DNA from: a virus
Length of the DNA: 33,375 nucleotides
Virus record (IMG/VR): IMGVR_UViG_3300029787_000187
Coordinates: 1-33,375 of that record
Strand: one strand, 5' to 3'
Positions 1-33,375 of the stretch are shown in pieces. Both the position numbers and the translations under genes were made by a program. The first letter of the stretch is position 1, and each line of letters opens with the position of its first letter. The notes under the pieces were generated by a model. It saw only the letters and a program-made list of their open reading frames with translations, made no database searches and had not been told where the DNA came from.

Positions 1-610
1 CAGCAAATGTTACTTGAACACCTGTGTCATACTGCTGATCAGCACCAGCCCATCTTAGTTTGTCTGTTGTTGTTTCATCATAATATACACGTGCGTCGTT
101 TCCTGTACCGAACTTTAGGGGGATATCGTCCTGTATAAGAACTGAAGCAGCAGCATTACCACCTGCGACACGTCTGAGTTGTAAGTCACCATCAGAGTCG
201 TTCCAGACTAGCTCAAGGTCTCCAGTGGTTCCGAATTCTACTTCTTGCCCATCTTGGAATACAACTTTACCAGCTCCGTTAGCACCTATGATTAGGTCTG
301 CGTCTGTTGTACTTGTGTCAATTACGTTCGCATTGATCTGAACGTCATCAACCAAGAGTTGATCTATTTTACTATTACTATCTACAATTATTGAAGAATC
401 TGCGGTCAGTGTACCATGTACCTGATCCATCATGTCAGTGAAATACTTACCACCTACTACCTGAGCAGCTGATGAGTTGTCTCCGACAAATATTCTGTCT
501 CCTAGGTTCGCTTGTGTACCTGAACCGACGGTGAGTGCCAGTTCACCAAATTCAATGGTACCTGGTGCTGCTGTTCCCGTACTTCTTTTGATCAGTAGCT
601 TTGATGCCAT
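1..610 (-). CDS. Tail-fibre-like structural protein, N-terminal part (3' end outside window)
   Basis: The reading frame starts with ATG at 610 and stays open to the window edge, giving about 203 residues. It begins MASKLLIKRSTGTAAPGTIE and goes on through an FGELALTVG stretch, a form I recognise from the N-termini of fibre and appendage proteins of marine T4-like phages. Short beta-rich segments with Asn, Asp, Gly and Thr follow (for example LIIGANGAGKVVFQDG), typical of trimeric fibre shafts. The start overlaps the stop of the preceding gene (TAATG), so it is probably translationally coupled. Role inferred: virion appendage contacting the host surface. The receptor-binding end, if any, lies outside the window, so specificity cannot be judged. 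Confidence 0.7.
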   Translation of the reverse strand, partial: MASKLLIKRSTGTAAPGTIEFGELALTVGSGTQANLGDRIFVGDNSSAAQVVGGKYFTDMMDQVHGTLTADSSIIVDSNSKIDQLLVDDVQINANVIDTSTTDADLIIGANGAGKVVFQDGQEVEFGTTGDLELVWNDSDGDLQLRRVAGGNAAASVLIQDDIPLKFGTGNDARVYYDETTTDKLRWAGADQQYDTGVQVTFA

Positions 611-831
611 TAGAATGTACCCCCGTTAATCGTTATGTTGTTTAATACTGTTGTTGGAATAAATTTAGCAACGGCTGAGCTATACATTAATACTCCTCCG
701 TCTTGTAAACCGCCTGAACTTGTGTCTGTTAAGTCAACGTCGGCTAAGGCACCAACGTTACCTCCTCCACCGCCAGTGGCGACGCGAGTAACTCTTGGAA
801 CCGATTGATCTCCAAATCTTAATCTAGCCAT
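610..831 (-). CDS. Small Gly-rich fibre-associated structural protein
   Basis: A 73-residue protein starting MARLRFGDQSVPRVTRVATG, followed by a GGGGGN run and then a segment with ALADVDLTDTS and a LQDGGVLMYSS stretch. The 'L-x-DVDLT...L-x-DG-x-L-x-Y' pattern is common at the N-termini or junctions of phage fibre proteins, where it precedes a trimeric shaft. It begins directly after the preceding stop (TAA then ATG) and its own stop overlaps the next start, so all three genes of this cluster are probably co-translated. Inferred role: connector or short component of the fibre. No enzymatic motif is visible. Confidence 0.65.
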   Translation of the reverse strand: MARLRFGDQSVPRVTRVATGGGGGNVGALADVDLTDTSSGGLQDGGVLMYSSAVAKFIPTTVLNNITINGGTF

Positions 832-1170
832 TTAAAGTGTGACCCCCTCAAGAACACTAACTGTACCTTCTAATACTCTTGTCTTCAGACCAGAACTAGA
901 AGTTATTACTACATCATATACATACCGTCCAGATTTCATTGCGGTTGTTTGGACAGCATTTAGTGAAAGTTGTACCCTACCTGCTGTTACAGGTGTCATG
1001 ACTGCTGCTGTCACTGTCACAGAAGAACTACTTGTATAATGCTTCTTAATAAGTGAGTTTACGGTGTAACCAGTCAGATCAAATTCAGTACCGTTATCGT
1101 TCTCGACTGAGAAGTCGATATTGAAGTCGGAACCTTGATAGATCAATAAATTGGATACCGCAGATGCCAT
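832..1170 (-). CDS. BppU-like / Ig-fold baseplate or fibre-attachment protein
   Basis: A 112-residue all-beta protein. Residues 10-45 (YQGSDFNIDFSV, then GTEFDLTGYTV) match the pattern of the N-terminal domain of phage baseplate upper protein BppU (DUF2479-like): 'qGsdf...v.d.dGt.fDLtGyt'. The C-terminal half has SGRYVYDVVI and a closing VLEGTVSVLEG strand, also usual for this fold. In such phages the domain anchors receptor-binding proteins to the baseplate, which fits its place just before a fibre gene. A late-promoter-like GATAAATA lies 23 bp upstream of the ATG, so it probably heads its own late transcription unit of fibre genes. Confidence 0.7.
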   Translation of the reverse strand: MASAVSNLLIYQGSDFNIDFSVENDNGTEFDLTGYTVNSLIKKHYTSSSSVTVTAAVMTPVTAGRVQLSLNAVQTTAMKSGRYVYDVVITSSSGLKTRVLEGTVSVLEGVTL

Positions 1171-1192
1171 GGTATAGAATTTCCCTAAAGAG

Positions 1193-1200
1193 TATTTATC
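1193..1200 (-). promoter_or_regulatory. T4-type late promoter (GATAAATA)
   Basis: On the minus strand this reads GATAAATA, matching the NATAAATA form of T4-like late promoters recognised by gp55-type sigma factors. It sits in the 36-bp gap before the BppU-like gene, 22 bp from its ATG. A second ATAAATAA copy overlaps the end of the preceding coding region (about 1208-1215). No -35 is expected for this class. Confidence 0.6.
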
Positions 1201-1206
1201 TCAATG

Positions 1207-1494
1207 TTATTTATCGCTTTTTTCGACTAGAACTTGAAGCATAGACTTGAGTTCTGTAATCTCATCTTTAAGATCTAGAACTTCGTCTCTCTTCTTGCTA
1301 GCTTCGACACGTGCTTTGATGTAAGCCTCATAGGCAACCTTGTCTGTATTGACAATAGCATTGCTATTTGGATCTCTTCCTAGGTGTTTATGATCTTCGA
1401 CTTTTATTAACCCTTTCTCGTCTCGTGGATCTATATCTCTACGAGCATTGATTTCTTTTTCTCGTTCTCTGGCTCTCGCCTCAAAGTCTTCCAT
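1207..1494 (-). CDS. Small charged coiled-coil protein
   Basis: 95 residues, strongly charged. Residues 1-20 are an acidic/basic helix (MEDFEARAREREKEINARRD). The C-terminus (about residues 60-93) has heptad-like spacing of Leu/Val (DEVLDLKDEITELKSMLQVL), predicting a coiled coil. The middle contains RDPNSNAIVNTDKVAYEAY. The start overlaps the stop of the DUF4815 gene (TAATG). Small proteins like this sit beside the large structural gene in related phages, but I do not know a function. A scaffold, chaperone or minor virion role is inference from position only. Confidence 0.65.
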   Translation of the reverse strand: MEDFEARAREREKEINARRDIDPRDEKGLIKVEDHKHLGRDPNSNAIVNTDKVAYEAYIKARVEASKKRDEVLDLKDEITELKSMLQVLVEKSDK

Positions 1495-4400
1495 TATGCT
1501 AAGGCAATGATTCTTAGGTCTTTGACTCTTGGAATGTAAGGTTGATTGTAGTTCTTAAGGACTATCTTAAGTTGGAATCCATCATATGCAGGAGCGTCGT
1601 CTAGAGTATACTCATAATCTCCGAAGACAAATGGGTCATTTTGGGGAACCATTTTGCCACTATCGGGACGACCATCTGTGTTAAAGAACTCAAAGTTCAA
1701 ATCATCAGCGTCACCAGTATAACCTACTGGGACTAACTTATACATTACCTGTATCTCGGAGAACTCAAAGTTGTTAGCAGCCATTGCCACTTTGACACCA
1801 GTAGCGGAGTTATCCAATCTAGCGAGTCTAGTGATGTATATAGCAGCGTTTTCATCACCCACTCCTGCTGTAGGAGTAGCGTTATTGATGAGGTTCGCAG
1901 TTGTTGTAACACTCATACGTTGAGTATCTACAACTGGAGATAGGTGTGTAGAGTCAGAGAAGAAGTTTAACTCTAAGTCAAGAGACTTACCACCTGACAT
2001 GTTACTAATTTCATTTTGCTTAGAAGCAATAACCTTAGTAGCAAGGAAATAGTTGATATCATTGAGTGTGATATCTCTAAAAGTAGTGTCTTTAACGAAT
2101 GAAGTTTCAGCACCATATCCTGTTGGGAAAGGTCCTGCAGATGTACCGCTAGTTCCTAACGCTCTAGTATTGATACTACAGCCAGGTTGTGCTTGAACTT
2201 GTATAGCAGGTGTAAGAACGTCCCAAGGAATATTCTGTGAGATAGTAACGTTGTCACCACCAGCAGTCAATGTCTTGTGTGCTTTAACGCCTGTTATGTT
2301 AAGTCTATATTTGTGAGGACTATTTAATGTGGTTAATCCACCAAATGTAGAAGTATGATGTGTACCATTAATCTTTGTGAGAGGTATACCAGCTAAGTTA
2401 TAGCATTCTACAGTCGCATTGATTAAATGAGATGTTCCAGTAGCAGCACCTGAGTTAGTTACTGGATCCCAATTTCTACCACTTACTGAACCCGCATTAT
2501 GACCTACGATGTCAACAACCCAATCAGGAGATCCAGTGTTGATTTTCTCGTAAGCAATAATCTCATCACCAATCTTGAGGAAACCAGGATTAGTGTTGGA
2601 TACAGCTGGAGCAGCGTTGCCAGGTCCGATGTTGTTTGAAGCAGCACTCAAGCTAGATGCCTGACTAGCATTACCACCAATACAAACATGGAAGTTAGCT
2701 GCCTCGTTCAGGGTTATCTGTGAGACACCTGAATCAGCAAGAGCAACTTTAAGTGATGTATCACCAACCTCTGACTTGACACCATCTACTACAACATAGT
2801 TGAGTGATGATTGCATACCGTGGTTGCTGTGGAATACGTCAATATATGTGTTATCGTTTGTCGTCGCAATAGCGTTTGGTAGAGCATTAATGAATCCACC
2901 GTTGTTCTCTTCTAGTGTTGCGTTGTTTAGAATCAACTTAGACTGGTTGAGAGTTGTAGGTAGAGTAAAGTCTGCTCTGTAAATCTTGAACATCAAGTCT
3001 TCAAACTGTGATGGTGTCCATGTAGATGCGTTCTGTGATTTGAATAGAACACCGATGTAAGGTTGCTCAGAGATCTTCTCTCCTGCGTGAGCAGCATCAA
3101 TGGCATCTTCACCTAGAAGTGAGATGAATACCTTATACTGGTTTGAGTCAGATGTCACAACAATAGCATGTTCTTGCTGATGTCCTATGAATACTGGAGA
3201 CTCAAATGTAAATGTTGTTGGTGTAGAAGCATCTGTTGATGTAACCACATCAGTTGCTTTCTTAATTACCTTAGAGAATGGAACGATAGTCTGTGTAGGT
3301 GTACCATTTTCTACAGTACGTATGTCTATAGCTACAGGTATTTCAGTATCTTTCTGTTGGAAGAATAGATCAATCTTAGTTAAGAACACACCACCTTCTA
3401 GATTCTCATCCTGTATTAGGAATGTCTGTGCTAGAGGGTCAGACCATAGAGTTCTGTTCTGAGTGAACTTCTGCTCATCAATCTGTGCGTTACGTACAGA
3501 TATAATAGTCTCCTGTGTAGTCTGTAAGATACCAGTTGCTGCGTATTCTGTCTGTGCTGATGACTCAGATTCACCTTGTACTTGTGAATCATTAGTTGTA
3601 TCAGATAGACGGAAGATACGTGTACCAGTCTTAAATTTAGGGTTAGTTGCCTTACTAGCATCTGGAATAAAGAATGTACCTTTAAGGAATCCAGATGGGT
3701 CTGAGATTAGTTTTCTCTCTTTAACTTTTGCTTTAGCACCTGAACTTTGTCCGACAAGAATCTCATTCGGGATTGGATTGCCAGAATATGCTCCGAGAGC
3801 TTGAGCAGCAAGAGCACTGGTATCAAGGTTGATCCAGCCGAGGTTTGCTGTGTAGTCTGAGACCGACGATATATTAACGTTCGTGTATGGGTTCGTCGTG
3901 TAGTTATCATTGGGTTCTAATATCCTTAGTGAACATCCAGAAGTAAGACCTTTGACAGTCTCACCAACTTGGAATGGTGTGCTATTTGTCTCTGCGTCAT
4001 CATTTGGATTCTTTGTCACCTCAAGTAGTTTAGGTGTAACGAATGCCTTGATATCTACTCCATCAAAGAATGGATAGAATCTTGTCTTAGGTTTTAGTTT
4101 CTCGCCCTTAAATTCTATGTTTCTAGAACGCATGTTCTGTATATGCTCTACAGATACAACCTTGTTGCCAAGACTTTGCTGTTCTATAACAGGTGTGATC
4201 TTATGTCTTACACCTGTTCTTGTTTGATCAGTTCTAATTCTAGTAAATGTCTGAGTTCTTGTTCTACGACGTTTACCCTTACCAGTTGTTACCTGACGTT
4301 GCTCTGATACTTTACCTGACCATGTAGTCTGCCATGAACCCCACTGAATAGGTGTAATACCACTTTGATCAGCATTGAACTCACGTAAACTTGTCATGTA

Positions 4401-7400
4401 GTTACCTTCAACCACAGGACCTTGTATAGCTGCTAGTGACTTGGTATCTACCCAGTCATCTGAAGCAGGTGTTAGTTTGATATCACCAATGAAAGTGAAC
4501 ACGTTGAATGGGTTTACATTCTCAAGAGCAGAAGCATATGGTTGATCAACTAATACTATATCTGTGTATGGTAATGTAATTAAATCACCTGTCTGTTGGA
4601 TGTTAGAAGATGTAGAACTAACAATAAGAGGTAAGTTAGTTGTATAGTGAGCTGGACGTAGATGTCCTTCTTCAAAGTCAACTGACACTCTGTAGTCAGG
4701 GTGGAATGTATCACTGGTTGCTAGTGATGCGAAGTTATCAACAATAAATCCATTCTTGAATCTATCCATACCATTAGTATCTCTGACAGCAAAGGTCGCT
4801 GTCTCTGCCTCTAGTAATGATAGTTGAGTATAATACTCAAGAGTCTTAATACGAGACTCTAATTGCTGTATATCTCTAAATGTATATCTCTTGTAGTTTG
4901 TCTGTGTAATAGTGATGTCTTCATCTATGTCAAACACATATGGTTTAATCTCGACTGTAGCAAGAAGCATAGCGTCATCAGGATCAGCTGGTTCTACAGG
5001 TGTCTCTGATGGTTGTCCGTTAATTACAACAATCTTGGCATCATTGTTAATACCTACCTTATCAATTCTACCCAAGTAGTATTCATAGGATAAAATTGTA
5101 GTGTCAGCTTGACCAGGTATACCAACAAGGTTACCACTGAATGATCTGTTACTGAAATCAAAGTATTCGGTAGCACTATGTAAGTATGGGTTAGTTCTAG
5201 TACCAGTGCTAGAGATAGCGTCAGCAACCATAGGTCTGAAGTCTAGACCATTTCTAAGACTGAAGTCTCCAAAGTTAGGAATCTCTTTATAGTCCTCACT
5301 GGAATATGAGTCAACACTATAGAATCCATCTCCACTGGTAGTAGAGAATCTATCAAAGATAACTAAGATTCTACGTGTAGGAGCAGCATAACCAGCCTTT
5401 CTTACGATTCTAGAATAGTCATAATACTGTTCTCTCTGTCCATTATCTAACTCATAAGATGATGTGATATTGTTACTACCCTGTCTAATTGTTCCTACTG
5501 TGATCTTACCAGCTGTTGTAGGAGTAGAGATGTTCTCATCACCTGTAAAGCTGTTGTCATTCAACATGACATAGTATACTGTGGTGCTATTAAATGATAC
5601 GATCTGTGCTTTGGCACCTGATGAAGCACCTGTTAAGATCTGTCCGATCTCAAGTGTACCTATGAGGTTACTATATCCAAAGTTAGGAATCTCAGGATCA
5701 CTACTATCTGATGATTCGTAAATTGCTTTGATTCCGAATACGTCAGCACATCCTAGAGATATCTGTTTGTCTTCTAGTCTATGTCCATATCCTGCTGTAG
5801 TTTGTGTTAGACCATTTGCTGATGATCCAGATGTATGATCTACTCTCAACACCTTCATGCGTTGGGTGGTTTTCGCCTTTGCTGTTCTATTACTTGAGTA
5901 AACTGTGGCTATAACAATAGCAGCTGTCGATCCAGAGTTTAGTCCAGTAATCGAAGCACTAGCGTCGCCAGGTGATGAGGTTGTAGATATACCATTTCCT
6001 ACTGTTACGGAGTCACCGACATTGGTTCCTGCGGTAACGATGACTTGGAAGTCATCTGCGTCGGTAACGTCTCTGAAGGCAAGGTTGGAACCTGCTGATA
6101 GAGAGAACGCTCCCCCTGTGACTGAGACTGCGTAGGATTTTCTGAAGTACCCAAGTGGGGCAACAGCAGAACCAGAAGAATTAGTGGAAGTTGACTTAAC
6201 AGCATCCTTCGGAATAGGCGATATAAGTGTTCTCTTTTGTGCCTCCCTGATTTGAGGTCTAAGTAGGGTGATGTTACCATTGACTGCTCCATTAGCAATA
6301 CTGTTCGATGTGACTCTTTCAATAGTAATCTGTGTAGCACTTGTGATGCCTGTAACTCTAACTTCGTGAGCCAAGTCGTTGTTAGAGAATGCTAAGATGT
6401 CATTGACTCTCAACTGAGACACAAAGTTAGACAGTGACGCAGTTAAGGTAGCAGTTGTATTAGAGTTCTGACCTGATAGTACAGGTGCGTTAGCAGATAC
6501 AGTTGCCTGTAAGTCTAGTAGTATATCAGAAGTGAAACCTGACTTGTATAATGACTTAGCGTCAGTAAACTGAAATACAGATAGTGAACTGATTGTCTGA
6601 CCAAGAGATGAACTAGGTGCTTCGTCCAAAGCAATAGCTTCTCCAACTTGGAATGTACCAGTAACACCTTCAAATGTAATATTAGAAGCACTACCATTTG
6701 TCCTAGAGAATCCAGTAGCACCAGATGTCATACCGACATACTTCTTACCACTTACCATACTAACAGCACCACCTAAGATGATGTTAGTATAGAGATCAAC
6801 GTCAGCAAGACCTACACGATATACAGTTCCTGTAGTATCTCTAGCACCACTATCAAATGAGAAGGAAAATACTCTAGCATTTCCTATAGCAGTACCAGTA
6901 GAAGATCCACCACTAGCAATTTTTCTATTGAATAGTTGTATTGTATCATATAACTGTACACCACCATATAAATTATTAACTCTTACAAAGTTACCAAAGT
7001 CAGATGATATTGACTGAGCATCAGCTGCTGTGAATGTTCTTGGTTTTACTACATCCTTAAATGTGTTAGCTAGTTTCTCTGTTCTATATCCTGATACGTA
7101 TGCTGTACCTGGTGAGATCTGGAATGCTAGATGTTCCTCTACAGGAGTATTACCATCCTGTGTAGTCTGATCAGATGTATATACACCGTTGTTAAATGCG
7201 TCGTTGAGGTTCTCTCTTACGTCTATACTAAATCTCTTGACATAGTAGTCTCCAGACTCTTCCTTAGTTCTGGTTGCTAGTACATCATTAATAAATCCTA
7301 GATCACTACGTTCTACCTTGTTCTCGATAGCACCAACATTGGTACGTAGTAACTCAATAAAGTCAGCAGAGTTAGGGTCTGCTAGTTGCTTCTTAACCAG

Positions 7401-8171
7401 AGATAGATTGATTTTAAATCTATCGGCACCTGGTGCTGAGAAGTTTGTACTACCTATAGCATTATCATATAGTGTAGCATCTTCGTCAGCTGTTATAATT
7501 CTTTCTTCTACCTTAAGTCCCACCTTATATGATGGGTTGTTTGAATACTGATCAAGTACAAGTGTCTGTTCAGCTACAGGTACAAAGTATCCACGAACAA
7601 AATATACACCTTTACCAACGTTTGCTGTAGAACCTACTGCTGTACTATTTGAGTTTAGTAACTGAGCGAGAGGTGTACCAGCTACAATAGTAGATGTACT
7701 GTATGTTATATCTTCTTCACAAGTTAATATTTCACCAGACTGGAATACACTGGATGTGTTGTCATCTGCCTTGCTTAAGTATGTCACATAGAATGACACA
7801 TAGCCACGAGTAGATGTAGTAGAACTGATAGAGAAATTAACTCTAGCACGGATGTTTGAAGTGGCACCCTTCACAACCTTGCCATTAAGTGCTTCTCTGT
7901 ATAACTCTACAGGTAAGTTCAGATAATTATTCTGTACAAGAACGACAGGATAATTTCTATTCAGCGTGATACCGCCAGGTACCACCATACTACCCTCTTT
8001 ATACACACCTTGACCAAATGTATCAATTTGGTTTTGTAGGAGTGATTGGAGTGTAGTTAGTTCTCTTGCCTGTACTGGAAAGCCAGGTTTAAATAATACC
8101 TTTAGAAACCCTTTGTCGTCATCGAAGTCGTCAAAATAGGGAGATATATTTAAGTTCGTATTCTGTGCCAT
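1494..8171 (-). CDS. DUF4815-type large virion structural protein
   Basis: 2225 residues. The N-terminus (NISPYFDDFDDDKGFLKVLF, then KPGFPVQARELTTLQSLLQNQ at about 28-50) is the hallmark of DUF4815 proteins found next to baseplate genes in marine T4-like phages. About residues 290-400 contain the conserved RTKEESGDYYV and an ISPGTAYVSGYR stretch. A basic patch GKGKRRRTRTQTF lies near residue 1300, before a segment with RNIEFKGEKLKPKTRFYPFF. The remainder is beta-rich with several 'SGA.a.v' modules. It lies between gp8 and the fibre genes, where T4 has gp9/gp10/gp11, so a peripheral baseplate or fibre-anchor role is inferred. Its start is immediately after the gp8 stop (TAA-ATG). Confidence 0.85.
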   Translation of the reverse strand: MAQNTNLNISPYFDDFDDDKGFLKVLFKPGFPVQARELTTLQSLLQNQIDTFGQGVYKEGSMVVPGGITLNRNYPVVLVQNNYLNLPVELYREALNGKVVKGATSNIRARVNFSISSTTSTRGYVSFYVTYLSKADDNTSSVFQSGEILTCEEDITYSTSTIVAGTPLAQLLNSNSTAVGSTANVGKGVYFVRGYFVPVAEQTLVLDQYSNNPSYKVGLKVEERIITADEDATLYDNAIGSTNFSAPGADRFKINLSLVKKQLADPNSADFIELLRTNVGAIENKVERSDLGFINDVLATRTKEESGDYYVKRFSIDVRENLNDAFNNGVYTSDQTTQDGNTPVEEHLAFQISPGTAYVSGYRTEKLANTFKDVVKPRTFTAADAQSISSDFGNFVRVNNLYGGVQLYDTIQLFNRKIASGGSSTGTAIGNARVFSFSFDSGARDTTGTVYRVGLADVDLYTNIILGGAVSMVSGKKYVGMTSGATGFSRTNGSASNITFEGVTGTFQVGEAIALDEAPSSSLGQTISSLSVFQFTDAKSLYKSGFTSDILLDLQATVSANAPVLSGQNSNTTATLTASLSNFVSQLRVNDILAFSNNDLAHEVRVTGITSATQITIERVTSNSIANGAVNGNITLLRPQIREAQKRTLISPIPKDAVKSTSTNSSGSAVAPLGYFRKSYAVSVTGGAFSLSAGSNLAFRDVTDADDFQVIVTAGTNVGDSVTVGNGISTTSSPGDASASITGLNSGSTAAIVIATVYSSNRTAKAKTTQRMKVLRVDHTSGSSANGLTQTTAGYGHRLEDKQISLGCADVFGIKAIYESSDSSDPEIPNFGYSNLIGTLEIGQILTGASSGAKAQIVSFNSTTVYYVMLNDNSFTGDENISTPTTAGKITVGTIRQGSNNITSSYELDNGQREQYYDYSRIVRKAGYAAPTRRILVIFDRFSTTSGDGFYSVDSYSSEDYKEIPNFGDFSLRNGLDFRPMVADAISSTGTRTNPYLHSATEYFDFSNRSFSGNLVGIPGQADTTILSYEYYLGRIDKVGINNDAKIVVINGQPSETPVEPADPDDAMLLATVEIKPYVFDIDEDITITQTNYKRYTFRDIQQLESRIKTLEYYTQLSLLEAETATFAVRDTNGMDRFKNGFIVDNFASLATSDTFHPDYRVSVDFEEGHLRPAHYTTNLPLIVSSTSSNIQQTGDLITLPYTDIVLVDQPYASALENVNPFNVFTFIGDIKLTPASDDWVDTKSLAAIQGPVVEGNYMTSLREFNADQSGITPIQWGSWQTTWSGKVSEQRQVTTGKGKRRRTRTQTFTRIRTDQTRTGVRHKITPVIEQQSLGNKVVSVEHIQNMRSRNIEFKGEKLKPKTRFYPFFDGVDIKAFVTPKLLEVTKNPNDDAETNSTPFQVGETVKGLTSGCSLRILEPNDNYTTNPYTNVNISSVSDYTANLGWINLDTSALAAQALGAYSGNPIPNEILVGQSSGAKAKVKERKLISDPSGFLKGTFFIPDASKATNPKFKTGTRIFRLSDTTNDSQVQGESESSAQTEYAATGILQTTQETIISVRNAQIDEQKFTQNRTLWSDPLAQTFLIQDENLEGGVFLTKIDLFFQQKDTEIPVAIDIRTVENGTPTQTIVPFSKVIKKATDVVTSTDASTPTTFTFESPVFIGHQQEHAIVVTSDSNQYKVFISLLGEDAIDAAHAGEKISEQPYIGVLFKSQNASTWTPSQFEDLMFKIYRADFTLPTTLNQSKLILNNATLEENNGGFINALPNAIATTNDNTYIDVFHSNHGMQSSLNYVVVDGVKSEVGDTSLKVALADSGVSQITLNEAANFHVCIGGNASQASSLSAASNNIGPGNAAPAVSNTNPGFLKIGDEIIAYEKINTGSPDWVVDIVGHNAGSVSGRNWDPVTNSGAATGTSHLINATVECYNLAGIPLTKINGTHHTSTFGGLTTLNSPHKYRLNITGVKAHKTLTAGGDNVTISQNIPWDVLTPAIQVQAQPGCSINTRALGTSGTSAGPFPTGYGAETSFVKDTTFRDITLNDINYFLATKVIASKQNEISNMSGGKSLDLELNFFSDSTHLSPVVDTQRMSVTTTANLINNATPTAGVGDENAAIYITRLARLDNSATGVKVAMAANNFEFSEIQVMYKLVPVGYTGDADDLNFEFFNTDGRPDSGKMVPQNDPFVFGDYEYTLDDAPAYDGFQLKIVLKNYNQPYIPRVKDLRIIALA

Positions 8172-9695
8172 TTAGAATTCAATTACTACTTTTAACTCTT
8201 CGTTTTGGTCTGTTGATCTAGTGATCGGGTTCCTATTGTCTATGTAGAGGATCTCTCCAGAGTTGATTTCAACTTCTCCGTTAGCATATCCTTGAATGAA
8301 TGACAATCCTAATTCATAGACAGATACACCAATAGTGATTTGTGTCAATGGAACAGAAGATGTACCAAAGTTTGAATCAGGTGTAGCAGTGACTATATCA
8401 GAAGATGTAATTTCATAGTTACCATTAAATTCAACTATGTTGCCAGATGTGACACCATCATTAGAATCTTGGTAGTATCTCATCACCTTAGTTGTAGAAT
8501 CATAAGAAACAACATAGCCTTTAGCACCTGTTGTAGTCTGTGTGATTGTTGTGCCAGGTGAGAAAGTTCCACTCGGTGTACCAGTTCCAGACTGAGGGAA
8601 GATCAATGCTTTTACAGCAGACCTTGTGTTCTGATCTGAAATAGAGGTAGTGTTGTAATCATATGGATTAAGAACCAATCCAACTCTACGGAATGTAAGG
8701 TCAGTTGGGAAGTCTACAAATGCTGTTGATGTTTCTAGTTTAGACGCAAACATAAGACGGTAAGCACCAATCTCTCTTGTAGCATCTGCACCGTGTCCAC
8801 CGTTAGGTGGAATGATGATATCGAGATCAGCACCCGATCCACCAGAACCGATGTTAGGAACTAATCCTACATCTATTGTTGCGAAACTATAGTTAGAACC
8901 TGAGTTAGTAACAGTCACGTTAGTAACAGATCCAGACTCTACAGTCACAGAACAAAATCCTTGAGTACCGCCATTCACTTCCCAGTCACCACGAATAGGT
9001 ACGTTGGTGTAGGTGTCATTATTATATCCTTGTCCTTGGTTCTCGATAACAACTGTATCAATAGAACCAGGTCCAGCAGCAGCCTGTACTAATGTATTCT
9101 CAAGTACAGGGACAAACTCTGTAGTAACAAATTTCAGAATATTATCAGCGTCAATAGTGTACATATACTTCCAACGATACTTGTACTCAGATGAGTCGTT
9201 GGTTTCAATAACTGTTGTTGATGTTCCTGTTGGTTCAACCAATGAAGGTCTACCTCTAGGATATGTGGGAGACTGACCGTTATACAAACACTTGTATACG
9301 TTAAAGTCAGAGTTCATCACATAGAAGTTTGAGTCATATAAACGAGTAGCACCATTAGCAGTAGTCTTAGACGGACTGTAGTCAGGTTTGTACATTGAAT
9401 ATGTACGACCAGTTCCACCAGTAGTCTCAGTAGGATCTATCCAATCTACTCTGGGTACAACAAGAGAGGTGTCAGTAATATCTACTCTCTTAAACGCAAC
9501 TGAATCCGCATATGCACTTCTATGATAGGTGAAACTATCAATAGGTTCGTTAGTTGGAGGGGAATCAGGTGAACCCCATGCTTTAGCTCGACCAACAAAC
9601 AAGTACACTTTATTTGCGTCCGATCCAGAGCTGCCTAAAGTATTACGAAATGCTTCGGCTGCGTAAATTCTAAATTTATCGGTTACAAGTGCCAT
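8172..9695 (-). CDS. gp8: Baseplate wedge protein gp8
   Basis: 507 residues; the N-terminus (MALVTDKFRIYAAEAFRNTL followed by VYLFVGRAKAWGSPDSPP) is the recognisable gp8 form of marine T4-like phages. In T4, gp8 (334 aa) is a dimer in each wedge of the hexagonal baseplate, binding gp10, gp7 and gp6. This one is about 170 residues longer: residues 213-300 carry a GxGY repeat insertion (NQGQGYNNDTYTNVPI, NSGSNYSF, GSGGSGAD) of the kind in the adjacent giant protein. A TTGAKGYVVSYDSTT module lies near residue 395. The TATAAATA late promoter just upstream lets it be transcribed separately from the giant gene. Confidence 0.85.
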   Translation of the reverse strand: MALVTDKFRIYAAEAFRNTLGSSGSDANKVYLFVGRAKAWGSPDSPPTNEPIDSFTYHRSAYADSVAFKRVDITDTSLVVPRVDWIDPTETTGGTGRTYSMYKPDYSPSKTTANGATRLYDSNFYVMNSDFNVYKCLYNGQSPTYPRGRPSLVEPTGTSTTVIETNDSSEYKYRWKYMYTIDADNILKFVTTEFVPVLENTLVQAAAGPGSIDTVVIENQGQGYNNDTYTNVPIRGDWEVNGGTQGFCSVTVESGSVTNVTVTNSGSNYSFATIDVGLVPNIGSGGSGADLDIIIPPNGGHGADATREIGAYRLMFASKLETSTAFVDFPTDLTFRRVGLVLNPYDYNTTSISDQNTRSAVKALIFPQSGTGTPSGTFSPGTTITQTTTGAKGYVVSYDSTTKVMRYYQDSNDGVTSGNIVEFNGNYEITSSDIVTATPDSNFGTSSVPLTQITIGVSVYELGLSFIQGYANGEVEINSGEILYIDNRNPITRSTDQNEELKVVIEF

Positions 9696-9715
9696 TAGTA
9701 TAGGGCTTTATAGGT

Positions 9716-9723
9716 TATTTATA
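9716..9723 (-). promoter_or_regulatory. T4-type late promoter (perfect TATAAATA)
   Basis: Minus-strand TATAAATA, the exact T4 late-promoter consensus, 20 bp upstream of the gp8 ATG. The stop codon of the giant gene (TAA, 9719-9721) is embedded in the octamer. It probably lets gp8 and the genes after it be transcribed independently of the 14-kb gene upstream. Confidence 0.75.
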
Positions 9724-12700
9724 CTGTATACACACGGATAGTTGGAAGTATCTCCATTGTACCCGATGCTGTCAAATTAACTGGTAGTGTTATGGTGTAA
9801 GTTGTATCACCTGTGCGGGTGATTTTGTATGTTCCATTTAAGGAATCAGTAGGGTAACTACCAATCGCAGACGTGAATCTGATGAATCTCTCCATACCAG
9901 TTTGGAGATAATGATTAGCACCCATTGTTATTGCTACAGATGTGCTTCCAGAAGCAACAAATGTACCTGCTGTAGGAGCGTTGGCATAGCCAGTTCCAAG
10001 AGCAGAGCCAGTATTCTTATATCCTCTACCGTTTGTAGTAACGGTAAATGTCTCTGCTGAGTAATCTACAGAACCATATAAGATTCTTTCACAACCCCAT
10101 ATCTGTTCAGCGTTGTTCCAGAAAGGAATTAATAACTCACCGTTAGTTGGGAATCCAACTCCATTACTATAGTATGCGTCAAGAACAGGAATAGTAGCAG
10201 TCTGTGTACCGATAGAACCAGTCAACTGTGTACTGTATAAGAATACACCGTTGGAGATTGCTCTGTCACGCTGCGTTCTTTCTAACGCAACTGGATGATA
10301 TGGTGTCACAGCTGGAGCAGTATTGTAATTAGAACCACCTTGTAAGTTGGTGACTCCTATCACTTTACCACTACCTTGCTCAATAATTGTTTCAGCAAAT
10401 GCTCCAGATCCACCGCCACCACTAAAGATTAGGAATGGGGCAACCTCATAGTTAGAGCCAGGATCAATGATCGTGACTTGTACAACCCTACCAGATACAA
10501 CAGTAGCCGAGAAGATAGCAACAGTAGGTCTTAGACCTGTATATTCATATGTATCTAAGGAGGAGGAACTCGCTATTGTAGCAAGTCTTCTGATGTCTCC
10601 CTCTGACTGTACTTGTAGCAAGTCGCCAGGATCAAGAGCAGAGAATGTATCCTCAGTCACAATGTCAAGATTAGAACCAGTGTAGATGTAGATTAATACT
10701 TCACTACCAGCTCTAGGTGCTTCACTAAACTCTAGGATAGATCCATCAAGTGTGTAAGCAACTTCAGGTTCCTGATATACACCGTTCAAGAACATAACAA
10801 GGTTGTTAGCAGGTATGACTTCATTAGAATCAGATTCAAGTGAGAAAGGTTGATCGTTCTTCTTAAGGATGAATGTTTTCTTAGTTCCATTCATGAATGG
10901 TGCTATTGAATCCATATCCTGTAACTGTCCCACATAGAAGCAGTAGAAGTCCATATTACCTTTAGGTGCTTCAGCAAATTGAATTGTAGAAGGTGTGCCT
11001 GAGTAACTATATGATGCTCCTAACTCCTGAATGTGTGAGTTCAAGAATAGTAGGAACCTGTCATTAGCAGGAAGTGTGTATCCAGATCCACCGACTGTAG
11101 CAGCAAATCCAGTTGTTGATCCATTGAATGTAACTGTCTGTACTTCAATCTGGAATGAGTTAGCGACTGTACCGCCAACATCAGCAGCATCAACACCAAG
11201 TATATCTGTATTCTTATATCCATCTCCACCAGAGACTAGAGTTACACCTGTCACAGCACCTGTAGTCCTTGCTACAGGAGCACTCTGTGTACCAGCTGCT
11301 GTTGAAGCAGATCCACCAGTCAGTGACAATGTAGGTGTAGAACTATATCCAGCTCCTGTCTCTTGTACAACTATTCCTTCTAAGTGTCTACCCACAATCG
11401 CTGCTGCTGTAGCAGTTGTAGTTATTGTGTCGGCAGCATTCGCAATAATCTCAACAGTGACATCGTTATATCCAAATCCACCTTGATCGACTGTGATACC
11501 AGTGACAGCCCCACCACCCACAGTAGCGGTAGCAGAAGCATTGAAACCAGTATTACTGGTGATCCTAACAGTTGGTACGTTGTTGTATCCAACTCCTCCG
11601 ACGAGTATTCCGATTGATTTGACATAACCCCTTCCTGCTAATTGTGGTACATAGGTTCCTTCTGTAGTTGGTGATCCACCAGAGATAACAACTGTAGGAG
11701 CAGTCTCGTATCCATCACCATGATTACCGACTGTACGTGTGATACCATTAAAGTTACCTTGGTTCAATGCTGTATATGCTAGATCCATCAAAGTATCAAC
11801 AGCTGCTTGCTGAGGAGTACATGCTTCTCTAGTTCCATAACCTTGTTTAACAGCACCTGTGGTAGCAGTTAAGAATGTATGTGTATAGTTTCCACCAATA
11901 GTAAGAGCATTACTTAGAGATGAGACATATGTGTGTGCTGTACTATTTGTAGATACACCCACATTAATTGTGATTCTATCTATAGAAGAATCTACAATAC
12001 TTAATGGTTGATCGTATGCTTGATCTTTCTTCTGTTTCAATCCATTTGATGTAGCAGATACGAAAGCATGTGTAGTTGTGTTTGTAGAAGGTACGAAGTC
12101 TAATACTCTAACTTTAAATGTATCGTTAGTTACATTCCTAATCCTTAACCATTTGCCACTCACAGCGTCTGTGGAACGTGGATAGGTATGGTTGCTACCA
12201 TTACCATCCTCAGCACAAGTAAAGGTTAATGAGTCATCGTCAAACTTAACATAGTCACCCTTTCTCATAGAGTGTCCAGATACAGTCACTACCATGTCAC
12301 CATCAGCAGGTGTATAGACAGCATTTGTAACTGTGTGGTTGATGATGTCAGTTCTAGGATAAGAATGATTAGTTGCGTTACTATCTTCTAGACATGTAAA
12401 TGTGATGCCTCCATCAGCAATCTTAAGAGTTGTGCCTCTGACATGTAGATTATATGCTACAACTGCCTTGAATGTATGAACAGTTGTGTTAGTTGATGGA
12501 GCTGTGTTTAATACTTGTACTTTAAATGTATTTCTTGTTACATCTGTAATAGGTTGCCATAGTTCACTGATAGGATCACTGCCTCTAGGATAAGCATGGT
12601 CACTAGCATCATTATCTTCAGTACATGTGAAGATAATTGAGTTGTCATCTATAATAATCTCGTCTGTAGGTGTCAAACCATGATCCTCACAAGTCACAGT

Positions 12701-15700
12701 CATGATACCTGTAGTAGGATTGTAGTCAGCACTGTCAATAGAGAGTGTTCTCTCAGATCTTAGTCCATGAGGTAAGACTACAGCACCTGTTGAAGCAGAT
12801 ACGAATGTGTGTGTATGTCCACCACCACTTTGGATAGCGTCAGTACCAACATAGCCTGGTTTCCATCTATGCTGTGTGGTGTCAGATGATGTGCCCACGT
12901 TCATAGTGATTGTTGTATCACTTACAGCAGTTATAGCGATAGCATCTCCACTAGCAGGATCACCACTTCTAGGATATGTGTGATCTGATGTGTATAGATC
13001 AAGTAGACACTGGAAGTTAAGTGAGTTGTCAGTAATAGTAACTGTATCACCTACCTTAAGGATGTGATTACCTATAGTAGCTTCCATTACACCTGAAGAT
13101 GGATCATATGTCGCATCTGTTACTGTATGGTTAACTAAAGGACTAGGTCCTACGTTGACTGTTATTGTATTACTATCTTTTGCTGTAATCTTGAGTGCCT
13201 TATCATAGAATGGATCTTTACCAAATCTAGGATATGTCTTTTGATCGTTGTTACCGTCCATTGAGCATGTGAATGTCAATGAGTTAGGTCTGAACATGAT
13301 CTCTTCACCTACCACCATGCTGTGTGAACCAATGTTCACTGTCATAGAACCTGTATTAGCATTGTAGGTAGCCGCACTGACGTTGAACTGAGTGTTATAG
13401 ACTTCCATGTCCATATCACCTGTAGTTGGATCATAAGTAGCACCTGTGATCTGATAATTTACAGTAGGAGACTCTCCGACATATAATGTGATAGTAGTTC
13501 CTGTCTTAGAAAGGATAGGAAGTGATTTACGGTATGCCCAGTCAGTAGATCTAGGATATTTGTGGTGTGTCACACTACCATCTTGAGCACACTTGAATGT
13601 CAATGACATATCATCAAGTTTAACTCTTGTTCCTACCTCTAGAGTATGAGATCCGATTGTTATCTCTACTTGTCCTGATGTAGCAGTGTATACAGCGTTA
13701 GTTACATTGAATGTTGAAGCATCTGTGCTTTCATATGCTGTGATTGTAGGATCTTTATATTGTGACTTGGTTGTAAGGTTGAGATGTGGGTATGTCTCGA
13801 ATGATTCTTGCTGTATAGCTTTCAATACCATCTGACGTGCTTCTTCAAACACATAGAGAGTTTCTGCTTCCTCTCCTGATACATGATTACCTACGAAGTA
13901 CATATTCAGTGTGTCATATAGAGTATGGTTACCACCGAATGCTACGTTAGTACCAACTGCGTTCAACACATCTCTTGTGTCAGACTTACATTGTCCATCA
14001 CCTAAGCCAGGTGAGTTGAATCCAGTAGGAGCAGTCCTTGTAAAGGTACTCATAGTGTTTGTATCTACTGCTACCTCTACAATATTCATTAGAGTGTGTA
14101 CTGTTGCTCTAGCACTAGCACATTGGTTGTCAGATCTTGTAATACCACCATCATATTTCTGTACCTCACTGTGATCTCCAACTACAGTCACTGTTTGGTT
14201 AGCAATGACCTGTCTTGCGATTTTATCTGCCTCTCTAAACGCATAGATTGTATGAATCTCTTCTCCAGCTACATGAGCACCGTCAACATAGTATTTCGCA
14301 GCATCATATACCTCACTGTTACCACCAAACTTCATATTAATAGAAACTGCTTCTAATACATCTCTTACATCATCTACACAATCTTCGTCACTACCTGTAG
14401 GTTCTACAAATAGGGTTGGTTCTGTCTTGACGACATGTGCCATCAAGTCAGTGTTAATAGCAGTAACAACAATATCAACAAGCGTAGATATAGTGGACTT
14501 AGCACTAGCACACCCGTCGTATACGTAAGTAACATCTTCAAAGTACTGTTCATAACCATGATCTCCTGCGATTGATACTGTCTCATTTAAGATAACCTTG
14601 TCCATCAGACCCTTCATCTGATTGGTAGCAGCGATTGTCTGCTGTTCTTCACCTTGTATTACACTACCAGAACTATATGCTGATGTGTAGTAGTAGGCAG
14701 CATCATATACCTTATTATTAGCACCAAATAGTAAGTTGAAAGCAATAGCTTCCAAGATATCCATTAAGTCATCTCTACAATCCTGTTCTGTGTATCCTTG
14801 AGCATGTGTATATCCAGGATAATCAACAGTCTTGAATAGGTAATATGCTTCCCATACAATAAAGTCTTTATTTGCTTGTATTAAATTATATGCGTCGAAA
14901 TGTCTTTTGCTTGAGATAGTATATGGTATATCAAGATGCATCCTATCGACTGCTTCTCTAGAGATGAAATCTTTGTTCATCAAGATGAGGTTAGCACCAT
15001 CTGCTACCTTGTTGTCTACAGGAGTACCATACTTATTCATCAGTCCCACAGCAACGTCTGCTATGACACCTGCGTTGTTATCAATCAGAGTTCTAGCATC
15101 ACCAAATTTGTTATCTTGAAGTATAGAAGCACTATCAAGGACATTTGTTACAACTATGTTACCTGTTGCCCCCGATCCGTCTGATAATTTGTTAGTGAAT
15201 GAAACACCGTTGTATGTACCAGCAGTATAGCCACTACCTTGATAAACTCCATCTGTTGTATTCAGACCAGTGATAACATCACCGAATTGATCCAACTGGA
15301 AGTTTGTAGAGATATCAGATCTCTTGAAGTACATTATAATAACTGTTGAGTTTCTTATAGGTGCTTCTAGGAATGTTATTGTGCTACCTGATAGAGTATA
15401 TGACTCAGGGTTCTGTACGATACCGTTGATAGTAACCATCAACTGATTCTTATTGGTAGGAGATGTAGCAACTCCTCTAGTTCTTAACTGGAACTTAGTA
15501 TTCTTATCATCGAACTCAACTGTGAGTTGATGTTGTGAGTCTGTAGATAATCCAGTAATATCTACAGCAGATCCACCTGATGTGGTAGATAAAGTAAATG
15601 TATTGTCGTCTACACGGGTGACATAGTATGTACCAGTGGGTAATCCTGTTAGAGTGACACCTTCTCTGATATTTGGATAGTTGCCAACGTTAGCAGTAGG

Positions 15701-18700
15701 GACATTGCCAGGATTGTCAATAGCATCCCATACAATCTGAGCCAATACTGTGATTGCTGATTGGACATCCGCACATCCGCCTGGATCCGTAGTAATTGTG
15801 ACATCTTTCGTTGGTAGTAAGTTTTGAATCGCTTGGATCGCATAGTCTCTTGCCTTCTGTATAGCAGCGATGGTTTCTATTGTTTCACCTACAATGTGTT
15901 GGATAGCACCACCATCAATATAGGATTCAGCAGCATCTACTGAGAATTTGTTGCCACCATAGCGTAAATCATTACACCATGCGATAACTATAAGTCTTAA
16001 GTCTCTAGCACATGTAGTAGCATTATAGTCTGGTTTAGTACCATCTGTCAAATTAGGGTAACTTAATTCTAACCATGTAATAGTCTCAGAAATGATATAG
16101 TCTAGGTTAGCAAGTATTAAATTACGAGCATCTTGGTATCTGTCACCTTGAACTAAGTATGATACTGTCTGACCAGTGATCAATCCATGATTAGTAAAGG
16201 TAATCTGTTCATTTGATACGTCAACAGCATTAGAATCAGTGCCATCAAAGGTTAAAGTTCTAGATGCTATACTATCCATCTTATCAACAACAGCAGATAA
16301 GATCTTTCTAACGTCTAGTAACTGTTTACCCACAACCTGTATGTTTGTAGGAACTATAGCAGTGTAGTCAGGTTTACCTAGAACAAAGTTCTCTATTCTT
16401 GCTAACTTACCTGTGTTAGACGCAGATGGTTTAGGTACGAAGAATGTTGTACCATTGAATGATGCATTCTCATCACCAAATCTCTGCTCCCACCAGTTAT
16501 TAGGATCTGGGTTGGCAGGATTGTAATATGATCTACGTTGATATCTCTTAAATGCTGATTGTGATACTACCTGTGTACCTAAGACCTTGAAACCAGCTGG
16601 GTGAGCAGAATTCTTAAATTGGTTCTTCCATTCCCGTACGTTAATCGGTGAGTTGACGACGTATGAGAACTCTTGGTATCTGTCACTATCATATAGACGC
16701 TGATCGTTAAGATCAAGTATACCAGTAGTACGCTTCCACTCAGCAGTAGCAGTGGCGATAGGTGATACAGTAAAGTTAGCGACTGATCTGTCAAAGTCAT
16801 GTATTTCTCCGAAAGCATTGGACTGTAAACCGAATACTGGTTGATTGAGAGCAAACTCTCCTACCTCTACTTCTACTGATAGGACTCTACCTTTAGGATC
16901 CCATGCTTTAACTGTACCTAGAGCAGAGAATGAGTCAGTTGATGTACCTTGATATAGTTTCTCTCCAATAGAGAAGGAAGCAGGTGTCATAGTAACAGTT
17001 ATACTGTCACCTAGATCTGTAGTAGTTAAGTTAAATGTAGCAGTACCACCATTACCTATAGATGGTTGTCCAGTGATTGTTATTGCTGTTCCTGATAGAG
17101 CATCAGCTAATGTTGCTGCCATCTTGAGTTGGTTACTCGCTAATCCGTTAGCAAGAGTAGGAGCAATAGCAAAGTAAGTCGTACTACCAACTAAAGGAGG
17201 AGGTAATGTACCATCAATCTCTAATAACTGTACTTCTGTACCTACAGGTATCTTAGTATCGTATGGGAAGTTAAGTGTGCTGTTAGATTCTAGTGGGACA
17301 AATGAGTGTGTAATTCTTGCTTGTACAGCTGGTGTGCTTGAGAAACCTCTGCCTGGATTTGCTACTGCAATTGCCTGAATAACTTCGTTGTCAATAATAG
17401 CATCCATAACTGCACCGCTTCCACCTCCACCAACAAGTTCGATTGTTGGTTTGGTAACGAAGGATCCACCCCCGTTTGTAACAGTGAAGAAGTCAACGAT
17501 TTGAGTTCTTGTGAGCTGTAGATTATAGTTTGTATTAACGCTTGGTTTGAGGGTTCTATCATGACTGTAGTTGTATGTGATATTATCTCCACCAAGACTT
17601 ATGATCTTACCTAGATCAGAAGACTTAAGTAATATGGAAGCACCTGTACCAGTACCTTGCTTGATACTAATAATAGGAGGATTCTGGAATCTAGTACCTG
17701 CTGACTCGATGATAACTGAACTTACTGTCTCATCTATGATCTCAGCACGTAGTACAGCTCCTATACCTGTACCACCAGAGATCTGAACTTCAGGAGCAGA
17801 TAAGAAACCTGAACCAGAGTTTTGTACAACCACTGAGTCTATAGAAGCATCTATAGTTGTAGAGGTTACTGCTTTACGTACAAAGTCAAGTGAGTCAACT
17901 CTAAGAACAAAGTCATCACTAGAACCACCACCTGCGATGTCTTCACCACGTACTGTGATCAAGTCACCTAAAGAGTATGTCGCACCACCAGCTAAGACTG
18001 TAGGAAGAGTTATGTCATTTGTCGCAGCATCAACGATAACTTGTATTGATACTCCACTACCACCTGTAGGTGCTACAGATTCCTGTGAGACAGTGTATGT
18101 GCCTGGTGTAAAGCTAGCAGATGTATTCTGACTATTAACACTGAGGGTTAATACACCACCGTAGAATGGGTCATCAATAAAGATTTCAGGAGCAGTACGG
18201 TAATTACTACCTCCATCTCCATTTATAGCTATGTTACTTATAGTTCCTATCTCAGGACCTGATGTAGGTACGATAGCAGCAACGTTTGCTTGTTCACCTG
18301 AAACTGCTGATACTACTGCTTGGTTTGATCCTGCGAATATCTTATTACTGTTGGCATTACCTGTAGTGAACATCAAGAAACCACGACTAGCAGCACCTAC
18401 TAAGTTGTTACGTAAAGGTTGTACTCTTAGGTTAGATGTATTTGGATTCCAGCTGATTACTTTACCTCTAGCAGTGTCACCGTCTAGAACTGTCTTAGAT
18501 ACAACTACGTCACCCTTATTAAAGTCACCAAATATCTCACTTATTGTCAAATCTACAAAGTCAGGCATTGAGCAGACAACAGCTGGAGGGTTAGAACCGT
18601 TATATCCAATACCAGCATCTACAATGACTACATCTTCCAATTTACCTGATATGGTAGCAAATGCTGTAGCACCACCACCTGATCTCTCTATACCAGTAAA

Positions 18701-21700
18701 CTGAGGTAGAGTAGCATAGTTTCTGCCTGGATCACCAACGTTGATAGAAGCAATACCACCTGAAGGGAATATTGAATCAGTAGAGTATGAGATAGTATTA
18801 ACTGCTGTGTAATTGTTCTCTGGTTCTCTAGCAAGTATAAACTCAATCGTAGTTGTAGAAGGAACTGCTGATACAGTATTCGCTCCTAGGAATGGATCGT
18901 TGATTACGCTTAGGTAGCTACCCGATATAGCTCCATTGATGTCAAAGTAGAATAACGTGCCAGGCACATCAACTAGATTGATAGTAACTGATATCTGTTC
19001 TCCTGTAACTGTGTCATTCTCTGAGTCAACAATATTCTTATAGGTGAATACGTTAGTGTTTTCACTATCAAATGTAAACTCTAGTCTCTTACCAACGTTA
19101 GAAGAGTCTGATGTCTTAAACTTATAAAGGTGACCATTGATAAGATCTAACTTAGGTTCTTTGACATATACTTCACATGCTGTGGTGATAGCAGTGTCTG
19201 TGATAACACCCACTGCCTTCTTGAACTGGAATCTTCTTCCTGTGCTTATACCTGTAACTGTATGAGTGCCATCATAGTCTGATGGGTTAGATCCAGTGAT
19301 TACAACCTCATCTCCTATACGCAACTGATGGGCAGCTGATCCTCTAGCAGTAAATTCTTGATTGATAGAGCTAGGTGTAACGTAGAATCCATTAACACCA
19401 CCGATATCTCCAGATGATACAGGATCTAACTGCTCATTATTATAGTATCCGTTTCCTTCCTTAGTCAGAGTGACAGATGAAACCTCACCACTCTCATTGA
19501 CAACAATAGTGAACTCAGCATCCTCACCTGATGTAGCAGAGCTATTAACAAGAGGTACTCTAGTATATGTGCCAGGTGTACCACCACTACCAGCTAGGAA
19601 TGTCCAGAGGTTCTGTACTAGACCACCTGTCTTCTTGACCTTACCAATGTCTACAGAGAAGTTTTGACCTGTACCACCAATATTACTTGTATTAGCAGTT
19701 AGTATGTCACCATCAGTATATTTCTTACCTTCGTTCTGTATAGAGACTGATGTGACGGTATTTCCACTTACAGTGATATTAGCGGAAGCATTTGAACCTG
19801 TACCGCCTATTAGAGGTATATTTGAATATGAACCGTCTGTTAACCCTGTACCGCCAGTTATCGTTATATTTGCTTGTACAATTCTACCAACTGAACTAAT
19901 TGTCAAATCAGTCAAATCAAAGTATTTAAAGTGATATTTGTCGTTTATAATCTTTACATCGAGTTCACGAGTGTATTCATTGTTTCCAATCGCAACATCA
20001 ACAGTATCGCCCTGTTTAATGTAATGAGCAGATCCAGTTGTGATTAATCCTGTTATTATGTCTGTAGTCGAGTTTACAGAGAATGCTAAGGCATTAGTTG
20101 TAGATCCAGAGATTCTAGACACTCTAGCGGATACACCGCTTCCTCCAGTGTCTTCTTCACTGAATATAAGTCTATCGTTGACTTTATAGTTGAATCCCGC
20201 ACCTTCGATCAAATACTGGTCTAATCCACTTGAGAAGTACCTATTTGTCGCAGCAACGAATAATGAGTCAACAGATCCACCTCTGATGGTTGGGAAGTAG
20301 TCAAAGTAACCAATACCGACATCTACGAATTCTATAAAGGTAGAACCGTCTTCTAGGACTATAGGAGTCGTAGAATCTTCCATAGCGAGTATATACTCAA
20401 CTGGATTGCCTTTACTCTTTCTTCTTACTAATGCTGTGTCTGTAGCAACGTATGGACGTTTATATCTAACTGCGTCTTCTGTAAAGTTCCTTTGGAGTCC
20501 ATTTCCCTTCCAGTTGACATCTGATGCTTCAGAATAGAAATTAGGACCTACAAAGTAAGGAAACTTCGGATTTCCTGTAGTTCCGTCTAAAGCACAGAAA
20601 TATGCGTACACACCTAGAGGATATTCTGGAGTTACGCAGAATCTACCATTATACTGATCTAAGTCGCCTAATCCTTCAACATACTCATAATCTTCGATGT
20701 ATGTTCCCATCTTGTCGGTATTTGCCAAATCATCACCAACTAACACATCTCTGTTCGATCTGATGCGATATGAGCTGATCATTTGCTTCAACTCGTTATA
20801 TGGGTTCTTATTCTCGTTATCTGTGTATCCGTAAGGTCCGTAGATGGGATGTCCGTCAAATGACCATCCTATGATCGGTGAATGCCTTGTTGGGTTTAAT
20901 TCTGCGTATGTTGTGTCACTTACGTTATCTCCAAGTAAGAAACGCATCTTTTTGGGATTATAGAGATATCCATACTCTCCACCGTATATTCCGAAGTTAG
21001 CACCTCTGATTGAAACACCATTAGTGTCATCTGCCTGTTTAGGGTTGACAAAGAGTGGATCTCCAATTTCATCCGCACTAGCGGCTAAGTTCTTTGTTAG
21101 TACTGGTAATTCAACTTGGAACGTTGCTCCAGAGCCAGGATAGACGATATCAACAGTTGTAGTTCCTGAAGTGTATCCTACACCTCCATTAGTCACCGTA
21201 ATACCTGTAACTTGCTGTGTACCCGAATCTACAGTCGCAAAAGCAACCGCACCGACTCCATCACCAGTAATAACGATATCAGGAGCACCATAGTAGTTAC
21301 TACCACCAAATGTCAAGATAATTGAAACTATTCTGCCATTTACAATAGATGGGTAACCAACAGCACCAGATCCAGATACTAGAGTGATGTTTGGTCTTTC
21401 GTTATAGTTACTACCCGCATTTGTGATTGTTATACCCTCAGCAGTCAATCCACCACGAACAACCGCTGTAGCAACCGCACCTTCACCGCCACCACCAGAT
21501 ATTACCACTGTAGGCACAGAACTGTATCCTGAGCCAGGTGCGGACACTGATATAGCAGTTACGACTCCAGATGTGATTGTAGCAGTCGCAGATGCTTCAA
21601 CTGTAGGATCTCCACCTACAATACCTACTGTAGGAGCTGATGTGTAACCAGATCCACCATTATCTACGTTTACCGCAAATAGTGAACCAGATACGCTTAC

Positions 21701-23914
21701 AGTCGCTTCAGCAGACAATCCTTCATACTGCCAGAGGCAAGTTCCGTCTTGTACGGGATCTGTACCTGTATGTGTTGGTTCAGAACCTAATTCTGCGGTT
21801 TTACCGCTTCCTAAGTTTCTATATCTGTATCCTAGACTATTTCTGATTCTTTGGTTAAGGAAGTACGCTGTTCCTCTTCTGTGGATAGGTTCAAACTCTA
21901 CAATCGGTGGATTAGTGATATCATACCCAGATCCTGCGTTTGTCACAGTAATTGACTTTACACCACCAAATAGTTTTGTTTCGTTTGACTTATATGAGAA
22001 AAACGGTACACCGTTCACACCAATACCAGTCTGACCGACTGGAGTCGCAGTTTTGACGGATTTAGTGATTGTTTCGAGAGGAATGCGTTTTAAGTATCTC
22101 TGGTTGCCAGGATCTAAGTCATCTGCGTGAAACGGTCCTATTTCATGACCTGGTACGCCAGGTGACGCAATTATCGCATACTCGGAAGATTTATAGACAT
22201 TCTGTACATCAGACGGAGTTTCTTCTAATCCTAGACGGATAGATGTATCAGATGATGTAGATTTCGCAAATTCTCGTGTAACTAAGAATCCTACGTCTAC
22301 TCCACGGATAGGAGTAGTAGGAATTAGAATACTGAACGTATTCTGCGTAGATACACCTCGTACAGTGAATGTTGCGTTGTATACATCCTCTGGAGCGTTT
22401 AATATGACTATAGTGTCCTCACGCTTTAATCCATGTATCTGTTCAGTCGTAATATTCGCAACTACGGAACCATCAGACAGCGGAGTGTCTAAAACTAACG
22501 AAGTTCCGTTTAATAACTTCTTGACGTTGTATATGAAGCTCTCCCAGATAGGATCGAGTGAATCAAAGCCTGGTTCTGAAGGAGTTGTGACTTTTGAGTC
22601 CTGTAAGTAATATTTTCCACCATCTACTATGTCTATGCCTCTAGTACCACCAAATACAGTCAAACTAATCTTAGACTGGTCTCTATTGCTGTATCCGAAG
22701 ATTTCATAAGAAGAAGTTACGTCAGAACCAGATATATGTGGAGCAGCGACTGTATCCTGCCTAGCACGAGTACATCCAAGGAACTGCGTTACAGTCTTGT
22801 TAGTAAAGTTGATAATTTCATCATCTATACGAATAGAGCCTCCTGTTTCAGGCCATCCGATAGTAGAGTCAACAGTTATTACATTATCCGTCAAATTGGA
22901 GCTTAGATCTTCAGAAAGGAGCGTCTTATACGGAGTTGTAAAACTTCCATCGCCATTTTCCGTGTCAACGTCCAATTCATAGATCTTTCCGTCCTCAGTA
23001 AAAACCTCAACTACGGATTTTACGTATATACGTGCGGAATTGACATTTGAGTCGTTTGGATCGTTCTCTTGGTATAATACTTCTCCTGTAAGTTCTACAG
23101 GGTTTCCGCTTATCGCTGTAGCACGTATTATCTCTCTTACGGTATAGAATGCGTCGGATGGTTTGAATATTCTGTCTTTAGGATACTCAATTACTGACTC
23201 TGTACCAAATAGCACTCTCATCAAGTATTTGAATGACCTTGATGTACCCTTTGACGCATAGAAGTCCTTAAGACGCTTAGTTACTGATGACTGAGCAATA
23301 GAAGGGTCAAACTTACTTGGGAATGATTCAGCAAACTGATCCCTGAATCTCTGAAGTAAGAATAGAGGTAAAAGGTTGTTTAGGTTGACAACTGTAGCTC
23401 CAAATGAATGGGTAGCCGCTACAGAGGTCGAGAATGTGTATTCTTTGAGTGTGCCAACTTTAGTAGTGGCATGAAACCCCCTGACACAATCTTTAAACTG
23501 TGTTTGGGACTTACTCTTGTAATATATGATTTCTTCGTCTATTGATATCAACCCTTCTTTCGGAAAATCTCTAGTATTACCTACGTCAATGACTGAAGCA
23601 TCCAAAGTGATCCCAGAGGACGCTGTAGTGCTCTCTACGAGGTCATTCAGGCGGTCTATGTTATAATATTCATCTAGGTTCTGTATTACATCAACTGGGT
23701 TACCTTTTAACTCCAGTGCTTGATAGTAATACTTCATAAATTGTATGAAGTCAGGATAATCGTCCCTGATAAACTGAGGTATCTGTTCCTCTAATCTATC
23801 CGAGATTTTAGTTCTTGATTCTGGCGAAACCGATGCATCAATCGGGTCTACTGTGACCTCAGTTTGAGGTGTGACCCACGACGCAACCTTCCACGACGAC
23901 TGCTCAGCTGGCAT
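9719..23914 (-). CDS. gp7: Giant gp7-type baseplate wedge protein with YHYH domain and repeat modules
   Basis: 4731 residues, the largest gene in the window. Residues about 30-260 (EEQIPQFIRDDYPDFIQFMK, KRLKDFYASKGTSRSFKYLM, then YPKDRIFKPSDAFYTVR) match the N-terminus of the large gp7-position wedge proteins of cyanophages; T4 gp7 is only 1032 aa. Near residues 990-1120 is a YHYH-type domain (HSPIIGWSFDGHPIYGPYGY; NGRFCVTPEYPLGVYAYF). Gly-rich beta repeats of form 'GSGYtsaPtV.isGG' occur about 655-960, 1730-1800, 1900-2210 and 4020-4200. Helical repeats occupy about 2595-3366 and six TYPR modules about 3405-4010. It starts 2 bp after the gp6 stop. A wedge organiser that also projects outward is inferred. 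The gp7 assignment rests on N-terminus and synteny. Confidence 0.8.
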   Translation of the reverse strand: MPAEQSSWKVASWVTPQTEVTVDPIDASVSPESRTKISDRLEEQIPQFIRDDYPDFIQFMKYYYQALELKGNPVDVIQNLDEYYNIDRLNDLVESTTASSGITLDASVIDVGNTRDFPKEGLISIDEEIIYYKSKSQTQFKDCVRGFHATTKVGTLKEYTFSTSVAATHSFGATVVNLNNLLPLFLLQRFRDQFAESFPSKFDPSIAQSSVTKRLKDFYASKGTSRSFKYLMRVLFGTESVIEYPKDRIFKPSDAFYTVREIIRATAISGNPVELTGEVLYQENDPNDSNVNSARIYVKSVVEVFTEDGKIYELDVDTENGDGSFTTPYKTLLSEDLSSNLTDNVITVDSTIGWPETGGSIRIDDEIINFTNKTVTQFLGCTRARQDTVAAPHISGSDVTSSYEIFGYSNRDQSKISLTVFGGTRGIDIVDGGKYYLQDSKVTTPSEPGFDSLDPIWESFIYNVKKLLNGTSLVLDTPLSDGSVVANITTEQIHGLKREDTIVILNAPEDVYNATFTVRGVSTQNTFSILIPTTPIRGVDVGFLVTREFAKSTSSDTSIRLGLEETPSDVQNVYKSSEYAIIASPGVPGHEIGPFHADDLDPGNQRYLKRIPLETITKSVKTATPVGQTGIGVNGVPFFSYKSNETKLFGGVKSITVTNAGSGYDITNPPIVEFEPIHRRGTAYFLNQRIRNSLGYRYRNLGSGKTAELGSEPTHTGTDPVQDGTCLWQYEGLSAEATVSVSGSLFAVNVDNGGSGYTSAPTVGIVGGDPTVEASATATITSGVVTAISVSAPGSGYSSVPTVVISGGGGEGAVATAVVRGGLTAEGITITNAGSNYNERPNITLVSGSGAVGYPSIVNGRIVSIILTFGGSNYYGAPDIVITGDGVGAVAFATVDSGTQQVTGITVTNGGVGYTSGTTTVDIVYPGSGATFQVELPVLTKNLAASADEIGDPLFVNPKQADDTNGVSIRGANFGIYGGEYGYLYNPKKMRFLLGDNVSDTTYAELNPTRHSPIIGWSFDGHPIYGPYGYTDNENKNPYNELKQMISSYRIRSNRDVLVGDDLANTDKMGTYIEDYEYVEGLGDLDQYNGRFCVTPEYPLGVYAYFCALDGTTGNPKFPYFVGPNFYSEASDVNWKGNGLQRNFTEDAVRYKRPYVATDTALVRRKSKGNPVEYILAMEDSTTPIVLEDGSTFIEFVDVGIGYFDYFPTIRGGSVDSLFVAATNRYFSSGLDQYLIEGAGFNYKVNDRLIFSEEDTGGSGVSARVSRISGSTTNALAFSVNSTTDIITGLITTGSAHYIKQGDTVDVAIGNNEYTRELDVKIINDKYHFKYFDLTDLTISSVGRIVQANITITGGTGLTDGSYSNIPLIGGTGSNASANITVSGNTVTSVSIQNEGKKYTDGDILTANTSNIGGTGQNFSVDIGKVKKTGGLVQNLWTFLAGSGGTPGTYTRVPLVNSSATSGEDAEFTIVVNESGEVSSVTLTKEGNGYYNNEQLDPVSSGDIGGVNGFYVTPSSINQEFTARGSAAHQLRIGDEVVITGSNPSDYDGTHTVTGISTGRRFQFKKAVGVITDTAITTACEVYVKEPKLDLINGHLYKFKTSDSSNVGKRLEFTFDSENTNVFTYKNIVDSENDTVTGEQISVTINLVDVPGTLFYFDINGAISGSYLSVINDPFLGANTVSAVPSTTTIEFILAREPENNYTAVNTISYSTDSIFPSGGIASINVGDPGRNYATLPQFTGIERSGGGATAFATISGKLEDVVIVDAGIGYNGSNPPAVVCSMPDFVDLTISEIFGDFNKGDVVVSKTVLDGDTARGKVISWNPNTSNLRVQPLRNNLVGAASRGFLMFTTGNANSNKIFAGSNQAVVSAVSGEQANVAAIVPTSGPEIGTISNIAINGDGGSNYRTAPEIFIDDPFYGGVLTLSVNSQNTSASFTPGTYTVSQESVAPTGGSGVSIQVIVDAATNDITLPTVLAGGATYSLGDLITVRGEDIAGGGSSDDFVLRVDSLDFVRKAVTSTTIDASIDSVVVQNSGSGFLSAPEVQISGGTGIGAVLRAEIIDETVSSVIIESAGTRFQNPPIISIKQGTGTGASILLKSSDLGKIISLGGDNITYNYSHDRTLKPSVNTNYNLQLTRTQIVDFFTVTNGGGSFVTKPTIELVGGGGSGAVMDAIIDNEVIQAIAVANPGRGFSSTPAVQARITHSFVPLESNSTLNFPYDTKIPVGTEVQLLEIDGTLPPPLVGSTTYFAIAPTLANGLASNQLKMAATLADALSGTAITITGQPSIGNGGTATFNLTTTDLGDSITVTMTPASFSIGEKLYQGTSTDSFSALGTVKAWDPKGRVLSVEVEVGEFALNQPVFGLQSNAFGEIHDFDRSVANFTVSPIATATAEWKRTTGILDLNDQRLYDSDRYQEFSYVVNSPINVREWKNQFKNSAHPAGFKVLGTQVVSQSAFKRYQRRSYYNPANPDPNNWWEQRFGDENASFNGTTFFVPKPSASNTGKLARIENFVLGKPDYTAIVPTNIQVVGKQLLDVRKILSAVVDKMDSIASRTLTFDGTDSNAVDVSNEQITFTNHGLITGQTVSYLVQGDRYQDARNLILANLDYIISETITWLELSYPNLTDGTKPDYNATTCARDLRLIVIAWCNDLRYGGNKFSVDAAESYIDGGAIQHIVGETIETIAAIQKARDYAIQAIQNLLPTKDVTITTDPGGCADVQSAITVLAQIVWDAIDNPGNVPTANVGNYPNIREGVTLTGLPTGTYYVTRVDDNTFTLSTTSGGSAVDITGLSTDSQHQLTVEFDDKNTKFQLRTRGVATSPTNKNQLMVTINGIVQNPESYTLSGSTITFLEAPIRNSTVIIMYFKRSDISTNFQLDQFGDVITGLNTTDGVYQGSGYTAGTYNGVSFTNKLSDGSGATGNIVVTNVLDSASILQDNKFGDARTLIDNNAGVIADVAVGLMNKYGTPVDNKVADGANLILMNKDFISREAVDRMHLDIPYTISSKRHFDAYNLIQANKDFIVWEAYYLFKTVDYPGYTHAQGYTEQDCRDDLMDILEAIAFNLLFGANNKVYDAAYYYTSAYSSGSVIQGEEQQTIAATNQMKGLMDKVILNETVSIAGDHGYEQYFEDVTYVYDGCASAKSTISTLVDIVVTAINTDLMAHVVKTEPTLFVEPTGSDEDCVDDVRDVLEAVSINMKFGGNSEVYDAAKYYVDGAHVAGEEIHTIYAFREADKIARQVIANQTVTVVGDHSEVQKYDGGITRSDNQCASARATVHTLMNIVEVAVDTNTMSTFTRTAPTGFNSPGLGDGQCKSDTRDVLNAVGTNVAFGGNHTLYDTLNMYFVGNHVSGEEAETLYVFEEARQMVLKAIQQESFETYPHLNLTTKSQYKDPTITAYESTDASTFNVTNAVYTATSGQVEITIGSHTLEVGTRVKLDDMSLTFKCAQDGSVTHHKYPRSTDWAYRKSLPILSKTGTTITLYVGESPTVNYQITGATYDPTTGDMDMEVYNTQFNVSAATYNANTGSMTVNIGSHSMVVGEEIMFRPNSLTFTCSMDGNNDQKTYPRFGKDPFYDKALKITAKDSNTITVNVGPSPLVNHTVTDATYDPSSGVMEATIGNHILKVGDTVTITDNSLNFQCLLDLYTSDHTYPRSGDPASGDAIAITAVSDTTITMNVGTSSDTTQHRWKPGYVGTDAIQSGGGHTHTFVSASTGAVVLPHGLRSERTLSIDSADYNPTTGIMTVTCEDHGLTPTDEIIIDDNSIIFTCTEDNDASDHAYPRGSDPISELWQPITDVTRNTFKVQVLNTAPSTNTTVHTFKAVVAYNLHVRGTTLKIADGGITFTCLEDSNATNHSYPRTDIINHTVTNAVYTPADGDMVVTVSGHSMRKGDYVKFDDDSLTFTCAEDGNGSNHTYPRSTDAVSGKWLRIRNVTNDTFKVRVLDFVPSTNTTTHAFVSATSNGLKQKKDQAYDQPLSIVDSSIDRITINVGVSTNSTAHTYVSSLSNALTIGGNYTHTFLTATTGAVKQGYGTREACTPQQAAVDTLMDLAYTALNQGNFNGITRTVGNHGDGYETAPTVVISGGSPTTEGTYVPQLAGRGYVKSIGILVGGVGYNNVPTVRITSNTGFNASATATVGGGAVTGITVDQGGFGYNDVTVEIIANAADTITTTATAAAIVGRHLEGIVVQETGAGYSSTPTLSLTGGSASTAAGTQSAPVARTTGAVTGVTLVSGGDGYKNTDILGVDAADVGGTVANSFQIEVQTVTFNGSTTGFAATVGGSGYTLPANDRFLLFLNSHIQELGASYSYSGTPSTIQFAEAPKGNMDFYCFYVGQLQDMDSIAPFMNGTKKTFILKKNDQPFSLESDSNEVIPANNLVMFLNGVYQEPEVAYTLDGSILEFSEAPRAGSEVLIYIYTGSNLDIVTEDTFSALDPGDLLQVQSEGDIRRLATIASSSSLDTYEYTGLRPTVAIFSATVVSGRVVQVTIIDPGSNYEVAPFLIFSGGGGSGAFAETIIEQGSGKVIGVTNLQGGSNYNTAPAVTPYHPVALERTQRDRAISNGVFLYSTQLTGSIGTQTATIPVLDAYYSNGVGFPTNGELLIPFWNNAEQIWGCERILYGSVDYSAETFTVTTNGRGYKNTGSALGTGYANAPTAGTFVASGSTSVAITMGANHYLQTGMERFIRFTSAIGSYPTDSLNGTYKITRTGDTTYTITLPVNLTASGTMEILPTIRVYTV
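11900..13710 (-). repeat. Six TYPR modules within the giant protein
   Basis: Coding repeat, residues about 3405-4010. Each unit has a beta segment 'Y.p.tG.m.vt...H.l..Gd.v.i.d.SltF.C', then an acidic turn and a K/T-YPR ending. Copies end at KCAQDGSVTHHKYPR, CSMDGNNDQKTYPR, CLLDLYTSDHTYPR, CTEDNDASDHAYPR, CLEDSNATNHSYPR and CAEDGNGSNHTYPR. The single Cys and the D-x-N-rich loop recur in most copies, suggesting a metal- or ligand-binding loop. Copies are diverged, so the expansion is not recent. Confidence 0.8.
13810..16130 (-). repeat. Alpha-helical FGGN / YDAA repeats within the giant protein
   Basis: Coding repeat, residues about 2595-3366. At least four copies of a helical unit: 'C..D.rdvLeAv..N..FGgN..vyDaA.yY', then 'GEE..TI.a..eA', then 'v...gdh' and 'CasA..Ti.tLv.Iv..Ai'. 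Examples are CARDLRLIVIAW, CRDDLMDILEAIAFNLLFGA, CVDDVRDVLEAV and CKSDTRDVLNAV. Between copies 1 and 2 lies a beta-rich insert (about 2720-2915). The unit sits between blocks of beta repeats, as an articulated helical segment. Confidence 0.75.
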
Positions 23915-23916
23915 TA

Positions 23917-25791
23917 CTAACTATAACTTGATTCTGGTACTACACCTGTTCCAGAGGTATTACTACCGCTAGAAATTTCATCATCAATTACATTAACGAC
24001 TAAGTTATCTATACCTAGTGTCAGATAGGTCTCTCTGAGAGAAACGATATCATTAGATTCGGGAATTACAGAGAATTGTATAATATTGTCAGTAGAGTTG
24101 ACCACTTCAGTAATAATAAGGTCGTTGATAGTAACTTCACCACTAGCATAATCTATTGTTCCCCAGTTACCACCGATATATTGTTTTGAACCATCTGCGT
24201 TCACATAGTAAAGACGAATAGTTCCCAATCCATCGTCATTTAAGTAAAATACCTGATTTCCACCATCAGCACGTTTGAAACCATTAGTTTCGAGTGTTGC
24301 TGTAGTAGAGTCCGCATTAATTCTGTTTCCGTAGCAAATCTTGTAATTAAATCTCTGACTAAGAGAGATAGTTACGTTTTTACGCATTTTCACTTTCGTG
24401 ATGTTGGATGTGATGCTTGGTTCCGCATCATCAATGATCTTTTGGACTTTAGAGTACTTGAACTTGCCACCGAACTTATTAAACTCAGCGGAAGCATTCA
24501 ATGTCTCCATAGTTCTGTAAATAATCTGCTTGATCTCCTCTTGAGACCTTCTTGTGTTGTTTGGGTTAAAGTAAACATAAGAAACAAGGTCAATATAGAG
24601 AACTGATGGATCCATGATCTTTGGTTCCACCGCACCTACTGAATATGAACGTATTTTCTTCTGTACTGCGTCTTTTTCAGAAATAGACAGACGATCTGCG
24701 TTCTTAGGTTTGATTACAACAATGACTTTACCGTATTCTGGTGGATCTGCCTCTTCACCACCAAATGCTACTATAGATTGAACGTTAGGATAGATCTGAG
24801 GTATGATTGCCTCATAGTCCTTAGTAGTTACTGCTCTTCCGAAGCTAGAATAGAACTTAGGAGCAGAATACTTGATTGAATCAATAGTTTCTGGTTGAGC
24901 ACCGCCATCAGGAGGTGTTGTTAGTGATAAAGTGATACCAGAAGTGATAGGAGCGTTACGAGAGTCCTTTACAGTACCCGCAAAGCTATAACCAGTCAGT
25001 CCATTAGGTCCCTCACCTATAGATGTGGGGTAAGTGACTTCAATCACGTCTCCATTAACTAATGCTTCACCTAATACACCGTCACCGAAGATCAACTCAG
25101 GTTTCTTTGTCTCTGATTCTTCTAAGAAGAAGATTTTACTAATATTGCTTATTGCTGTTATGTCTGTTGCTTCAAGATATGCATCAGTGATAGTTCCACG
25201 TGTTACTTCAACACTCATAGCCGAAGTATCGGCATTCAAGTTGCCGAGTATGAATCTCTGTCTCTCTGATTCCGTCTTAACGAAAGTATCAGTGATGAAT
25301 ATGCCTTCAAATGCTTCTACACCTGTGAAGGTTGCTTTACCATCAAGTGTATTAACAGATACGATTAAGTCTTTAGGTATAGAGAAGACATAGTTGGTTC
25401 CATCTTCTCCTACAAAGGATGTGAACACCCCTTTATTGATTTGTACTGATTCTGGGTATCCTCTACCATTAGACCCTGTGCCATATATTGTCTGTACGAC
25501 CACTGTAAACGTCGCACGGGCACTTCTAGCACTCCTTGGGGTATATCCTATCAGTTTAGCTAACTTTACTACGTTTTCTCTTAGAACTGCAGTGTCTAAG
25601 TAGTTCTCGTTGATTGCTAGGTTAGCATTGATTGATGAGTAGTATGTATTATAAGCAAGTACGTCTAATAAGGTGGACAGAGAGGATCCTTCAAAGTCAT
25701 AGTCGCTAAATTCCGACTGTCCTTTTAAATATGCTTTGAGTTGTGATTTGATCTCGTTAAATTCTAACGAGTTCACTTGGGTGAGTGCCAT
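23917..25791 (-). CDS. gp6: Baseplate wedge protein gp6 (Baseplate J-like)
   Basis: 624 residues against 660 in T4. Visible gp6-family features are the N-terminal helix pair (EFNEIKSQLKAYLKGQSEFS, then LLDVLAYNTYYSSINANLAI), the ENVVKLAKLIGYTPRSARSA stretch around 80-95, and the central LIFGDGVLGEALVNGDVIEV. Next come VTTKDYEAIIPQIYPNVQSI (about 320-340) and a VLYIDLVSYVYF strand. gp6 dimers form the continuous ring of the inner baseplate joining the wedges. The start overlaps the gp25 stop (TAATG), the usual 25-6 order of T4-like phages. Confidence 0.92.
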   Translation of the reverse strand: MALTQVNSLEFNEIKSQLKAYLKGQSEFSDYDFEGSSLSTLLDVLAYNTYYSSINANLAINENYLDTAVLRENVVKLAKLIGYTPRSARSARATFTVVVQTIYGTGSNGRGYPESVQINKGVFTSFVGEDGTNYVFSIPKDLIVSVNTLDGKATFTGVEAFEGIFITDTFVKTESERQRFILGNLNADTSAMSVEVTRGTITDAYLEATDITAISNISKIFFLEESETKKPELIFGDGVLGEALVNGDVIEVTYPTSIGEGPNGLTGYSFAGTVKDSRNAPITSGITLSLTTPPDGGAQPETIDSIKYSAPKFYSSFGRAVTTKDYEAIIPQIYPNVQSIVAFGGEEADPPEYGKVIVVIKPKNADRLSISEKDAVQKKIRSYSVGAVEPKIMDPSVLYIDLVSYVYFNPNNTRRSQEEIKQIIYRTMETLNASAEFNKFGGKFKYSKVQKIIDDAEPSITSNITKVKMRKNVTISLSQRFNYKICYGNRINADSTTATLETNGFKRADGGNQVFYLNDDGLGTIRLYYVNADGSKQYIGGNWGTIDYASGEVTINDLIITEVVNSTDNIIQFSVIPESNDIVSLRETYLTLGIDNLVVNVIDDEISSGSNTSGTGVVPESSYS

Positions 25792-26192
25792 TATCGCTTC
25801 AGTATAACTTCTAAGTTGTCAATCACATTTGGTAGTCCAGTGATTAGGTAATATATCTCAACCTGTAAGTCGTTGTCTCTTTCATTGAACTCACTGATCA
25901 CTCTATAGCACACAACACGTGGTTCGTATAGATTGATGATGTTCTTTATCTGTTCTTCAATAAGAGATGACTGTCCTGACTCATAGAGCTCAAACAATGC
26001 TCCAGTTATGTTGCCACCATAATTCGGCAAGAATGGTTTCTCGTAAAAGTTGTATCGAACAATGTTCTTTACAGCTTCTTTGATAGCATTCTCGTTCTTT
26101 AAAGTATTAACGTCATTAGTTATTGGATTTCTTCTAAAAGATAAGTCAAAATCCTTAAACGCACGACTGGGTAGAGCACCCGAACTCGTCAT
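25791..26192 (-). CDS. gp25: Baseplate wedge protein gp25 (GpW/gp25 family)
   Basis: 133 residues, as in T4 (132). The family pattern is clear: FKDFDLSFRRNPITNDVNTL at the start, ENAIKEAVKNIV at 35-45, then PFLPNYGGNITGALFEL, and a C-terminal EPRV...DNDLQVEIYYLI. gp25 forms the inner core of each wedge with gp6 and gp53 and nucleates sheath polymerisation. The conserved catalytic-looking EPR motif is present (YEPRVVCYRV). It heads the run 25-6-7-8-DUF4815, preceded by a late-promoter-like CTAAATAA 25 bp upstream of the ATG. Confidence 0.93.
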   Translation of the reverse strand: MTSSGALPSRAFKDFDLSFRRNPITNDVNTLKNENAIKEAVKNIVRYNFYEKPFLPNYGGNITGALFELYESGQSSLIEEQIKNIINLYEPRVVCYRVISEFNERDNDLQVEIYYLITGLPNVIDNLEVILKR

Positions 26193-26217
26193 ATAACAAT
26201 GTATATTGCCTCAAGAG

Positions 26218-26225
26218 TTATTTAG
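26218..26225 (-). promoter_or_regulatory. Late-promoter-like CTAAATAA before gp25
   Basis: Minus-strand GTGTCTAAATAA, with the octamer 25 bp upstream of the gp25 ATG. The same 12-mer occurs before the PAAR gene. It differs from T4 TATAAATA by a C in place of the first TA pair, a variant I believe is frequent in marine T4-like phages. It overlaps the stop of the 55-aa gene. Confidence 0.5.
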
Positions 26226-26389
26226 ACACGTTTTTCAAAAGGTTTTCTCTTCTTGCCCTGTCTATCACTACGAGGATCGGTAATTAAGTATCTACAGTAC
26301 TCATTTCCATTGTCATAGAAGTCATCTGACATGTCTACGGGGATATTTGCGTTCCTTCCACCGTCTTTGATTCTCTTAGCCTTGCCCAC
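26222..26389 (-). CDS. Small basic protein overlapping its upstream gene (GTG start)
   Basis: 55 residues from GTG at 26389 (MGKAKRIKDGGRNANI, then DMSDDFYDNGNEYCRYL, ending GKKRKPFEKRV). I chose the GTG because AAGGAAG lies 7 nt upstream, a good ribosome-binding site. The internal ATG at about 26332 has none. It overlaps the preceding small gene by 14 bp. The same frame is also open much further upstream, back to a TAA at about 26508, inside the other gene. Function unknown; it lies between the PAAR and gp25 genes. The 36-residue C-terminal part could alternatively be made from the internal ATG. Confidence 0.55.
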   Translation of the reverse strand: MGKAKRIKDGGRNANIPVDMSDDFYDNGNEYCRYLITDPRSDRQGKKRKPFEKRV

Positions 26390-26513
26390 GAGGTTTCTTC
26401 CTTGCTTTGTTTCTGGATGTTGCTGAATATTTACTATTTCTTCCGTTGCCTTGTCTAGTCTTCTTTTCTTTACGTTCGATTGTTGGTAAACCGTTGTTAA
26501 ATCTTACTGCCAT
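26376..26513 (-). CDS. Small basic conserved phage protein
   Basis: 45 residues: MAVRFNNGLPTIERKEKKTR then QGNGRNSKYSATSRNKARKK and PRGQG. I recognise the pattern 'NGLPT-x-x-RK-x-KKT-x-x-GNG...YRGQG' as a tiny protein encoded beside the PAAR or baseplate genes in cyanophages; function unknown. It is Lys/Arg-rich, so a nucleic-acid-binding or ribosome-interacting role is possible but not shown. Start ATG follows the PAAR stop by 11 bp. Its last 14 bp overlap the next small gene in another frame. Confidence 0.65.
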   Translation of the reverse strand: MAVRFNNGLPTIERKEKKTRQGNGRNSKYSATSRNKARKKPRGQG

Positions 26514-26524
26514 AATAATAATTT

Positions 26525-26830
26525 TTAGGAATTTGCGAATACGGATGCACTTCCAGAAGTCATTGCTCCCGCATCGGCACTATCGCCAACACGAGCAACT
26601 GCAATTCCTTCAACAAATACATTTGGTGACCCTGCATTCACGCTCGCTACGTGAGGAGGGCATCCTGCGTCAACAGGAGGGAACGGATGAGACACCGTAT
26701 TGTCTCCGATGCGAGCAATATACTCTCCAGTCGCCTTTACAGTCGATTGACCTGGTGATGCAAGAGTCGTAGTCCCCGCACAGTCGTGTCCTGTGCTCAA
26801 AGAATCTCCTTTTCTTGAAATAGCTGGCAT
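26525..26830 (-). CDS. PAAR-domain spike-tip protein
   Basis: 101 residues with the PAAR layout: MPAISRKGDSLSTGHDC...STVKATGEYIARIGDNTVSH then HVASVNAGSPNVFVEGIAVA and RVGDSADAG. The repeated 'V-x-[I/V]-x-[G]...R-[I/V]-GD' strands and the conserved His/Cys residues (H15, C17, H48, C55, H58) would build the small cone with bound metal that caps the central spike (gp5 or VgrG). In contractile-tail phages it is the first part to touch the host envelope. No toxin extension is present. A GGGGG stretch 4 nt before the ATG could act as ribosome-binding site. Confidence 0.9.
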   Translation of the reverse strand: MPAISRKGDSLSTGHDCAGTTTLASPGQSTVKATGEYIARIGDNTVSHPFPPVDAGCPPHVASVNAGSPNVFVEGIAVARVGDSADAGAMTSGSASVFANS

Positions 26831-26846
26831 TTTACCCCCGTTTGAT

Positions 26847-26854
26847 TTATTTAG
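26847..26854 (-). promoter_or_regulatory. Late-promoter-like CTAAATAA before the PAAR gene
   Basis: Minus-strand GTGTCTAAATAA, identical over 12 bases to the element before gp25, with the octamer 16 bp upstream of the PAAR ATG. The 73-bp gap also holds a direct repeat of ACGCGATTTTT (about 26876-26897). Confidence 0.5.
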
Positions 26855-26903
26855 ACACCATCTTAGAGTCCAACGACGCGATTTTTACGCGATTTTTTGG
26901 GTT

Positions 26904-27098
26904 TCAGTACGAAGTATCCGTAATCGCCATGGTTTCATCGTCTTCCAGAGTGATTTCTACGTAATTTAACTCCGTATTATATACCCACATCAGTTTTTCC
27001 CAGATGGGATGGAAGTCATCTTCATCGACTCCCCTCATTATACACCTATCTTCCCAATAAAGGTGATAGATCTTAGAGCTTGTTGAGTTTTTCGTCAT
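26904..27098 (-). CDS. Small conserved hypothetical protein
   Basis: 64 residues: MTKNSTSSKIYHLYWEDRCI, then HPIWEKLMWVYNTEL and EITLEDDETMAITDTSY. The 'KIYHLYW-x-D-x-C' start followed by 'W' and 'Y' spacing resembles a small cyanophage family without known function. No membrane segment or nucleotide-binding motif is seen. It overlaps the preceding gene by 26 bp in another frame, and lies between the sigma70-like promoter at 27441 and the PAAR late promoter. It therefore seems to belong to a different transcription unit from the structural genes. Confidence 0.6.
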   Translation of the reverse strand: MTKNSTSSKIYHLYWEDRCIMRGVDEDDFHPIWEKLMWVYNTELNYVEITLEDDETMAITDTSY

Positions 27099-27243
27099 GT
27101 TCGAGTACTACGTCTACTAATTTTTCATAATTTTCCTTATTTGGACGCTTCATAAGAAGTTCCATACTATTAAGGCGGGTCTCCAATGCTTCAATTTGTG
27201 ATTTGAGAGCATAGAAGACATCAGATATCTCTTGCTGAGTCAT
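27073..27243 (-). CDS. Small coiled-coil hypothetical protein
   Basis: 56 residues: MTQQEISDVFYALKSQIEAL, then ETRLNSMELLMKRPNKENYE and KLVDVVLEHDEKLNKL. Regular Leu/Ile/Met heptads over residues 9-33 predict a coiled coil, with a second helix at the end. It shares an ATGA overlap with the preceding gene and overlaps the following gene by 26 bp, so it is probably made by translational coupling. Function unknown. It is too short for most gene finders but its flanking overlaps and codon use fit a real gene. Confidence 0.6.
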   Translation of the reverse strand: MTQQEISDVFYALKSQIEALETRLNSMELLMKRPNKENYEKLVDVVLEHDEKLNKL

Positions 27244-27413
27244 TCTTCTATATCAAAAAACCATTTGATAGACTTAATGTAGTCAAAAGTACATGATATG
27301 TCTCTATCGCAGTCAATTTGATACTTGCGATCACATAAAAACTTCCTCAGTTCGTAAACTGAATGGAATTTACCGATAAATTCTGATCTATCGTCATAAA
27401 GAATGTACTTCAT
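27240..27413 (-). CDS. Small conserved hypothetical protein
   Basis: 57 residues: MKYILYDDRSEFIGKFHSVY, then ELRKFLCDRKYQIDCDRDIS and FDYIKSIKWFFDIEE. Mixed alpha/beta with many aromatic residues. It is the first gene after a TTGACT/TATAAT promoter whose -10 lies 27 bp upstream, and its stop overlaps the next ATG (ATGA). A purine-rich AGAGG sits just upstream of the ATG. No family assigned. Confidence 0.6.
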   Translation of the reverse strand: MKYILYDDRSEFIGKFHSVYELRKFLCDRKYQIDCDRDISCTFDYIKSIKWFFDIEE

Positions 27414-27440
27414 ACCCTCTAGCTAGCTGTTCTTAATGTA

Positions 27441-27468
27441 ATTATAACACATATTATTAGCAAGTCAA
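27441..27468 (-). promoter_or_regulatory. Sigma70-type promoter TTGACT-N16-TATAAT
   Basis: Minus strand: TTGACT at 27463-27468, 16-bp spacer, TATAAT at 27441-27446. The -35 overlaps the TGA stop of the upstream gene. It is the only promoter in the window with both host-type elements, and no palindromic box lies upstream. It would transcribe the three small genes down to 26904 and perhaps the PAAR region with host RNA polymerase. Confidence 0.65.
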
Positions 27469-27671
27469 CACAAATTCACAAATTCTTTAGGGTTGCTTAA
27501 GGATTTGTCCATGTGAGCATCATTCCAATGCCTAATATTACCTGCTACAATGAAGCAGTTGGTCACTATCAGTTGTATAAAGATAAAAGTACGTATACCC
27601 GCAATGATATCTGCCTCTCGATTCGACTTTCCAGACTTATCTCCGAGTGCTTTCGCCCAAATTCTCCACAT
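27465..27671 (-). CDS. Small conserved membrane protein (MWRIWAKALG family)
   Basis: 68 residues starting MWRIWAKALGDKSGKSNREA followed by DIIAGIRTFIFIQLIVTNCF and IVAGNIRHWND. I recognise the 'MWRIWAKALG-x-K-x-x-K-x-x-x-EAD' start from small cyanophage proteins near the structural genes; function unknown. Residues about 26-45 form one hydrophobic helix that could cross the membrane. The start overlaps the preceding stop (TAATG). It is the last gene of the overlapping membrane-protein cluster. Confidence 0.7.
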   Translation of the reverse strand: MWRIWAKALGDKSGKSNREADIIAGIRTFIFIQLIVTNCFIVAGNIRHWNDAHMDKSLSNPKEFVNLC

Positions 27672-28258
27672 TAACAGTTCTTATTCAAGTCCTCTGCCAT
27701 GTTACCACCGATATCTGCCCCTTGCTCTCCACCAAACATAGCTATCCAACCTGCTGCTACCCAACCAACGAAGGGTATACTGCTAACTGCGGGTGCTGCT
27801 GCTGCTCCAACGCTAGTTCCGACAAGTCTCCCTGTACCTTCAGCACTACCTACTGCTTTAATACATGCTAAATCTGTCTCTGAGAGTTCGGGATTACTGT
27901 CAGTAAACTCTTGGTAAGGTGCTAACCAACTTCTCTTGTTACTTACTGCTCCACCTTGGTTGGTCTGACCATCCATGAAGTACTCTTCAACTACCTTGGT
28001 AGTGTTATTAGCAAGTCCGAGAAATCCACCCTTCTCTTTAATGTCCTTAGTAATGTACGCAGTCTTTGGATCATTTGCTTTATATGAGATTCTATAACTA
28101 TCTTCTTTAACTTCTGCTTGGAAAGTACCGTAATCACCCTCTGGGATATTGATTACTGGTAGTCCCTTCTCTTCTTTATGCTGTGAGATCATTCCGATCA
28201 TAGCAATATGAGAGACTCCTACGAGTACTCCCAATGATAATCCAATCCACTTAATCAT
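27671..28258 (-). CDS. Membrane-anchored protein with C-terminal glycine zipper
   Basis: 195 residues from the ATG at 28258. A longer start at 28288 would add ten residues but has no better ribosome site, and 28258 sits in the usual short overlap with the preceding gene. An N-terminal hydrophobic helix (IGLSLGVLVGVSHIAMIGMI) is followed by a polar region with repeated short beta strands. The C-terminus has a Gly/Ala-rich stretch (GRLVGTSVGAAAAPAVSSIP then FVGWVAAGWIAMFGGEQGAD) like a glycine-zipper transmembrane pair. Such proteins can oligomerise in the membrane. Candidates are an inner-membrane or lysis-related protein, but no holin family was recognised. Confidence 0.65.
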   Translation of the reverse strand: MIKWIGLSLGVLVGVSHIAMIGMISQHKEEKGLPVINIPEGDYGTFQAEVKEDSYRISYKANDPKTAYITKDIKEKGGFLGLANNTTKVVEEYFMDGQTNQGGAVSNKRSWLAPYQEFTDSNPELSETDLACIKAVGSAEGTGRLVGTSVGAAAAPAVSSIPFVGWVAAGWIAMFGGEQGADIGGNMAEDLNKNC

Positions 28259-28463
28259 TTTCTTCTTCAACGTATGGTGTAAAGACAATCAACTCGTCTC
28301 CATCCTTCACATCTTCCATCTCTGGATGTATATTATAAGATGCTTTAGGTTTGGTGTCAAGTGTCATGAGAACAGATGACATGCTTCGCCACATAAACGC
28401 AAAAGATGCTCCCAGTACTGCTGCGAAGCATATAAAATATACAAATATAGTAATGTCATTCAT
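28251..28463 (-). CDS. Small single-pass membrane protein
   Basis: 70 residues: hydrophobic helix at about 3-24 (ITIFVYFICFAAVLGASFAF), then MWRSMSSVLM, and a soluble tail NIHPEMEDVKDGDELIVFTP. The 'HPEM-x-DV-x-DG-x-EL-x-V-F' tail is a pattern I associate with a conserved cyanophage small protein of unknown function. It overlaps its neighbours by 8 bp on both sides, so it is translationally coupled within the membrane cluster. Confidence 0.7.
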   Translation of the reverse strand: MNDITIFVYFICFAAVLGASFAFMWRSMSSVLMTLDTKPKASYNIHPEMEDVKDGDELIVFTPYVEEEND

Positions 28464-28560
28464 CTGAAGAGTCTGTCCCTGTATAGTATCTATAATACTC
28501 GATCTCTAATAATCTACAGAGTTCTTCAAACTCCTCGTCAGTCAGTAGATCTAAGTTCAT
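28456..28560 (-). CDS. Very small acidic protein
   Basis: 34 residues: MNLDLLTDEEFEELCRLLEI then EYYRYYTGTDSSDE. Strongly acidic amphipathic helix over residues 5-24. It overlaps the preceding 84-aa gene by 23 bp and the following membrane-protein gene by 8 bp. Its position in a gap-free chain and the fact that it fills an otherwise empty stretch support a real gene. Function unknown. Confidence 0.5.
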   Translation of the reverse strand: MNLDLLTDEEFEELCRLLEIEYYRYYTGTDSSDE

Positions 28561-28792
28561 CTCTCTTCTTGTAATCAAACTCCTTCTTCTCGTAATCGAA
28601 GTAAGGATGGGGTTCAGCGGATACGACAGGGTCCTTGGTTTTGTTCTTAATGACTATGAAGCGATCAGCAGCAAACGTTCCTGCCAGTTGTACGACTACC
28701 TCGTCCCCTTCCTTCCAGTTGATACTACCATCCTTCTTAGTATGGAGCATTGCTTCCTGTATCTGGTCTATGAGTTCTTGTGTTAGTTTCAT
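28538..28792 (-). CDS. Small conserved hypothetical protein
   Basis: 84 residues: MKLTQELIDQIQEAMLHTKK then DGSINWKEGDEVVVQLAGTF, AADRFIVIKNK and a C-terminal charged helix. I recognise the 'T-x-x-DGSINWK-x-GDEVVV-x-LAGTFAA-[ED]-RF' pattern from cyanophage small genes beside membrane proteins. The central part looks like a small beta barrel or hairpin domain. Start overlaps the preceding stop by 4 bp (ATGA). Function unknown. Confidence 0.7.
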   Translation of the reverse strand: MKLTQELIDQIQEAMLHTKKDGSINWKEGDEVVVQLAGTFAADRFIVIKNKTKDPVVSAEPHPYFDYEKKEFDYKKRDELRSTD

Positions 28793-28875
28793 TTCTTTTT
28801 AGATTCTTCGTATTGATATATTAGGAATACTCCGAGTATTACCCAGAATAGGATCTCCAATCCATAATTAGTCAT
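28789..28875 (-). CDS. 28-residue single-helix membrane peptide
   Basis: MTNYGLEILFWVILGVFLIY then QYEESKKK: one transmembrane helix (about 5-20) and a short basic, hence probably cytoplasmic, tail. Its start lies 8 bp inside the preceding gene, and its stop shares ATGA with the next start. This exact fit in the overlapping chain is the main support for so short a gene. Function unknown; such peptides can act as small regulators or antagonists of membrane complexes. Confidence 0.55.
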   Translation of the reverse strand: MTNYGLEILFWVILGVFLIYQYEESKKK

Positions 28876-29119
28876 CGTGTTCATCCCATTGATCTGTGAG
28901 TCCTTCGTTATTGAAGAATGCCTTGTAGATGCCATACGCAGACATAATAACAAGTATCACGAGTATGGAGATTCCGAAAGTACTGTTCGGATCATAGTTT
29001 GCGTGAGGAATAAGAGCATTACATTTACTCCAAGTACCTGGTAAGGTATACACAGGGGGGCACGATAGGAAAATCATATGAAAAAAATTTTTGAATATTT
29101 TTGAAACGCACGTACCCAC
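28868..29119 (-). CDS. Small single-pass membrane protein, start uncertain
   Basis: Up to 83 residues from GTG at 29119. The confident part is the C-terminal half: LPHANYDPN-like polar start (ALIPHANYDPNSTFGISILV), a transmembrane helix at about 49-67 (ISILVILVIMSAYGIYKAFF) and a short acidic tail. No ribosome site precedes the GTG, nor the in-frame ATG at 29077, so the start could be either. The GTG lies 30 bp from the TATAAT at 29150, similar to the leaders of nearby genes. A short PPVYTLPGTWSK segment separates the two possible N-termini. Heads the membrane-protein cluster. Confidence 0.55.
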   Translation of the reverse strand: MGTCVSKIFKNFFHMIFLSCPPVYTLPGTWSKCNALIPHANYDPNSTFGISILVILVIMSAYGIYKAFFNNEGLTDQWDEHDD

Positions 29120-29149
29120 TTTTGTAGGTTAGCTCGTTGGGACTCTTTT

Positions 29150-29155
29150 ATTATA
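29150..29155 (-). promoter_or_regulatory. -10 box TATAAT before the membrane cluster
   Basis: Minus-strand CCCCCCC-TATAATAAAAG. It has no -35, and unlike the other small-gene promoters no palindromic box; a GC hairpin lies directly upstream instead. Read-through from the preceding operon remains possible. Confidence 0.4.
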
Positions 29156-29162
29156 GGGGGGG

Positions 29163-29178
29163 CGGGGGCGAACCCCCG
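29163..29178. terminator. GC hairpin with TTCG loop after the 75-aa gene
   Basis: Perfect 6-bp stem CGGGGG/CCCCCG with TTCG (minus) or CGAA (plus) loop, 15 bp beyond the stop of the 29193-29420 gene. There is no U tract, so intrinsic termination is uncertain; a run of seven C (minus strand) follows. It may serve as transcript 3'-end stabiliser or weak terminator. Confidence 0.5.
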
Positions 29179-29192
29179 ACGACTGCCCCTCT

Positions 29193-29420
29193 CTAATTGC
29201 CTTCGCTGTCCTCGAAGTCGTCAGAGTGAAAGAGTGGTCTCATCCAGTTCTTAAAGTCTTCTAGTTTAAATCTAGCAGCGTCCTGTAAGAACTTCTCACC
29301 ACACATGGCAATGTCGCCTGTGTCTGTGTACTCTGCTACTACCTCATCATAGCAGCATCTAAGCATGTCCTCATTTGTGAGGTCGTAGTCTGTTGAATCA
29401 ACGTAATTAAAGAATGACAT
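29193..29420 (-). CDS. Small acidic hypothetical protein
   Basis: 75 residues from the ATG at 29420 (MSFFNYVDSTDYDLTNEDML); a start at 29459 would lie upstream of the -10 box and is rejected. Rich in Asp/Glu with Cys at several positions (RCCYDE, MCGEKF), ending HSDDFEDSEGN. Predicted mainly helical. It is preceded by TATAAT 25 bp upstream and followed by a GC hairpin. Acidic small early proteins in phages often bind host proteins, but nothing specific is recognised here. Confidence 0.6.
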   Translation of the reverse strand: MSFFNYVDSTDYDLTNEDMLRCCYDEVVAEYTDTGDIAMCGEKFLQDAARFKLEDFKNWMRPLFHSDDFEDSEGN

Positions 29421-29445
29421 AATGTGTTTAACTGTGTATACTATT

Positions 29446-29451
29446 ATTATA
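29446..29451 (-). promoter_or_regulatory. -10 box TATAAT before the 75-aa gene
   Basis: Minus-strand TATAATAATAGTATACAC, 25 bp upstream of the ATG. It fits the TATAAT-then-TATA-like pattern of the other small-gene promoters. Only a degenerate palindromic-box half (TATTGTCAC, 29497-29505) lies upstream. A 9-bp hairpin abuts the -10. Confidence 0.5.
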
Positions 29452-29473
29452 CACCACACTGTGTGTGTGGTGT
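29451..29473. repeat. 9-bp hairpin in a GT/CA-rich tract
   Basis: ACACCACAC and GTGTGGTGT pair perfectly around a TGTGT loop. The GT-rich tract continues to about 29487. It lies after the stop of the 29502-29693 gene and immediately upstream of the -10, so it may act as a terminator for one gene and spacing element for the next promoter. No U tract follows. Confidence 0.55.
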
Positions 29474-29501
29474 GTGTATGTGTGGGGATGTTTATATATT
29501 G

Positions 29502-29693
29502 TCACAATGAGTAGTCCCATGGTGCGGGTTCGGATATCTTCTCTACTAGAGAATAGAATGCGTCCTCACTGTCGTCATCTATCCATCCTAAGTCCATGAA
29601 ATAGGTCGCCATCTTGACAAGGACTGACTCCTCATCCTCACTCATTGTTAATTCTCTTTTGAATTCAGCAGGTGTGCTGTTATCTCTAGTCAT
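29502..29693 (-). CDS. Small acidic hypothetical protein
   Basis: 63 residues: MTRDNSTPAEFKRELTMSED then EESVLVKMATYFMDLGWIDD and DSEDAFYSLVEKISEP. Predicted helical and acidic. A GGAG eight nt before the ATG gives a reasonable ribosome site. It follows the 60-aa gene by 36 bp without an obvious promoter, so it is probably in the same transcript from 29940. An alternative start at Met17 (TMSED) lacks a ribosome site. Function unknown. Confidence 0.6.
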   Translation of the reverse strand: MTRDNSTPAEFKRELTMSEDEESVLVKMATYFMDLGWIDDDSEDAFYSLVEKISEPAPWDYSL

Positions 29694-29729
29694 GATCTAT
29701 GCTCCATATAAGGGGGGGTTACTGAGGTC

Positions 29730-29912
29730 TTAGTTAACCTCCATCCATTTGATGTCTGCCTTGGTTCCAACCTTGAAAATACACATCTTATCCATGTACT
29801 CTGTCGCCATGTCTAATGCTGTGTCTTCAGCGGATGCGAAGTCTGATCTGAATTCTGCTCCTATCTTAACTTCGTTTCCCCAGTGTGAAGGTTGAATTGC
29901 CCAGTTAGTCAT
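29730..29912 (-). CDS. Small hypothetical protein
   Basis: 60 residues from ATG at 29912: MTNWAIQPSHWGNEVKIGAE then FRSDFASAEDTALDMATEYM and FKVGTKADIKWMEVN. I chose this start because AGGA lies 8-9 nt upstream and the -10 TATAAT 27 bp upstream; a longer frame to 30053 would run through the promoter. It looks like a small alpha/beta fold with a beta-strand at each end. Family unknown. Confidence 0.6.
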   Translation of the reverse strand: MTNWAIQPSHWGNEVKIGAEFRSDFASAEDTALDMATEYMDKMCIFKVGTKADIKWMEVN

Positions 29913-29939
29913 TTGTGAATCCTGTTTGTTTATACTTCT

Positions 29940-29945
29940 ATTATA
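29940..29945 (-). promoter_or_regulatory. -10 box TATAAT with upstream palindrome
   Basis: Minus-strand GTGTATAATAG, extended by TG as in extended -10 promoters, then AAGTATAAAC. No -35 is recognisable. The perfect palindrome at 29978-29997 lies about 32 bp upstream, close to the spacing seen for the related boxes. Confidence 0.6.
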
Positions 29946-29977
29946 CACGGGGTCACCGTAGAATAGTGAATGTATTA

Positions 29978-29997
29978 TGACAGTAATAATACTGTCA
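29978..29997. promoter_or_regulatory. Perfect palindromic box TGACAGTA-N4-TACTGTCA
   Basis: Eight-base arms with ATAA centre, perfectly complementary. The same layout, with mismatches, occurs in the boxes upstream of the genes at 30377, 31209, 31792, 32267 and 33261. It is the best symmetric version, so it defines the likely half-site TGACAGTA. It could also form a transcript hairpin after the 30035-30208 gene, but no U tract follows. Confidence 0.6.
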
Positions 29998-30034
29998 CAA
30001 TAGAGGTTGACTTGCTTGGTCAGCTGCTTTAGCA

Positions 30035-30208
30035 TTAGAGTTGATTCTCCCATACGGTAGTTTTAAATTTCTTGACTGCCTTGTCTAACAGTTTCATGTC
30101 CCCGTCGCATATGTCGCACGGTTCCTCATCCTCTAGACCTATGAATAAATGATTGATATCATTTACTAGATCTAGGTATGCTAGCATGTTTGGTGTTAGG
30201 TCGTTCAT
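30035..30208 (-). CDS. Small protein with CxxC motif
   Basis: 57 residues from ATG at 30208: MNDLTPNMLAYLDLVNDINH then LFIGLEDEEPCDICDGDMKL and KKFKTTVWENQL. A single PCDIC pair (C32/C35) is visible; one CxxC is not a full zinc site, but dimeric or redox use is possible. The start is 1 bp beyond the stop of the preceding gene (TAAG-ATG), so they are coupled. Longer upstream frames lie inside the neighbouring gene. Function unknown. Confidence 0.6.
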   Translation of the reverse strand: MNDLTPNMLAYLDLVNDINHLFIGLEDEEPCDICDGDMKLLDKAVKKFKTTVWENQL

Positions 30209-30209
30209 C

Positions 30210-30377
30210 TTAGTGCCTATCCGAGATGTACCAGACACCGTGTCTGTTGATTTCTTGAGGTTTAAACTGCCTTGCTGCCATTGCGTGAAGTGCTGCGAGT
30301 ACAGCAGCATCCTTGGATGCTGTCTCATTTACGAGGACTTGTCCATCGTACATAGGTTTTAGATTTGAGTCAAACAT
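30210..30377 (-). CDS. Small hypothetical protein
   Basis: 55 residues from ATG at 30377: MFDSNLKPMYDGQVLVNETA then SKDAAVLAALHAMAARQFKP and EINRHGVWYISDRH. A short beta hairpin is followed by an Ala-rich helix (DAAVLAALHAMAARQF). The longer frame from 30506 is rejected because it would run through the TATAAT at 30402. Leader from the -10 is 24 bp. Function unknown. Confidence 0.6.
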   Translation of the reverse strand: MFDSNLKPMYDGQVLVNETASKDAAVLAALHAMAARQFKPQEINRHGVWYISDRH

Positions 30378-30401
30378 AGTTTTCTTGTTTGTTACTCTTC
30401 T

Positions 30402-30459
30402 ATTATAGTGTGGATTACACATCGTGTGTGCTCCCAGTGGACACTTTATCAACTGGTCT
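30402..30459 (-). promoter_or_regulatory. -10-only promoter with palindromic box inside upstream gene
   Basis: TATAAT (minus) at 30402-30407, then a 29-bp gap, then a box at 30437-30459 reading GTGGACACTT-N5-ACTGG on the plus strand. The box lies within the 3' coding part of the 30415-30693 gene, over the codons for PVDKVST. No -35 is recognisable. Spacing agrees with the other copies (28-30 bp). Confidence 0.6.
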
Positions 30460-30693
30460 ACCCTCGGTTGCTTTAAAGTCGCACTTGATGTAGTCTTGAA
30501 TTTCATCTATGACATCACCCAGACTATCATCCCAATAGTTTCTGGCTTCCTCCATAAACTCATGCTCACCCAGTTTATCAAAGTAGTTGAATAGGTCATT
30601 GCTGACATATTCCTCAAGGTCTTTGGTTGACATATTGTCAACCATTCTCTCTGTTAAGAACTCTTTGAGTTCTAGTAGTAATACTCTATCCAT
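30415..30693 (-). CDS. Small acidic helical hypothetical protein
   Basis: 92 residues: MDRVLLLELKEFLTERMVDN then MSTKDLEEYVSNDLFNYFDK and EEARNYWDDSLGDVIDEIQD, ending KVSTGSTHDV. Almost wholly helical and acidic. The ATG follows directly on the preceding stop (TAA-ATG), so it forms a two-gene operon with the DUF1281-like gene. Its last codons overlap the regulatory box of the next operon, so part of that sequence is under dual constraint. Function unknown. Confidence 0.65.
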   Translation of the reverse strand: MDRVLLLELKEFLTERMVDNMSTKDLEEYVSNDLFNYFDKLGEHEFMEEARNYWDDSLGDVIDEIQDYIKCDFKATEGRPVDKVSTGSTHDV

Positions 30694-31209
30694 TTATAGA
30701 TACCCCGCAACTTCACAACCTGGTTCATCATAGAACCAACTCATGCTTAGGTCGTCGAATTGCTCACTAATAGCACTATGGATTTCTTCGGGTGGTGACC
30801 ATGCGGTTTCAAATGTGACCTCGAATCCGTGTGGCATCTCTGAATCCTCTATCTCTAGTGAGTAAGCATCCCACTTAGTTCCCCAGTTGTGGCATCTCCA
30901 GTTGTACCATCTATCGTCGTTAATGTCGGTAGATTCAAAGTATAACCCCTTACCAAATCCCTTATCTTTAAAGACTGGTAACTCACCCACCTCACCTTTT
31001 GGTTTATCCCATGAGTATTCTTTGAGAGTGTTTTCAGTGAGTGGAACTTTTGACCAGTCTGGTTCAGGGATGAATGATCCAAAAACCGTGTTTGTGGTCT
31101 CTGTGCTGTCGTCATTCTTTAGTGCCTTACTAAAGATTGCGTGTAGCTTTAGAATCGCTGTTGTGTCCTCTGAGTAGAATGTGACTCGGTTGTGACAATG
31201 ATTAGGCAT
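30694..31209 (-). CDS. DUF1281 / Api92-like ferredoxin-fold protein
   Basis: 171 residues. The start MPNHCHNRVTFYSED and the later RWYNWRCHNWGTKWDAYSLE followed by EVTFETAWSPPEEI match the DUF1281/YubB (Api92-like, ferredoxin-like fold) family carried by phages and plasmids. The hallmarks 'NHC-x-N-x-[LVT]', 'W-x-x-x-NWGTKWD' and 'F-x-T-AWSPP' are all present at the expected order and length. The biochemical role of the family is unknown. It is first in an operon with the 92-aa gene, read from the boxed promoter at 31233-31289, with CAGGAA before the ATG as ribosome site. Confidence 0.82.
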   Translation of the reverse strand: MPNHCHNRVTFYSEDTTAILKLHAIFSKALKNDDSTETTNTVFGSFIPEPDWSKVPLTENTLKEYSWDKPKGEVGELPVFKDKGFGKGLYFESTDINDDRWYNWRCHNWGTKWDAYSLEIEDSEMPHGFEVTFETAWSPPEEIHSAISEQFDDLSMSWFYDEPGCEVAGYL

Positions 31210-31232
31210 AAATTCCTGTGTTGTATATTAAT

Positions 31233-31289
31233 ATTATACTGCCACCTGGTGCAGTATGGGAACTATATGGACACTTAAATTAGTGGCAC
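31233..31289 (-). promoter_or_regulatory. -10-only promoter with palindromic box
   Basis: TATAAT (minus) at 31233-31238, 28-bp gap, box at 31267-31289 (plus-strand TGGACACTT-N6-TGGCAC). Between the two lies a smaller imperfect hairpin, TACTGCCACC/GGTGCAGTA (31237-31256), overlapping the -35 position. The leader to the ATG at 31209 is 23 bp. Confidence 0.65.
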
Positions 31290-31320
31290 ATAGGAAGCTG
31301 ACTATGAGTGCTAGCTTTGT

Positions 31321-31326
31321 TATAAT
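31321..31326 (+). promoter_or_regulatory. Possible plus-strand -10 facing an opposing gene
   Basis: TTGTTATAAT on the plus strand, 31 bp to the right of the box at 31267-31289, with CTGACT 17 bp upstream as a partial -35. It points into the 3' end of the minus-strand gene 31338-31505. No convincing plus-strand gene follows, so it would make antisense RNA or be a relic. Confidence 0.35.
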
Positions 31327-31337
31327 GGAGGTAGAGC

Positions 31338-31505
31338 TCATAATTCCTCTATGTCCTCTATTACCCATTCGCCTGCATATTCGTCCTCAGCTGGATATGC
31401 ATTAACATTCTTATGCAGCAGCTCTTCGGCTGCCTGCATAGTATCTGCTTCGACTAGCACGGTAAAGTAATTCACCTCGCTGCACTGGATTCTAAACTGG
31501 TTCAT
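31338..31505 (-). CDS. Small hypothetical protein
   Basis: 55 residues from ATG at 31505: MNQFRIQCSEVNYFTVLVEA then DTMQAAEELLHKNVNAYPAE and EYAGEWVIEDIEEL. The beta-alpha-beta pattern 'Y-F-x-V-x-V-EAD-x-x-x-A-E-E-L' resembles small phage proteins with an 'A..EA...' core. It shares ATGA with the preceding stop. The longer frame to 31532 overlaps the neighbour without need. Function unknown. Confidence 0.62.
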   Translation of the reverse strand: MNQFRIQCSEVNYFTVLVEADTMQAAEELLHKNVNAYPAEDEYAGEWVIEDIEEL

Positions 31506-31792
31506 TTGAATGCAACCTCTCTCATATCGCATGAGTACATCACTGCATCTTGCCTGAACTGTTTTTTGTATGCTTCGCCCACTTCAAAGAGTGCATCTTC
31601 GTTCTTGTCATCAGAAACAGAAATGCAAACGATTGCTTCCATGGTGCCTTTATAGATGCCCATCCCGTGAGTAATAGTTGCATACTCAAGTCTTGTAAGG
31701 ACCTCATCCTTAATGAATTCTTCTAACATTTGATTAGTTACGGTTCCGCTGTCTTTGATGTTGCGTCCGACTGTTAGAGTGGTTGTTTTCAA
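31502..31792 (-). CDS. Small conserved hypothetical protein (TTG start)
   Basis: 96 residues from TTG at 31792: MKTTTLTVGRNIKDSGTVTN then EEFIKDEVLTRLEYATITHG and GTMEAIVCISVSDDKNEDAL, ending CDMREVAFK. GAGG lies 6 nt upstream of the TTG, and the TATAAT is 25 bp upstream, so the rare start is well supported. Predicted alpha/beta, with a three-stranded sheet. First gene of a two-gene operon with the 55-aa gene. Function unknown. Confidence 0.65.
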   Translation of the reverse strand: MKTTTLTVGRNIKDSGTVTNQMLEEFIKDEVLTRLEYATITHGMGIYKGTMEAIVCISVSDDKNEDALFEVGEAYKKQFRQDAVMYSCDMREVAFK

Positions 31793-31817
31793 GGTTGACC
31801 TCGTGATTTATATTCTT

Positions 31818-31874
31818 ATTATAAGGCTATATGGGTGCAAGTGGTGCAGTAGTGGACACTTAAATTACTGGCAC
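31818..31874 (-). promoter_or_regulatory. -10-only promoter with palindromic box, shared with divergent gene
   Basis: TATAAT (minus) at 31818-31823, 28-bp gap, box at 31852-31874 (plus-strand GTGGACACTT-N5-ACTGGCAC). The gap contains TGCACC repeats. The same box lies 33 bp from the plus-strand TATAAT at 31908, so it may serve both directions. No -35 is recognisable for the minus promoter. Confidence 0.65.
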
Positions 31875-31907
31875 ACTCTATGCACCATATGCTGCACCAG
31901 TTGCTAT

Positions 31908-31913
31908 TATAAT
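31908..31913 (+). promoter_or_regulatory. TATAAT abutting the plus-strand start codon
   Basis: Plus-strand TATTATAATAG with only three bases before the ATG at 31917. If it were the -10, transcription would begin at or after the ATG, so either the true -10 lies further upstream or the leader is missing. Tandem TGCACCA copies lie just upstream (31882-31899). Confidence 0.4.
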
Positions 31914-31916
31914 AGT

Positions 31917-32123
31917 ATGAATACAACATTCCAAGAATTCATAGACTACGTATTATCATTCTATGGTGATGCAGGTCTATATCCACAAGGTAGAACACGC
32001 GAGCAAATTGCATATGCAACTCTCTCCTATCTTGACTCATGCAATGATCAAATTACATGGGGTAACGGTGACAGTTTAGACCGTGAGCGTGTAAGAGATG
32101 TAATGAATCATCTTTATGACTAA
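31917..32123 (+). CDS. Small conserved hypothetical protein
   Basis: 68 residues: MNTTFQEFIDYVLSFYGDAG then LYPQGRTREQIAYATLSYLD and DSLDRERVRDVMNHLYD. I recognise the 'MNTTF-x-x-F-x-DYVL-x-FYG...GDS-x-DRERVRD' pattern from cyanophage small genes; function unknown. First of two plus-strand genes in the otherwise minus-strand region. There is no ribosome site and no leader between the TATAAT and the ATG; the frame is open upstream to 31755, but similarity supports this ATG. A hairpin follows 16 bp past the stop. Confidence 0.7.
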   Translation: MNTTFQEFIDYVLSFYGDAGLYPQGRTREQIAYATLSYLDSCNDQITWGNGDSLDRERVRDVMNHLYD

Positions 32124-32139
32124 GCTGAAACGACCAAAT

Positions 32140-32161
32140 CCACGGGTTTCAATGCCCGTGG
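32140..32161 (+). terminator. Hairpin after the 68-aa gene
   Basis: Perfect 7-bp stem CCACGGG/CCCGTGG with an eight-base loop, 17 bp past the stop. No U tract follows, so termination would be weak; it may be a transcript 3'-end hairpin. Confidence 0.5.
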
Positions 32162-32179
32162 TCATCACTCCAGACAGTG

Positions 32180-32237
32180 TGACACTTGAACAAACTGTCC
32201 ACTGTTGCCCCAAATGTGGATTTACATCCCCTATAAT
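32180..32237 (+). promoter_or_regulatory. -10-only promoter with palindromic box, plus strand
   Basis: Box at 32180-32202 (TGACACTTG-N4-AAACTGTCCAC), 29-bp gap, TATAAT at 32232-32237, then AAGAACATACAC. It is the plus-strand counterpart of the minus-strand promoters, in the same orientation relative to its gene (GTCCAC end nearest the -10). The leader to the ATG is 29 bp. Confidence 0.65.
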
Positions 32238-32266
32238 AAGAACATACACAACAAAGGATCATTTAA

Positions 32267-32497
32267 ATGAAACTTAATTCAATCGCTAAGAATCAAACAG
32301 AAGTCACCCTCTCAAATGGTGATCAGGTTTTCTTCTCATATAGAACACCTGTTGCATGCTACATCGCTAAGAAAGGTAGATATGCAAGAACTGATGCATG
32401 GTACTCATCAACCACAACCAGACATATTAACAAATGGTTGGGCAATCTTGAATACGACGTGATCCCACAATCATACCTAGACGAAATCTCTCTCTAG
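32267..32497 (+). CDS. Small conserved phage protein (DUF8033-like)
   Basis: 76 residues: MKLNSIAKNQTEVTLSNGDQ then VFFSYRTPVACYIAKKGRYA and STTTRHINKWLGN. The pattern 'MKLNSI-x-KN-x-T-E-V-x-L-x-NG-x-x-V-x-FSY-x-TPVA...TTT-x-RHINKW' is one I associate with a small, widespread phage family (DUF8033-like); role unknown. AAAGGA 8 nt before the ATG is a strong ribosome site. Its transcript would end at the strong hairpin at 32568-32606. Confidence 0.75.
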   Translation: MKLNSIAKNQTEVTLSNGDQVFFSYRTPVACYIAKKGRYARTDAWYSSTTTRHINKWLGNLEYDVIPQSYLDEISL

Positions 32498-32567
32498 GTC
32501 CCTTGGGCAGTAGGCATGGGTTGCGTTAATTAATCGCATTTAAATCGAACCTCTACTTAAGTCCCAT

Positions 32568-32606
32568 TAAAAATACCCCACCAGGTCGCCCTGTGTGGGG
32601 TTATTT
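32568..32606. terminator. Bidirectional intrinsic terminator between convergent genes
   Basis: CCCCAC (32576-32581) pairs with GTGGGG (32595-32600), with an inner CAGG/CCTG pair and one bulged base. The flanks AAAAATA and TTATTT give an A/U tract on either strand. It sits between the convergent genes 32267-32497 (plus) and 32623-32814 (minus), as expected for a shared terminator. Confidence 0.8.
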
Positions 32607-32622
32607 CAGTGCAACTTGACAA

Positions 32623-32814
32623 TCAGGAATGCACGTGGTAACACATGCCTTCCATAATATAGTAGTCAGCTACGTCCAATAGCTCTGGGTAATCCATTAT
32701 TAGATCCGTATCTAATAGGAATTGTATCAGATCTACGGATCTTTCAGCATTTAATAAACCTTTATGATATTCTATGATAATATCCTTATAGTTCATAAGT
32801 TTAGTCATTATCAT
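32623..32814 (-). CDS. Small helical conserved phage protein
   Basis: 63 residues: MIMTKLMNYKDIIIEYHKGL then LNAERSVDLIQFLLDTDLIM and YPELLDVADYYIMEGMCYHV. The 'Y-x-D-I-x-x-x-YH-x-G-x-L...F/Q-x-LLDT...A-x-x-x-I-x-x-G' pattern is found in many small phage proteins of unknown role. AAGGA 8 nt upstream supports the first ATG; Met7 is an alternative. Overlaps the preceding gene by 14 bp. Last gene of a three-gene operon from 33287. Confidence 0.65.
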   Translation of the reverse strand: MIMTKLMNYKDIIIEYHKGLLNAERSVDLIQFLLDTDLIMDYPELLDVADYYIMEGMCYHVHS

Positions 32815-32959
32815 AGTATTTATCCTTATTTTGCTTAATTCTCTTTTTATTGGATATCATATCCATATATCCATTCTTATCAAGATCCTCAGTTTCATAC
32901 ATTTCTCTCTTCTTTCGAGAAAAGTCACCACTTTGGTATCTTTTGCTACTTTTTCCCAT
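32801..32959 (-). CDS. Small charged hypothetical protein
   Basis: 52 residues: MGKSSKRYQSGDFSRKKREM then YETEDLDKNGYMDMISNKKR and IKQNKDKYYDND. Very rich in Lys, Asp and Tyr and probably disordered. It lies between two genes of the same operon, with a TAATG overlap at its start and a 14-bp overlap at its end, which is the main support. Function unknown. Confidence 0.55.
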   Translation of the reverse strand: MGKSSKRYQSGDFSRKKREMYETEDLDKNGYMDMISNKKRIKQNKDKYYDND

Positions 32960-33261
32960 TAGTCTTTAATCTGGGCTAAAGTACCACTTCTTACCAGTTC
33001 ATTAAATTTCTTCCCTAATGAAATATGTTGTTCTTTTACGAACTTTTCTATCTCTTTCACAAATTCTGATAGGTTTTCAGAATAGTCATACAAATATTCA
33101 GTTTGGTTACCTTGGAAGATTATGGCAACTTTCCCTGACTTTACACTAATCTGATTAATAGCTGTACTTATTTCAGAAATGTCGAAAGTGACATCTTTTA
33201 CCACTTTCCGCGACTTTCTGCGTTTTGTAACAGTTTTTACCTTTTTGACAGTTTCTGCCAC
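32959..33261 (-). CDS. Small protein with basic N-terminus (GTG start)
   Basis: 100 residues from GTG at 33261: MAETVKKVKTVTKRRKSRKV then VKDVTFDISEISTAINQISV and EKFVKEQHISLGKKFNELVR. AAGGAG 5 nt before the GTG and the -10 25 bp upstream fix this start; a frame to 33345 would run through the promoter. A strongly basic tail is followed by an alpha/beta domain and a long helix. The tail could bind nucleic acid, so it is a candidate early DNA- or RNA-binding protein, but no known domain is recognised. Confidence 0.62.
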   Translation of the reverse strand: MAETVKKVKTVTKRRKSRKVVKDVTFDISEISTAINQISVKSGKVAIIFQGNQTEYLYDYSENLSEFVKEIEKFVKEQHISLGKKFNELVRSGTLAQIKD

Positions 33262-33286
33262 TTTTGCTCCTTTTGTGTATATTCTA

Positions 33287-33343
33287 ATTATAGCAGAGGT
33301 TCTCGGAGAAATGACCAAAAGTGGACAGTTTAATTTCTGGCAC
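33287..33343 (-). promoter_or_regulatory. -10-only promoter with palindromic box
   Basis: TATAAT (minus) at 33287-33292 followed by TAGAATATACAC, 28-bp gap, box at 33321-33343 (plus-strand GTGGACAGTT-N5-TCTGGCAC). No -35 is recognisable. It drives the three-gene operon 33261-32623. A second, divergent promoter might lie beyond the window edge. Confidence 0.65.
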
Positions 33344-33375
33344 ACAATCGGTTGACTTTCGAGTGACCGCAGGCT

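Follow-up and report, generated by a model that had tools for sequence, protein, structure and literature searches.

A novel early-gene element conserved in T4-like cyanophages was reportedly identified in Syn9 and P-TIM40 by Doron et al. in 2016 (ISME J), and the CGRE1 motif of the Yfr2 sRNA promoters, together with the GntR regulator PMM1637, is said to have been characterized by Lambrecht et al. in 2018 and 2019. In T4, middle promoters governed by MotA and AsiA combine a -10 with an upstream activator site in place of a -35, MotA being made by the phage and its box lying near -30. Cyanomyoviruses, in contrast, lack the T4 factors alt, modA, modB, motA and asiA (PMC2984593). On the host side, PMM1637 binds Yfr2 promoters through CGRE1 and mediates the induction of Yfr2, which in turn targets many host genes (PMC6778093).

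The window analyzed here, a 33,375-nucleotide stretch of viral DNA (IMG/VR record IMGVR_UViG_3300029787_000187), represents part of the genome of a T4-like cyanophage near P-HM1/P-HM2. A preliminary description of its small-gene region had singled out six promoters that lack a -35 and share a palindromic box at a fixed distance from TATAAT, centered near -52 as expected for a dimeric activator. Each of the six boxes was found again together with its TATAAT (Table 1), and the gene starts were correctly assigned; measured on boxes of 25 or 26 bp, the fixed spacing stands, at 29, 28, 27, 27, 28 and 27 bp instead of 28-30 bp, and the boxes lie upstream with centers at about -52.5. The idealized repeat proposed for the box, TGACAGTA-N4-TACTGTCA, has to be replaced, as it occurs only once (at 29978): the consensus is TGTGMCAST-N6-ASTGTCMMM, in which the half-site TGTG(A/C)CAGT appears twice in inverted orientation, with one additional spacer base (spacer 7) in the box at 32178. 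A matrix trained on six other phages (35 box promoters) and free of window sequence returned exactly these six boxes as ranks 1 to 6, five of them scoring 28-34 and the 30436 copy being weak (14.7). TATAAT lies 27-29 bp from all six of these matches and from none of the 12 lower-scoring ones, and 200 simulated windows yielded a total of 2 pairs of a matrix match with TATAAT at that spacing. A degenerate half-box at 29482-29506 may tentatively be considered a seventh site.

Table 1. Boxes and associated -10 elements in the window (positions are those of the whole stretch).
Feature	Position	Strand	Score	Distance to TATAAT (bp)	-10	Gene start	Remarks
Candidate seventh site, degenerate half-box TGTGACAATATATAAACATCCCCAC	29482-29506	-	0.6	30	TATAAT 29446		First half only; gene 29193-29420
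Box TGTGACAGTATTATTACTGTCATAA	29975-29999	-	28.1	29	29940-29945	29912	
Box TAGACCAGTTGATAAAGTGTCCACT	30436-30460	-	14.7	28	30402-30407	30377	Weakest of the six
Box TGTGCCACTAATTTAAGTGTCCATA	31266-31290	-	29.8	27	31233-31238	31209	
Opposite-direction TATAAT of box 31266	31321-31326	+					Antisense to 31338-31792; TATAATGGRGGTAGAGCT kept in L001, L003, L006, L008 and L009
Box TGTGCCAGTAATTTAAGTGTCCACT	31851-31875	-	33.7	27	31818-31823 (minus-strand gene)		
Opposite-direction -10 of box 31851, TATTATAATAGTATG	31905-31919	+			TATTAT 31905 or TATAAT 31908	ATG 31917	Conserved in six loci
Box TGTGACACTTGAACAAACTGTCCACT	32178-32203	+	29.2	28	32232-32237	32267	
Box TGTGCCAGAAATTAAACTGTCCACT	33320-33344	-	29.0	27	33287-33292	33261 (GTG)	

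The same box was found in all 11 marine cyanomyovirus isolates scanned, including Syn9 and P-TIM40, with 10-31 matches in each, compared with none in T4 or Ma-LMM01, one in P-SSP7 and two in the T4-like Pelagibacter phage HTVC008M (control, 2). Across 273 non-redundant promoters the box lies 27-29 bp from TATAAT in 247, and a search of the same set for a conserved -35 found none. Nor do boxes occur at random with respect to the -10: 155 boxes were picked with no regard to a -10, and of the TATAATs lying within 0-104 bp of them, 80 are at 26-32 bp and 9 at other distances. At the fixed -10 distance, Syn9 carries 4 boxes against a mean of 0.1 at other offsets, and P-TIM40 carries 12 (two of these matches being one box read on both strands) against a mean of 1.3. 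A scan of IMG/VR recovered at least 119 stretches at the test spacing, a lower bound against which the 57 from a wrong-spacing control are uninformative. The isolate and promoter data support a regulon spanning the marine cyanomyoviruses, composed of -10 promoters without a conserved -35 and served by a dimeric DNA-binding activator near -52. This architecture resembles that of the T4 middle promoters, but the box lies near -52 rather than -30 and the phages are devoid of motA and asiA (PMC2984593). The earlier statement that this exact box had not been described is doubtful: both Syn9 and P-TIM40 carry the window's box at the -10 spacing, the box probably corresponds to the early-gene element described from Syn9 in 2016, and CGRE1 and that element are probably one and the same.

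Many boxes are flanked by -10 elements on both sides. Two of these lie in the window, at 31266 and 31851, where an opposite-strand TATAAT is found 30 and 32 bp from the box, respectively; neither had been recorded in the preliminary description. The opposite TATAAT of box 31266 is conserved in five relatives, and that of box 31851 is found at 32 bp in the window and in five relatives. Box 31851 is common to the divergent genes 31792(-) and 31917(+), and the message of the latter would be leaderless if the TATTAT at 31905 is its -10. Conversely, 77 of 241 boxes present no exact TATAAT on either side.

In host genomes, the half-site TGTGACARTTAA has 22 matches in 15 Prochlorococcus genomes (~21 Mb), and all 22 lie upstream of Cyano-1/Yfr2 sRNA genes, at -62 to -66 from the start of the sRNA. 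With the 27-29 bp spacing, the phage box starts at about -64 and hence where the host half-site lies. The phage half-site matrix likewise scored above the 99th percentile of controls (1,190 stretches) in 30 of 42 host Yfr2 upstream regions, with a modal position of -64; 14 of the 42 regions have no exact half-site between -90 and -40. The full palindrome, on the other hand, occurs in 300 host genomes no more often than expected by chance (6 matches versus 8 for the reversed control), indicating that host sites are half-sites in which the second half is degenerate. An early dismissal of a host regulator had been drawn from this chance-level result, which was too strict a test; a one-mismatch search of the hosts brought up the half-sites that accompany Yfr2 genes. 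The phage promoters thus resemble CGRE1/Yfr2 promoters in carrying the half-site TGTGACAGTT at about -64, and in the host genomes tested this half-site is confined to Yfr2 promoters. They differ in that Yfr2 sites comprise either a single good half-site or a back-to-back pair, whereas phage boxes comprise two facing half-sites 6 bp apart, repeated at several to a dozen promoters per genome and often bidirectional. Phage and host sites are therefore alike but not identical, the likeness to CGRE1 being judged from Yfr2 upstream regions.

The GntR domain (PF00392) has matches in all five host genomes searched, with one clear match in each of the four Prochlorococcus, and none in ten cyanomyovirus isolates, HTVC008M or two IMG/VR phage genomes. 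Its DNA-binding region differs very little between Prochlorococcus and Synechococcus RCC307, which would allow one box to suit many hosts. We consider it likely (roughly 80%) that the phage boxes are activator sites that recruit the host GntR (PMM1637 in MED4) to early promoters through a doubled CGRE1-like site. The promoters of the small-gene region, with their TATAAT -10, no -35 and a box centered at about -52.5, would be bound by the regulator that normally acts on CGRE1 upstream of Yfr2 (Cyano-1), the phage box representing a stronger, symmetric form of its site. A host GntR dimer would occupy the box immediately upon infection and help the unmodified host RNA polymerase (sigma-70) to initiate in one or both directions, making the early genes independent of any prior phage protein. 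We infer that GntR binds the phage boxes and activates there, and that the downstream genes are early; the phage probably relies on a host regulator, and not on one of its own, to activate its first genes.

The alternative that survives best, yet which we deem unlikely, is that an activator encoded by the phage or injected from the virion occupies the box, for example a phage protein mimicking GntR specificity, and that the likeness of the box to the Yfr2 site reflects convergence or mimicry. The full palindrome is indeed specific to phages, and several small proteins of the cyanomyovirus-only core have no known function. The preliminary description had also postulated an activator of the phage's own; the regulon part of that proposal stands, but Pfam detected no HTH or ribbon-helix-helix protein among the window's small genes, and no candidate held up when activators were sought by Pfam and PHROGs in the window and core genes or when cyanomyovirus-only core genes were compared by BLAST. 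The best small core candidate, GC49/phrog_507, was rejected on a low-confidence model (pLDDT 65) without a structural match, and an HTH-like stretch at the N-terminus of CobS was discarded because HTVC008M, which lacks the box, has CobS as well. Moreover, GntR is missing from the phages searched, and each of the 22 host half-sites belongs to a single promoter family and lies at the distance seen in the phages.

Considerably less probable is that the boxes serve chiefly as a sponge that titrates host GntR and thereby reduces Yfr2 sRNA, with the promoters a by-product. The many near-perfect copies per phage genome and the many host genes under Yfr2 (PMC6778093) would fit such a sponge, but a sponge requires neither an absent -35 nor the fixed -10 spacing observed in most promoters. 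A stem-loop belonging to the upstream gene and acting in termination or recombination, akin to the promoter-stem-loop cassettes of T4-like phages, is more improbable still: the box is an intergenic inverted repeat in a region of gene shuffling, but its spacing is bound to the -10, a perfect 8-bp stem occurs in only 8 of 268 boxes and mirrored positions pair no more than when shuffled, and this lack of covariation points to a protein site rather than an RNA hairpin. Finally, NtcA (GTA-N8-TAC) and Pho (CTTA-N7-CTTA) boxes, both of which have been predicted by searches of cyanophage genomes (PMC3037559), offer a precedent for a host regulator's site in phage promoters, but neither pattern occurs in any of the six boxes or is shared by the TGTGMCAST consensus, leaving next to no likelihood that the box is either of these known sites rather than a different sequence for a different regulator.

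Extending the recruitment of host GntR to the whole group, we advance only tentatively, as a possibility, that marine cyanomyoviruses collectively run their first genes through this one conserved regulator (GntR/PMM1637), using doubled, symmetric copies of a site that the host reserves for Yfr2, often with two divergent genes per box, and that this had not previously been recognized as such. Early transcription in T4-like cyanophages proceeds without the factors that direct it in T4, and the likeliest host protein can now be named, so that a single purified protein and a single promoter would suffice to test the question directly. If true, the near-invariant DNA-binding region of GntR would explain how the same phage program, and a single element, can work across many different hosts. 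Yfr2 is controlled by the high-light and nitrogen state, to which early infection would also be tied; the high-light/nitrogen sRNA circuit of the most abundant marine phototrophs would thereby be linked to their infection.

The six palindromic boxes of the preliminary description (29975, 30436, 31266, 31851, 32178 and 33320) and their TATAAT -10 elements were all found in the window, placed correctly to within two bases. The idealised inverted repeat proposed for them is exact at one site only, and a better consensus, derived from 68 sites, differs from it (TGTGMCAST-TWTWWW-ASTGTCMMM). A weight matrix built from 35 box promoters of phages Syn9, S-PM2, P-SSM4, S-SSM7, P-TIM40 and S-SM1, with window sequence excluded, placed exactly these six boxes on top in the window. 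TATAAT lies 27-29 bp downstream of all six and of 0/12 weaker matrix matches, and 200 simulated windows yielded two box and TATAAT pairs at the right spacing in total. The record, a virus fragment of 33,375 bases, is nearest to the T4-like Prochlorococcus phage isolates P-HM1, P-HM2 and MED4-213, and its boxes sit among consecutive small genes without assigned function that adjoin baseplate and tail genes, a setting matched by PHM2_044-083 in P-HM2. The gene under box 31851 (31502-31792, minus strand) has a DUF3574 match above the cut-off and a weak S-adenosylmethionine lyase match below it.

The box represents a class and is not a local repeat: when 1.05 Mb of sequence from relatives and isolates was scanned with no -10 criterion, 155 distinct boxes emerged, with 80 TATAATs at 26-32 bp downstream, against 9 at all other positions across 0-104 bp. 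Spacing is 27, 28 or 29 in 247 of 273 non-redundant promoters. In these, a -35 is not conserved (no position there exceeds about 0.5 bits, and no TTGACA-like pattern emerges), although a minority carry TTGACA-like hexamers; the expected transcript start is a pyrimidine followed by A, the leader is A-rich, and the -10 lies 22-28 nt from the ATG in most box promoters. From the inferred start onwards, YATAAACAAACA is conserved, resembling but differing from the T4-like late promoter TATAAATA, to which there are no exact matches. Box-less TATAATs in the window at 27441 and 28332 (-), with TTGACT-16 bp and TTGACA-17 bp upstream, are promoters of the ordinary host-like type, in contrast to the box promoters.

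Allowing up to two mismatches, in scans where a palindromic box can count once per strand, each of 11 marine cyanomyovirus isolates holds 10-31 boxes (reversed control, 0-5), the Pelagibacter T4-like phage HTVC008M two (control, two), podovirus P-SSP7 one, and T4 and Ma-LMM01 none. When a correctly spaced -10 is also demanded, 3-14 promoters remain in each cyanomyovirus, whereas HTVC008M and T4 have none. One small-gene cluster holds most box promoters in P-HM2, Syn9, S-SSM7 and P-TIM40. Among the isolates, the box-driven gene family found most widely is a helicase (Syn9 gp75, at 49078, with relatives in S-PM2, P-SSM4, S-SSM7 and P-TIM40). An upstream box is also present at cobS in several phages (P-SSM4 131785, P-HM2 127350, IMG/VR loci), and the cyanomyovirus CobS N-terminus contains a short helix-turn-helix-like stretch.

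The symmetric box is used in both directions. Among 241 boxes, a suitably spaced TATAAT stands on one side in 94, on the opposite strand only in 47, on both sides in 23 and on neither in 77, with boxes 31851 and 31266 of the window among the 23. The TATAAT at 31321 would drive transcription antisense to 31338-31792. In six related loci, the ATG of the gene divergent from 31792 lies 3 nt past TATAAT or 6 nt past TATTAT, and because of this short distance its message may be leaderless.

Features of the window associated with bidirectional boxes
Feature	Coordinates	Strand	Description
Box 31851	31851		Between divergent genes 31792(-) and 31917(+); TATAAT on both sides
Opposite TATAAT of box 31266	31321-31338	+	TATAATGGRGGTAGAGCT; faces away from gene 31209; kept in five relatives
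Divergent partner gene of 31792	31905-32123	+	TATTATAATAGTATG

An RNA structure was rejected as the basis of the palindrome, since observed pairing of mirrored positions never exceeded shuffled pairing at any variable pair and a perfect 8-bp stem is possible in only 8/268 boxes. The natural reading of the sequence is that the box would be bound as DNA by a dimeric protein. The preliminary description had proposed a phage-encoded activator, yet Pfam identified no DNA-binding domain among the small genes of the window. No known regulator occurs among genes common to cyanomyoviruses and absent from HTVC008M and T4, and the GntR domain is absent from HTVC008M, two IMG/VR phage genomes and ten cyanomyovirus isolates. 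For the small protein that looked most promising, the model was of low confidence and structural comparison gave no match.

The complete palindrome occurs only at chance level in 300 host-family genomes. A looser search of 61 genomes of the host genus returned seven matches, most being one recurring sequence starting TGTGACAGTTAA, downstream of which Rfam places the small RNA Cyano-1, the Yfr2 family. Cyano-1 genes gathered from 41 and 26 genomes gave 59 loci, of which 42 have a core that can be recognised. In 28 of these 42, an exact GTGMCARTT half-site falls within -90..-40, nearly always between -65 and -58, while control sequence taken at the same loci, 225,136 strand-bases in all, has none. 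With the phage half-site matrix, 30/42 exceed the 99th percentile set by 1,190 control stretches, with a mode at -64. The phage box likewise starts at -64, assuming a transcript start 7 nt past the -10. Across about 21 Mb from 15 Prochlorococcus genomes, TGTGACARTTAA has 22 occurrences, and their coordinates place each of them upstream of a Cyano-1 start, at a distance of 62-66 bp. Sequence, position and exclusivity of the half-site therefore point to a single host promoter family, Yfr2. In some host Yfr2 promoters (collected loci L522, L525, L543, L560, L562, L570 and L576) half-sites stand back to back (AACTGKCAC-N1/2-GTGMCAGTT), whereas the phage box has the opposite arrangement.

CGRE1, the motif of Yfr2 promoters, is bound by GntR, which induces Yfr2 (Lambrecht et al.; PMC6778093), suggesting that GntR acts as an activator. 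Four Prochlorococcus genomes each encode one GntR domain, and Synechococcus RCC307 has one clear match and a second below the cut-off; the DNA-binding region is near-invariant between them, with an identical recognition-helix stretch (LHRNTISKVYRQLE). Since these genomes encode no other clear GntR protein, it is presumably the homologue of PMM1637, the GntR regulator of Prochlorococcus MED4. We infer that a dimer of host GntR would bind the facing half-sites of the phage box and, at about -52, would contact unmodified host sigma-70 RNA polymerase, standing in for the missing -35, and that the box-driven genes would be early genes. This host-GntR mechanism agrees with the absence of alt, motA and asiA from cyanomyoviruses (PMC2984593) and with the early expression cluster of P-HM2 infection (PMC5082946).

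Both Syn9 and P-TIM40 carry the box. A novel regulatory element, conserved among T4-like cyanophages, was reportedly found by Doron et al. in 2016 to control the early genes of these two phages, and because both carry the box, that element and the box are very probably identical. A link between this early-gene element and CGRE1 may already have been published; the point of interest of the finding is the link to GntR.
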